DNA from: Fragilariopsis cylindrus CCMP1102
Taxonomy: Eukaryota; Bacillariophyta; Bacillariophyceae; Bacillariales; Bacillariaceae
Length of the DNA stretch: 64,000 bases
Reading direction: 5' to 3'
Assembly (NCBI GenBank): GCA_900095095.1
Contig: FMBT01000316.1
Location: forward strand, 248,001 to 312,000
In this document: one piece after another, positions 1 through 64,000 of the stretch
Layout of the letters: every line of letters starts with the position of its first letter
Position numbering within the stretch: the stretch's first letter is position 1
Position numbers and translations under genes: made by a program
Notes under the pieces: generated by a model
The model's database searches: none
Told to the model about the DNA's origin: nothing
The model's input: only the letters and a program-made list of their open reading frames with translations

Positions 1-11
1 TATCTTTGCAG

Positions 12-1970
12 AATATCGAATATTATCAAACTGAAATTCTAGATTATATGAATCAACATCCAAATCAACCATCGACATTCAATGAACAATGGTTAAGTAC
101 GAATGTACCAGGTGTGGCCAATGATCCATACGTACATTGTATGTTAACATTATTTCCATTATCATTTTATTATAAAGCTGATGTAGCGAAAATTACATCT
201 AATGCTTATACAATTACCTCGTATATCTGGCCCGAATTAAATTATATTGCACCGCATGTTCTACAATACGAACAAGAAAAACAAATCAGGAATATTGAAA
301 AGGATGAAATATATCAAAAATGTATTACTACTAGTACTAATGGTGGTCAACAACGTAAAATACGGTTAGGTGTGATTAGTGCAACTATTAGTGAAGGACA
401 TTCAGTAAGTGAAGATTTTGGTGGTATACTATCTGGATTAGACCGAACCAAATTTGATGTCACCTATATCAATGTCCATGAAGGATCGTATTCCGATCCC
501 AGTACATCTGCTAAATTTTTAACGATGAATAAAGAAGATTCTCTTCATCATTATTTCAAAAATCCAATGGAACAAAATTCTGGTTCGACATTTATAAAAC
601 GAATTGCTACAGATATATTACAAGACCATGCACCATTTGATATGATACTATATTTAGATTTAACCATGTCTACATTTATCAGACGGTTAGGGATGATGAG
701 ATTAGCACCAATACAAATTAATACACATGGTCATCCCGGTACGTTTATATACGTTTATAATCACTCACTCACTCACTCTGACCCGGTTCGACTCGATTCG
801 ACTCGACTCTAACTCAACACGGCTCTAACTCGACTCTAACTTCATTATTTACTTTTCCTTTCTTCCTTCCTTCTTTTTTTTCTTTCTTTCCTCAATTCCA
901 ATGTTTTCACACGAAACATAAAAACAAATAATACGTACAAAGTAACAAGTGGTCATCCATCATCTGTGATACAATATTTTATATCATGGGCCGAAGCTGA
1001 ATTACCTATAGAGGAAAGTCAAAAGCATTATACGGAACAATTACAATTAATACCAAATGGTAAGATACATCAATATTATACACCACGTGTACTAGTAGAA
1101 GTTACAGAAGAAAAGAGTGGCAGTAAAACAACACAATTACGTGCTCGTTTAGATGGTAGAAGATTTGACCATTTAACTCGAAATGATTTTCATGAATTAC
1201 CTACCTATATTAAAAGTAGTAATGAAATTGATACCTATGTCTCTAATCTTAATAACAGTAACAATAATAATGGTATCAATAACGAATCATCATCGGATGA
1301 TCCTAATGATGATAAGTCTAATAATATTAATTTGTATGTCTGTATGCAAAAACCATTCAAGGTATTTCCAGAATTTGATGAATTAGTTTGTGGTATACTA
1401 AAAAAAGATCCAAAAGGACATGTGATACTACACAAACCAGAATCAAAATCAGGAGGATATAATCATCATGAATTAACATTTGTACAACGAATGATAAGTG
1501 CTGGATGTGATATGGAACGGATACATTTTATTAGTGCACAACCACCACATAAATTATTAAAATTATATTCTACAGCCAATGTTGTATTAGATTCATATCC
1601 CGCTGGTGGATGTACCACAACACGTGAAGCATTAGAATTAGGTAAGGCAGTGGTGACATGGCCAGCACGTTTATTAGGTGGTCGATGGACATTAGGATTA
1701 TATACTATAATTGGTATCACAGAAAAAATCAAATCCAAATTAATTGCATCGAATGTGAATGAGTATATTACAATGGCGGTTAATATTGGTACCAATCATA
1801 CATTACGTCATGAAATTGAAGTTGAAATTAAATCAAAAACAGAATCTAATTTATTTTATAGAAAAGAAGCTATTGCTGAATGGGAAAAGATTTTATTAAA
1901 AGTAAGTCCAGTCAAACAATGTAATAATGATAATATTGATAACAATGACGATGTGAAAGACGAATTGTAA
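12..1970 (+). CDS. OGT/SPINDLY-like glycosyltransferase (GT41-like), 5' end outside window
   Basis: This is the C-terminal catalytic part of an O-GlcNAc-transferase-like protein, a family that transfers a sugar from a nucleotide-sugar donor to Ser/Thr of proteins. The window opens on a splice acceptor (cag at 9-11), so the coding sequence continues upstream, probably into TPR repeats that are not visible. A gt-ag intron at 739-942 joins the exons in frame and restores the motif HGHPVTSGHPSS, which corresponds to the GHPxTSG region of the family. The segment IRLGVISATISEGHS matches the start of the catalytic N-lobe. LDSYPAGGCTTTREALELGK followed by AVVTWP matches the donor-site region near the C-terminus. 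An Asn/Ser/Asp-rich loop at about 1240-1330 is an in-frame insertion. The visible part is 584 residues. The family call is fairly secure; choosing between OGT-type and fucosyl SPINDLY-type activity is not possible here. Confidence 0.8.
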
Positions 1971-2253
1971 AATTTGAAAAAAAAGAAAGAAAAAAATAGT
2001 GTGCTTCAGGATATAATAGTATCCAAACTTAGAAACAGAGTACTACCTAGTAGTACACTACTGTACTATACATCAACTACTATCTGTAATGCTAGGTGAG
2101 GTGAGGTAATGTAGTAAAGTAATAATGTAGTAAGTTTAGTGGCAGTACAGTACAGATAGAAATAAGACTTTAAGAATCATGCTTTTAAAGAAAATGCAAC
2201 ATCTTTTATAGAATATATTTATTTAGATAGATACGAGAAAAAAATGGAATTGA

Positions 2254-2960
2254 ACCGCAACGCCTGCTGCCGCTCTTACCGCTTCTCATACCGCTTCCCC
2301 AACTGCTAGTCCAACTGCATCCCCAACTGCTAGTCCAACTGCATCACCAACTGCTAGTCCAACTGCATCCCCAACTGCTAGCCCAACTGCTAGTCCAACT
2401 GCTAGTCCAACTACGTCACTAACAGCATTCCCAACTAGTAATCCTACCACTACTCCAAATACAGCAGCATCATCGGAACAACCAACAACTTCTCAATCTG
2501 AAAATTTGTCTTGGTGTGGTTCCGTAATAGGTGGAACCGTAACACTTACTGGAAGTGCATCTGGAACTGGATACAGAAGTGCATTTGGAAGTGCATTTGG
2601 AAGTGCATTTGGAAGTGCATCTGAAAGTATATCTATTTCCGAATCTGGTACTCCAAAACAACATCAGCTACTTCCAGTGTTGTTCCAAGCGCTTTTTCTA
2701 CTGGCAGTCCAATATCATGCATCACCGACAGCATCACTGACTGTATCAGTCAACTGCCGCCACGCCTACTGCCTCTCCTACCACTGCCTATATATAACAT
2801 GATGATCCGAGTGCATGTTGGTCCTAGTTTCGGTTCGAGTAGTGAGGTTCCAAGTTCTTTTTTTCCGACCTCGGTTATTACGAGTGACGCACCGAGTGTT
2901 GTGTCGATCTGAGTGAGCGATTCTCCTAGCTCAGTTTTCTAGTCTCGATTGATGTTAATA
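2254..2960 (+). pseudogene. Decayed Pro/Thr/Ala/Ser-repeat (cell-surface-like) gene
   Basis: A frame open from just after a TGA at 2251 reads as (PTAS)n for about 40 residues. It continues as TTPNTAASSEQPTTSQSENL and a run of GSAFGSAF repeats, to about 2800. It has no ATG near its start. From about 2655 the sequence keeps the same flavour but in other frames: PTAATPTASPTTA near 2750-2790 and SSSEVPSSFFPTSVITSDAP near 2835-2900. Short Pro/Ser/Thr repeats of this kind are common in secreted, probably wall- or adhesion-related diatom proteins. The missing start and the frame changes suggest a remnant of such a gene, though an exon of an unrecognised multi-exon gene is possible. Function is not assigned. 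Confidence 0.5.
2297..2420 (+). repeat. Tandem repeat, 12-bp unit encoding PTAS
   Basis: About ten copies of a 12-bp unit (ccaactgctagt / ccaactgcatcc variants) lie head to tail and read Pro-Thr-Ala-Ser in one frame. Synonymous drift between units (agt versus tcc or tca for Ser) means the repeat was once under amino-acid-level selection. Confidence 0.85.
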
Positions 2961-3415
2961 TTCGTCGAAAGCATTGGTTTGGTGGCCGTAGTGACGTACA
3001 GTGCGGGATTTTTATTGGATTTGAAGACGGTCCTATAAAAAGTACTCGTCGTACAGTATTTCGGCTATCTTTTCAAAATCGATATTTAATGAATTTATTC
3101 CTAGTAGTTCCCCCCCCCCCCCCACCACCATTTAATCGCCCCCATTTTATTCAACACATATAAATACAATAGAGCGCACTTCGTATTTATGCTTTCTACA
3201 GCGCGCGCGCGTACAAAGTGCCAGTTTACAGAAAATTCTTAGACAGATCTAAAATAAATAATACCGAGTAAAAACGAAAAGATACAGTACAATATGAAAG
3301 AAAATAAAGAATCCAGCAACCAAGGATCAACGCAAGACATATTGATGATTACGACGACGACGACGACGACTACTACTACGAAATAGATAAGTAGGGGAAA
3401 AAATCCACGATCTGC
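2961..3415. other. Intergenic, with poly-C tract
   Basis: No convincing gene. A run of 14 C lies at 3110-3123, (GC)n at 3200-3210, and a (GAC)n/(TAC)n microsatellite at 3353-3380 just upstream of the sulfotransferase start. Confidence 0.6.
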
Positions 3416-5066
3416 ATGATGACGACGACGACCAGTAAGTCACGGGAGGAGGTCGTCCAGCAGCAACAGCTAAAGAAGATAAGGAAAGAACGTGGACTTG
3501 GATACTGTTGTAATATTTATCGATTATTCCTATTATTAAATATTATATCATTCCTACAATATTATTACTATAGAAATAGATATAACAATGAAAGTACGAT
3601 TACGGTAGAGACGACGACGACGACGACGACAGCGGTGGCAACGATGGCAACGACGGTGGCAATAATAAAGAACAAAGACAAAAACGATAGTAAAAATAAA
3701 AAGAAGAAGCAACGACGATCACCACTAAAAATCACTCGATTCATTGGTTTTGATGGTAACAATAACAGCACTAGTAATAATAACAGCAACAACAATAGAA
3801 GCAATAATAGAAGAAAAAAAAACAAGAATAGTAATCAAACGAAAAAAAAATTACTAACAACTGATTTTTCTGATTTAATTGATGTCGCAATTCTTGGTTT
3901 TCCGAAATGCGGTACAACTTCCTTGTCCAGCTGGTTCCAAAATCATCCGGAAATATATTCCATGAGTGGTGAACCAACATTTATGACTGATTCTAATATG
4001 AGTGATATCCATACAGTACAAGCATTATATAACTTCTTTTATCATAATCCAAAAGAACAAAAAGTATATAGGAAGCAGGAACAAGCTAGAAATAATGAAA
4101 ATAATGGTACTAGTCCTACTATTACTACTGATGATATCAGGATCCGTGCCTATAAAAATCCCGGTGATATCTATAAAAAATTAGCAATCCAGAATATTCA
4201 AAATCATTTTCCATCCACGATTGAAATTAATTATTGGTATACGTCATCCAGTATTATGGTTTGAAAGTTTTTATAATTATTGGAATACCATAGCTGATAA
4301 TAATGGACGACGTCAACCATTACCAATCGATCCAATAGAATTGATTGGACCATGTAATCAGCAATTAGGGATTGCGAATGTATGTACGGACCATGCTGCA
4401 TTTCATTATTATTTAAAACGTATTATTGGTGATACTAGTAGTACTGGTAGTAGTACACCTACTAATACTAGTAATAATAGTAGTAGTAGTAATAGTGGTG
4501 ATGGTGGTGGTGGTAATTTCGTATTGCCCAATAATAATCCAATATTTATCTATGAAATAACACAATTAACTGATACAAATAAAACAAGAATGAAACAATT
4601 TACAACTGATATAAAAAATTATTTAGGTATTGAAAAAGATTTTAAGACCGACGAACCACCTAAGTATAATACATTAAAGAAAATAACGAAGACTAGGCAT
4701 AGACGCAGTAGAAGTAAACACAGTACAAGTACAAGTACAAACACACCACAACCGCCACTACCACCACCAAGAATCATAAATATATGTGATTATCCAAAAG
4801 TACATGAAGTATTAATGAAACATTCGATTGATACAGCAAACTATATGAAAGGATTATTACTATCAAATGAAAATGAAAATCTCAGTAACAATAACAGCAA
4901 TAATAAAATTATTACTGTTTCGTCCAAAGAATATTTACTATCAATTTTAGAAACAAAATATAGGCAGAATCCATGTGATAGTAGAAAAGAAGAGAAGAAA
5001 AGAAACACAAGCGAAAGGAAAAACGTAGCAACAACAATAACAATAACAACAACAATTATAACATAA
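3416..5066 (+). CDS. Type II membrane sulfotransferase-like protein, one apparent frameshift
   Basis: Members of this family transfer sulfate from PAPS to carbohydrates in the Golgi. The N-terminus carries a signal-anchor (about residues 30-52, rich in L, I, F and Y), then a long Thr/Asn/Lys low-complexity stem. The 5'-phosphosulfate-binding loop GFPKCGTTSLSSWF is at about residue 161. KNPGDIY follows, and the 3'-phosphate-binding region GIRHPVLWFESFYNYW is at about 4236-4283. The first part (3416 to about 4216) and the second (from about 4221) are in different frames: between HFPST and LIIGIRHP there is one base too many (mod 3) and no gt-ag intron fits. Both halves keep the family motifs, so a recent mutation or an assembly error is more likely than old decay. 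The C-terminal half has Ser/Asn/Thr insertions. The acceptor substrate cannot be told. Confidence 0.65.
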
Positions 5067-5336
5067 CGAAACTGAAAATAAATTGGAAAAACTAACGAAC
5101 TGATGGCAGAAATAAAGAAGTAATATAAAAAGAGAATGCATGAGAACCATAGTTTTAGAATAGCCTAGTCATACTATAGATATACATAGGTAATAAATAC
5201 GCTGATGTAGGAACCGTACAGTTGTGCACTGTTATTTCTTATAAGCAGCAGTCGACAGTTGCCTTCCTATTGTGTGTTTTGTGTTGTTGTTGTTGTTGTG
5301 TCTAATGTACTGTTGTACTGTAATCTCCTCTTGTAG

Positions 5337-6682
5337 GAAATGCAATACAATTGTTGATAATCCTACTTTGATCCAAAAAATGAGACAATATGCAATACAT
5401 CGTTGCAAAGAAATAGAAATGTTAGAAATGACGACGTCAATAATAGAAATGATGAATAGTAAAGATAATCAGTTCGATGCAGAAGAAGATGACATATTCG
5501 TGGATGACAACGATGATGATGATGACAACAATAACAATAACAATAACAATAACGACAAGAATGTATGAATTTATGGATGAAGTGTATTGAATTATTATTA
5601 TCAGCGTATACAACTACTACTAATACTACTGACGGTCGTCGTGATAATAATGATAATAATAATGGTCGTCAGCTTCCACAACAACAACAAAAACAACCAC
5701 CACACTGCAGGAGGAGTAGTGTTCCAATGATGTTAGAAGTAACTAATCAAGATAATAAGAATCAAGTGCAGTATGGTATATTACATAGTATTGTTTGTTG
5801 TAAAGTACCGGTACCAACATTAGTTGAAATTGCACTTATTATTTTTCCAGAACAACTGTATCAAAGAGACTTGACACATAAAATGATACCATTGCATCAT
5901 CTCCTTCAAGCAGAACATAAATATGAATACATCACATCACATCAAATTTATTAACAATACTATTACAATGGGATAATACTAATTTGGATAAGAAGAATAC
6001 TATGACTAATCCTAGTCCTAGTCCTACTACATTGTCAACAACAACAACAACAACAACAACAAAAATGAAAACAACAACAATGTCATCAGAATCAGAATCA
6101 TCACCGTCGACGTCAACGTCAACGTCAACGTCATGTTTTTATTTGAGTAATTCAACTTCAACAGTACTCATTCCTTTTCCTAAACAAACAAATAAGAACA
6201 ACAACAATAATAGTAATGACGAAAAAGATGAAGATTTAGAATATAAATATGAATATGATATAGATATAGATGATGGACCGATTCCACTTATATATGCATT
6301 AAAATTAGGTTTAGATATGAATAATGTTATACACAAATTATTGAATTCTAATACATATATTAGTTTACATACAATTGATCCTATCACAAAATTATATCCA
6401 TTTCAATTAGCAGCAATGTCAACATTATCAATATCATCATCGTCGTCAACAGTATCGACAATGACGTCAATGTCATCACCCTCATCACCAGCATCATCAT
6501 CAATAATACCGTCATCAATACAGTCATCATCAACAATAAAATCAGCAGCAGCATTAGCTGTTGAAGAAAATACGGTAGTAACTGATGAAATAATACCGGT
6601 ATTAGGACAGTCACAATATAAGGTTGATGATATATATAAACTTTTGTTGGCACATCCACAGGTATTAGCTGAATATGTTTAA
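5337..6682 (+). pseudogene. Ankyrin-like repeat protein gene in three frames
   Basis: Three consecutive open stretches in different frames together resemble a common diatom protein type with degenerate ankyrin-like helices. The first (from a possible acceptor, ctcttgtag at about 5328-5336, to 5568) ends in an Asp/Asn-rich tract. The second (5565-5954) holds LWMKCIELLLSAY and LVEIALIIFPEQLYQRDLTH followed by KMIPLHHLLQ. The third, open upstream of 5984 and ending at 6682, holds IPLIYALKLGLDMNNVIHKL, TIDPITKLYPFQLAAMS and VDDIYKLLLAHPQVL. The frame changes fall in low-complexity DNA: the aac/aat array near 5530-5565 and the cacat repeat near 5930-5945. Slippage mutations or assembly errors there are therefore likely. 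Short unusual introns are the alternative. Ankyrin proteins bind other proteins; no specific role can be given. Confidence 0.5.
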
Positions 6683-7661
6683 AGTTTAGTTTAGTATCCA
6701 TATCCTATATGTATATTTATATCTAATAGGACTATTTGAAAAAAAATATGGATCCTACCATTACTAGCTAGCTAGCTAGCTCTCTCTATTAATTATTTAT
6801 TCCTGTAGTTAGTTTAAAATAACCTGATCATTCGTTATCTTCTTATATTAGTTCCTCTTCAAAGAAGTAACGTAGTAATACTGTAATAAGAGTAAACAAC
6901 AAGCTAAGCTTGTGTAACTCACATCCTAGATAAATAATAAGTTAACAATTACAATTAATCGTCAGCGTCTTATAGCAAAAGTACAATAGAAGGTTCTTGG
7001 GGAAAGAATCCGTATACAAACACTATCACTGTATGTGTTAGCAGCCGAAAGCCAACCTCCAGCAAAACTGGCGCTAAACTAAGGGAGGGCCTGACGATAG
7101 AAGCGATTGCATCGTCTAGTAATAAGTTCTTACCAAAACTTTCTCTACTGCATGTCGAACTGACAAGGAGAAAGTCTTATCAGATATTGAGTTTGATATA
7201 TGCATTGCTGAAATCAAGAGTCATACACAATTTAAAAGCAAGGATGTCCTACGATTGTAAACTACAAAGGATGTATTATAATATACTGGTATATTGTTAA
7301 GAAGAAAGGTAAAGGAGAAATAAGCTAAAACTATTTCTTTCCAGGAAGAATCCCTGCGCATGCCTCGATCAGATTTCGTACCTAAGTAACTAATCGAACT
7401 TGATTAATAAATAATCAAAAAATGATTCCCCGCGCAACAACGGCGAGCCGTCCAGGCAAATCTTCAATGTGCGTTTCCTTTGAGCCTAACTAATCTGAAG
7501 TACTAGTAAGTGACACACATTAAAAGAGAAGGAATCACGAATCAGATCGAAGTTAATTTCGTTGGATTTCACGAGACACGTATATTAGTCTTTCTCCACA
7601 GTGCCTTAATTGCTCACATAAAAACATTCAAAACAAGATCTAACACGTATATCAAACAATC
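6683..7661. other. Intergenic, no gene seen
   Basis: About 980 bp without a supported gene. It holds a (GCTA)n microsatellite at about 6763-6780 followed by a short CT run. The 3' part upstream of 7662 is the likely promoter and 5' UTR of the next gene; no defined core element was recognised. Confidence 0.6.
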
Positions 7662-8831
7662 ATGACACCGTTCTTTATCAACAACTTAATCAATGGAGTC
7701 TTCCTGTTCCTACTTTGTACACGAAACCTGCAGTCTACGGAAGGACAAATCGTTTTGAGTGGCGATGACAATGAAGTATCCGGCGAATTTTCGACCGTCG
7801 CAGGAGGATTCGGTAATAATGCAACAGATCCTTATTCATTTGTGGGAGGAGGATACTTTAATGATGCAACTGGTGATTATTCATTTGTGGGAGGAGGATT
7901 AGGTAATAATGCAACAGAAAAATATTCATTTGTGGGAGGAGGAATAGGTAATGATGCAACTGGTGCAAGTTCAACCGTATCTGGTGGATTTAATAACATT
8001 GCAAGTGGAGATGAATCAACTATAGGAGGAGGGGATAGTAACATTGCAAGTGGATCAACATCAACTATAGGAGGAGGGGAAATAAACGTGGCAGCCGATG
8101 TAGATGCAACCGTATCTGGTGGATTTAATAACATTGCAAGTAGTGAAGCATCAACTATAGGAGGAGGGGATAGTAACGTGGCAGCCGGTGAAGGTTCAAC
8201 CGTATCTGGTGGATTTGAGAACAGTGCAAGTAGTGACGGATCAACTATAGGAGGAGGAAACCAAAACGAAGCAAGTGGATTTGGATCAACCGTATCTGGT
8301 GGATTTGAGAACATTGCAATAAGTGGCGGATCAACTATAGGAGGAGGGGGTGGTAACGTGGCAGCCGGTTTAGGTTCAACCGTATCTGGTGGAAAGGATA
8401 ACAATGCAACCGGTGCATTCTCGTTCATTGGAGGCGGTGAAAACAACCAAGCTACGGGAAACAATTCAATTGCTATGGGGAGGAATGCAAATGCCAAGAA
8501 GGATCGTTCTCTTGTGATCAATCTAGGAAACAATGAGGCATCATCTAAAAAGGATGGTGAATTCCTTGTAAATTCGGACTCATTTACTCTCCAAATTGGT
8601 AAAAAGAAAGTAACTATTAACAAGAAGAATATCAAAAGATTCAAGAAACTATTAAAGAAAAAGAACCGTCGCCTCGAAGAGATCCCCAACCAGTATGAAA
8701 TTAACGAATACGTCAACCAACAGCAAACAATCATCGAAGAGTTGCACAAACAGAATGAGAAACAGCAAGAACAGATCAACGAGCTCAATCGTATGATGAA
8801 CAATTTTATTGCCCAGTCTAGTAGTGAATAG
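7662..8831 (+). CDS. Secreted protein with YadA-head-like repeats and C-terminal coiled coil
   Basis: A 389-residue single-exon protein. Residues 1-28 look like a signal peptide (hydrophobic NGVFLFLLC core). Residues about 35-270 are some 15-17 tandem 14-residue repeats of the type STVSGGFxNxASGxx / STIGGGDSNVAAGEG. This is the pattern of the left-handed beta-roll head of bacterial trimeric autotransporter adhesins (YadA/Hep_Hag type). The block NSIAMGRNANAKKDRSLVIN follows, also typical of those heads. Residues about 315-389 are Lys/Glu/Gln-rich (KKVTINKKNIKRFKKLLKK, then QQTIIEELHKQNEKQQEQ) and should form a coiled coil, as in the adhesin stalk. No outer-membrane beta-barrel anchor follows, as expected for a protein working outside a eukaryotic cell. 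I infer a trimeric extracellular fibre or adhesin, possibly of bacterial origin. Repeats are nearly identical at DNA level, suggesting recent internal amplification. Confidence 0.75.
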   Translation: MTPFFINNLINGVFLFLLCTRNLQSTEGQIVLSGDDNEVSGEFSTVAGGFGNNATDPYSFVGGGYFNDATGDYSFVGGGLGNNATEKYSFVGGGIGNDATGASSTVSGGFNNIASGDESTIGGGDSNIASGSTSTIGGGEINVAADVDATVSGGFNNIASSEASTIGGGDSNVAAGEGSTVSGGFENSASSDGSTIGGGNQNEASGFGSTVSGGFENIAISGGSTIGGGGGNVAAGLGSTVSGGKDNNATGAFSFIGGGENNQATGNNSIAMGRNANAKKDRSLVINLGNNEASSKKDGEFLVNSDSFTLQIGKKKVTINKKNIKRFKKLLKKKNRRLEEIPNQYEINEYVNQQQTIIEELHKQNEKQQEQINELNRMMNNFIAQSSSE

Positions 8832-9216
8832 GGTTATCTGACAAAGCGTTACGCGCCCTAATCGTCTAGAAGAAGTAGTACAACTGTTGACGTTTAAAAA
8901 AAAGATAATAGAGTTGCATGCACGTACTAAACCCACATACCTCAAACGCACACGACACACGCACACGCACACAAAACCCGGTATAGACACCCTTTTTGAT
9001 AGCAGTATAAGTTTATAAATAAATATATTATTATATTATTTGACTTCTTATCTATTTGCACAGAGTATCAGAAGAAAAATATTCTTATTAGATCGTTAAG
9101 ACATTGAACCAATAGTAACAGTAAAAGTTCTGTATATGAGGATTCTCGACATATGAATAAGCCAGGCCATACTTAAAATCAAACTACTAACCGCACTTCC
9201 TGTATATAGTAGCATC
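8832..9216. other. Intergenic, no gene seen
   Basis: 3' flank of the YadA-head-like gene (a CA-rich stretch at 8940-8980 and an AT-rich stretch at 9010-9045), then the 5' flank of the next gene. Nothing else recognised. Confidence 0.5.
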
Positions 9217-9960
9217 ATGAGTTCCATTTGGTCCTTACCACCATATTTAATCAGGCTGAATATAATCGGGATGATTATTCTATGCAGTTCTGTTTTAGTT
9301 GGGATCGTATTTCAACTTGATATTTCATACGTACTTCCTATCACATTAATTGGAACATTCATTATTTTTTATGTTGCTTTTTTAGAAGAACAACTCTATA
9401 GAGATATTAGATTTGTGCAGACTATACTTGTTGAAATCACAGGACGTGGTGGTACACCAGTTTATTACCAGGCATCATTCAAAGATGGAGAAACACATCC
9501 AGGTCATTCCGACCTCTGGAATGTGTATTTTGAACAGAAGAAAAATGAAAACGGAGAGGATATCGTTTTGCCTTTAAACTTGATCTCTGGAACGGTAGAG
9601 ATTCGTTTGGGTGGAATAGTTGTAACGGATATGAACTCCTTACCTAGTAGTGTCAATGATCTAGATTGGCTTTTCAGTGACAATGAAGAAAACCCCCAAA
9701 TTGGTAATATATACTTTCAGTATCGAGGACAAAATAATTCCTTTATACACTAATACTTAGTTTGTCGAGTCGGACCGGTACTGTACGAAGATTACCTTTA
9801 TTTAACTGAAGATGAGATAGATGCGGGAGATGTGGTAGATGCTATCAGCGGCTCTCCCGACCTCCGTTTCAACCAAGAAACACCACTAAATTTGACCATT
9901 ATTGGAATAGGACTAAAGAAAGAATCAATCGGATCGCTTCTTTACGTCTGTATCTTCTAG
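9217..9960 (+). CDS. Small membrane protein of unknown family, with an in-frame stop or a 57-bp intron
   Basis: Not recognised. The first 178 codons (to a TAA at 9751-9753) encode two hydrophobic segments (about residues 13-33 and 38-55) and a soluble region with GTPVYYQASFKDGE. After the TAA the same frame stays open for another 68 codons and reads like protein (YEDYLYLTEDEIDAGDVVDA and IGIGLKKESIGS), ending in TAG at 9958-9960. A 57-bp gt-ag intron at 9704-9760 fits: donor gtaata, a ctaat branch-like element, acceptor acttag. It removes the stop and keeps the frame, giving 228 residues. That intron would be short for a diatom. The alternatives are a recent nonsense mutation or stop-codon read-through. 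Start context is plain; there is no obvious signal peptide, and the first helix could act as an anchor. Confidence 0.5.
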
Positions 9961-10379
9961 GCGTTCTGCCATTCTCTCTCTCTCTCTTTCTCTTGTCAGC
10001 CTGTGTTTCTCCATTCATTAAGAAAGTATTCCCAACATCTACTATTTGTAGAAAGTGATGCAGTTAATGGTGCAATATCTCTGAATTGCTGTCTGAAATC
10101 ATATTTCGTGCTTGCCAGTTTTGGTACGAGATCCCCTTTGCTGATGCAGTAGCAATATTTGATCACCGAGTTCATCAGCAATAAAAGTTATCACCTTTCT
10201 TTTAGATATCAACATCCTCCAGTAAATGAGGCAGGGCATCCCTCTCTCTCTTTCTCTCTCTCTACTGTAGATCCCTATATTAACGGAAGCTTAGGAGCCG
10301 TATATGGGCCCGTAACACGCGAAATAATCAGTAAAATACGCGTAAATTAGCGCGTTAAGATAAAGAAAAAATAGCAAGA
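9961..10379. other. Intergenic, CT microsatellites
   Basis: Two CT microsatellites (about 9975-9993 and 10239-10263). A 9-bp inverted repeat (ttgctgatg/catcagcaa, about 10145-10185) flanks a 26-base loop. Short open frames on both strands look protein-like in places, but no family could be recognised. Confidence 0.4.
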
Positions 10380-10936
10380 ATACAGAACGCGAAATAATAA
10401 AAAAAAACGCATAAAATTTTGTTCAGTCTCCTGGCAGAAATCGCTGCACTACAATCTGTACCCAATAAACATTAATAGATAGCTCGCAAAAGTTTCTGAT
10501 GTCGGTTTTCACACAGTGTTAAATATTTTTTCGTTGTACTATTATATTATATCATGCACTATATTTATGTTTTTATATTTCTCTATCTCTCTATCTCATT
10601 TGTATTAATTCTTTTCGTAGTGTTTTCCATTATATTTATACATACATACTACTATTGGGTGTATATCAGATCCCATATAATTACAGTCTCTTTATGTGTG
10701 CGAAACCACACAAAAGGTACAAAAATTAAAAAGAATCGTCATTCACACTCACTCAATGCAGTAACGTTAACAAAATATAAACAGAACCGAACACAAAATC
10801 AAATCAAATCAGAACAAATCAGAACAAAAACAGAATACGCAAACAATAATACGAACAAAAGTAATAATCAATCACGAAGAAGAGATTGACATCCATGATA
10901 TCATTTTATATATACATGCATACATGCCTGAATTAA
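10380..10936 (-). promoter_or_regulatory. Probable 3' UTR of the candidate selenoprotein (SECIS search region)
   Basis: Downstream (minus strand) of the PDI-like gene lies about 550 bp of AT-rich DNA without a gene. If the TGA at 12203-12205 is read as selenocysteine, a SECIS element should be transcribed from here or a little further. By eye I could not settle one. The clearest hairpin is a stem of CTTT and GTGTG pairs around a GTTTCG loop (about 10690-10720), which lacks the ATGA/GA core expected of a SECIS. Several ATGA motifs occur, but none with a convincing stem. Confidence 0.3.
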
Positions 10937-12424
10937 TTAAAATTCATCACCACCAGGACTACTACTCTCCTTCTTCTTCTTATCGTTGTTGTTGTTGTTG
11001 TCTTCTTTTGATTGTTGCGGTTTTGCGGACGATGCATCATTATCATTATCATCATTGCCATCATCATCTTTGACAATAGGGATTTCGATTGGTTCCAAAG
11101 CTGGTTCCTTTAATGAATGTTCATTGAAAAAATCTTGTAACTTCCGTCGTTTATAGTCATCACCTTCATAAATAATAATTTTGGATTTATTATTATTGTC
11201 GTCACTATTATTATCATTATTATTATCGTCATTTGTTGTTGGTGGTGGAATAATATATAATGCCGGTAATACTACTTTTTTATCATCTTTGTCATCACCA
11301 TGACCACCATTACTATCACCACCACCAATGAGTAATTTCCATAATTTGGAATTTTTATCCACGGGTGGAATTTCAACAACTAACAATCGACGACGATATT
11401 CGGTAGATAACCATTTGATAGATGTGGATGTTGATTTTGATTTGGATGTAAATAATAATGCAATCGGCAAACCATATTTATCAGCTTTAGTTTTGATTTT
11501 CATATAATCCTCCACACCAAATTTAATCCGTTCGACGAAATTAGGTATTTGATATTCTAAGAATTTTTTCATATCCGTTACATTCCGTTCACCATGTGAA
11601 TAATCCAATACATTTTTTTCAGCATTGCTTCCTTTTTTCTTTTGTTTCTTTTTGGGTGTAAATAAACGAATGGTTGGTGTACCTTTGTATTCACCTAATA
11701 AACGTGGTGGACGTGATCCACCTTCGGTATCCCAATAGGCTACAGTAACCAGTCCTTTGGTGGATGATGCCAACTTCTCCCATTCACTAATGGTAAATCG
11801 TTTATAAAAGGACAAGTCGAATGAATCGAAAAGGGTACAATTGTGAGTGTGTTTGTGATGATGATGAGTTTACCTTGCGATATAATATGATGAGTACAGT
11901 ATACTTCCTCCGTGAAGCGCTAATTTAATGCGCGCTATCGCTTGGGATTATTAGACAAGGGCGTTGAAACCTTAAAATCTTCGCTTATTTTTATTTTTTT
12001 CGCACATTTCGCATTTTAAGTGTTCAGCAGGCTTTTATGATGTAATAATTCCAGGCGATAGCGCATAGTAAATTAGCGTTGCACCGAGGAGGTAGATATA
12101 GCGATATAGCGGAAAATATTAATTAAAAGTTGTTAATTTATTCGATGGTAGAAAAGGAATTATTTATGTGTAAACTTACGGTTGGAGACGTTGACAGTAT
12201 CCTCATCCATTACGACAAATATTAATCAATACAGCATGAGGATTGTCTAATACAACTTCTTTCCAATTAGCAGATGTTAATGCGATAACATTCGAACTAT
12301 ATGGATTTGATGCATCGACATAGGCACCGTTATTACTGCCGCCGGCAAAAAGAAGTAATAAAAAGGCGGAGGATGCCAACAACACACCGGTCGTGACGCT
12401 TCCGATAGTAGTAAGAGCTACCAT
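10937..12424 (-). CDS. PDI/P5-like thioredoxin-fold protein, candidate selenoprotein (UGYC active site)
   Basis: Two exons, 12424-12180 and 11786-10937, separated by a gt-ag intron (donor GTAAGT at 12179-12174, acceptor ATTAG ending at 11787). Splicing joins QRLQP to EWEKLASSTKGLV in frame. The protein starts with a signal peptide (about residues 10-35), then a thioredoxin domain beginning NVIALTSANWKEVVLDNPHA. The active-site stretch reads INICRNG-TGA-GYCQRLQPEWEK. Aligned with PDIA6/P5 (APWCGHCQRLTPEWKK), the TGA sits exactly on the first redox cysteine. Reading it as selenocysteine gives a 364-residue protein with a U-G-Y-C site. GTPTIRLF is the cis-Pro region. A second, CxxC-less thioredoxin-like domain (VVLPALYIIPP, then YKRRKLQDFFNEHSLKEP) and a Lys/Asp-rich tail follow. 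It should act in oxidative folding in the ER. Sec-containing PDIs are known from some algae. A nonsense mutation is the alternative. Confidence 0.75.
12203..12205 (-). other. In-frame TGA at redox-cysteine position (candidate Sec codon)
   Basis: The minus-strand codon TGA is followed in frame by GGA TAC TGT (G-Y-C). It is flanked upstream by thioredoxin-type sequence and downstream by QRLQP, a consensus donor and a well-conserved second exon. This is the codon that would normally encode the N-terminal Cys of CxxC. Confidence 0.75.
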
Positions 12425-13693
12425 TGTTATTGATGTCGTCGATTGTAATAATAAAATAAATCACTGAATCAATCACCAAATGAAATAATACACTAGTTAC
12501 TACAGTGTACATACAATTGTAATCGAAATAATTATTGCTTTGTTGTTGCATATCATTTAGTCCCGCATAAATCTTGGATCACGGACACAATCCATATGCA
12601 GAAAAAAATAAAAATAAAAAAATAATAGGTGCTATGTTAGCTTTATTTCTAAATGGAATCTTACTTTTCCCCTCTTAAATAAATGATAAATTTACTAGAT
12701 TTTTGTCTCCCTCCTTTGTCTTCCCATCAATTCTTTTTAACATTTTTATGCGCAATTGAAGAATTGAAATGGAAAATTATCCCATCATGATGACAATGGG
12801 AATGTAACGCATCGAACCTCGATCTGCACAATACAAAGTTACCAGACGAAATATAGATATTAGTACGCTTAATAGTGACAAAAAGTTTCGATTGAATTTG
12901 GTTATCTGGGGGAAATTCTATGTGTATATATATGGATGGCAGGCAAATTTCGATTCGCCAGGAGGAGGTGCATAAGAGAGGAGGATAATAAATCAAATAA
13001 TAGAGTAATAGATAAAGTACTACTACAGATGTCTCTATTATTCTTATATTAGTCAGTGCAATAATTTTCATTGCTATTGGTACACTTGCACGTATTTTTT
13101 TCGAAAAATCCGATCATGTGTGGTAATATCTCTCTGCCGCAAAGTGTGTTACCTGTTACCTCATGGCTATTCGAGCATAGGGTCGAACAAAATCATCACT
13201 CATACCGAAGGATATAGCGTCGTCTTTCGTCTCGTTTTTCATCTTTATCATCACATATAATCAAGTTGAATTATCTGGAGCGGAATAGGGCAGAACTACT
13301 TCTCAGAAGAATGAAAGATTTTTCTTCGCTCGATGGCGGTCGCTTCGGATTGGGAGCCATGTGTTATTATTTATACTAATGTTATTACTGCATGGTCACA
13401 CTCAATGAATCGAATCGGACTGCGCCTGATCGGCGGGCGTAAGCGCTTTTTCGTCGGATGCGTGTTTCTGGGAATAATAAATTATTCGCCACCATTCTTA
13501 GTTTAAATTCTTTTCTGACGACTTTTTGCAACCATGGTCGAGTCGAAGAAGCCCAAGAATTGCCTGAACAATCAAAAAGACGGTGGTTTGGCTACTAGGA
13601 TATAGATATGTAAATTATAGGGTTTTTTTATCATTATAATATAAGTGTATTATTAATTGGTTTAATTCGATGTTGTGTGCCCTACAGTACTTT
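12425..13693. other. Intergenic, contains one copy of a dispersed repeat
   Basis: About 1.27 kb between the diverging 5' end of the PDI-like gene and the 3' end of the poly-Gln gene. Apart from the repeat copy at 12796-13020 no gene is supported; short open frames here lie over that repeat. Confidence 0.55.
12796..13020 (+). repeat. Dispersed repeat, copy A (inverted relative to 17565-17706)
   Basis: Starts gggaatgtaacgcatcgaac and ends agtaatagataaagtac. Copy B, on the opposite strand, shares both ends with good identity. Copy A holds an extra segment of about 90 bp (about 12847-12938) between gttaccag and ggcaggcaaatttc. Confidence 0.75.
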
Positions 13694-16129
13694 TCAAAAC
13701 ACTAATTCTTCATCATCGTCATCATCCTCATCATTGTTGTTACTACTACCATTGTTGCCGTCAACTTTGGCTTTGTGCTGTTCACCCTCTTTTAGAAGCT
13801 TGTTATGATGACGACCAGCATACGAAGATACACTCGCTGCTGTACGTGTTGGTATAAGAGCAGCAAGTTTTTTCCTATCCATATTCATACCGTACCGTGC
13901 TAACGCCATAGCAATTTTTTTGCGTTCTATTCCAGTCCATTTGGTAGAATTACCACACATAATAACTTGTTCACCCTCGTCGTCATTGTTGTCATATTCT
14001 TGTTGTTCTTCTTTGTAGTCGCCATCATTCGGATTATCATAATTATCATTACATGTCGTCGTTGTCATCGTCTTATTAGTGACTGGTGAGGGTTCTACTA
14101 CAACTTTCTTTAAAGCATACGCTCTTGCTTCTGATTTCAACCTAGCTTGTCGTTCATCGTAAGTTTCTGCAAGTACTTCCTCTTCTTCTAGTTCCGCTTC
14201 CTCTTGTTGTTGTTTATAATCGGAATCATCATTACCATCGTCGTCATCGTCATCATCATTGGATGATTCACTACTATGTGTACTACCTGTCAAGACAATG
14301 ACATCGTTACTATTAGAATCCTGTTCAATCTTTAACCTTTTGTTCTTGTCTTGAGAAGAAGAAGCAGTGAAGCATGACTTGACTTTGACTTTTCTTGATC
14401 TTAAATAATTTGAATAGTCGGTTGATGATGCTAATGCTGATGCTAATGCTGATACTGATACGGATGCTGATGCTGATGCTGATGCTGATGCTGATACTGA
14501 TGCTGCTAATGCTGATGCTATAATTGCAGCTTTGTCCACAGAAGTAGTAGTAGTAGTAGTAGTAGCAGAGGAAGAATTCATGTTCTCCTTCTGTGGTTTG
14601 ATTGTCCATATTTGTTTGGGATGCTCAGGGGTAATAATTGGATGCTGATGTTGTCGTTGTTGCCGTTGTTGTTGCTGTACGTCGTTACTACTTTTTCTGC
14701 TACCACTACTACTACTACTACTACTGCTGCTGCTAATATTAATACTAAGATCTTGAGTTGATTGTGCTGATACTGATGCTGATGTTGACATTAATTTTAA
14801 ATGTTGTTTTCTCAGTAGTTCTTGATTTTGTTGTTGTTGTTGAAGATATGCGTGTTCATTTTGTTGATTTGTAGTTCTTTTTTGTGAAGAATGATTATGT
14901 TGCTGTCGTTGTTGTTGACGTTCTGCTTTTTGTTGTCTTGATTTTTTTCTAGCAGCATTGATAAACACACCAGCTTGTCTTAGAAAAGTTTCAAGACGTG
15001 AATTCTGTTGTTGTAATGTTATAATTTTTTGATGTTGCATGGTATTTAGTTGTACTGTTTTTTGCATTTCATTCTTCATAGCTAGATTTTGTTGTTGCAT
15101 TTGTAAATGTTGTTTGTCATAATTTATTACTGATTGTTGTAAAATTGTATTACGATTTTGTAATACCTGTTCTGACTTTTTAATTTCTTTTATCTTACTT
15201 TCATACCCTTCAACACGTTTCCATAATATTTGATTCTGATTCATAAATGTATCTAGCATCAGTCTATTTTGTGCTAATGATTTTGGCATTACCGGTGGTT
15301 GCCGATGATTCAATTCGATTTGTACATCTTGATGTCCAACAATACCATTAACATCAGCAGCATGTGCAGGACGATAGGTAGAAGAACATGATGATCCATA
15401 TGATTGTAATGCTGGTATGCCTTGTCCTACTTGCGGTTGTGGTTGCGATTGTACTTGCTTCAGCTGCTGCTGTTGTTGCTGTTGCTGCTGTTGCTGCCGA
15501 TGTTGATGTTGCTGCCGATGTTTCTGCTGATGATACTGATGTTGCTGCTGCTGCTGATGCTGCTGCTGCTGCTGCTGTAACTGCTGTTGCTGTTGTAACT
15601 GCTGTTGTGGCTGTTGTAACTTCTGTTGCTGTTGCCGCTGTTGTTGCTGTTGCCGCTGTTGTTGCCGCTGTAGCTGCTGCTGTTGCTGCTGCTGTTGCTG
15701 TTGCTGTTGTTGTTGTTGTTGTAGCTGTTTCTGCTGATGATACTGATGATGTTGCTGCTTCCGCGCCGATAATACTCGGGATGCTCCTTCACCTGCTTCG
15801 CCACCGTATACTGGTGGACCTACTGCTGCTGCTGCTACTACTGCTGGACCTAATGGTCTTGGTTGTACTAGGAATTGATGTACGGATGATGATTGTTGCT
15901 GTTGCTGTTGCTGTTGATACATCTTCATTTCTTGTTCAAGTTCACGTTGTATAGCATTTACACCACCAGTAGTACCACTAATCATTACTTCAGCAGCACG
16001 ACCATCTCCACCATTACTAGCATTCACATTCGCATTCGCATTACCATTACAATTATTACCAAAGGAAGACGAATGATATCCCATTGGAACGGCTTTGCTG
16101 ACGTGGATGTTCCTGATGTAGTCGTTCAT
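13694..16129 (-). CDS. Poly-Gln protein with coiled coil and C-terminal SANT/Myb-like domain
   Basis: An 811-residue single-exon protein. Order: a Gln/His-rich N-terminal third with very long Q tracts (about residues 130-240). Then a helical, Gln-rich coiled coil (about 280-410, NRLMLDTFMNQNQILWKRVE onward), and Ser/Ala/Asp-rich linkers. Last comes a SANT/Myb-like segment at about 725-780: KWTGIERKKIAMALARYGMN, then DRKKLAALIPTRTAASVSSY. The tryptophan, the hydrophobic spacing and the R-T-xx-S-V recognition-helix-like end fit a Myb-related DNA- or histone-tail-binding fold. I infer a nuclear regulatory protein whose Gln tracts may serve in activation or assembly. The tail ends in an acidic run. 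Start ATG at 16127-16129 is the first of the frame. Family assignment beyond SANT-like is not possible. Confidence 0.7.
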   Translation of the reverse strand: MNDYIRNIHVSKAVPMGYHSSSFGNNCNGNANANVNASNGGDGRAAEVMISGTTGGVNAIQRELEQEMKMYQQQQQQQQSSSVHQFLVQPRPLGPAVVAAAAVGPPVYGGEAGEGASRVLSARKQQHHQYHQQKQLQQQQQQQQQQQQQQQQLQRQQQRQQQQQRQQQQKLQQPQQQLQQQQQLQQQQQQHQQQQQHQYHQQKHRQQHQHRQQQQQQQQQQQLKQVQSQPQPQVGQGIPALQSYGSSCSSTYRPAHAADVNGIVGHQDVQIELNHRQPPVMPKSLAQNRLMLDTFMNQNQILWKRVEGYESKIKEIKKSEQVLQNRNTILQQSVINYDKQHLQMQQQNLAMKNEMQKTVQLNTMQHQKIITLQQQNSRLETFLRQAGVFINAARKKSRQQKAERQQQRQQHNHSSQKRTTNQQNEHAYLQQQQQNQELLRKQHLKLMSTSASVSAQSTQDLSINISSSSSSSSSSGSRKSSNDVQQQQRQQRQHQHPIITPEHPKQIWTIKPQKENMNSSSATTTTTTTSVDKAAIIASALAASVSASASASASASVSVSALASALASSTDYSNYLRSRKVKVKSCFTASSSQDKNKRLKIEQDSNSNDVIVLTGSTHSSESSNDDDDDDDGNDDSDYKQQQEEAELEEEEVLAETYDERQARLKSEARAYALKKVVVEPSPVTNKTMTTTTCNDNYDNPNDGDYKEEQQEYDNNDDEGEQVIMCGNSTKWTGIERKKIAMALARYGMNMDRKKLAALIPTRTAASVSSYAGRHHNKLLKEGEQHKAKVDGNNGSSNNNDEDDDDDEELVF
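15458..15750 (-). repeat. CAG/CAA repeat tract encoding poly-Gln
   Basis: Nearly continuous interrupted (CAG/CAA)n on the minus strand, with CAT and CGG interruptions. It is likely length-polymorphic. It creates a long open frame of Ala/Val on the plus strand that is not a gene. Confidence 0.9.
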
Positions 16130-16926
16130 GCTATTAGATAGATATACTGTATCAATTATTCTTGTCTTGTTCTTGTTCGTGTCTGCTGCCTATTAATAAT
16201 ATCGAGATCAGATATATCTATGATCGCAGTTTTCGATGGATAATTGTTTCAAAAGAAAAAGAGAAGGAAGAAGTGCAATATTATTATTATGAGGACGGGA
16301 AGATAAAAAGATAAAATGTAAATAGTCTAGCAAATTCTCCCACTCTCTCTCTCTCTCTCTCTCTCTCTATGTGGGTGGGTGGGTGGGTATGTGTGTTTGA
16401 TTCCTTCTAGGGTGATCATCGATCTCTCATCCCTTTCTTTTTTATTCGATTCCGAACTCTAGCAGTCGTGGTGCGCTTCGCTCTTCTCTCTCTCTCTCTA
16501 CTATCTGTCTTCTTTCTTTCTCTCTCTACTATCTGTCTTCTCTCTTTCTTTCTGGTCCACACTCACTCACTCACTCACTAAGTCACTCGTCGCATCACGT
16601 ATACTGCTCACGCACTATTCGGTTTCCAAAATCTCATTGTTGTACTGTAGAAGTCGTGGTATGCTTCTCCTATTCAATAAGTCATTATCTCACAACACAA
16701 CTTCGCTTCGTTACATTTATCCACAGACACACAAGACATGCATACACACATACATACATACATACATTCTCTCTACTCCATCCTCTAGTTTAGTAGCTAG
16801 ACGCGTTATAATAAATAAAACATACCTTTTCTTGATTTCTTTTAGTTTTATGAGGTTATGAATTAATTCTTTCTTTTGTTCTCTGTTAAAAGTACACTGT
16901 TAGTACAGTACAGTGCAGCACCTTAC

Positions 16927-17236
16927 TTCGTTCAAACAAAATAATTGTAATATTACTATCAGAGTCGTGTTTGGGTGATGGTAATATTGCTTGTACAGTA
17001 TTCTGTGACGTTCCATTGATATCATGTATCGGTATTTGTTAAAGAAATAAATGATACAAAATAATTACAATATTACTATCCGTGGCGGTTTTAGATTGAT
17101 AAGTACGGGGGACGTGACGGAGATTCCCAAAACTCACCTCCATGCAACTTTACAAAGAACTAATATTGCTTGTACACACCTGTACAATACTTTGACTTCT
17201 ATTGATATTTTGTTATGGTATTCAAGAAATAAATGA
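16927..17236 (+). repeat. Diverged tandem duplication
   Basis: Two adjacent copies (about 16935-17054 and 17058-17236) both begin caaaataatt(g/a) plus aatattactatc, share taatattgcttgtaca, and end agaaataaatga. The second copy carries an extra block of roughly 55-60 bp (about 17098-17155). Confidence 0.65.
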
Positions 17237-17564
17237 CAATTTGAGCTTGTTCTAAAAACAAATTGTGATACTTTGATTCGGTGTTTGTTCGAGCTTGTTC
17301 TAAACACAAGTCGGTTTAAATAAACTTGTTTGAATCAAGAGAAGTTGAATTTATAAAACTTGTTTGAATTTTAATCACGAATGCCAAAACGAAAGCAATA
17401 AAATAATAACTTTTGAAAAAACACGTCCAACATATACATACGAGTCGTACCCCTTGATAATGGATCCTCTTTATAAAGGCTCAAATAATATAATCTAATA
17501 ATATAACCGGCTAGACGGCTAGACGGCTAACTAATAGAACAATAACAGAGACAAATGTACAAGT

Positions 17565-17706
17565 GCTTTATCTATTACTCTACTGTTTGATTCGCAATCC
17601 TCCTCTCTTATGCACCTCTTGTGACTATTTGAAATTTGCCTGCCTGGTAACTTTGTATTACACAGGTTCGATTCGTTACATTCCCATTGCCGTGATGCGA
17701 TGATAG
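17565..17706 (-). repeat. Dispersed repeat, copy B, with a tRNA-type B-box
   Basis: Inverted relative to copy A at 12796-13020. On the plus strand it contains GGTTCGATTCG (17665-17675), a perfect Pol III B-box, followed by a tRNA-like gttacattccc end. No matching acceptor 5' strand or A-box was found, so this is not a tRNA gene. A tRNA-derived SINE or tRNA fragment is possible. Confidence 0.6.
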
Positions 17707-18084
17707 TCATGGGGGGGGGGGGGGGGGTTCTGTCAAAGAAATTTGTGGTTGGTTTTTGTGAGAAGTAGACAATTATTAATGCAACAGATTCATTCATAGA
17801 TCAAAATTAAAACTAAGACATATAAAACAAATTGCATAGAGAAGTAGACTGAAATACTGTAGTAATAATTTAGTATTTTAATAGAGGAATTTTCACTATT
17901 AGCTGGTAGCCCTGTATAAACTAACTTTACTTTACTAATGTATGGAATTCACTTTACATGTACGGCGGTGATGGATGTAATAATGAAACACCGTGCTCTC
18001 ATTCAATCTTCTTGTCGTCTCTGCTTGTGTTATATGTTGGAACCAAAAACTTAAATTGAGCGAAACTAAGAAAGTTAGTATTGA

Positions 18085-18990
18085 TTACCCGGTAGCGTAG
18101 CTCGAACATATTTTCATTACATTATTTGTAATAATTGATTCAGAATTATTATTATTATTCGAACAAATTTCCTTTGTATATTGATCCACTAATATTCTTG
18201 TGGATTCTTGTAATGATGTATTAATACCTAACGACCATAATCCTTCATAGAATGCAAATAATGGTGCCACTGATAATGCACCACCCAAACTTTTTAATAC
18301 AGCTGGTTGTGCACCTTCAATAATTTGATGTCCTAAATGTATTTGTATATACCAACAAAATATATGTACCGCTAAAGCAATCTGTAATGGTTTACCTGTA
18401 CCGTACCAAGAATGTGACTGTGACTGTAATTGGAATTGTGATTTGTTGTCATTGTCTTTTGTGGATGAAGCGGTAGCGGTGGCGGCGGCGACTGCTGCTG
18501 CTGCTTCTTTTTGATCATTTTGATACGTACGGTAGGCTGATACATACATCATATAAATGATCGGTCCATATAATACTGCACCTACTTTATCAATATGTGC
18601 ATAAAATAAATTATAACAAATAGCAATAAAACTTGCATAATTTAATGAGGAATAGTGATTGTTTGGTTTTGTGGACGTTGATGATAACGTTGATGTTGTT
18701 CCAATGAATGGTAATTTAATATGTATAAAAAATACTAACATACTCCACAGAATACCGGGTACACCAAAAAAATGTACCACTTGATTCCATCCATATTGAT
18801 GATAGACACCATAAAATCCTAATGCTTCTTGTGCATTTTGGAAATCAAAAAAACTTTTTATTATGACAAAGGATATTCCTGCACAAAATAAATGTGCTAA
18901 CATTAAACTGAAACTGAATGATGATGACGACGTAGTAGTAGTAGTATCTCTACTATCCGTGGTCTTCGTCGTTTTAGTTTCCGCTGTCAT
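18085..18990 (-). CDS. Mpo1-like (DUF962) 2-hydroxy fatty acid dioxygenase family protein
   Basis: 301 residues, single exon. The yeast family member Mpo1 is an Fe-dependent dioxygenase of the ER that shortens 2-hydroxy fatty acids during phytosphingosine breakdown. Family marks seen: YHQYGWNQVVHFFGVP (residues 63-78), HIFCWYIQIHLGHQIIEGAQ and PAVLKSLGGALSVAPLFAFY. These include the conserved histidines, the GH-x3-EG-x-P motif and the APLF region. Four to five hydrophobic segments (about 30-48, 78-95, 115-135, 205-225, 240-255) fit an ER membrane protein. An Ala/Thr/Ser/Gln insertion at about residues 165-195 interrupts a loop. The start ATG (18988-18990) opens a Thr-rich N-terminus. Confidence in the family is high; substrate is inferred from the family. 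Confidence 0.88.
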   Translation of the reverse strand: MTAETKTTKTTDSRDTTTTTSSSSFSFSLMLAHLFCAGISFVIIKSFFDFQNAQEALGFYGVYHQYGWNQVVHFFGVPGILWSMLVFFIHIKLPFIGTTSTLSSTSTKPNNHYSSLNYASFIAICYNLFYAHIDKVGAVLYGPIIYMMYVSAYRTYQNDQKEAAAAVAAATATASSTKDNDNKSQFQLQSQSHSWYGTGKPLQIALAVHIFCWYIQIHLGHQIIEGAQPAVLKSLGGALSVAPLFAFYEGLWSLGINTSLQESTRILVDQYTKEICSNNNNNSESIITNNVMKICSSYATG

Positions 18991-20549
18991 ATTTAATTTG
19001 TTGTCGTGTTCTTCGCTTGTTGTGAGTGATACGATGCGAAAAGATATATTTCTTTGTATTACTGTACAGTACAGTATCGTTTTTTTAAAGCTGTTGGGTT
19101 TTGGTTTTGTCCGTTATATATGGCGCTACAAGGTTTACAGGAGTCTTTTCGTCTTCCCCGGTGGTTTTTGCTATATGATCTATTTCGAACGATAATAGTA
19201 TGGTTATCTATATTGTTGTCCTTATCTAGGTAGCAGTGTTGTAGTTCGAACAAGGAGTTTCGTTTTGATGTTTTCTCTGCGTTTGTTGTGCTTGTTGTGC
19301 TTCTTGTTGTGTGTTATGATGTTCGTTATGTTCTCTTTTTTACGAGCATACGGTAACTTCATAACATAACATAAATGATTGAGCAAAACGACTAGTTACA
19401 TGATGGTTCGGACGTGAACTCCAATTCCTCTTAGGTGATAGATTCATTCGATTGATGATGATGGAATCATTCGTAACGTGAACTTCATAACTTTTGCGTC
19501 GTCGTGCTTTTTGTATGTTTGATTTACGTATTTTCATTCACATTTGTATTGAGTCGCGCTTCTGTTGCATGACAGACCTTCATCTTGACACGGATCGAAC
19601 TTCAATACAGCTGCCTTCTTTTTCGTCCTCTCAAAATCCTACGTACCGGTAATAAGTAGTAGAAAATTCTATCAAATTCTCAAGAAGAGTGAATAAATTA
19701 CGCCGTTATTTAGCAGAGATCATGATTCATTCACGTGACACAAATAATGCATAAGCGAAGGGAGTCTGAACTCGGGACTGAATCCTGTCCACACGCATCA
19801 ACAACGAACCCTCGCGTTTTTGAATATCGATGTATATATTTTTGAAGGAATCTTCAATCGTGTGTGGCCATCTTTTCGCTGTGACGAACACCGTTGGATT
19901 TTATGTGAAGTAAGCAAAGAGAATAAAGCGAATAGAAAAACCCGATTGGCTCCCACTACTGATAACAGCACATGCTTTCTATTTTATTGCGCCCATGGTG
20001 ATCGCCTGCAGCCATACTCGCAGCACTTTGCTTTCACACGATTTCTTTTCCTTCCCATCACAACATCAAAAGCAAAAGGAAGAGTTGAATAAGGAGTACT
20101 AGTTACTTATTTTCCTCTTTGTTGCTTTCGATTTGAACAAAGTCTTTGTTCCAGTCAATCAACTCCTTGAAACTTTACGTGTGCTGTTTGTCTGTTTGTT
20201 GAGAACATACCGGTGCTTGTACATCTTTTTTTTGTGGGAATAGAAGAAGAAAAACAGAAAATAGAATCACTTTTCTTTTGTTTCTTTCCTTCGATACAGT
20301 AGCAAAATAAATCGTTCAAATATACCGAACGAAAAATACAACAACAAATAGTTTCCTTTTGTGTGTATTTGTTCCTATTTGGATATTATTCTTTAAAGTC
20401 TATCTCATTTCATTGTGTCTTGGTAATGAAGTAAGCGCAAAATCGGTATTTAAATTAAAATACCCCCCCCTCCTTTTGTGTCGTCTTCACGACACTCAAG
20501 CAACCAACCCTAATCTTTGTTTTTGATTCAATTCAATTAAATTTCCAAG
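18991..20549. other. Intergenic between divergent genes
   Basis: About 1.56 kb between two divergently transcribed genes, so it probably holds both promoters. Open frames of 60-90 codons look random. A C8 tract at about 20463-20470 lies upstream of the plus-strand gene. No specific element identified. Confidence 0.5.
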
Positions 20550-21590
20550 ATGCCAAATAATACTAACGGTGGTGTCGTTGTGAACAACGTCCTACCCGTG
20601 TTGACGTCTCGTTTTCTTGCTTTACCCCAACAACAAAACCAGCAATCATTAGAGGAAGATCAACAAAAATACCAAGAAGAAACTGTTGTTGTTGCGAAAC
20701 AAAAACAGCAACAGGATGAACTATTACAACTTGTGACTTCGATGACGGCGGCGGCGGCACAGCACATTCAAACGGAATCATCTCAAACAGAAGAAGAAGT
20801 AGTAGAAGAAGATTGTTTCGCCAACCTTCCAACAAACTTATTTGCCGAAGAAGAAGAAGCACGAGCACCACCACTACCAGTAGCAGTAGCAGTAAATCAG
20901 TTGATGATTGTTTCTCCGGGGAATAGTCGGACAGGTAATAATAACTACAACAGTATGTTATGGGCATCAGATTCATTCAACACGAATAGCATCATTCATG
21001 TCGATCCTGATCGTCGTTTATCTTGTCCTTTGCCTAATTCCATCACCATGATTGATGCTGTTGCTGCTGCTGTTGCTGTTGCGCCTCATCCACCACCAAC
21101 TACACCTCGTCGTAGTCATAGTGGTGGTGGTGGTGGTTGTGGTAGTAGTGGTCTGTTTCCATCCTTTTCTTCCGGTACACCGACATCAGAAATGAGTCCA
21201 AGTATGTGGCAATATGGAGCAGCTGGCGCAGCATCGTCACCTCGAACAACGGACGCTGTGGAAGCTTCCGCATGGATGCAACAAGACAATAGTATGGCAA
21301 TGATTCCTTTAGCTCCTCCACCTTTAACTTATGGAGCAGCAGCAGCAGCAGCAGTTATCAATGGCGCTATCAATGCCAATGCTACTACTGGCTTACCACC
21401 ACTACCGCAATTACCACCAGTAATTGATGGTATTCCAACTATGATTCGATGCTATTGTGACTATATGGATGATGAGGTTTCTGTATTGGCGGATGATCCC
21501 GAAGATGATGATGATAATGTATTACCAAATACTACATATGATGTGTTAGCTAATACTGGTATCTTTGCAGAAGAAGGAGAAGATGATTGA
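20550..21590 (+). CDS. Hypothetical acidic, Gln/Ala/Pro-rich protein
   Basis: 346 residues, single exon, ATG in the context aagATGcc. Composition is biased throughout: Gln/Glu-rich (residues about 25-65), Ala runs, Gly/Ser-rich middle (SHSGGGGGCGSSGLFPSFSS), and a very acidic C-terminus. The better-defined C-terminal part reads PPVIDGIPTMIRCYCDYMDD, then EVSVLADDPEDDDDNVLPNT. That could be a short conserved motif of a diatom-specific family. No transmembrane segment, signal peptide or known domain seen. The lack of stops across 1 kb with consistent codon use supports a real gene. Function unknown; an intrinsically disordered regulatory protein is a guess. Confidence 0.6.
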   Translation: MPNNTNGGVVVNNVLPVLTSRFLALPQQQNQQSLEEDQQKYQEETVVVAKQKQQQDELLQLVTSMTAAAAQHIQTESSQTEEEVVEEDCFANLPTNLFAEEEEARAPPLPVAVAVNQLMIVSPGNSRTGNNNYNSMLWASDSFNTNSIIHVDPDRRLSCPLPNSITMIDAVAAAVAVAPHPPPTTPRRSHSGGGGGCGSSGLFPSFSSGTPTSEMSPSMWQYGAAGAASSPRTTDAVEASAWMQQDNSMAMIPLAPPPLTYGAAAAAAVINGAINANATTGLPPLPQLPPVIDGIPTMIRCYCDYMDDEVSVLADDPEDDDDNVLPNTTYDVLANTGIFAEEGEDD

Positions 21591-22372
21591 TCAAGATCAA
21601 GAAAGATCAGGTTGAATACCATGCATGGAATGACCCCGAACAAATACTATTACATTTACAAAGACAGACGACTATTTTAATTTTCTAAATCACTAAAAAC
21701 AAAACAAAAATTAGCATACCAATCCATTATCCGTACAAGTACCGCACGTCCCCTTCATGACAAAAAGCATTCACTTATTTACATTCCACATCACTTTCGA
21801 AAATATGTTCAAAATGAGCTATTATCACTTACCACTAATGATACAACACACACCCTTAAGAGTTCTATTTAATCTTAGATCTTTTTTAAGAATACCATAA
21901 GCAAGAAAAAACTTTTCTAATAGATTCATACATGAATCTAAAAGCGATAGTATTGCATTGTACTTGTAGTATATAGTATTGTTATCGGTAGCATACCAGA
22001 ATTATGGTTATATTTGATTCATTCCAAAGAAGGTCACAAAAGTTGTTGCACCCATGTATGTATGTTGGACAAAGAGAAAAAAGCAGTTCAACATCGCCAT
22101 GATGAATGACTTTCAATGTAAAGGATGGATCATAGATGTGTTTAATTCTTGTTCCAAATCAAAATTCCAATATTCTAACTACAGGCAACACAGGTCAACT
22201 TCTAATTTTGGGGCAATTCCTTAGAAGGTGTGTTTTTAATTAACTAACTTTCAAATCCCTACAGTAGAAGTCGAATAGTTTTTAATTAACTATCGCCAAA
22301 AATTAGCATAGAGGGGGCCCCCAAAATAAAAAATACATTTGGGGGTTATAAAATTCGTACCATATAATAACA
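21591..22372. other. Intergenic, no gene seen
   Basis: 3' flank of the preceding gene and AT-rich DNA. A gggggcccccaaaa palindrome-like stretch at about 22312-22326 precedes the repeat element. Confidence 0.5.
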
Positions 22373-23275
22373 AGTTTAGCATCAAGTATATACACCTAAA
22401 GGTAATTTTTTTTGGAAAATCAAACTATGAAGTTTACAATTGATATATTGGATGGAGACATCTTACATTCCTTAGTCTTGTAAGCCTACTGGTATCTCAC
22501 AATACACACAGCACACATTTTAGGGATCTAAAATGTATGTGTACACTCAACAAAATTTCTCATTTGAAAGAGTTGCAGAGGACAACACCGGATGGGTCAG
22601 GTGCACTAGCCTCCAAATAGTGTATGAGAACCTTGTGTTACCCTCTTATCCATTTTTTGTTCCTGCGGTTGAAGAAAAAACTTGATTTTGCTGCTGTGGT
22701 ATGCACGCAAATAGTAGTGCTATTTTGGAGCAAAATACATCAGGGAAATACTTATCTGGAATGGTTCCAACAGAGAACTTTCTTTTCTTTGGGTGCAACA
22801 GCCTTAACATAGTATATGAGAACCTTGTGTTACCCTCCTATCCATATTTTGTTCCTGCGGTTGAAGAATAAACTTGATTTTGCTGTTGTGGTATGCACGC
22901 AAATAGTAGTGCTATTTTGGAGCAAAATACATCAGGGAAATACTTATTTGGAATGGTTCCAACAGAGAACTTTCTTTTCTTTGGGTGCACTAGCCTCCAA
23001 ATAGTGTATGAGAACCTTGTGTTACCCTCCTATCCATATTTTGTTCCTGCGGTTGAAGAATAAACTTGATTTTTTGCTGCTGTGGTATGCACGCAAATAG
23101 TAGTGCTATTTTGGAGCAAAATACATCAGGGAAATACTTATTTGGAATGGTTCCAACAGAGAACTTTCTTTTCTTTGGGTGCACTAGCCTCCAAATAGTG
23201 TATGAGAACCTTGTGTTACCCTCCTATCCATATTTTGTTCCTGCGGTTGAAGAATAAACTTGATTTTGCTGCTGT
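22373..23275 (+). mobile_element. Partial copy of a long-TIR repeat element with internal array
   Basis: The segment 22373-22525 matches the left terminal inverted repeat of the element at 58580-60632: tttagcatcaagta, attggatggaga, cattccttagtctt, aagcctactggtatctcaca. It is followed almost directly by an array of about 3.5 copies of a 191-194-bp unit; repeats of tatgagaacc fall at 22623, 22814, 23007 and 23201. The unit is related to the array inside the 58-60-kb element (ggacaacacc, ggtgcac-agc-tccaaatag, ttcctg-ggttg-agaataaa-ttgattttgctg). No second terminal repeat was found after the array, so this copy is truncated. No protein is encoded. Confidence 0.75.
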
Positions 23276-23309
23276 GGTATGTGTAGTGTATAATGTGTGT
23301 GCATGCATG

Positions 23310-23344
<35 letters not shown>

Positions 23345-25478
23345 ACAGTGTGTGATGTTTTCTCAACTTATCTAAAGCACATGTGCTTGTTGTACATGTA
23401 AGCACAGGGTATAATAATGTAAATGAGTATCCAAACAAGGGTGTGTGGTAGGTGCCAGTCAGTAGAAGTTTTATCTAATAAGTAAGGTAAATAGAAACCC
23501 GTTCATCATATTGTTTGAACACAACAAGAAAGCAGTGAAGGAAACCTATACCATGAACTACTACTACACTTAATGCTAAGGATAGAGGTTTAATATATGT
23601 TCATACTTACTGCTGGTAGAAGAGAAGCAAAGGTAAAAGTACAATCTGATGATATTCTTATATTGCTCCTCAAGAATTGCCTGCTACAGTGCATGAGCTC
23701 TACTAGCTAGTTTAAGTAAAGACTGTAAATTTCAAAACAATATCCTCCAGCCATTTAACTGACCATCCCTCTAGTGGTGCCACAGTGCATGTATCCAATT
23801 TGGGTTGCACAAGTCTGTGCTGTGATGTCATACCCATTAGTCAATTAATATACTAAGGCAGTTCTGTTTGTTTGCCTTCTTTTGTAGCAGCAGTAGTTTT
23901 TTTTATCACACTAAAGGAAGATAAAAGGAGGATAGATCTTCTGCTGAAGAACATAATATCATAAATCCAGACACAACAGACTTCAATATTAATTATAATA
24001 GCATTCTGAGTGTTGTGAGTGTGTGTGTGTAGTGTCTGTGCTTGCTGTTGTTTGGTGATTCTTCTAAAGCACATCATAATATATGTTTGTTGAGAGCCTA
24101 ATCTAATGATGCGCACACCAAAACAAGAGTAGTGGTAGTGGAAAGCTCATTTTTTGATGAATCTGAAGCATCATAAAGCATTAATTCTAGATACACAACA
24201 AAACAAATGGGCAGGGCAACAAAAGAATGGCACCTAGTGCACGCCTACTGCTGCAATCCGTTCATTGTGTTAGTAGGTTATATGTTAGTCTCTTCTAACC
24301 CATGTGGGCCACAATTCACCCATAGCAGTCTATACTGACCATGCATTTCTATTTAACTACTACATGTGTAGCACAAGAAGCAACCATTTGTTGTAGATAA
24401 AGTAGCTACAGTAGTGGAGTGGGTGGATGGACTGCACCCCCAAATGCCAATAATGTTGGTAGGAATAATATCCATTGAAAAATGCTAGAGGCACAAATAA
24501 TCCTAGTGCACACATAAGGGAAAGAATGCACTTACTTGGTCTGCCAACTATAATGCATGCACTGTATGTTTGGTTGGTTTAACTATTAATGAATGATTTT
24601 GGTCCTTTAGCACACACACAATTTGCAATATTGCCTATGTGTTCAAAGTTTAAAAAAAAGACATTTTACATGTGAGTCTTTTTTCAGAGCCCCAGGTATG
24701 AAAGCAACAAACTAAAGTTAGGAGAGTGAGAATCCATATTGAAGTATATTTCCAAAAGACAAAAAGTTGATACTTGGCTTCATTCCACTGTCTGCCATAC
24801 ATAAAAAAGCACTCAACTATTTTACTACCGATGCACATTTTTGGCATCCTAAAGTTTGAGGGTAATGTGTTTTCTTGCTTTCCAACCTCTCTCATGACTG
24901 CCCCAAGAATAGAGTGTCAAACTACCCCCCCCCCCCCCCCCCCTGTTTAAAGAATTCAGCAAATCCATTAGCTAATAGTCTCTGCGGATTTTCTCTGACC
25001 ATAAGAATGGCAAATTTTGGCGAGCAAGTCTGATGTCCAACTTCTCTCACTTAATATATCCAAACAATTGAGAGTGTAGTAGTGAACTTCTGATTTGTTG
25101 ATAAAGAGTGAATATATAGATGGACTGACAAAAACACAGGAGAATGGGAAAGGAGTGCCCATGTTTAAATAATACATAGGACCCCATGACATACTGGATG
25201 AAGATGTAGTAGCTTGAGGACCCCCTCACACGTTTTAGATTATGCATTACCTACCCTACGGATTCCATGAAGAAGAATTCCAGAAGAAATAATTCAGTAG
25301 TCAGGTGGTTGTATTCTAGATATCTTAAAATTCAAAACTATTTATTATACATTAATTTATTCCAAAAAATAAAGTGGGGTGCGCCTTAAATAGAACCTTC
25401 AACATGCACATGCACACACGATACGGAATCCCCCAATTATAAATCACATTCTTGGTGCTATCTACTTTCCTTACTATA
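23276..25478. other. Gene-poor repeat-flavoured DNA
   Basis: No gene supported. Contains (TG)n at about 23311-23342, a TG run at 24015-24032, and a C20 run at 24925-24944. Base composition (fewer GA-rich words, many tgtgca and tagtac words) resembles 30.4-31, 33.7-36 and 59-62 kb rather than coding areas. Confidence 0.5.
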
Positions 25479-28400
25479 TCAATCCTTGCGTTGACCTGCC
25501 GATGACACTGATCCAGCTTCTGATGGTGATGAAATTCCCGCAGGTGGCTGCGTTGATGACGTTCGTGCCGCTGCAGCTTTTGCTGTTTCTGGTTCAACAA
25601 CTAGATACATTTGTTCTTGACTTGCATCCCAATTATCTGGTATTCTCATAACACGTGGTGGACACATCCTTTGTCCTAACTTTCTGTATTGTTCCAATGA
25701 TAAATTATCAGAGGTCGATGTCGACAAAACACTGGATGGTAATTGTTGTGATAGATTTGTTTGTGGTTGGAATTGTTGCGGTGGAACTAATTCCCACCGC
25801 CCTCTGATGGGTTTACCCGATGCTTGTGTAACATTACCAGGTATTCCTAATAAAGCTTTCGCTGCCTCTAGTTCTAACGCATTCAGTGTGGACGTTGTCG
25901 ATCTTCCAGAGTGGTTACTTGTAATAGCAGTAGCTGCAGTACCACCCCCTGCACTGATATCCATACCGCCACTATAGCCAGCGCTAGCGCTTCTATTCTT
26001 GGTGCTGGAGGTTGAACGATCGTCGTCATCCTTCGAGCTACCGTCGTTTTCGGAAGCATCCGAATTCTTAGTAGTCGCGGTTGTCTCCGCTGCTGCCAGC
26101 GTAGAAGGAAGAGCAGCGAAAGGTGAAGCAGTTAAATCTTTACCGGTATCATCTTCTTTTGCTGTTGTGGTGACATCATCATCAGTAGTATCTTTCCTCT
26201 TTATCTTGGTAATCGCTTCTGCAGCCGATTTCGCATACATATCCAATATCGCCGAAGAGAGACCACCGGAAGGAGGAGCTGATGATGACGACAAGGACGG
26301 TGATGCCTTCGTTGACGACGCCGTTCCGTTCATAGGGTGGTCAGCACCATTAGCACTATTATCAGGATTTAAAGGACGATGATGATGAGATGGATGACCT
26401 TCACCATCACCACCACCAACAAGACCAGCAAGAGAACCAGCGGCAGGAAAACCACCGGTACCAGAGAGAGAAATTCGAGGAGGAACACCTTGTGTTGCTC
26501 TTGCTGCCTCCCGTCGATGTAATTGTGAAGTTAAAAATTCTTCACGACGGATACGTTCATACTCTTGGAGTCTTGCTGCTAGAATCAATTGTTCACGCTG
26601 TTGTTGTTGCTGTTGGTGCTGCTGCTGTTCCTGCTGATGCTCTTGCCTTGCTGCTGCTAAAATCAATTGTTCGCGTTGTTGTTGATGTTGATGTTCTTGC
26701 TGATGCTGATGCTCTCGCCTTGCTGCTGCTAAAATCAATTGTTCACGTTGTTGTTGATGTTCTTGTTGCTGTCGACTATTATTATGACTATGATGATCAA
26801 GCATCATATCAGCTGTTGTTGCCGTCGATACTGACGCATTACCACCACCCCCAGATGCAGAGCCACTTCCACCATCATTACACGCAGCTTGTCTCAATCG
26901 TAATAGTTCTTCTCCAAATACTAGTGTAGCGGCATTTTCACCATTATTTGACACCGACGATCGGAATGCATTATCAAGATCTTGCAGTAATGATGTTAAA
27001 GGAAGTTTGCTACCACTACCACCACTATTAACACTCTCACCACCAACAGTACCACCACCGGATTGATGTTGCTGTAGTAATCTCGATCGTTCTAATTCGG
27101 CTAATTGTTGTGCCTGCTGTACACGGTGTTGATGATCACGCAATTGGAGTGCCTCGACTTCTTGATGTTGCTGTTGTTGTTGCTGGACTAGTATTAAACG
27201 TCGTCGACGTTCTTCTAATGCTAATTCTGCAGCATATAATTCATTGGCTGCAAGAGAAACAGGATCATCAGAAAGAGGAGGACCGTTGGCAGTAGCTGCT
27301 CCTGCTGCTGAGGAAGGTGACGAATCATTGCTGTTCTTCTTAATGATTTCATTGTAATTGATACTTCCTAGAATTTGAGAAGAAGGTGACGACGCACCAC
27401 CATTCCTATTAGAAGAAGATGGTACTGTAGCAGCAGCAGCAGCAGCACCGCTCTCACTACCTTGTTGTTGTTGTTGTTCACGTTGTGATCTTTCAGCTAA
27501 AATAGATGCAATTAATTCTCTTTGTTGCAATTGATTTAGTTGCTGTTGTAGATGTTCACGACGACGATGATCTCCCTCCTGTTGTTGTTTCTTTGCGGCA
27601 TAATTAGCAAGAAACGCAACCGATGAAAATTCACCAGCAGATGATGGTGCACCACCAGCAGTATTAGCACCAGCCAGATGACGCTGATATTGCTGTTGTT
27701 GATGCTGTTCCAGTTCCAGTTGAAGCTGCTGCTGTTGTTGATATTGATTATGTGCACGTTCGTTTTCAATCTGCTGTAATAAATGTCTTTGAAGTAATTC
27801 TCGTTCACGTTCTTGATCCATTATAGCCGCAGCAGAAGCAAGAACAGAAGAGGATGATGGAGTAGATACCGGTACTACCGCCGATGCAGATCCCGACAAG
27901 TTTCGTTGTTGCTGTTGTTTCGTTTTGGCTTCGTGACTCTTACTGACTCGTTGTTGTTGGTTAGTATTATTATGATTCATAGCACTAATACTACTAGTCC
28001 TGGGTGATGGTCGGTATTTTTTTGTTGAACTGTTCTCGTCACTACTACCATTTCCTCCTCCTCCTCTACTCGTTGTTTTATCTTTCCCATCTCTGGTCAT
28101 TTTATTACATAAATTCATCTTATCACGACGGAATAATTTATGATGCCATTTCCCTTTATGGGTACTTTTAGTTTTAGTTGCACCTTTCAATTTTTTATTA
28201 CTACCATTACCATTACCACCACTACCACTACCACCATCATTATTACCGGTATTTGTGGTGGTTGGATTGGGTGTGGCACGTTGAAATCCATATGCCTGTA
28301 ATTGTCTTAAAAATGATTTATATTTGGACATATTAAAATATTTTTCTAAGATCGGTATGACTGATTCACGATCATGGATTTGAAAAGCGGTACCAGTATC

Positions 28401-28742
28401 GACCCAGGAGATAATTTCCGTATAGCCACATCGTTCGGCATCATCTAAGATCCGCCATAATTTTGATGGAAATAAATGTTCAATGAAATATAACGAATGA
28501 CCAAAATGTGCATTTTCGGTGGTACTCACTTGTTGAGTATTATTATTATTATTATCAGGAGAAGAAGAAGAAGATGGTCCTACTACTGCTGCTGATGTTG
28601 TACCGCCCGCTGTTGCTGATGTTGTTGACGATGATCCGCTATGAGCAGTTTCAGGGACAGGAGCGACGGCGGAAGTGTTGTTAGCATCGTCCATGCTCTT
28701 TTCTTCTTGCTCATCCATCTCCTTGCCGTTCACGATTTGCAT
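25479..28742 (-). CDS. Heat shock factor-type transcription factor, very large
   Basis: HSFs bind GAA-type repeats and are the most numerous transcription factors in diatoms. The DNA-binding domain lies at about residues 90-166: FPSKLWRILDDAERCGYTEI, then ISWVDTGTAFQIHDRESVIP, then the recognition helix SKYKSFLRQLQAYGFQR. It is followed by a basic stretch (KWHHKLFRRDKMNLCNK) that may aid DNA binding or nuclear import. The remaining 850 residues are mostly Gln/His-, Ser- and Ala-rich low complexity with coiled-coil-prone Gln/Leu/Arg blocks. A better-conserved C-terminal block reads GRWELVPPQQFQ, then LGQRMCPPRVMRIPDNWDAS. I place the start at the ATG 28740-28742 (1087 residues). The frame is open to 29003, but the upstream part reads like 5' UTR. 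Most HSFs are 300-600 residues, so this one is unusually long. Confidence 0.88.
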   Translation of the reverse strand: MQIVNGKEMDEQEEKSMDDANNTSAVAPVPETAHSGSSSTTSATAGGTTSAAVVGPSSSSSPDNNNNNTQQVSTTENAHFGHSLYFIEHLFPSKLWRILDDAERCGYTEIISWVDTGTAFQIHDRESVIPILEKYFNMSKYKSFLRQLQAYGFQRATPNPTTTNTGNNDGGSGSGGNGNGSNKKLKGATKTKSTHKGKWHHKLFRRDKMNLCNKMTRDGKDKTTSRGGGGNGSSDENSSTKKYRPSPRTSSISAMNHNNTNQQQRVSKSHEAKTKQQQQRNLSGSASAVVPVSTPSSSSVLASAAAIMDQERERELLQRHLLQQIENERAHNQYQQQQQLQLELEQHQQQQYQRHLAGANTAGGAPSSAGEFSSVAFLANYAAKKQQQEGDHRRREHLQQQLNQLQQRELIASILAERSQREQQQQQGSESGAAAAAATVPSSSNRNGGASSPSSQILGSINYNEIIKKNSNDSSPSSAAGAATANGPPLSDDPVSLAANELYAAELALEERRRRLILVQQQQQQHQEVEALQLRDHQHRVQQAQQLAELERSRLLQQHQSGGGTVGGESVNSGGSGSKLPLTSLLQDLDNAFRSSVSNNGENAATLVFGEELLRLRQAACNDGGSGSASGGGGNASVSTATTADMMLDHHSHNNSRQQQEHQQQREQLILAAARREHQHQQEHQHQQQREQLILAAARQEHQQEQQQHQQQQQQREQLILAARLQEYERIRREEFLTSQLHRREAARATQGVPPRISLSGTGGFPAAGSLAGLVGGGDGEGHPSHHHRPLNPDNSANGADHPMNGTASSTKASPSLSSSSAPPSGGLSSAILDMYAKSAAEAITKIKRKDTTDDDVTTTAKEDDTGKDLTASPFAALPSTLAAAETTATTKNSDASENDGSSKDDDDRSTSSTKNRSASAGYSGGMDISAGGGTAATAITSNHSGRSTTSTLNALELEAAKALLGIPGNVTQASGKPIRGRWELVPPQQFQPQTNLSQQLPSSVLSTSTSDNLSLEQYRKLGQRMCPPRVMRIPDNWDASQEQMYLVVEPETAKAAAARTSSTQPPAGISSPSEAGSVSSAGQRKD

Positions 28743-31232
28743 TACTTGATTTGATTTGCTCTTGTTCTGTCTTGATTTGTTCTTGACTTGATGGAGGGAA
28801 AGAGGCGAGGGAAGGCAAGGGGGGAGATTGTGTGAGTTGTTGATTTTTGAAAGCGAATTATCATTTATTCTATATTGCGAACAAACGAATGAACGAATGA
28901 ATGCATGAATGAAGCAAAGAGTTTGTGTTTTTTGTTTTTTCCTTGTCCCTTTGAGCCGAGAGAGACAAAGATAGAGACGGCACGGGAGATTGAATTTGAT
29001 CAATTCATTTTTCGAGAGAGATGCAGGTGGGTAGGTAGGTAGGTAGGCAAGCAGGCACCTTCATTGATTTTTGAAAAGGAAGTTCATTCCACATGTACAT
29101 AACATATTCTTCCATTGCGAAACGAAATGAAATGAACGAAAGGTGTTGCGTCTTGCTTCTGTCACAAGGACGGGACTTTTTAGTTAGTCGATCTTACCTG
29201 CAGTACTCTACTACGTATGTGTAGAATAATGTGTGGGGCGAATTTGTGAGAAAGTTGAAAATCGACCTAACTAGTTGTGAACACACAGCCTACTGTATCG
29301 ATATGGAAGGTAGTCGTATTCGTATTCTTCTTGTTAGTGTTGAGTGTACAGTATTTCTTATGCGAAGATAGGCGATGTGTTTGTTTTGCTTACGGTACTG
29401 TACAAGGGCGAACATTGAGCTGTGTACAGTACTATTGTAGTTGCTGAAAGAGCGTGGGAGGATGTGTTTTTCTTGGCTGTGTTTTTTGCGAAGTAAGCGT
29501 TAATAATAAACAAATTAATCACGAACGTGTGCGTTGTGTAAAGAAAAGTCATCATCTGTTCTTTTGCTACTGTATTGCCTACCGTATCATGCGCACTTGT
29601 TTACGTTATTGCCACAAAAGCAAGTGATTTTCCAAAGCGATAAGGACTTCGCAAACCATAAGATTATTGCCCCTTTATAACACTTCACGTGTAAGATTGA
29701 ATCATTCTTCGCAAAACGTCATACAATCCTCGTCCATCCGGGTGACACCCAGCAGTCTTTACTTAGTACCCACTCCTTCGAAGGAAATTGATATATATTG
29801 ATACATTATATTTTACTTAAACCCATACGGGCGCGTCGCAGCCATCGCCCATTTGGAGCGATGAGATCTTCTTCGAGAAGTTTGTGACTGAATGAATGGC
29901 GATGTCAATAATCTGTGTCAGAATTTTTCTTTTTTTATGGAATGGTGATGCGATCGTGTCGTTATTGAGTCTGTCTGTCTGTCTTGCGTACAGTATTCAA
30001 TTTACTGTAATTGAATATTTTAGTGCAGTCGATATTTAAATGCCATTGCATTGCATACTGGTCCTGGACAGTAGGCGCCATCAGTAGTAACATGGTGCTA
30101 GCTAGCTAGCTAGCTAGTAGTAGTAGTAGTAGTAGTAGTGTTTTCACCGCAAACAGACAAACAATGATATGACTGATGCGGATATAGTGATATGATATGA
30201 TATGATATGATGTTGTGATCAAATCAAATCAAACATACCTTTCTAACAGCAAGTATCACATATCATACCATCAACAACAACAACCACCACAACATAACAT
30301 AACATAACATAACATAGCACCATCAACTCATCATCAACAACAACAACAGCCATTGTTCCTACTTAAGTAAATTAATGCTGTGACATCAAAAGAATGTGAA
30401 AAGAAAACACAGATTTGAGGATTGGCACTCTACTGAATATCTACTACTACTACTAAACTACTAGCCACAGGGTATGAATCATAGGTATTAAAAATTCCTT
30501 AGATCTATGGTATAAAGTATTTACTTTTGATTGAACGATGGTCAATATGACAGAACTTGCAATTATTTGTGATACTTGCAACTCATGATATGTACCTACT
30601 TCCAGCACCATTTCTTCCTCCACAGCAGTATTGTAGCTAGTCTACTTTAAAATAGTTAAAATAAGTAGCATATTTTGTACTGTATGATTGGTGGTAGTTT
30701 CTGTGGTTGTTGTACTATTGTTCCACCACCCATGCCATAGTACAGTACAGTAGTACTTCCTGCGTCAATACAACTGTGAATACTAGCTAGCTAGTGCAAA
30801 AGCTTACTAGTGCATTTAACTAATTAATATTAAACCCAGCTCAATCACAGTATGAAGAACATGGAAATCTAACCCCCCTGCAACCCCCCCCCCCTCCCTC
30901 CAGTCACCTACCGGTACGGGTAGGGAGAAACTATTGTATGGGGGTCTGGAGTATGTAGTAATTTGTTTGGTACAAGTTCTTTGATAATGGCAATGCCTTG
31001 GTCATTCAATCAAATCAAATATAAGTCCCTACTACAGTATATTGTCTATTAACAGTTTCAATATTCACAATTAATAATGGTAAAACAGAACAGCATCATA
31101 CCTGACGCTTGTCCCTTCTTCTATTAATAATATAAGAAGAACTACTACCATCTCTTATTTCTTTCATCTCACTTTGATAAGAATCAGAGAAATCGCATTT
31201 TTTGTTATTGTGTCTATATTCCTGTTTTTTCC
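28743..31232. other. Intergenic, 5' flank of HSF and microsatellites
   Basis: No gene supported. 29113-29140 (upstream of the HSF) shows several GAA triplets at 5-bp steps (gaaacgaaatgaaatgaacg), loosely like a head-to-tail heat-shock-element array. (GTAG/GTAA)n at 29030-29048, (GCTA)n at 30099-30117, (GTA)n at 30118-30140, (ATGAT)n at 30192-30212, (AACAT)n at 30291-30317, and C tracts at 30872-30901. Confidence 0.5.
30099..30320. repeat. Cluster of different microsatellites
   Basis: Within 220 bp: (GCTA)n, (GTA)n, (ATGAT)n and (AACAT)n, each with four or more units. Confidence 0.8.
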
Positions 31233-33182
31233 TTATTCTATGCTGTCCGCCATTCTTTTGGCTCTCAATACTTCTTGCTCGGACTTTTGGAGCTGTCGTG
31301 TGAGACGACCTGAGACCCAATTGTCTTGGTTTTTGGTCCGTGCCGTATCATGCCGCTCGTCGGCTAATTCTTTCGCTTGTTCCGACATGATTGCATCGAC
31401 GAAACCTTGTCCTTTTTCGCCGTTGTTGTCGTAATCCTCGACAAAGAGACCCGACGCACGATATTGTCGTTCGAGTTCTTCCATCACCAGGACATACATG
31501 GGACACATCGCACGGGAGTGACCCTGTCGCGCCAGGACATCCTGATAGCCTTGATGCGAGTGTAAGTCGTACAAGGGTGATAAGACACGATCCAGTTGCA
31601 TAAAGGCCACATGCGACGCCCACGAATCGGCTTGATCAAAAATATGAGTTGCATACACCACACTAGCACCCCGCTCCTTGCATTCTCGACTCAAATAATC
31701 AAAGAAATGACTTCGTGACAAAATATCGAGATCGGCGGCAAATTCATCAATGAGACACACTTGAAACGGTTTCAATAGTTTGATCATAATGCGTACTTTT
31801 TTCCGTTGTCCATCGGAACATTCATTCATACGCCACTTCAGGTCAATCCCCAAGACTTTGACGAGTTCATCACGACGGTCACTGTATTGGGCTTGCCAGT
31901 TGACAAACATTTCACTGGCGGCACAATCAATACTATAGGGACACATTCCTTCAAAGGCGGTTTGTTGTCGTTTCCACGAACTCCCCAAATAGGTCACCCC
32001 GTTGTGTTGATCATTGGGTTGTGCCTTTCCATTAATCTTGAAATCGTCATATTCCATGCCGGTCCAGATTTGTCCTGTCAACATCCGAATCAAAGTACTT
32101 TTGCCACTGCCATTGGCACCCACCAGCAGAACCTTGGAGTTCGGAGGAACAATGAAATTCAATCCCGTAATGGTGGGTTTGTCTTTGATGTACGAGAAAC
32201 TGAGATTTTTGACCACAATGGGATTAATTGGTGGTTTGGCATTCTTGTCCACCACCATAGCATCAACCTCGTCATTACCATTCTCTAGTGTTGGTGCTGT
32301 TGGTGTTTGCTCCACATCAGCGAGAATGACATTCTCCTGTTTGTATTGTCGTTCCATTTCTTCCACAATCAACGTATACATCGGACACATCGCACGCTCG
32401 TTCCCCGAGCGTGCGAGAATCTCTTGGTACGCGGGCAATGTGTGTAAGGGATGGATTGGACTCAACGTCCCATCCAATTGCATAAAGGTGACATGGGTCG
32501 CCCATAAATCGACTTGATCAAAGATATGGGTCGCAAAGATGACGGAGGCACCGCGTTCGGCACATTCTTTAGTGAGATACGCAAAGAACCGTTGGCGAGA
32601 AAAAATATCGAGATCAGCGGCAAATTCATCAATAATGGCGAGTTTGAAGGGTTTCAATAATTTAAACAGCAAGCGTACTTTCTTGCGTTGGCCATCGGAA
32701 CATTCATTCAACCGCCAGTCTAAATTGACGCCCAACACCTCCACGAGTTCATCACGTCTAGCAGAGTGATCTTTCTGCCACTTGACAAACATCTCGGTTG
32801 GTGCCGTATCGAGAGTGTACGGACAGACTCCTTCAAAGCCCGTCCGACGTCGTTTCCACCGTTCCCCTAAATAGGCAATCCCATTCACTTGATCATTGAC
32901 TTTTTCTCGTCCATTCACATCAAATTCGTCGTATTCCACATCGGCACCCCACAGCATCCCCGTTAAAATTCGGAGTAGAGTACTCTTCCCGGCACCATTG
33001 GCACCAATCAAGATGACTTTCGAATTGGGTTGCACGAGACAATCCAATCCCACAATATCTTTTTTGGTTGCTTTCGGATCATACGAAAAATTAAGATTCT
33101 TCACCGATAGTAGAGGTTTCGTCGCTTTAGCAGCCTCAACAGCATCTGGCTCTTGTTCAATTTTCTTTTCTTCTACTGTCAT
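31233..33182 (-). CDS. Soluble ABC ATPase with two fused CAF16-type domains
   Basis: 649 residues, no transmembrane segment. Two homologous nucleotide-binding domains lie in tandem. Walker A GANGAGKST is at about residue 60 and GANGSGKST at about 352. The signature is NECSDGQRKKVR in both, replacing LSGGQ. Walker B is LAIIDEFAADLD and VCLIDEFAADLD. The H-loop is in FATHIFDQ and YATHIFDQ. CSDGQRRRV-type signatures and the GxxGxxWKR segment mark the CAF16/ABCI group. In yeast CAF16 is a single-domain protein linked to the CCR4-NOT transcription/mRNA machinery. Here one chain carries a complete ATPase pair, and all catalytic motifs look intact. The C-terminal 60 residues (ADERHDTARTKNQDNWVSGR) form a charged helix seen only after the second domain. 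Codons are more GC-rich than in neighbours, as in highly expressed genes. Role in diatoms unknown. Confidence 0.88.
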   Translation of the reverse strand: MTVEEKKIEQEPDAVEAAKATKPLLSVKNLNFSYDPKATKKDIVGLDCLVQPNSKVILIGANGAGKSTLLRILTGMLWGADVEYDEFDVNGREKVNDQVNGIAYLGERWKRRRTGFEGVCPYTLDTAPTEMFVKWQKDHSARRDELVEVLGVNLDWRLNECSDGQRKKVRLLFKLLKPFKLAIIDEFAADLDIFSRQRFFAYLTKECAERGASVIFATHIFDQVDLWATHVTFMQLDGTLSPIHPLHTLPAYQEILARSGNERAMCPMYTLIVEEMERQYKQENVILADVEQTPTAPTLENGNDEVDAMVVDKNAKPPINPIVVKNLSFSYIKDKPTITGLNFIVPPNSKVLLVGANGSGKSTLIRMLTGQIWTGMEYDDFKINGKAQPNDQHNGVTYLGSSWKRQQTAFEGMCPYSIDCAASEMFVNWQAQYSDRRDELVKVLGIDLKWRMNECSDGQRKKVRIMIKLLKPFQVCLIDEFAADLDILSRSHFFDYLSRECKERGASVVYATHIFDQADSWASHVAFMQLDRVLSPLYDLHSHQGYQDVLARQGHSRAMCPMYVLVMEELERQYRASGLFVEDYDNNGEKGQGFVDAIMSEQAKELADERHDTARTKNQDNWVSGRLTRQLQKSEQEVLRAKRMADSIE

Positions 33183-36100
33183 GGTATTATATTATTCTAT
33201 TAGATTATTAGTTTATGTCTGTGTTGTCTGATTCTTATTTTAACGATTGGTTGTAGTTTTGTGCTTTAACCTTTGATAATGATCGTTTGGGTGGATGAAA
33301 AATTGACGTAACACGATGTGCTGTTTTTTTAGTGTTCTGTTTAGAGGTAGTCAATCCAATCTAAGTGTGTGCTCTCGGATGACGAGGATTAGCTGGCATG
33401 ACTCGACTAATCAATTAGTTAGGAACGTTCAACGAGAAAAAGAGAACGTGCGAAGTCGCGTTTTTTACTACAGTACATCATGTACCGACCGACCATCGTA
33501 CGAATAACAAACATTTTTAGACTGTGACGTAGAAAAAGAAAAAAAAAAAGTGTTCCTATTTCTATCATGGTGTGTATCAGATAATAGCTTCCTGCTTCAA
33601 TCAAGAGTACAAATGTTATTTCTACAAATGAAATAGGCAAGGTGTTTCATTCTGGGTACTCTCTCTGTAGGGCAGCAGCAGCAGTATGAAGTCAATAGAT
33701 CAGTATCATGAGAAGTACTCTCCTCAGTAATTGTATAGAGCATACCACCAGCCAAATACAGGCTGCACTACTTTGACACGCTCCCACCATACATAAGCAA
33801 TGTAATAGAGGTACTATATCCTTCATTCTACTAAATATATCAATAAGAATAACTATCTGGTGAATGAAAGTTGTGTATTATGAGTTGTGTCATTCCATCT
33901 ATCTACCAAAGGTGCATTAGAATACATACCACCAGTAAATTGCTGGTATGGTGTGTATACAATGAAAGTCTAAATAGAGCCAAAAGAATGGAAGACAACA
34001 TTGTATTGTTCCGAACACAATAGATCATCATTCTTGTACATAACAGATGGTGCTGTTGTACTTAAAAGCAATACTAGTATAAGTACTTCTTTCTAGTGAA
34101 AAATAATATGTTATTGTTCTTCATTAAGGCAGTAGATAAATATTCTTGTATATAACAGCTGATGCTGATTTTACTGCAATCAAAGTGATAGTATGAGAAT
34201 GCATTTTTAGGATGATTGATGAAACACAAACATAACTTTACATAAGGTTGACAGAAAAAGAGTGGTGTTCAAGTTGGAAGGAATTCAGCTAGAAGTATGA
34301 TGCATGCAAGACCCTGTGATCTAAAATTGTTCTTGAAACAATAAACAATCATGGTCCCAATAATAATTGAAGCTGTTCTACTAACACTACCAAATTATAA
34401 TGTATATTTTGGTGATGTTTTTTTTTCATACAAAAAATACACTCTTCTTACAACAGATTGACAGACAAAGAGAGAGAGAAAGAGAGCTTATAATTGAGAG
34501 GAATGTAGCCAAAAGAATGAAAGACCTTTTTTACTGTTTGAAAGGCAATCAATAATTATCCTTCAATAACATTAGAAGCTATTCTACTGAAAAACACTAG
34601 TACATAACTAAAATCAGGTGGAAAGGGATCCAATGGTGGACATTTTGAATCCAAAGAATGCAAAAGCAACTTGAGGTGATTACATGTACGATAAAGTCCA
34701 CTGGGGTCCATACAGTGCATCACATACCAATGGGGCTACATCCCCCAATATTTCAAGATAGGGTGGATACACTGATACTGATACGGATACAAAACCCTAT
34801 ACCTACCAACATACCCACAACATAGTAGAGTAAATTGCTACAAAGTATGTTACAAAGCGAGTCTTGGTGGCAAGGGAGATAAAGGGGGGAAAGGCTACCA
34901 TGGTGGTAAAGGAAAGTTATTATGCATTCAAATAAGAAGAATGCAAATGGGATGTGACAATCATAAACCTGCGTACCCATTGTACCCATCACAAAGGAGG
35001 ACACGGATATGGCTATGGTAAAGAAAATTGTTTGAGGTATCTTACAAAGCTGGTTTTGGTGACAATGGAAGGAAAGGAGGAAAAGGCTACTACTGTAGTG
35101 GATTTTACTAGGGAGGTAAAGGAGGAAAAGGATCAAAGGGAGGATACTACTGGATTTGTGAAAAAAATTCAGAACGCCCCTTATTATTACTATTAGAGGA
35201 AACTAGCAATTGCAAACTTTTACATCCATTTCTATGTTGTAAAATTGAGGCATGGCAGGAAGGCAACTACAGTGCAACAAAATTCCTCTAGAATAATGGT
35301 AGCCCAAAAAGGCTCATTGAGGACCTGAAATGCCAAGGTATAATAAATAACCATTATCTGTGCACTGCTAATAACACAGAGAATACACGGACGTAGTGTG
35401 CTTGATATGAAAGTATTCCATTCTACAGCTGCTATCAAGTGGTGCATTGCAGCACAAAAATCCATCGCCACATCATTTGCAAGTTCAAATAATTTTCCAC
35501 ATTTGTGCAGTACACCACCAGCAATTCCTGTGTATGCAGCTGCAAAGATTATCAGAGCCAGAAGCTAGACTGTTGCTGAGAAGGACATTCATCATCTTCT
35601 AAGATTCTCTGACATCATTTGATGGTAACATAATTCATTTACCTTAAAAGATATACTATTTTATGTTTGAAAGAATGATGATGTCTATCTGTGTACATAA
35701 TGAATGAGTAGTTATACTGCATAGTTTCCTATAATACTCATCATAATATACATATATTTATTTTCAATTGCCCTGGATTTTTGGTGCCAGCAAAGCAAAA
35801 GAAACTGCTGTCTACATACCACACGATCAACCACATCGTGCATATGCACTTTGCTGTATCTAGGTCATGTACATACTACATCAAATCAGAATAAAGAGAG
35901 TATAACATACTATATAATATGTGACAGTTCATACATCTTGTTATGGAGAAAAAATCCCACACCACACATCACACAGCTAGCTTAACCAGTCTAGGTTGAA
36001 GATTAGATTTATCTGCAGTTCCAGACTTTATGCTGCTACAAGAATTACAAACAAAATGACACACCAATATAGGATGGATACACAGTGCTGCAAGCTTATA

Positions 36101-37400
36101 TTTTATTGTATAGTATTCAAATTCTTCTGGGATTGTTTTTATGATTATTTGATGAATGGTGTGATTGATTCATTCATTCAATTCACTTGACTAAAATAGT
36201 GTAGCAGCTGCAATTTCTTCGCCCATACCGGTATCATGTGAATGAATGTCGATTTGTCTTGATGTCTTGATTGCTTCTGTGATGTCTGGGGGTACCATAG
36301 TACATTGTACTAGTGTATCAATATTATGATGATGTTAATTAATCGCCTTCCGGAAGAAAAACGAACAGCTACGCTATCATCTACAAAGTCAAAAAGAAGA
36401 ATTTGATTCCTGTCATACGCCTTTAATTAATGTTAGTGGTTCACTCCCGCAACAACCACGTACGTAAATTGATATATTTTTCGAACTACCAACTTTATTT
36501 CAGCATCAAAATGAAAAAGAACATAAAACGGCTTATTATACTGCCTATTGAATTTAAGTTGTATGGACGCAGTTCGACATTATTAACACGTCAAAGACAT
36601 CGAAGATATCAAAGACATCTCATTTTCTCGTATTCACTATGTAATTATAATTATCAGAGAAAAATATTTGTTAAGTATCATCACCGTACCAGCTGTCACC
36701 AGCCACAACTTCGAGTATTTGAAAATTGCATTGAAAGTTCCGATTTTATACAGCACATCGCTCATCATGATTTGTTTTACTTAAGCAATGTAATTGAATC
36801 ACGTAAAAAGGTAAAAATTATAACCAGAAGGATGATGTGTTGCATTAACTTACTGTTACTTCACAAGATCATTTGGGAATGTTAGGGAAGTAACATAATA
36901 TATCAATCGCACAGAGAAAACGAAGATATTAAACATTTCCATTCTTCGCACACCATTGACACATTACATACAGTACACACATACAGTACATCAAAGAAAG
37001 ACGATAAAGCAATGTCTCTTCGTAACACTGTATAAAATAAAAAATCGACTACTTGATATTGGCGTTCTCGGTTCTCAGTAATCCAAAGAGTTTTAATACT
37101 TTCTGGGATTAGTACAAATTTACAGCCACGCGAATTGAAAACAACTTATACAGTATCAACCTTGATTAACATCCCCAGCTGTACGGTATACATTCGTTCT
37201 AACGAGAAGGATTTTTTCAATTAACATTATCCGTAAGACGAAGAAGGTGGAAGTTTCAGTCAGGAGTCATACAGTATTACCGGTATACTGTAAAAGTTTG
37301 ATTTATTCACCACGGCCATCATCTGTCCCATCATTGACAACTTAATTTGCTGTAATTGCATCGTTGACTAAATAAAATAAATAAAATAAAATAAATAACG
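33183..37400. other. Large gene-poor region
   Basis: About 4.2 kb without a confident gene. 33183-33640 is the ABC gene's 5' flank. 33950-34610 contains diverged repeats of about 200 bp. 34810-35180 contains two Gly/Lys-rich coding-like remnants. A 151-codon open frame at 36430-36885 (HHDLFYLSNVIESRKKVK near its end) resembles no family I know and may be a decayed fragment. 37040-37400 is the nitrate transporter's 5' flank. Confidence 0.5.
34810..35180 (+). pseudogene. Remnants of a Gly/Lys/Tyr-rich repeat protein
   Basis: Two related segments in different frames: CYKASLGGKGDKGGKGYHGG at about 34845-34910 and YKAGFGDNGRKGGKGYYCSG at about 35045-35105. The second is followed, after an in-frame stop, by GGKGGKGSKGGYY. 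DNA between them is not clearly coding. Gly/Lys/Tyr repeats occur in secreted structural proteins, but this copy has no intact reading frame. Low-confidence remnant. Confidence 0.35.
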
Positions 37401-40313
37401 ATGCCTTCTTCCTCATCCAATAATAATTCCTCCACCACGAGGAGCTCGAGGAGCAGTACCAGTAACAACTGCAACCATCTTCATCATCTTCATCAGAATC
37501 ATACACATCACATCTTTGCAACTGATAAGACAATGCCATCGAAAACAAAGATGGGGACACATATTAGTAGTTCCACAGAAATTAATATAGCAGCTCCGGT
37601 AAGTTTTTTTTTATGTTCTTCTTCATCTTATTTTGTTGTGTTATGTTTGTGTTCTCGCTGCTTTTTTCTATTGCGTTTTTCGTTTCTTTAAAAAAAAAGT
37701 GCGACTTCCTTCCTTCGCTCGATCTCGCTCGATGCCTTTTTGTGTGGGAAGTTGTTACCGTATTGGCTGGCATAGTTTTCTATCGACATCGATATCCTAT
37801 ATTGTGTGTTGGTGCGGAAGAGATCTTCGGTACTTGCAAATGACATGACTCTAGGAAGAAGGAGAAGGAGGAGAGAAGATATTATTGGTCACGCACTGCA
37901 CACACACGCACTCTTCGCTTTTCGATATAGTCATTTTTCGCTTCCACCCTTTTTTCCTTTATCGTCTCCGTCCACGATTCGTTTCGCAATCTGGAGACAT
38001 GGAAGGGATGGGATGGGATAGGATCAATCTCCTGTCCCGTCCTGATCTACCATGAGGTTGTTGGTGATCTCTCTCTTTCTTCGCTTCTTGTTGCCGTGTC
38101 GTGGTGTACGCTTCCAATTCATACCGTACCCAATCGGTGTGTTCGGTGTGTGTTTGTATGTGTGTTGCCTTGAATCGTTATCGCATACTCCTTCTCAGTA
38201 AGGGATGGAAAGGAATATAAAAATACCATGCTGCCATGTCATGTCATGCCTCGTCTCAATGATTTGGATCGCTTCATGACCGTCGTCGTCCTTTCCGCTT
38301 TTCTCCTTCCTATCAACCTTCCGTGAATCAAACTCTTTCTCTATCTCTCTTTCACACATTCTCATTTTACTAATACCACAACTTCTTTTTTTGTTCTATT
38401 CTATTCTGCCCCCCCCTTCTCTTCTCCTTGTATTCTTATTCTTTTCTTACTTCTATCAGATGGAATATAAAAAATATTCCGAATATGCATTAAAGGTGGA
38501 TGAACAACAAGATGATAAGGCAATCGAAATCAAATTATGTAGCTTAGCACGACCACATATGAGAGCATTCCATTGTTCCTGGTGGGGTTTCTTTGTGGCA
38601 TTCTTTATCTGGTTTGCTATATCACCCTTATTAAGTGAAATCCGTGATGATTTACAATTAACACATGAAGAAATTTGGACCTCGTCCATTGCTGGTGTAG
38701 CTGGTACAATATTTATGAGAGTGATATTAGGTCCAGCCTGTGACAAGTGGGGTGCACGTATACCCATGGCAGTTGTATTATGTGCCTGTTCGATACCTAC
38801 CGCATGTACAGGATTTGTGAATTCCGCATTAGGATTATCAGTATTACGATTATTTATTGGTTGTGCCGGTGGGTGTTTCGTGATGTGTCAATATTGGACA
38901 TCAAGAATGTTTGCCAAGGAGGTTGCAGGTACAGCAAATGCATTAGTTGGTGGTTGGGGTAATTTAGGTGGTGGTGTTACTCAATTGGTGGTTGGTGCTG
39001 GGTAAGTTGTTTTATGTATATGTGATTACTGTTATTGTTGTCCCGATTGAGTTTCCGTTGTACTGTTTCAATTTGATCCAATTCTTTTAAACTCGAGACT
39101 AAACTCCTTTCCCCTCTGCCAAAACTGTTTCACCTTTCCATTGTTTTGCTATAGATTATTTCCACTATTTAAATACATTTTTGATGGTGATGCCTCTAAG
39201 GCATGGCGGACTGTATCCGTAATTCCTGCCGTACTGGCATTTGCATCTGGGATTATAATATACAAAATTAGTGATGATTGTCCCAAAGGACAGTTTTCAC
39301 AATTAAAGAAACATGGTTGTATGATTGAACGATCGGCTGTTTCATTCTTCCGAGAAGGTGTATGTAATTTCAATACATGGATTTTGTTTCTACAGTACGC
39401 ATGTTGTTTTGGTACTGAATTGACTATGAACAATGCTGCAGCATTATACTTTAAGGATAAATTTGACTTAACAACCGAAACAGCTGCAGCCATTGCATCA
39501 ATATTTGGTTGGTTAAATCTATTTGCACGTGGACTTGGTGGTTATACATCTGATAAAGCCAATGCGTATTGTGGTATGAGAGGCCGGTTATGGTTACAAA
39601 CCTTCCTCCTTGTTGGAGAAGGTGCATTAGTGTTATTCTTCGCACAAACAGAATCATTAATGAGTGCTATAACAGTCATGGTCTTCTTTAGTTTGTTCGT
39701 ACAGGCAGCAGAAGGTTCGACGTATGGTATCGTCCCTTATGTTGCTCCACCAACAACAGGTGCGATTGCTGGTATTGTTGGTGCTGGTGGTAATACTGGT
39801 GCAGTTCTTTTCAGTGTCGGATTTCGACAACTTGACTATAAGAATGCATTCGCGATAATGGGATTTAGTTCATTAGTTAGTGCATTCTTTAGTTTGTTTA
39901 TACTAATCAAAGGCCACGCTGGTATGTTTTGTGGTAAGGATGAACACGATCAAAGAGCAAGCGCAGAAGCATTATTTACTCCCTATGACAATCCAAGAGG
40001 TACTGGTCAAGCACAAAGCAAGTTAAATGTTCACCATCCAATTTTTGGCGGTGCACCACCTATCGATTGTAATGCATCAGATTCTTCAAGTGATAACAAT
40101 TCTGATACTGGTCACGACTGTGACGATCTAGACAAGGACCATTCGACGACATCCACAGCAACTACCGGTACAAGTTGTGGAAGATTGTCTCCCTCCAACG
40201 AAGAAGACAACAATGAAGATACTTTTTTACCTAATGAATTTGGGATGATAAGTGATACCATAGAAGAAGGTGATGAAGAAGACGAAGACGATACAAGCAT
40301 CAACGGTGATTAG
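37401..40313 (+). CDS. NRT2: NRT2/NNP-family nitrate/nitrite transporter, three exons
   Basis: High-affinity nitrate transporter of the MFS NNP group, plasma membrane. Exons 37401-37598, 38460-39001 and 39155-40313; introns 37599-38459 and 39002-39154, both gt-ag (donors GTAAG). 632 residues, longer than the usual 480-500 because of a His/Ser/Asn-rich first exon and an acidic tail. Family marks: EYALKVDEQQDDKAIEIKL, RPHMRAFHCSWWGFFVAFFI, GPACDKWGAR, GGCFVMCQYWTSRMF, GGWGNLGGGVTQL (continuing over the second intron) and FGWLNLFARGLGGYTSDK. About 12 membrane spans are expected. An in-frame ATG at 38460 begins exon 2, so a shorter protein starting there (566 residues) is possible if exon 1 is 5' UTR. 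The stop TAG at 40311 is followed in frame by 18 Asp/Asn-rich codons to a TAA, so the tail may once have been longer. In diatoms such genes usually respond to nitrogen status. Confidence 0.92.
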
Positions 40314-41114
40314 GAGGAGGATAACGCCGACGATAATGATAATGATAATGATGACATCAAGATGAAGTAAACATACCCCGCATCTTCATCATTTGTCGCA
40401 ATGACGACACTGTACCATAACAATTACAACAACAACAACAACAACAACAACAATAATAAATTTCTACTCCAAGAGTTCTTACACGAACAATTCAACAATT
40501 TTTTGGAACTATAATTAGTAGGGACGGGACTCCACGGGATGGCGCACACGGTATACATCCAACATCCAAAATACTAAGAACCCATTCAGGCGAGCGAGCG
40601 AGAACCCTCTACTACTTACGATTACAATTTTTTTTCATGCCCACCATGTATACTACAACTACATTGCACTACCTACCTGGCTAGCTATTGAATACACACG
40701 CACACAACATTTTATCTTATTTTATTTTATTATTCAATTGAATACAATACAATTTCGATTTCAATTTCATATTACTATTTTCACTCTTAAAAAAAAAACT
40801 GAACTACCAGTACTACAATTAGTATTGTAAACTAAATTTTTAATTAAACAAACCTTTTATATTATAACAAAAATTCTACTTCTCTGAATGTGCCATCATT
40901 GTTATCATCATCGACAGTCTTTTATTGCATGTTGTTTCTCGTCCTATTTGCCTACGTATTCGATAATTTTTGTTGCATCCTTGTGTGTGTGTGATCGTGG
41001 GAAATAGCTCAAGGTAGAATGCGCAATGCTGGGCGAATTCGATTGATTCGTTTCGATCCGAAAATTGAATTTCTTTTGTACAGTATATTGTGATGAATGA
41101 TCTGTTTCTTTGCG
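40314..41114. other. Intergenic between convergent genes
   Basis: 3' flank of the nitrate transporter with an in-frame Asp/Asn-codon tail (40314-40370), (AAC)n at 40421-40453 and AT-rich DNA. No gene seen. Confidence 0.55.
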
Positions 41115-41360
41115 TTGCTGCTCTTTAGTCTTCGCTCATCGATTACGGTCTTGGTAGCCTCTGGCCGGAAAGACTATTGTATGTAAGTTGCGCAATAGTG
41201 GTTGCTGTATTGCTTTCTCTTCCTCTCCCTGTGCATGTACGGTAAAGATTGATATTACTGTAGTATGGCTGTGATGAGCAAGTGATATTTTTTTGCTTTG
41301 CTGTTCCTTCGAGATGGCATGCAAAAAAAAGAAAAAGAAGAAGAATACTAGCTAGCGAAA
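41115..41360 (+). repeat. Direct repeat, copy 1, downstream of the MYND gene
   Basis: Highly similar, in the same orientation, to 42480-42690. Shared blocks include ggtagcctctgg, ttgctttctcttcctctccc, gtacggtaaagattgatatt, actgtagtatggctgtgatg and ccttcgagatggcatgcaaa. The later copy is the 5' flank of the MYND gene. Confidence 0.85.
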
Positions 41361-41488
41361 TAGGGAATACGTAACGAATAAATAAATTACACGATGACGA
41401 TGCATTGTCTCTTCGTAATATATTACTAAATAGAATAGTTGGTCTTATCTTTAGAGGAGTAAAAGGGGTGCCGTTATCATTGGGTATG

Positions 41489-42457
41489 TTAGACTTCTTT
41501 TTCATATATTGCTTTGACTACTGATCCATCCACGCGATTTTCACACATTGCTATACATACTGTTCCATCTCTCCTTGCACCAAAAAATATACGTGGGTCG
41601 TTTGATATTCCCTCATGTGGAATGAAAGGATTTTCCGTTAGTTCTTCTGGTTTTTTTTTGTGGACGACACCCAATTTATATCGCAACTTTTCTAATGCCA
41701 GGATATCAGTATCATGATCTCCTCGAATTACTGCATCACGTATTTCCTTCGCGTACGGCTTGTGATACTTATTCAAGATATGTAATTGCTTACATTCTCC
41801 TCTGTGATTATATTTATCCCAATGAAGGGTTTGACATTCTGCACTGCAATAACAATAAAAATTGCATCCCTGGCATTGTAGTAACGATAATGTGCTGGTA
41901 TCTGATTTCGAACACATAGCACATTTTCGCATGAGAAGATCTTTGTGTTCTTTCGCATATATGTGTTCTTTCATATAAAGCTTCTTATCATATCCGTATT
42001 CTACAGCCATTTCTATCCAGTAGAATTGCAAAGCTTTTGCTGGTATGTAGTTAAGACTAAACAATTTCCATGCGCATTGACAACTTCCCATAATCGCTCC
42101 TCTTAAATAAAAGGATATGGCAAGTATATACCGGTCAGGTCCATCAATTTGCATAAATTTACCCATGCCATGTAAACTATGCACACAATTATAATTTGTA
42201 CCTCGTTTGCATAACTCAAATATTTCTCTTTCTTCAAGGCTCGTAATGTTCGCAACTACTTGAGCGTATTCCACCGATACCGGAAACTCACGATCCAAAT
42301 AATTCAGATAGTCCAGATGAGCATTACCTGTTGGTAATGCTGTTGTTGATACTGTTTTTGTAGTTGCAGTTGCCAATGCCGTAACTACTGCCGCCGATGG
42401 TGGATTGTCTTTAATTCTGCGTTTTTTCTCTTCACGCAATTTTTGTTTTCGTCCCAT
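41489..42457 (-). CDS. MYND zinc-finger protein
   Basis: 322 residues, single exon. N-terminus MGRKQKLREEKKRRIKDN is strongly basic (possible nuclear signal). A Sel1/TPR-like helical region follows (MGKFMQIDGPDRYILAISFY, then LRGAIMGSCQCAWKLF). The MYND finger is at about residues 178-220: KCAMCSKSD, LLQCQGCNFYCYCSAECQ, HWDKYNHRGECKQL. The C-x2-C, C-x2-C, C-x3-C and H-x3-C ligands are complete. The C-terminal block AKEIRDAVIRGDHDTDILAL continues to the end. MYND fingers bind Pro-rich peptides. This architecture occurs in multicopy diatom families; its role is unknown. Copies of one 210-245-bp sequence flank the gene directly, suggesting tandem duplication of this locus. Confidence 0.85.
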   Translation of the reverse strand: MGRKQKLREEKKRRIKDNPPSAAVVTALATATTKTVSTTALPTGNAHLDYLNYLDREFPVSVEYAQVVANITSLEEREIFELCKRGTNYNCVHSLHGMGKFMQIDGPDRYILAISFYLRGAIMGSCQCAWKLFSLNYIPAKALQFYWIEMAVEYGYDKKLYMKEHIYAKEHKDLLMRKCAMCSKSDTSTLSLLQCQGCNFYCYCSAECQTLHWDKYNHRGECKQLHILNKYHKPYAKEIRDAVIRGDHDTDILALEKLRYKLGVVHKKKPEELTENPFIPHEGISNDPRIFFGARRDGTVCIAMCENRVDGSVVKAIYEKEV

Positions 42458-42479
42458 TTTTTTTTCTTAGAACGCTTTT

Positions 42480-42690
42480 GTTATTGCTGTTGCTCTTCAG
42501 GTAGCCTCTGGTCGGAAAGACTACTGCAAGTTGCGCGATAGTGGTTGTTGTATTGCTTTCTCTTCCTCTCCCATGTGTGTGTGTACGGTAAAGATTGATA
42601 TTACTGTAGTATGGCTGTGATGAGCAAAGATGTTCCTTCGAGATGGCATGCAAAAAAAAGAAAAAGAAGAAGAATACAGTATTAGCTAGC
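42480..42690 (+). repeat. Direct repeat, copy 2, 5' flank of the MYND gene
   Basis: Pairs with 41115-41360 (see there). On the minus strand it lies immediately upstream of the MYND start codon at 42455-42457 and so probably contains its 5' UTR and promoter. Confidence 0.85.
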
Positions 42691-43340
42691 CACGATCAAT
42701 AATGGATGTGAAGAGAACAACTACATACGACACTGCTTGTGGTGTACTCATTACTTAACGATTATAACAAATATCTAATTGCGCGCGCGCGGCTTTTATG
42801 TGAAGTTACGGTAAAGAAGCAAGAGCTTGCCTTTCGCTCATACTACTAGCTAGCACGCACCGTAACCTGAAAAGTATACGTAGGTATGTACTAGTATGTA
42901 TGTGTTCTTTTTGAATTTGATGGATGCATGCATTCATAGCGTTCCGTACGCACTGTACACCTTTTCGACTACTAGTACATACCTACAGGCAGCTACTTAC
43001 TTGTAGATACGTTATCGTAAGTAGACACCGACATAAAATAAAATTATAAAATTATAAAATTAAGACAAGATACACGACAACAACAACCTGCCTTCTTGCC
43101 ACAGAGAACCCCTACCTGCGGACCGACTAGACTAGACCCGATCTAATCTAGACTACGATAGATCGTTTTCTCTGTCTATTTTGAAAACGAATTGTGTTGT
43201 GCTGTGCTGTGAAGAAAAGTGGAATTAGAAAAAGAAACTGAGACACGAAAGGAAAGGAAAGGATAATCTTATATTTATCTTTTAATATGCTATAAAACAA
43301 AACAAAAACGACTTGAAACAACAACAGTAACAAAACAAAA
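42691..43340. other. Intergenic between divergent genes
   Basis: Contains (GC)n at 42781-42791, many tactag words and AT-rich DNA. It is the likely 5' flank and 5' UTR of the cyclase-like gene. No gene seen. Confidence 0.5.
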
Positions 43341-46300
43341 ATGATGAACAGCGGCAGAAGAGAAGACGATGACAATGACAATAATGATGCAAATTTTCTA
43401 CCAACCTTAGAGGAAGAAGGGGATGGTGATATAAGTAGTCGTACCGATGCTGATTTTTTATTTCCTCCTTCTGCTTCGTCGTCGTCAACAACAACAACAA
43501 AAAAGGGAACGACAACAACAACAGAAACAAAAGAGAATACATCAAGAAGAATTTCATTTTCTGATGATAAGAAGAAGGACGATAGTGATGACAATAATAA
43601 TAATAATAATGTGGACAAAATCAAAAATAATAATAGAATACCAACAGATATACCAAGGGAAATTCCTCATACACTACTGGAAGACGAACCACTAGCTCCA
43701 CATTCTCCTTTAAGAATGATGAAATCATATGTCCAACCACTTTCATCAGGAAGTAGTAGTAAGACAAATCGTAGATTATCATCATCAACAACAAATTCTA
43801 GTGGTAAGAGTAGTGGTGGTGGTGTTAGTGTTAGTGATAGTGTTAGTGATAGTGATGCTGAAAGTAGTTTTGATAGTCGTACTACTACTAGTTGTGGTGG
43901 TATTGGTGGTATTTGCGATGATAGCAACAACAACAATAATACTAGTAATAAGAAGAAGAAACAACAGAATTTCTTTACTTCTAATAATACAAGTAGTAGC
44001 ATATCAGGTACTACCCCATTAACATTTTCAGAAGTATTACAAAATCGTTCTGATTCAATACGTGCATCATTAGCATATGGTGGAAGTAGTGGTAATGGAT
44101 CATCATCGTCAGGATCTAATAACCGACGAAGTACTACTAGGACTAGTTCTCGATACGGCGGTAGTGGTCATAGTAATGATAGTAGTTCAAATTCCTATTC
44201 ATCAGGATCAGGTGGATCAAGATCAAGACGTCATGGTAGTCCATCATTAATTTCGTCACGAGGATCAATAGGAATGGCGAGTAGTGGTAGTGCTGGTAGT
44301 ACTGGTAGTACTGGTAGTCGATATAGTTATAGCCGATACGGACAACATACAATAAACCAATCAAGGTATCAAAGTAAACAACAACAACAACAAAATTATA
44401 AATCTTCTACTTCTCAGTATAATAAATCACATAATTTGTACAATACAATAACAGCACAACAACGAACAACCGCAACAACAACAACTGTACGTGGACGTGG
44501 CGGTGTTATAACAAGAGGTCCTGTATATCGGGAATATAAAATTGATGATTATGCATTAGTTATAAGTGAAGGTAGTACATGTGTACCAACAGATTTAACT
44601 GTCCAACCAACAATTGGTACACAAGGTACTACTACACGTAGGACTACTACTTCTACCGGTGGTAGCAGTCTATCATCACGGATGACGATAACTAATCAAA
44701 CAGGAGTACATGCTACTACTATGAATAGTAGTAATAAATTTGAAGATACTGCTACACAACAGTTCGATAATAAGAATCCTATTATGAGTACTATCATGAA
44801 CAAAAGTATCGTGTCCGTTACTGGTGGTGGAGGTCGAGGATCATTACTTTTACCTGGTGGTGGTGGCGGCGGCGGTGTTACTGCTGCATGTGATGGTGAT
44901 GGCAATGGTAATGACAATGAAACCAACAACAACAACAACAATAGCAATTACTTACTAGTTAATAAGCATGGATATTTAAAAGGTGAAGGTATAATACCAG
45001 AAGAAACAATTGGTCCATACCTATATGTATTAACAAAAATTGTTATGATACGTTATGAAGAACATGAAGTATTTTGGACTGTTCAAAGACAAGATAATGG
45101 TGAAGAGATGAGAGGTGATGCTTGTTATATGGAACCAATACCAACAGAAAATGGATTAATCGCAGCATTACGTGCAGCAAGACGGAATAAGAAAGGATCT
45201 TGTGGTGGTGGTGAATTTGGTGGTGATTATTGTGATGTGGATGAATTATTACTATTAGATTCAATTGATCGTGATGGGACTGATATACATAAACATGCCA
45301 CAAGATTTAATATGATACGAACAATAATAGTGAATTTTTTCTGTATATTGTGTTGTTGTCCGATATTTTGTTTATGGGAGGTATGGTTAATGGTAAAAGA
45401 AACCGATACGTATTTTGCTATATTACATCATGGTAAATTATTCTTAAATGGTATTGAACCATATAAAATATCATTCCGTATAACATCTGTTAATTATATT
45501 GTATTATGTTCTATATGGTATTTATTTATTGATCAAATCCGATTAGCATTTATACCATATACTGCTGATACGGGATTAGCATGGGTCAATTTTATTGTTT
45601 GGTTAATTATGGTACTCGAATTGATATCTGAATTCTTTATTCGTCCAGATGGATGGTATGGTTTGGTACGATCTGATCATGCATTTACACCCAAAACGGC
45701 ACGATACATTAATGCAATACATCTGTTTGTTGAAAGTATTTCATTAGGATTCTTCATTCCGGTATTTATCTGTATATTTAATGATGATTTAAGTTGTAGC
45801 GACAGAGTTACTACATTTTCCTTTTTATGGTCCACGATTGCGTCCGTAGTTGGACCGCATTTGTCCCAAGCATTAATTGGACGAGCATTTTATGGTGTCA
45901 TCCGATTTCGTGTATTTGCTCTTATCCGACATTGGAGGAATGCATGGATCGATTTCACTTTTTTAAATGAAAGGAAGTATAAAAAATTGAAAGAGAAGAA
46001 ACGAATGATGAAACGTCATTATAAATTTATCATGAACGATGATAGGAGTGTTGATACCACAGATACGATGGACGACGATGACGATAATGACCGGTCGAAA
46101 CGCGAGTTGGCATACGGTGGTGGCGGAGGTGTTGATAGAGATGACGACCGTCGTCGTCACAGTCGGAATTCGTCGTATCTTGACGACCAAAAATTCAAAG
46201 CTACATCAACAATAGCCATTATACAAGGAAAAGAGTGCGAAGAAGCTAAATTAAAAGCCTCGAATATCGGAACAGCATTGATGACGGTCAATTCGCATCG

Positions 46301-48623
46301 TGCATTATTTATGATATGTTTCCTAGCCGCTACCTTTCCAATGATATTTCTTATAGATGATCAAAGAGTAATGAATCCTCAAGGTTCACAAATGGTGGAG
46401 TACCTACAAGAGATAAATCAGCAGGTCCCTTTCGATATAGAAGACAATCACACCGATTGTGAATACCTATACAGCTCTGTAGATTCGTGGGTTAAATCCT
46501 TGGCCCCTCTTTATGTTCCAAATAGACAAGATGCCTCAAAATTTCTGCTTACCGTTTCAATCAGACCACCTAGATGTTATGAAAAATTCAACGAAACAAA
46601 GAATGGAAACTTCACCTTTTACGTCGGCGATGGTTGCCCGTCTTGGTCTTGGCCCGAGGAAAAATTCACCGGTGGGTGCATCTACGCAAATGCTTTAAAT
46701 ATATCTCAAGAAGGAATGACTATGGAAGAAGTCGCACCGATTTTATCATTACGTCTTGGAAGCATCGAAACTTACCGTACATATCTAAACGTCACAAATA
46801 CAGATACAAATTCAACAACAACAACTGCGTTTGCTATCTCTGCTTCGTTCAATTACACGCATGCAGTTCGACAAGGATCAATTATGTCATTCGTTCTACA
46901 GCTTTTACTCCCACTAATCATTATTGGTTCACTAAAAGTATTGCGGGCTGATGCGGTAAATTTAGTTCTTGGATCATTACGAAGTATGCTCAGGATTGTT
47001 GCCCGCTATGCGAAGAATCCGCTAGCGCAATCATCTATCGACGACGATGATTACTATAATAACCGTCACCACGGAACTGGACGTGGACGTAATACTAGCG
47101 ACTCTGGCTCATATGCTTCTTCCGCGGACGGCAGCGATACCGATGATTACGATGGCGATAACGACGAAGGTGATAACAACAATATCGCGGGGGCATACGA
47201 AACCGAACAACTCGTTACGGCTGTCTCGAAGATTACTGATCTACTGCGGAAATGTTGGGGTGTTGCAGGAGCTGATATTATATCTACCAATCTTGCCTCG
47301 AGGAATGGAGACTTTGAAGTATTCAATCCAACAGTACCCGGAAAGAACGTATTTGCATTATTTGCTTTTGCTAAAATTTGTGATTTCGACCATGCATTAA
47401 AGAATTTAGGTGGGGATGTTATGATTCTTATAAATGACGTTGCCGATGTCGTACACGGAGAGGTATTTCGTTGGGGATTCGGCGATTCCGGTCAATGCAA
47501 CAAGAATCTTGGTGCTTCATTTTTCATGGTATTTAGAATAGGTTCCGTTAAAGATACTGTAGAGAAATTAGACGAAGCCACTCGAGTTGTCTTTTCCACT
47601 GCCGGAGGAAGGAAAGCCAGTATAAAGAAACGATCTCGACGATCTCGTGTGTCGTTGGCTTACAGTCGTGTTTCGAGTACCGATACAAACAATTCTCGTA
47701 GTTCCAGTCTTGGTGGGATTTCTGCAAAAAAATTAACGACGGATCTTAATGCCGGAAAAGATGTGGCCATGGAAGCCATGGAGTCGGCACGACAATTATC
47801 GCTCTTACGCATCCCTGGAATTCAAACCTTTACCGACCGAGCCGTGATAGGGATGTTAAAGTCTTTTGCTGGGATTCATAGAGATAATCAGCTACGAGCT
47901 TGGTCTCGAGATTTTCGTCTTAGTGCTGGTGTAGGTACCTGGTCGGTCGATATGATATTCGGGATGGACGCCGGTTGGGCTGTCGAGGGTGCGGTCGGGA
48001 GCGAATACAAGATCGATGCAACCTACCTATCTCCTCATGTGAATATGGCAGCAAGAATGATGAGTGCATGCAAGCATTACGGGGTGAATATTTTAGTGAG
48101 CGAAGCTGTCCAGGAACTTATGTCCGAACCTGCCAAGAACAAGATGCGCAATTTGGATCGTGTTACTGTTAAGGGAAGTTCCCAAGTTCAAAATGTTTAC
48201 ACGTACGATACTCGGTCTAGAGGTGCAGACTTTTTCTTGCACAATGTTACAGACGCACAAGCAGAAGATCAAGCAAGAAGTTATGAACCCAGTATATGGG
48301 ATAACGATGCAGATTTGAAGGCGATGAGACATCACGTAACGGAAGACTTCGATTTAGAATTTATGGCCGGGATGAAATACTACTACGACGGTGATTGGCC
48401 GGCTGCTATTGAAAAGTTTGAATCTGCAAACGAGATCATGGTTACCGCGGCGATGGAAGAGGGTTATCTACATGATGAAATGGACGATTCTCCTGATCGG
48501 AAGGAGTTGTATCGTCACGAGACCTACGACCGACCGAGTAGATACCTTATCAACTTTATGAAGTCAAAAGGAAGTAAAGCACCTGAAGACTGGGATGGAT
48601 GGCATCCACTTTTGAGCAAATAG
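43341..48623 (+). CDS. Large membrane protein with C-terminal class III nucleotidyl-cyclase-like domain
   Basis: 1760 residues in one exon. Residues 1-530 are Ser/Thr/Asn/Gly-rich low complexity. Residues about 660-880 hold a cluster of about six transmembrane spans (VNFFCILCCCPIFCLWEVWL, LCSIWYLFIDQIRLAFI and others). A further span at about 985-1003 (ALFMICFLAATFPMIFLI) and one at about 1180-1198 (FVLQLLLPLIIIGSLKVL) bracket a probably extracytoplasmic Cys-containing loop with several N-x-S/T sites. The cytosolic cyclase-like domain spans about 1330-1625. SEYKIDATYLSPHVNMAARM matches the conserved core, including the catalytic Asn and Arg (NMAAR), and RVTVKGSSQVQNVYTYD ends it. The two metal-binding Asp positions read FALFAFAKICDF and GASFFMVF, so both appear replaced. 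Members make cAMP or cGMP; this one may be a regulatory pseudo-cyclase or need a partner. Codon use shifts to a more mixed pattern after about 46200. Confidence 0.82.
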   Translation: MMNSGRREDDDNDNNDANFLPTLEEEGDGDISSRTDADFLFPPSASSSSTTTTKKGTTTTTETKENTSRRISFSDDKKKDDSDDNNNNNNVDKIKNNNRIPTDIPREIPHTLLEDEPLAPHSPLRMMKSYVQPLSSGSSSKTNRRLSSSTTNSSGKSSGGGVSVSDSVSDSDAESSFDSRTTTSCGGIGGICDDSNNNNNTSNKKKKQQNFFTSNNTSSSISGTTPLTFSEVLQNRSDSIRASLAYGGSSGNGSSSSGSNNRRSTTRTSSRYGGSGHSNDSSSNSYSSGSGGSRSRRHGSPSLISSRGSIGMASSGSAGSTGSTGSRYSYSRYGQHTINQSRYQSKQQQQQNYKSSTSQYNKSHNLYNTITAQQRTTATTTTVRGRGGVITRGPVYREYKIDDYALVISEGSTCVPTDLTVQPTIGTQGTTTRRTTTSTGGSSLSSRMTITNQTGVHATTMNSSNKFEDTATQQFDNKNPIMSTIMNKSIVSVTGGGGRGSLLLPGGGGGGGVTAACDGDGNGNDNETNNNNNNSNYLLVNKHGYLKGEGIIPEETIGPYLYVLTKIVMIRYEEHEVFWTVQRQDNGEEMRGDACYMEPIPTENGLIAALRAARRNKKGSCGGGEFGGDYCDVDELLLLDSIDRDGTDIHKHATRFNMIRTIIVNFFCILCCCPIFCLWEVWLMVKETDTYFAILHHGKLFLNGIEPYKISFRITSVNYIVLCSIWYLFIDQIRLAFIPYTADTGLAWVNFIVWLIMVLELISEFFIRPDGWYGLVRSDHAFTPKTARYINAIHLFVESISLGFFIPVFICIFNDDLSCSDRVTTFSFLWSTIASVVGPHLSQALIGRAFYGVIRFRVFALIRHWRNAWIDFTFLNERKYKKLKEKKRMMKRHYKFIMNDDRSVDTTDTMDDDDDNDRSKRELAYGGGGGVDRDDDRRRHSRNSSYLDDQKFKATSTIAIIQGKECEEAKLKASNIGTALMTVNSHRALFMICFLAATFPMIFLIDDQRVMNPQGSQMVEYLQEINQQVPFDIEDNHTDCEYLYSSVDSWVKSLAPLYVPNRQDASKFLLTVSIRPPRCYEKFNETKNGNFTFYVGDGCPSWSWPEEKFTGGCIYANALNISQEGMTMEEVAPILSLRLGSIETYRTYLNVTNTDTNSTTTTAFAISASFNYTHAVRQGSIMSFVLQLLLPLIIIGSLKVLRADAVNLVLGSLRSMLRIVARYAKNPLAQSSIDDDDYYNNRHHGTGRGRNTSDSGSYASSADGSDTDDYDGDNDEGDNNNIAGAYETEQLVTAVSKITDLLRKCWGVAGADIISTNLASRNGDFEVFNPTVPGKNVFALFAFAKICDFDHALKNLGGDVMILINDVADVVHGEVFRWGFGDSGQCNKNLGASFFMVFRIGSVKDTVEKLDEATRVVFSTAGGRKASIKKRSRRSRVSLAYSRVSSTDTNNSRSSSLGGISAKKLTTDLNAGKDVAMEAMESARQLSLLRIPGIQTFTDRAVIGMLKSFAGIHRDNQLRAWSRDFRLSAGVGTWSVDMIFGMDAGWAVEGAVGSEYKIDATYLSPHVNMAARMMSACKHYGVNILVSEAVQELMSEPAKNKMRNLDRVTVKGSSQVQNVYTYDTRSRGADFFLHNVTDAQAEDQARSYEPSIWDNDADLKAMRHHVTEDFDLEFMAGMKYYYDGDWPAAIEKFESANEIMVTAAMEEGYLHDEMDDSPDRKELYRHETYDRPSRYLINFMKSKGSKAPEDWDGWHPLLSK

Positions 48624-48789
48624 CTAGCACCTTGTCGAAAGACACTACACATGTACTCTATCATACGCCTAGTTCTTTCCTATAAAATATTTCCTGCGTA
48701 GATTTGTATTGTTTAGAATATTCTGACCGAACCGAAATTGCAATCGTTTCCATCATCTACTAGTGCAAGTTACTAGAAAAGTAGAAATA

Positions 48790-49689
48790 TCATCGCAAAA
48801 TCTCCCCGAAATATTTCCAGATTGAACCCAAAATTTCAAAGATCAAATTTTGTAATGAGGGTAAGGTCAAGATAGCAGTACCAAGAAGAAAACAAGGAAA
48901 AGAAGAAAGAATGATTTTTTTGTAACCGAAGATTCGTGTTGTTATGCCAGCACAGCAATACCAACCGGCAAGTAATAAGCATAACCCATAAATCGTAAAG
49001 ATCGATATACTATCCTTTTCGTTTTCATATCCCATATCAAGCAGTAGCGAAGCGTTGGTAATGTCGCTGTTGAGGACTACGATACCAACAACAATGGTAG
49101 ACAAGAATAATATTGTGGAAACGAACGCTGAGATTTGAATTCTTCTGATCACGATGTCGAAAACAATTGAAGAAAATCCCGTCACAAAGTAGTTCGCAAA
49201 CCATTTCGTTGTATCGTTAACTTCGTGGTCTTCTTCGCCCCCTGCTCCTCCTTCTCCATGGGCATCTTGATCGATGAAAAAGAACGGCAACGAATACACA
49301 ATTGTGTTCACGAGCAATGCAGATACTATGCGTGTAGTAATGTTTCTCATTGTTCCATTCCGGGGAAGACGACGATGATGTAGTATCGAATAACCCGTCC
49401 CTCCATATAATCGCACGTCGTATAAGTTCTTTTGTAGGAAGTTTCCAAACATCCAAAGGATAATTGTCCATACTACGTGTAGTGTTGTTACTTCGTATCG
49501 TTCAGATTCTGATAGGATTTTTTTAACTAAATCTGCTACTGCAGTAGGAGATGATGCCATAATATCCTTATTATCACCATAATTATTGCTGTTCGTCTGA
49601 ATGTCATTGATCAATGTCGACAACATACTGTAGTATCGCTTGTCGAAAAAGAGTTGGATTATGTTTTCATTGACGCCGTCACCCAGCAT
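48790..49689 (-). CDS. Polytopic membrane protein of unknown family
   Basis: 299 residues, single exon, convergent with the cyclase-like gene (166 bp apart). Six likely spans: about 68-88 (TTLHVVWTIILWMFGNFL), 118-138, 162-180, 188-206, 228-250 (FTIYGLCLLLAGWYCCAGIT) and 258-276. The soluble N-terminus (VADLVKKILSESERYEVTTL) precedes the first. I recognise no family. ATG 49687-49689 is preceded by a GATGAG/CATCCT microsatellite in the 5' flank that could be misread as coding His-Pro or Met-Arg repeats. Codon use resembles the 3' half of the cyclase gene. Function unknown. Confidence 0.65.
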   Translation of the reverse strand: MLGDGVNENIIQLFFDKRYYSMLSTLINDIQTNSNNYGDNKDIMASSPTAVADLVKKILSESERYEVTTLHVVWTIILWMFGNFLQKNLYDVRLYGGTGYSILHHRRLPRNGTMRNITTRIVSALLVNTIVYSLPFFFIDQDAHGEGGAGGEEDHEVNDTTKWFANYFVTGFSSIVFDIVIRRIQISAFVSTILFLSTIVVGIVVLNSDITNASLLLDMGYENEKDSISIFTIYGLCLLLAGWYCCAGITTRIFGYKKIILSSFPCFLLGTAILTLPSLQNLIFEILGSIWKYFGEILR

Positions 49690-49740
49690 GATGATGAGGA
49701 TGAGGATGAGGATGAGGATGAGGATGAGGATGAGGATGCT
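49690..49740. repeat. (GATGAG)n microsatellite
   Basis: About eight GATGAG hexamers on the plus strand, immediately 5' of the minus-strand membrane-protein start. Confidence 0.9.
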
Positions 49741-50143
49741 TATGAGATGGTTTTATAAAGGAAAGAAAAACGATGGCCGTTTCATATCAGATTTTATCAG
49801 CGACAAGCAACAAAACAAAAAAGCAAAGCAAAGCAACACTACCGTCGCACGAGTTGAATGAATCGCAGAAAATGCATGTGGTCATCATAATATTATTATG
49901 CGCCGTTCGGTTCCCACTATGTAATTTTCAATCCCGCACGAAACATACCGTAAAGTGTGATTGATTTGTACTGTACAGGGAGCACAATAATTTTTTATGA
50001 GTTTTGTGTGAGAGAGAAAATCTAATTAAAAAAAAAAAAAAATGAGAATAGACTAACTAAGCTAAAGAAAAAAAGGACAAATTACTATACTAACTTCTTT
50101 TAACGTTTTCTTACTTCCTTTTTTTTTTTACAACTTATGACAA
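49741..50143. other. Intergenic, no gene seen
   Basis: About 400 bp holding the 5' flank of the membrane-protein gene and the 3' flank of the sulfotransferase-like gene. A17 run near 50025-50041. Confidence 0.5.
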
Positions 50144-51790
50144 CTAATGGCTATGACCATGACATCCAGCATGAATTGTACGTTGATGTGCTGTATAAAA
50201 TAAATCTAAATATGGTTTATTATTTTGTATAAATGTATTCAATTCATTTATCATACTACTACTATCTGTAGTTGTGGTATTGGTAGTGTTACTATTGGCA
50301 CTATTGTTTTTGAATAATAATAACGATGATGATATTGATTGTTTTTTCTTATAAGTGTTCTCTATAATATGTTCATAATCATCATTGACATTATTTGTTG
50401 ATGACGACCAACCCCATACATCACGTATCAATGTTTTCCAATCATTCTCAATTCCTTCGTTAAGATTAGAATTATTGTCTTCATTATTGTCATAGTCGTT
50501 GTCAGCGTTACCATTCTCGTCCTCATAAAAATCTATACAACCTAATGAATTCTCTACATTATTTGTCAATTGTGATTCTAATATTTGTAACATTGTTATA
50601 TATAATCTGGATGCAAATAAATAACCATGTGATCCATGAAAATTACGTTTATAGACTGTTGAGATTAATATATCAATTGGATTTCGATATATATAGAGAT
50701 GTTTACATATCACATTTGCGTTATGACATGCATGATATAATAGATCTAAACTTAAATGTTGATAGGAACGACATGACTGTAGTTTTTGTGATTGTGATTG
50801 TTGATCTTGTGAATTTTGTTTCTGTTGTAGATCTTTCCAATTTGGATAGGATAACATACCATATCTTGGTGTATTACCAAATCCACCATTAATTGGTATA
50901 CGTAATTTTATTTTTGATTTCAATTTTTTCAATTCGTCGTCGTCGTCTTGATCATCAGTATTATTCTCATTATCATTATTTTCAATAACTAATTGTTTAA
51001 TATCATTCAATGCAGTCACAACTCTATTAAATATTTCTTGTGAATTTGGATCATATGATTCTTCTGATTCATGTTCTACATTTAATTTTCTACCACCTGC
51101 TGTACTACTGCTACTAGTAGTAGTAGTAGCCCTACTACTACTACTACTACTCTGCTGTCGTGTTCGTTTACTACTACTATTACTCTTCTTTGCTTTATTA
51201 TTCTTTGCTTTCTTATTCTTTGCTTTGCTTTTTTGTATTGGAACACGTCTTTCTGTACATGGTGCATTAATTAATCCAATATTTGATTTTGTATCAAATA
51301 AGGAATGACGTAATTCATTTAATAATGATTGTGGAAAATTTGAACTTTTGCTTGATGTGCTTGTGCTTGTTGTGCTTTGGCTTTGACTGTTGCTGGTGAT
51401 TAAATTTTGATATAGTTTAAAATAGGGACTTTGATCAATTAATGCATTATATAAATGATGTCCCGTACCTTCTAATCCAAGTACAACCACAAATTCAAAA
51501 TTATTACTGTCATTGTCATTGTCATCGCCATTTGTATCTGTATTGGCATTGTCATTGTCACTGCCATTGCCATTGTCATTGCCTGTAGCTGTATTCGTCG
51601 TCTTGGTCGTCTTCATTGTCGTCTTGGTAATTTTATCATTATTACTAGAAGCAATTATTGTGATAGTATCAAATAATAAATAACGTATTCCTAATGTAAC
51701 TAAAATTATTATTCCATATTCTATCAATTTATTTCTAGTATTACATCTGTTATTGTTACTTTTATTGTTGGCTTTACTTATTGGCTGCAT
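50144..51790 (-). CDS. Type II membrane sulfotransferase-like protein
   Basis: 548 residues, single exon. An N-terminal signal-anchor at about residues 22-48 (LIEYGIIILVTLGIRYLLFD) is followed by a Thr/Asn/Asp-rich stem. The P-loop-like segment VVVLGLEGTGHHLYNALI (about 101-118) fits the 5'-PSB loop of stramenopile sulfotransferase-like proteins. YIYRNPIDILISTVYKR (about 365-381) matches the 3'-phosphate-binding R-x-P-x-D-x4-S segment. Ser/Arg/Lys-rich and Asp/Asn-rich insertions separate the motifs. The end is YLDLFYTAHQRTIHAGCHGH, with a His-rich tail. A Golgi carbohydrate sulfotransferase role is inferred; diatoms make sulfated polysaccharides. It differs in the P-loop (GLEGTGHH versus GFPKCGTT) from the frameshifted gene at 3416, so the two are separate subfamilies. 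Confidence 0.72.
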   Translation of the reverse strand: MQPISKANNKSNNNRCNTRNKLIEYGIIILVTLGIRYLLFDTITIIASSNNDKITKTTMKTTKTTNTATGNDNGNGSDNDNANTDTNGDDNDNDSNNFEFVVVLGLEGTGHHLYNALIDQSPYFKLYQNLITSNSQSQSTTSTSTSSKSSNFPQSLLNELRHSLFDTKSNIGLINAPCTERRVPIQKSKAKNKKAKNNKAKKSNSSSKRTRQQSSSSSSRATTTTSSSSTAGGRKLNVEHESEESYDPNSQEIFNRVVTALNDIKQLVIENNDNENNTDDQDDDDELKKLKSKIKLRIPINGGFGNTPRYGMLSYPNWKDLQQKQNSQDQQSQSQKLQSCRSYQHLSLDLLYHACHNANVICKHLYIYRNPIDILISTVYKRNFHGSHGYLFASRLYITMLQILESQLTNNVENSLGCIDFYEDENGNADNDYDNNEDNNSNLNEGIENDWKTLIRDVWGWSSSTNNVNDDYEHIIENTYKKKQSISSSLLLFKNNSANSNTTNTTTTDSSSMINELNTFIQNNKPYLDLFYTAHQRTIHAGCHGHSH

Positions 51791-52882
51791 CCTATTATAT
51801 AACTACAGTACTGTACTATACTGTACAGCAATATATGAATACAGTAGTTGACGAGGACGAGGACGAGGACGATGACGAGGACGGTTGAATTATAATACCA
51901 CACTCGTCGTGCTATCTTGAGTCAGAACTACTTGCTTTGCTATTGAGCGATATGATAAAGTCCTGAAGAATGTATTTTTTTTTGACACAAAATCTACCGT
52001 CAAGAACAACAGCAAACAACTTTGATACTGTAATAAAATAAATGATGAATGATGTGAAAACGAAAACGAAAAATATTATAAATAAGTATGAGCAAAATTT
52101 TAAATTGCCTTCCACCCCCTCGCCATATCGCAACCTCTCTCTAGTATCCCGCACGATTTTTCGATTTCGCGCGCTCACTCGGAGTGTGAAAAGCAAACAA
52201 CGCGTCCGATGTGGTAATGAAAAATGGTAAACCTAACGGTCGCCTCCAAATATAAATAAATAAATAGTCGCTTACATCTCATTTTTGACGTTGAAAATTC
52301 TAGGATAATGTCATTTATTATGCTCAATAGCTTAAAGAAGTTGGTCCTGTGCGACTCCTCTTCGAAATTTTTAATATTCGGCTCATCATGCCATGCGATA
52401 CTATCAAACCCTTCATCAGACCTCGTCGTCTTTAACTGCTACTAACTGCTACTACTATGTAAAACAGCCATCTATCAGCCAATAACCATGATTTTTTATT
52501 TACGTTTTTACAATGCCATTCAATCTCCCACCGAAAATCTGTGTCTTCTTCTTCACGACACACACCCTCGGAGATATTGTAGCCTACTTAGGAAAGCAAC
52601 TCATTCACTCACTGTTTCTAACACTACTACCCACAGTAAGCAAGTCCTGGCAACTAACCAACTAAAACCAAACCAACCAACAAACAAACTAACTAACTAA
52701 CTAACTAACTAACTACGTAAGGTAGTAGAGTTGAGCCTCGTAGTAGTAGTAGCAGTTTGCCTTGTCTCTTCAAAAAGCTTCCTTCCGTGTTGCCTATATC
52801 TAGTCAGCGTTTATTATTTATAAAAGAAAAAGAAAGAAGAAAGGAACAGAGAGAGAGAGAACGAGAGATAAAGGAATAGGAA
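51791..52882. other. Intergenic between divergent genes
   Basis: About 1.1 kb with probable promoters of both neighbours. (GACGAG)n at 51848-51882, (AACT)n at 52683-52713, and (GTA)n at 52739-52751. No gene seen. Confidence 0.5.
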
Positions 52883-55800
52883 ATGATGTCGTGTGCTACT
52901 ACTGGTGAACGTAGACAACAACGTAATAGTCCTACTTCAAAGTCATCACCTCCATTGCGAACGCCGAAGAAGGATAGTAAAAGTGGTGCCGCCGGTGCTA
53001 CCGGTGACAATACTGCAAAAGCAAAAGCAGCTTCAAGTAAAAGTAAAAGTCCCATGTCAATCATCGATCAATGGAAACAGGATGCTAAAGGTGCCGTAGA
53101 AGATGCGTATAGTAATTATATCTTAGGAGATGATACCGGTGAAACCTCGGCACGATTAGTCTTAGTCTCTAATCCCTATGAGGATATTATACAACAGCAA
53201 ACAATTGAAAATGAACAAAATTCTAAACACAACAACAACAAGTCTAGTAGTAATCAAAATCATCATCCACCACATATTTTATTAAATGATAATCATAATG
53301 CTAGTAGTAGTAAAGGAAAGGGGACTAACGCCCATTCTTATACACCACCATCAAGTAATAAAGGTGTGCCAACTCATCATCAATTACTAGTCAATCATCG
53401 TGATTTTTATGCAGATACGAATCCATTTCGAAGAATACACAACAACAAATCAAATAATAAACAGAATCCACATTCGAAAACATTTGCATCTTGTGGTATC
53501 ACATTTGTGAAAATCAATGATCGTGCCTACGTACATGCGATTGATGAATCCTCTACTGCATTTATACATACGGGTATCCGGCCCAAAGATTGTGTTCAAT
53601 ATGCGGCTGTTCTAGCAAAAGAATGGGATGATGGTGTAGAGGATGATAATTTTAATACTATATCACATCAAGCATTAAATAGAGAAACATCGGGACAACG
53701 GATCACATTTGAAGAACTGAAGCGTGTGTTCTTACAAGGATCAGGAATTCTAGGTAGTGATACTACTACTAATCCACATAATTATGATGCAGGCCAAGAG
53801 ATGGTTCCAACATCAGCAAGTGGTGCTAATATTCATCCACCACCAGCTATACCATCCTCAATACGTATTGGCAAAAATCCATGTGGTGGAAGTTTTATAC
53901 CAAATCATGATGATGAGGATGATGATGATGATACTGCTAATCCTTTAGTATTACCTACTGGTGGTGCTTCATCAGACCAAAACAGTCCAAATAAGAAGGG
54001 TAACAATAATGGGAATGGTATTGGTTGTACTCCACGACCGGTGGTCTTAGTCTTTCGACGGACGAAACAACGTCCACAAAAACAATGGAATGTTTGGCCT
54101 AATTATCGATTAGATGATGAATGTGATGTGGCCTGTCAAATATTACATTCTTTAACAAATACCAATACAAATACAAATAATAATGAGAGTGGTAGTACAA
54201 CGCATTCACCTATTCCACAACGACAACGACGAGGTCTATGTGGTAATGGCGAGGAAGATGTTTTTGATGACCTTGAAGACGAGAATGATACAACAATAGA
54301 ATTGAATACTAAAAGTCCTGCACGTCAAAGAAATATAGATTTTAATAAACGTCGACAAAATATTCGTGGTTGTAGTAGGGTATTATTTTCGACTGATGAG
54401 TATGGTAGTATGGAAGAAATTGGTGGCAACAACAATAACAACAATAACAATAATACAGATAGTTTAGAAGATGATATAAATGAAGTAGAAGCATCGACAA
54501 TACGTGGAATGATACAAAAAGCAGTGGGAGTAGCATTTATCCGGTCGAATAAAGTTGTCTTTGGTGTCTCAATTTCTGGTGGATCAGGAATTGTCTTAGC
54601 CAGATTATCAGATGGTACGTGGTCGGCACCATCGTTAATAGCAATGGCAGGAATGGGATTTGGAATTCAAATTGGTGTAGAAGTTGCGAATTATATTTTT
54701 ATATTACAATCGAAGGAAGCCTTAGAACATTTTCAACATGGTGGATCGTTCACGTTAGGTGGGAATGTGGGAGTAGCCTTTGCAGGAATGGGCCGAGAAG
54801 CTATTGGTGCAGCATCGGTCTCCAGTGCTGCACTTTGTGGTATAAATACATCATCACATACACGACCAATACACCAATACAAAGAAGATGAATATAATTA
54901 TGAGATTGATGAAGAAGAATTATTATTATATGATACTAATAATAGTATTGAATATGAAGTGGATACAAAAACTGGACAAAGAATACCAACGCGGAAATCA
55001 TCATCATCATTTAGACGACGTGGTGGACGAGGACGGAATAAGAATGGTTTAACAGCATGTGGTCGTGTTGGTAGCAGCACGCGATGTGGTGGAAGAAGGT
55101 CTTCTCATAATGCTCATGGTGGTAATGAAGGTAACGAACAGGATAATATATCATTAACAATATCAAGTTTATTATTGAATAAAAATAATATTGCTGGTGT
55201 GGCACCAATTGTTGCCTATGCAAAATCAGAAGGATTGTATGTGGGTGTATCATTAGAAGGATCTAGAATATATACCAGAAATGATATGAATGAAAAAGTA
55301 TATAAATATTCCAGTTATAATCATAAAATTGTATCCGCACGTGATATCCTGACAGGAAAAATTATATCCAGACCAAAAGAAGCAGAATATTTATATTCCT
55401 TATTACATACAATTGAATTAGCCTATGACATATCCTGTTTACCATCATTGCCAAAAAATAGTAAATTATTATTTAATGGTGGCAATGGTGGTGGTGATTG
55501 GACCAGATCATGGGATTCCTCATCACCACCCTATTTAATAGGAGATGGAATAAATACAACAACCAGCGCAACATCTGGTGATAATGAGGTTGAGGATGAT
55601 ATTGATGAATATTATAAGAAATTTCAAGATTTTTTATTCGGTGGTATAACTGTATTAAGAATATCACCTCGATCAAATCGAAGAGAACAACGTACATTAT
55701 GGTTACAGACAGGAGCAGGAGCAGGAGGAGGAGAACAACAACAACAGAGTAGTAGCAGTAGTAGTGTTCGAATTGGTTTCGTATCCAAATTATATAGTGC

Positions 55801-57941
55801 AACAGCACAAAGTAAACATTTATCAGCATCAATTATACAAGATGTATCACCACCAACCAATAATAATTCAAATTCAAATTACAATTACAGTAATAATCAT
55901 CTTCATCATAATAATTTTAATAAGAATGGTGGCAATGAGGGTGGTGGTGGTGGTGGTGGTGGTGCAAGTATTATTTCTGAAATGGATGGTGATGATCTAA
56001 CATTAGATTCTTGTTTATTGGTACGTACGACGACTTTATACTGTTGCTCTTCGCACTCGTTAGTTATAACTCATACTCGATTTGGGCGTACTTTCTATAC
56101 ACACTCATACGTTAATTTCTATTTCTTTACTATCTCTACCTTGTTTTATCTTTTTGCAGGACAATCAATCCCTACTAACGACGACGGGAACACTGCAAGA
56201 ACGTGTCGAATTATCAAAGAAGTTATCGATGGATTTAGTCGATGTTCTTAGCTTGACAACACAAAATGCACCACCAGAAATTCGATTATTGGACAATGAT
56301 GGGCAACAACAAGAAAGTCCTACTAGTGGTCGTATCATTTGTATTGAATCTCTAGATACGCAACTTGTTTTTGTTGGACGAACAATTGAAGAAACACGAT
56401 TATTATTTTGTGGATTAAAGATCCTGCTGGAAAAAGAAACAGCAAGGATTGGTATCCGTGGTGGACAACAAGGTATTAAGAGCGCCGCTGGCTCGAAGAA
56501 GAAAGGAGGTGGTATATTAAGTTCACTGAAGGGAAGGAACAACAAGATACTACCATCCTCATTGTCGAAACAATACTACAGTAGGAAGAATGGATCTGGA
56601 TATGCAAGTTCTGATATTGATGATACGGAAGATAATCAACCATACGACTCATCCGAATATTATCACGAATACGGTGGTGGTTCACCAGGATCTTCATCAT
56701 CACAACCACGACCTCAAAGTTTACCAGAAGGATGGAAATCATGGGGTCGTGTTCCAGGACGGTCTTATATGAGAGCTCAATCGGCATCAACTGATGATGG
56801 GTATCCAACATACGCACATGGGCAATTATTGATTCGTGATGTGTGTAAGAATGTGTTATTGCCATTACCACTCCCATTATGTCGAGTATTACTATTGGAT
56901 AGTTCATCTCCCGTCATATCAAAATGGGAAAATGATCGTGGTGATACCGACTTTGAACGCACGCCGTGGACGTTCCCACCCGCAACACCACGTGAAATGG
57001 AACAATTCCAATCGGAACATCAATTGATTGCATCTGGTAGTATGTGTGGTGCGCATCGAACAATTTCCTACGAACGTTATCGGAATGGACAACCTATCCT
57101 TTTATCAGAAACTCATATTGTTGATTCGGATGATTCCGAAAAATTAGCATTCCAAGTCAATGAACGATTACCACGACGTGGATTTTCAATCAAAGTAAAA
57201 CTCTTATTACGTGGAGCTGATAACGGTAATGGGTGTGAGGCGACCGTATTAGGTGAAATCCGTCCCGTCGGAAAGAACATGTCTGATCCTGCTGCTGTCC
57301 ATAAATCATTATTAAAGGTAATGGATGAATTACGGAACCGGTACGGTACCGATTGTGTTGGGTTGTTAGCAGGATTTATGAGTGTCGTTGAGAACATGCC
57401 AAAAGATGAGACGACTTCTTCCAAACCATCATCATCCTCATCGTCATCTCAATGGAGGACCAGTTGGGAGGAAAAGAAAGTAAGTGAACACAATAGAACG
57501 TCGTCGAAGAAGAAACCATTGGATAAAACTAGTGTTGTTAAATTTGAAGATGTTATGAATGCTGATTTAGGAGCAGCAGAAGAAGACGTACAAGATTATT
57601 CGAAGTTTGCTCAAGAACGTCGACCAAGCAACAGTACCAGTGCTAAAGATTATAAATCTCGTAGTAAATCAAAAGCCCGATCAGCACCGGTCGATGATAC
57701 ATTCAATACGTCCTCATCGGATCCAGTTACGATCGAAGTGAAACCATTACCTAAGATCCGATTAAGTCTAATGCCATCACCTCGCGAAGAAGATGAGGAA
57801 AATTTAAAAGATGATGGTGATATTATGAAATCAACGAAAGAAAAATCTTCCTCTTCTTCGAAGTCGAAATCATCGAAGTCGAAACGATCTTCGTGGGGGA
57901 AAAAGAAAAAGAGTAGCAGTGATCGAGGAAAGAAGGCATAG
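52883..57941 (+). CDS. PDZ-SYLF-VASt-like multidomain lipid-binding protein
   Basis: Two exons, 52883-56020 and 56160-57941, with a gt-ag intron (donor GTACGT, acceptor TTTTTGCAG) between codons; 1638 residues. Domains in order. A PDZ-like region at about 195-395, split by insertions, holds CGITFVKINDRAYVHAIDES and RPVVLVFRRT. A SYLF (Ysc84/DUF500) domain at about 535-845 holds KAVGVAFIRS, GGSGIVLARLSDGTWSAPS, GFGIQIGVEVANYIFIL, GGNVGVAFAG and SEGLYVGVSLEGSR, with an Arg/Gly-rich insertion at about 665-765. A PH/GRAM-like stretch at about 1095-1145 holds GRIICIESLDTQLVFVG. A VASt-like (StAR-related) domain at about 1255-1460 holds DRGDTDFERTPWTFPP and MCGAHRTISYER. A Lys/Ser-rich tail ends the protein. 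SYLF binds phosphoinositides and VASt binds sterols or other lipids in known proteins, so a role at membranes or contact sites is inferred. The SYLF call is strong; PDZ and VASt are moderate. Confidence 0.82.
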
Positions 57942-58299
57942 TCGTCTTCATCGTCTGCTAAGAAAAACTAATATGCGATGATAGATCGACCGACCGACCA
58001 CGGCTGCTGTACCTACTATTATGCATGATGTATAGAATATAAAGATAAGAATAGCCAGCCCACACACCAAACCAAAAGAACAAAAAAGAACGAAATACAG
58101 GCTACTTCTACCACTAATGATAAAACAAACATTTAGAGCATTACATAAATATAAATATATATAATATCTGTTACTTTTAATCCCATTGCATTTTTCCTAA
58201 TTATGAGAAGTAGAGAATAATATCATTATTTTCACATTTTTCCTATCGTTGTAGTGAAACTGGCCAATTTGAGTTATGCCAATTGGATATAACCAGCCC
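57942..58299. other. Intergenic, no gene seen
   Basis: 3' flank of the SYLF gene, AT-rich, followed by the tRNA-like gene. Confidence 0.5.
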
Positions 58300-58376
58300 G
58301 CTTTCGTAGCTCAGTTGGTTAGAGCGTTGGGTCTAATAATAAACCCAAAGTCGTGGGTTCACCCCCACCGAGAGTA
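58300..58376 (+). tRNA. tRNA-Ile(AAT)-like gene with irregular loops, probably a pseudo-tRNA
   Basis: Acceptor stem GCTTTCG/CGAGAGT, D-arm GCTC-AGTTGGTTA-GAGC and discriminator A are normal. The anticodon arm reads TGGGT-CTAATAATAA-ACCCA: anticodon AAT with a loop of 10 instead of 7. This could be a 3-base duplication (AAT-AAT) or a 3-base intron after position 37. The T-arm GTGGG-TTCACC-CCCAC has a 6-base loop without the TTCGA core, so the internal B-box is poor. A T6 run at 58385-58390 could terminate Pol III. Either a decayed tRNA or a divergent one. Confidence 0.6.
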
Positions 58377-58579
58377 GAGCCACCTTTTTTACACTTCAGT
58401 CTACTCGCGTTAACAAATACGGTAGTGCACACCGGTCTGATGTATTTGTTATTGCGATGTATTTGATATGATTGATTCCACGTACGAATATAAAAACTAA
58501 ATCGTGCCCAAATTTGCAAGTATAAAAGCTAAATCATGCCCAAATTTTTCTAGTAATTGTTAGTCTAGTATATAATAAT

Positions 58580-58808
58580 AACTTTAGCATCAAGTATGTT
58601 TTTGGAAAAATAAACTATTAAACTTAAATTTGTCCTATTGGATGGAGAACTACCACATTCCTTAGTCTTTTAAGCCTACTGGTATCTCACAAAGTAGGCT
58701 CACACACAGCACACATCATCATATTTTTATGAGATATCTTGTTCAGGACACAAAGCAGGGTAGAGCTTCCAGGAAAATGCTTCTTTTTGGTCAGCAAGAG
58801 TTCCTCTA
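58580..58808 (+). repeat. Left terminal inverted repeat
   Basis: Inverted match to 60389-60632 and direct match (first 150 bp) to 22373-22525. Confidence 0.8.
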
Positions 58809-59474
58809 CTTTACCATGTCTATAATAAATGATGGTTCAAAAATATGTTGTAGGCACTCCTTCAGTTCAAGAACACATTTATGTACAATGACTAGCCTTT
58901 TTAACTTAACACACCATGTTACTAGTTATTTTCTTGCAGCAACTATTTTTGCTAGGGGAACTTTTTCCGGAAAATAAAATCATGGAACCCATTCAATTGT
59001 TAACCTTTAGATGTCTGCAAGACAACATTGGTGAACAGGGGTTTACTTTCTTCGACACGTGCAAAAAACTGATTTTTACCCTATATTAGCTAAAATTCAC
59101 TAAAAATTATCTTGTAGGAGGTGTATAATGTGGACCAGAGGCCCTACTAATAGGGGCTTTTGTTGGGTTAGTTTACTTTATGAGTATTTGTGTGGATGTT
59201 CCTGTCAAAATTGGTGTGGGAGCTTTTTCCAACCAACAGCGACTATTTTAATTACGGTCCTAGATTGCTTTTTATTATAATGAGTAATTTTGGAAAACAG
59301 GGATAAACTGCAGTTACATCAAAAATAATGGTGGGTTGGGATAATGATGCTTTCCTTTCACAAGTAATATGTCCATGTCAAGACAGTGAATCAATTCTGT
59401 GTTCTAGTTTACCTTGTGGTATGTTTAAACAATGAAATGTATATATTTTGGACAATACAATGTTTGGATCAGAA

Positions 59475-60150
59475 ATGAATAACAAAATATCTCATATGTG
59501 GTTGCACAGGACAACACCAGATTAGATTGGTCAGGTGCACAAGCATCCACAAAGTGTACTAGAACATTGTGTTTGCTTCAAACAACTTTTCTTTATTCCT
59601 GTGGTTGCGGAATAAAATTCATTTTGCTGGTGTGGAAGGCACAAAAACAACAACATGATTTTTGATCATAAATAAACAACAAAATATCTCATATGAAAGG
59701 GTTGCACAGAACAACACCAGATTAGATTGGTCAGGTGCACAAGCATCCACATAGTGCACTAGAACATTGTGTTTGCTTCAAACAACTTTTCTTTATTCCT
59801 GTGGTTGTGGAATAAAATTCATTTTGCTGGTGTGGAAGGCACAAAAACAACAACATGATTTTCAATCAATATAATGAACAGCAAAATATCCCATATGAAA
59901 GGGTTGCACAGGACAACACCAGATGGGTTGGGTGCACAAGCATCCACATAGAGTACTAGAATATTGTGTTTGCCTCCTACAACTTTTCTGTTCTTGTGGT
60001 TGCGGAATGCAATTCATTTTGCTGCTGGGGAAGGTACACAAACAACAACATGATTTTCAATCAATATAATGAACAGCAAAATATCTCATTTGAAAGGGGT
60101 GCACAGGACAACACCAGATGGGTTGGGTGCACTAGCATCTATCATACCCC
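59475..60150 (+). repeat. Internal tandem array, unit about 200 bp
   Basis: Units start near aaaatatctcatatg; the block (g)ttgcaca-gacaacaccag recurs at 59501, 59701, 59903 and about 60098. Each unit carries ggtgcacaagcatcca, an acaacttttct block and a ttgctg-tg-gaaggcacaaa block. The unit is homologous to the 191-194-bp unit at 22595-23275. Confidence 0.8.
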
Positions 60151-60388
60151 TACCTTACAAGGTCCTCATAATGCTTATATCTATCGAGGTGATGAAGGTA
60201 AAGGGTTGCATTGACCACAAAAATTGGCCATTTTGGCCCCAAAACCCCAATTGTGCGCACCTAAGCTGGATCATCAACACAAAGCACAAAGTGTAAGTTC
60301 TCTTTGGTATATATGGTGCACCCCATCCATGTATTCTGGGATGTATGTCCACAAAACACTGCAAATGGGCCATTTTGGGGGTTTATTA

Positions 60389-60632
60389 GAGGAACTCTTG
60401 CTGACCAAAAAGAAGCATTTTCCTGGAAGTTCTACCCTGCTTTGTGTCCTGAACAAGATATCTCATAAAAATATGATGTGTGCTGTGTGTGTGAGCTTAC
60501 ATCATGAGATACCAGTAGGCTTAAAAGACTAAGGAATATAACAGTTCTCCATCCAATAGGCCAATTGTATACTTCATAGTTTAATTTTCAAAAAAAATGA
60601 CTTTTTAGGTGTATAGACTTGATGCTAAAGTT
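60389..60632 (-). repeat. Right terminal inverted repeat
   Basis: Inverted copy of 58580-58808; the outer end reads cttgatgctaaagtt. Confidence 0.8.
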
Positions 60633-62110
60633 CAAACCACACTGCTGCTATGATGTTGTGAGGATTTGTCACAATGTGGTAGCAACAATAATAGTAACAA
60701 CAACAGCAGCAGCAGCAGCAGCAACAACAACAACACACTGTGGCTATGATGTCGTGGGAATTTGTCACAATGTAGGTAGGTTGTCCAGTAATATTGGTAG
60801 TATATCACTGGTGGATCCACTCCTGATGTGTGTGAGTGCAGGTTCTTCTATTTATGTTACCTATCAATCCAATGTGCAACAGCAACAAGAACTGATATAA
60901 AGAGGTTGGTTGGAATTCCACTTGTGCCTGATGCGTGCCCATGCAGGTTCTATTATGTCATCCAAAAATAGGAAACAACAACAAGAACTGATGGTTGTAA
61001 ACTCTGTAGTAAGTAAATGGTTTGGTGTACCCATGAGACCAACTTCTGCTTCTTTTCAAATCACTCAGGACCACTACTAGTTTTTCTCTCCCCCCCCCCC
61101 CCCTATACCTTACCAGATTTTAGACCAACCTTCTCTCCTCCTCCTCCTCCTACTGCTGTGGTGGTGATGCTCACTGCTCCTTGGTTGGGGTCATTGCTCT
61201 ACTTCTGTTGTAACAATTTTACTGTGATCTACAGTATCATTGGCTCCACCACCAATATTGCTACTGTGTGTAATGCATGCACTGTGAGCTGTAATTACCA
61301 TTACCATTTCTGATGTTGTTGTTGTTAGGTTCAGGGCTCTTTGTTGAATCATATTGCTTGCTGCTGATATAGGCGCAACTTCATTGTCAAATTAATTGAG
61401 TAGGAGGACCTAGGTCATGTAACACCTTGAGGTAATACTATCTCAATTCTTTACAATGCAATTTTGTTTGAAACTGTGTTGTCCCATAATATAGTAGAAG
61501 AAAGGGACATGGCATGGCATGTACCATCAAAAGATACCTGTTATCAATAAGAGACAGAAAATCTTTTTCTGTCCCATCATTCCAAATAATTGTTTCCTTA
61601 GGTACTAATAATGATAGTATAGAGAGGGGGTTATTATGATGATGATCCAATAATCTTCTACACTTCTTGTACATGTATGTGTATCAATCTCTCTTCCCTC
61701 CTATACTTGTATATCATATATACATGCCATCCTAGTAGTAGTGCAAAACTAATAAGCATAAGCAGGCAGCAGTATATCACGAGAGGGATGGTAATTAATA
61801 TCCTTAATGTACCACCTCAGAAATCTCTCCTCCTTCCTGTTCTTTTGTGCATGATGCTATTGGAATTCAAGAATAGGAATACCTTAAAGCAGAAAATAAA
61901 TGGTACAACCCCAATAAATTATTCATGCTGCTATCTTAATTTCAGTCAAAGCATGGAAAGCTACTATCATCACTGATAAATAAAGTTTGTACATGCATGC
62001 ATAGTAATATTGCACTGAGATCTGAACATACCGATTTTTTGTACGCACGCGTGAGTTTTTGAACTGTAAATTTCAAGAAATTGATCAGCTAGGAAAAGAT
62101 GTTTTCGACA
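60633..62110. other. Gene-poor region with duplicated blocks
   Basis: A (CAG)n/(CAA)n tract at 60697-60740 lies between two copies of gctatgatgt-gtgg-atttgtcacaatgt (about 60648-60676 and 60743-60773). Two further diverged copies of an about 85-bp block (ctgatg-gtg-gtgcaggttct ... cagcaacaagaactgat) are at about 60810-60895 and 60910-60993. C14 at 61090-61103. No gene supported. Confidence 0.55.
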
Positions 62111-62181
62111 GCATCATTAGTTTAGTGGTAAAATATCTGCCTTCCAAGCAGATGTCCCGAGTTCGATTCCCGGATGATGCA
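62111..62181 (+). tRNA. tRNA-Gly(TCC)
   Basis: 71 bases with a complete cloverleaf: acceptor GCATCAT/ATGATGC, discriminator A, D-loop with TAGTGG, anticodon stem TCTGC/GCAGA with loop CTTCCAA (anticodon TCC), and T-arm CCGAG-TTCGATT-CCCGG. T4 directly follows and a T6-type run is close by, serving as Pol III terminator. No intron. Confidence 0.95.
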
Positions 62182-62725
62182 TTTTCTTTTTTACGCTTCT
62201 CTTTTATTCCAATAACAGTATAAATACCACTTGCTTTTAGTTCGTCGAACAATTATCACGGGACTCCATCGACAAAAAATAATGGCGAAGCATGACATCT
62301 GTATGATAGGCAGTATGTGTCAGTATCTCAACAGAACATTCCTAAAGATAATATCTTTTTTGCTGCGAAAAATTCTCACGAGTGATTAGTGTGAACTAAT
62401 TAAGAAGCTTAAGAGTACAACATTATGACTTAGATGCTTTGATGTCATGTCAACACTAAACACAAAAGAACGCAAAACAAGTAAATACCATCCAGCATCT
62501 TTTAAAGGATAGCTAGTGTACTACTATAGCTACGGATACGGATACGGATACACTGACGAAACTCTTGTACATCGTTTTACAGTATTTGCTTGCTGAAAAT
62601 AGTAGAGATACGCATCATATTCTGTACTGGTCGATGTGTTGCGAATACAATATACTGTACCACAGAAGCGTAGAATCGAACTCAAACTCAAACTCAAACT
62701 CAAACTCAATCCATTATACTATATA
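62182..62725. other. Intergenic, promoter side of the ThrE-like gene
   Basis: (ACGGAT)n at about 62531-62549 and (CAAACT)n at 62681-62708 just 5' of the start codon. No gene seen. Confidence 0.5.
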
Positions 62726-64000
62726 ATGTCTTCTACTTCCGAGTCTGAACTACAACCCATTGTCGATGCCGATGATTTGTATTACCTTGATTTATCATTT
62801 AGTGATGAATTTTCATCATCAACATTAGAAGAAAATGTGCAGAATCAAGTAAAAGAAATGGATTTAATACTTATGAACTTATATCCAACTACAAAAGCAG
62901 AATTAGAAGGATGGGAATGGTATAAAGGTATATTCCAATCTCCACTATTGACGGTACTATTGTTTGTTATCCCTTTCTTGCTATTGTTTTTATCAACAAT
63001 TCTATTTTGTGTTAACAAAAAACGTCGTAAACGTATTAGTACAGACGGTGATGGCGATGACAATAAAAATGATACTACAGGTATTATTACAACTACTGTT
63101 TCAGCTCAGTCGCGTTATTCTATTGCTGCATCACGTCGTCGACGAGGATCACCTGCCGATGATGATGACGTCGTCGTCTTATCATCACCATCATCATCGT
63201 CCTCAACATTGAGTATGTTTTGTTCATGGTTCCGACGTGTAATTTGGAAAGAAGGATTGCGTATTGAAACGTCCTCATTAAATGTCAAGGATATACTTGA
63301 AAAAGAAATTGATACTATGCAAAAATCGAAGATGACTATTAATGGCAATAATGTTAGTAATAATTCATATCGATTTCAACGTGCTGGAAAACTTTTCAAA
63401 ATCCATCCAAGATCACATATAACAGAAGATGATATACGTAAAGTATATCCTGACTTAGATACTAGTGAAAATGACAGCGGCGATGACGATGACGATGGCA
63501 ACGGCAATAATAGTAATGGCAACAATGGCAATGGCAATGCCAATGCCAATGCCAATACCAATAATTACTATGATAGTAATCGTGTTGTATTATTTTTTAG
63601 ATTAGCATCAATATTTGTATCATGTGGTATGTCAACAATAGAAAATCATGAAATACTCCACAATGTATCAAAAGCATTACATTTACCATTATTATCAAAA
63701 TTAGAATTAGGTTTAAATGAAATAACAGTCCAATTTGAGTTAAGTAGTCCAGTTGTTACAATACAATGTTCAACTGCAGCATTTTATCAATTAAGTTTAT
63801 TAAGTCGATCACAACAATTAGCATACTATATAATTAAAAATGGAAATAGGAATAGTAGACAAAGCAGCAGCTTATTCATTCCAGCTTCTGTATACTTGCG
63901 TGTACTAGATGAACTAGAACAAGATAATGCATCTGATCCATATGGTTGGTTAATAAAAATATCTGCTATCTACATAGTTTGTGTATTCGCACCAGTCTCC
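62726..64000 (+). CDS. ThrE-like (threonine/serine exporter-type) membrane protein, 3' end outside window
   Basis: The frame from the ATG at 62726 stays open to the end of the window (425 codons). The N-terminus is acidic; a hydrophobic segment at about residues 72-95 (SPLLTVLLFVIPFLLLFLST) is followed by KKRRKR, so a membrane anchor. An Asp/Asn/Ser-rich linker follows. From about residue 288 the sequence matches the ThrE N-terminal domain (DUF1212): LFFRLASIFVSCGMST, HNVSKALHLPLL, then YGWLIKISAIYIVCVFAPVS where the first membrane span of the carrier should begin. Bacterial members export Thr and Ser; fungal and algal members are uncharacterised. The cytosolic extension before ThrE is long. 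Confidence is moderate to good because the membrane half is cut off. Confidence 0.72.
   Translation, partial: MSSTSESELQPIVDADDLYYLDLSFSDEFSSSTLEENVQNQVKEMDLILMNLYPTTKAELEGWEWYKGIFQSPLLTVLLFVIPFLLLFLSTILFCVNKKRRKRISTDGDGDDNKNDTTGIITTTVSAQSRYSIAASRRRRGSPADDDDVVVLSSPSSSSSTLSMFCSWFRRVIWKEGLRIETSSLNVKDILEKEIDTMQKSKMTINGNNVSNNSYRFQRAGKLFKIHPRSHITEDDIRKVYPDLDTSENDSGDDDDDGNGNNSNGNNGNGNANANANTNNYYDSNRVVLFFRLASIFVSCGMSTIENHEILHNVSKALHLPLLSKLELGLNEITVQFELSSPVVTIQCSTAAFYQLSLLSRSQQLAYYIIKNGNRNSRQSSSLFIPASVYLRVLDELEQDNASDPYGWLIKISAIYIVCVFAPVS

Follow-up and report, generated by a model that had tools for sequence, protein, structure and literature searches.

Selenocysteine (Sec)-containing PDI-like proteins have been described in several algae. 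In Emiliania huxleyi, the protein EhSEP2 is described as having one thioredoxin domain with a UGHC motif, is supported as a selenoprotein by 75Se labelling, and is termed the most abundant selenoprotein of this alga (PMC6254913), which bears out the remark in the first-pass annotation of the locus discussed here that such proteins occur in algae such as Emiliania. Two Sec-containing PDI homologues are described for the diatom Thalassiosira pseudonana (PMC2375036), and the algal Sec-containing PDIs have been divided into the subfamilies PDI_a to PDI_e, with PDI_a to PDI_d described as carrying one Sec each and PDI_e as carrying a GUGUU motif (PMC7539508). The gene from the diatom Fragilariopsis cylindrus analyzed in this work would, since Sec-containing PDI-like proteins are already known, be a further member of an established group. 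We propose, with a probability of roughly 0.9, that the gene is functional, that its product is a PDI-like selenoprotein with one thioredoxin domain, and that UGA codon 74 specifies selenocysteine under the direction of a SECIS element.

Going by the published descriptions, EhSEP2 and this gene share a single thioredoxin domain with Sec in the first position of a UxxC motif, whereas they differ in that EhSEP2 has UGHC and is supported by 75Se labelling, while the gene studied here has UGYC and is known from its sequence alone. The T. pseudonana homologues are likewise PDI-type selenoproteins, as far as a comparison by description goes. The PDI_a to PDI_d proteins, as described, resemble the studied gene in being PDI-like and having one Sec; in contrast to PDI_e, it does not have the GUGUU motif. 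A text search for the string “UGYC” returned no relevant paper (the matches came from cardiology), alignments in figures and supplements being outside the reach of such a search.

The gene lies on the minus strand of the window, i.e., the entire 64,000-nucleotide stretch of DNA that was analyzed, and consists of the following parts, all coordinates being those of the window.

12424-12180, minus strand: coding part of exon 1, with the hydrophobic N-terminus, the first half of the thioredoxin domain, and UGYC
12205-12203, minus strand: in-frame TGA, proposed selenocysteine codon at residue 74, placed by alignment to the first Cys of CGHC
12205-12194, minus strand: active-site motif U-G-Y-C, as read from the sequence
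12179-11787, minus strand: intron of 393 nt, GTAAGT...CATTAG, with splice sites predicted from the sequence
11902-12094, no strand assigned: miniature inverted-repeat element in the intron, 193 nt, with 52-nt arms that are 83% complementary
11786-10937, minus strand: exon 2, with the remainder of the thioredoxin domain, the C-terminal region, and the TAA stop at 10939-10937

A scripted rebuild of the gene from the minus strand returned the same junction coordinates, and the same TGA-containing frame, as had been proposed in the first-pass annotation. Exon 1 ends in INICRNG-TGA-GYCQRLQ-CC, directly followed by the GTAAGT donor, and its predicted splicing to exon 2 yields 1,095 bases and 364 residues, with INICRNG-U-GYCQRLQPEWEKLA around the TGA, which is the single internal stop. 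Exon 2 can be read for 282 codons in its coding frame without a stop, whereas the five other frames contain 48, 9, 21, 8, and 17 stops. The apparently early-terminated gene is very probably intact. In PDB alignments with both TXNDC5 and PDIA3, the first C of CGHC coincides with the TGA, which confirms the earlier placement of this codon on the first active-site cysteine. The frame is open on either side, and the TGA occupies the sole position at which a Cys-to-Sec exchange makes sense.

These features bear on three other explanations. According to the first, the gene is a young pseudogene, with a chance nonsense mutation or the loss of its SECIS leaving a truncated product of 73 residues. This is consistent with the SECIS being a prediction and with a search of the diatom's own genome (E up to 0.01), which matched only the two exons of the gene itself and found no second copy; we nevertheless consider it very unlikely, given that the sole stop among 364 codons coincides with the catalytic Cys position, that exon 2 is open throughout and the splice sites fit, and that a strong SECIS-like element lies downstream. 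Less likely still is an assembly or sequencing error that turned a TGT or TGC codon of an ordinary Cys-containing PDI into TGA. A single base change would be enough, and because the assembly has one full copy of the locus (among the matches listed), no second haplotype confirms the TGA; such an error would, however, have had to strike by chance exactly codon 74, upstream of a SECIS-like element and in a genome that contains several Sec genes. Finally, alternative splicing might skip the TGA and produce a protein without the active site. A very loose list (GTA or GTG donors upstream of the TGA combined with any AG) contains 148 frame-keeping pairs, but the resulting forms drop GYCQRLQP, which can be aligned with PDIs, and joining the nearest upstream donor, GTAATG at 12213, to the acceptor at 11786 leads to a stop after 85 codons, so that this possibility appears extremely improbable. 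The selenoprotein reading remains the one that we favor. Among viral contigs, 4 pattern matches were obtained, none of them a relative.

The element in the intron has TA at both ends, which resemble those of Stowaway-type MITEs, and similar sequence recurs in the genome: 74 matches were counted among those listed (40 of the 120 candidates were scored, the gene itself is included, and some places are counted repeatedly). Elsewhere in the window, a plus-strand open reading frame at 7662-8831 encodes 389 amino acids with GGG-type repeats that match UspA1_rep (E=6.9e-14; the name comes from a bacterial surface adhesin) and, below the cut-off, an antifreeze beta-roll. A minus-strand open reading frame at 13694-16129 encodes 811 amino acids with very long glutamine runs.

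Searched against Pfam with C written in place of the TGA, the joined protein contains one thioredoxin domain (PF00085; E=5.9e-11, residues 46-141). The nearest of the 59 PDB sequences retrieved (E up to 0.001) are TXNDC5 (3.5e-13), PDIA3 (4.1e-12), and PDIA4 (2.4e-11), with PDIA6/P5 behind them at 1.1e-9. The thioredoxin domains of TXNDC5, PDIA3, and PDIA6 can be aligned with that of the studied gene around CGHC; however, at the positions of the proposed Sec and of the Tyr in UGYC these proteins have Cys and His, and they contain more than one thioredoxin domain, as opposed to a single one here. P5/PDIA6 consists of two a domains and one b domain, and the single thioredoxin stretch seen with Pfam does not agree with membership in that group. 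In the original designation “PDI/P5-like,” the second half is correct only in part: because the PDB matches are nearer to TXNDC5, PDIA3, and PDIA4 than to PDIA6, the sequence is better described as PDI-like with one thioredoxin domain.

The protein also matches the first half of the OST3_OST6 domain (PF04756; E=1.5e-6), with 28.3 bits, just above the cut-off of 27. OST3/OST6, a subunit of the oligosaccharyltransferase, is a thioredoxin-fold family with four membrane helices after the thioredoxin domain. Such helices are missing from the studied protein, in which no 19-residue window past the N-terminus reaches a hydropathy of 1.6 (the maximum beyond residue 60 is 0.51), and this identity was rejected. 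The one hydrophobic stretch at the N-terminus spans residues 6-31, and the C-terminus is GGDEF rather than KDEL or HDEL. A family search with the C-terminal part encoded by exon 2 revealed no clear family, and an AlphaFold2 model of exon 2 alone (mean pLDDT of 34) was unreliable and was set aside.

From the family membership of the protein, we infer Sec insertion, a location in the ER, and a catalytic role in disulfide chemistry. The product would enter the secretory pathway through its hydrophobic N-terminus, and the Sec-Cys pair of UGYC, replacing the usual Cys-Cys pair, would form a selenylsulfide center that makes, breaks, or reshuffles disulfides. Codon 74, a UGA, would be decoded by the ribosome as selenocysteine through tRNA-Sec and eEFSec.

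The presence of the Sec machinery was judged on tRNA-Sec, eEFSec, and SPS2 in the 67.9-Mb genome, which encodes all of these. The first-pass annotation had named tRNA-Sec and EFsec as components to be confirmed, and both were found. Rfam searches gave 15 matches to tRNA-Sec, 13 of them above the cut-off, which matters here because all 14 control genomes also give matches and 5 of these genomes pass it. ARAGORN predicts 11 tRNA-Sec genes, all with the UCA anticodon, in four loci that hold 12 of the Rfam matches. These genes are clustered in threes, spaced by 163 nt at two loci (L009 and L010) and by 163-220 nt at two others (L011 and L014); L009 and L010 are 99.97% alike and therefore probably represent haplotypes. 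The eEFSec-specific domain has one match (E=5e-10) and none in the 14 control genomes. There are two identical copies of SPS2, with the motif KG-TGA-ACKIPQ upstream of the part that the search matched. For F. cylindrus, eleven non-identical tRNA-Sec predictions and 36 selenoproteins are reported (PMC5330540), and the gene analyzed here may already stand in that catalogue.

The interpretation of the TGA as a Sec codon, put forward in the first-pass annotation, is backed by in-frame TGA codons in the genes for SPS2, GPX, SelT, MsrA, and TXNRD, whose motifs we take to be the usual Sec sites. A single TGA is found in 5 of the 9 GPX matches, two of which are one haplotype pair; in L018, L019, L020, and L024 it occupies the Sec site. 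It is also present in 1 of 3 Rdx matches (SelT) and 1 of 15 MsrA matches, while the 22 matches to the TXNRD family include two copies, 99.5% alike, with a C-terminal GC-TGA-G in their last exons, as well as five others that carry other stops. Genome searches for Sep15/SelM and AhpC-TSA_2 gave 2 matches (both below the cut-off) and 3 matches, respectively, none with a TGA. The GPX loci L022 and L023 are two haplotypes (99.3% alike) in which the second exon shifts to other frames towards the C-terminus, reflecting either a broken gene or an additional short intron.

Decoding of the UGA would be directed by a SECIS element, which the first-pass annotation suggested seeking on the minus strand from 10936 down to about 9900. 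That interval contains two candidates, as follows.

10757-10652, minus strand: SECIS-like hairpin with core TGA at 10741-10739 and GA at 10667-10666, AA at 10727-10726, and a long mini-stem
10917-10868, minus strand: weaker, short SECIS-like hairpin with TGA at 10903, within chance expectation

The first hairpin, about 200 nt past the TAA stop, has the quartet AUGAC...CUGAU, a helix II formed by GAUUCU and GGGAUC, the AA 11 nt past the UGA, and a mini-stem GUGUG...CACAC. The initial scans, in which the two halves of the core could stand no more than about 60 nt apart, picked up only the weaker candidate; the limit was then widened to 80 nt, with the AA at 9-17 nt, settings that were chosen after the SPS2 element had been seen. 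The hairpin scores -19.5, which was equalled by none of 300 dinucleotide shuffles of the 1,183-nt downstream stretch, by one of the 127 remaining 1-kb segments in the window, and by none of the 96 taken from 16 further loci. The single matching segment, at 63196 on the minus strand, lies in a GAT/GAC-rich repetitive stretch, and 9 of 223 background segments score -16 or better (2 of 127 in the window and 7 of 96 at the other loci).

An unconstrained fold of 10757-10652 reaches -26.5 kcal/mol (z = -2.8; 2 of 200 shuffles are as stable); in it the AA and some of the core are base-paired in a different register. In a 297-nt context, the same stretch has a z of -0.14, with 90 of 200 shuffles equally good. 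Its AA-to-GA distance of 58 nt is above the 15-39 nt given for SECISearch, and long mini-stems have been described in Ostreococcus (PMC2375036). The short candidate at 10903 looks canonical (ATGA, AA after 13 nt, TTGAT) and was rejected as near chance, with p = 0.10 among 266 of the 318 400-nt window segments, selected by GC content. Under the same short-hairpin rule, seven control genes had p values from 0.13 to 1.0; dropping the requirement for the AA gave 0.05 to 1.0 for them and 0.19 for the studied gene. Searches with the Rfam model SECIS_1 gave no match in the window (gathering threshold), in 9700-11000 (relaxed threshold), anywhere in the genome, or in three of the GPX loci used as controls; we judge this model insensitive here, as it also misses genes whose Sec sites are clear.

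The widened scan gave matches at -16 or better in 3 of 8 control genes, namely SPS2 (-18.4), GPX L018 (-16.4), and GPX L019 (-19.3), and none at that level in GPX L020, GPX L022, SelT, MsrA, and TXNRD. The SPS2 element is strong, with a mini-stem, about 580 nt past the stop, and the gene has another candidate that scores almost as well (-18.0). GPX L018 and L019 are paralogues about 88% alike; a hairpin near their stops, read at first as the SECIS, was set aside in favor of a stronger one about 150-180 nt past the stop. The value of GPX L022 as a control is doubtful, as other frames hold its C-terminal part. In the thioredoxin reductase gene (L044) and GPX L020, the best core-bearing hairpins lie soon past the stops and have no usual apical AA. 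Because the scan was widened after SPS2 and 5 of the 8 control genes lack a comparable match, the hairpin at 10757-10652 is a supported but not proven SECIS. It is conceivable, if rather unlikely, that SECIS elements are unusual in this diatom, with long mini-stems, a G or A preceding the core, and no apical AA in thioredoxin reductase and one GPX; if so, standard SECIS predictors would miss many of its selenoproteins, the studied gene included.

If the proposed reading is correct, this gene adds a UGYC member to the algal Sec-containing PDI proteins. It would also provide an example of an intron right after the Sec codon combined with a SECIS that has a long stem and lies some 200 nt beyond the stop, an arrangement in which annotation could lose the gene.
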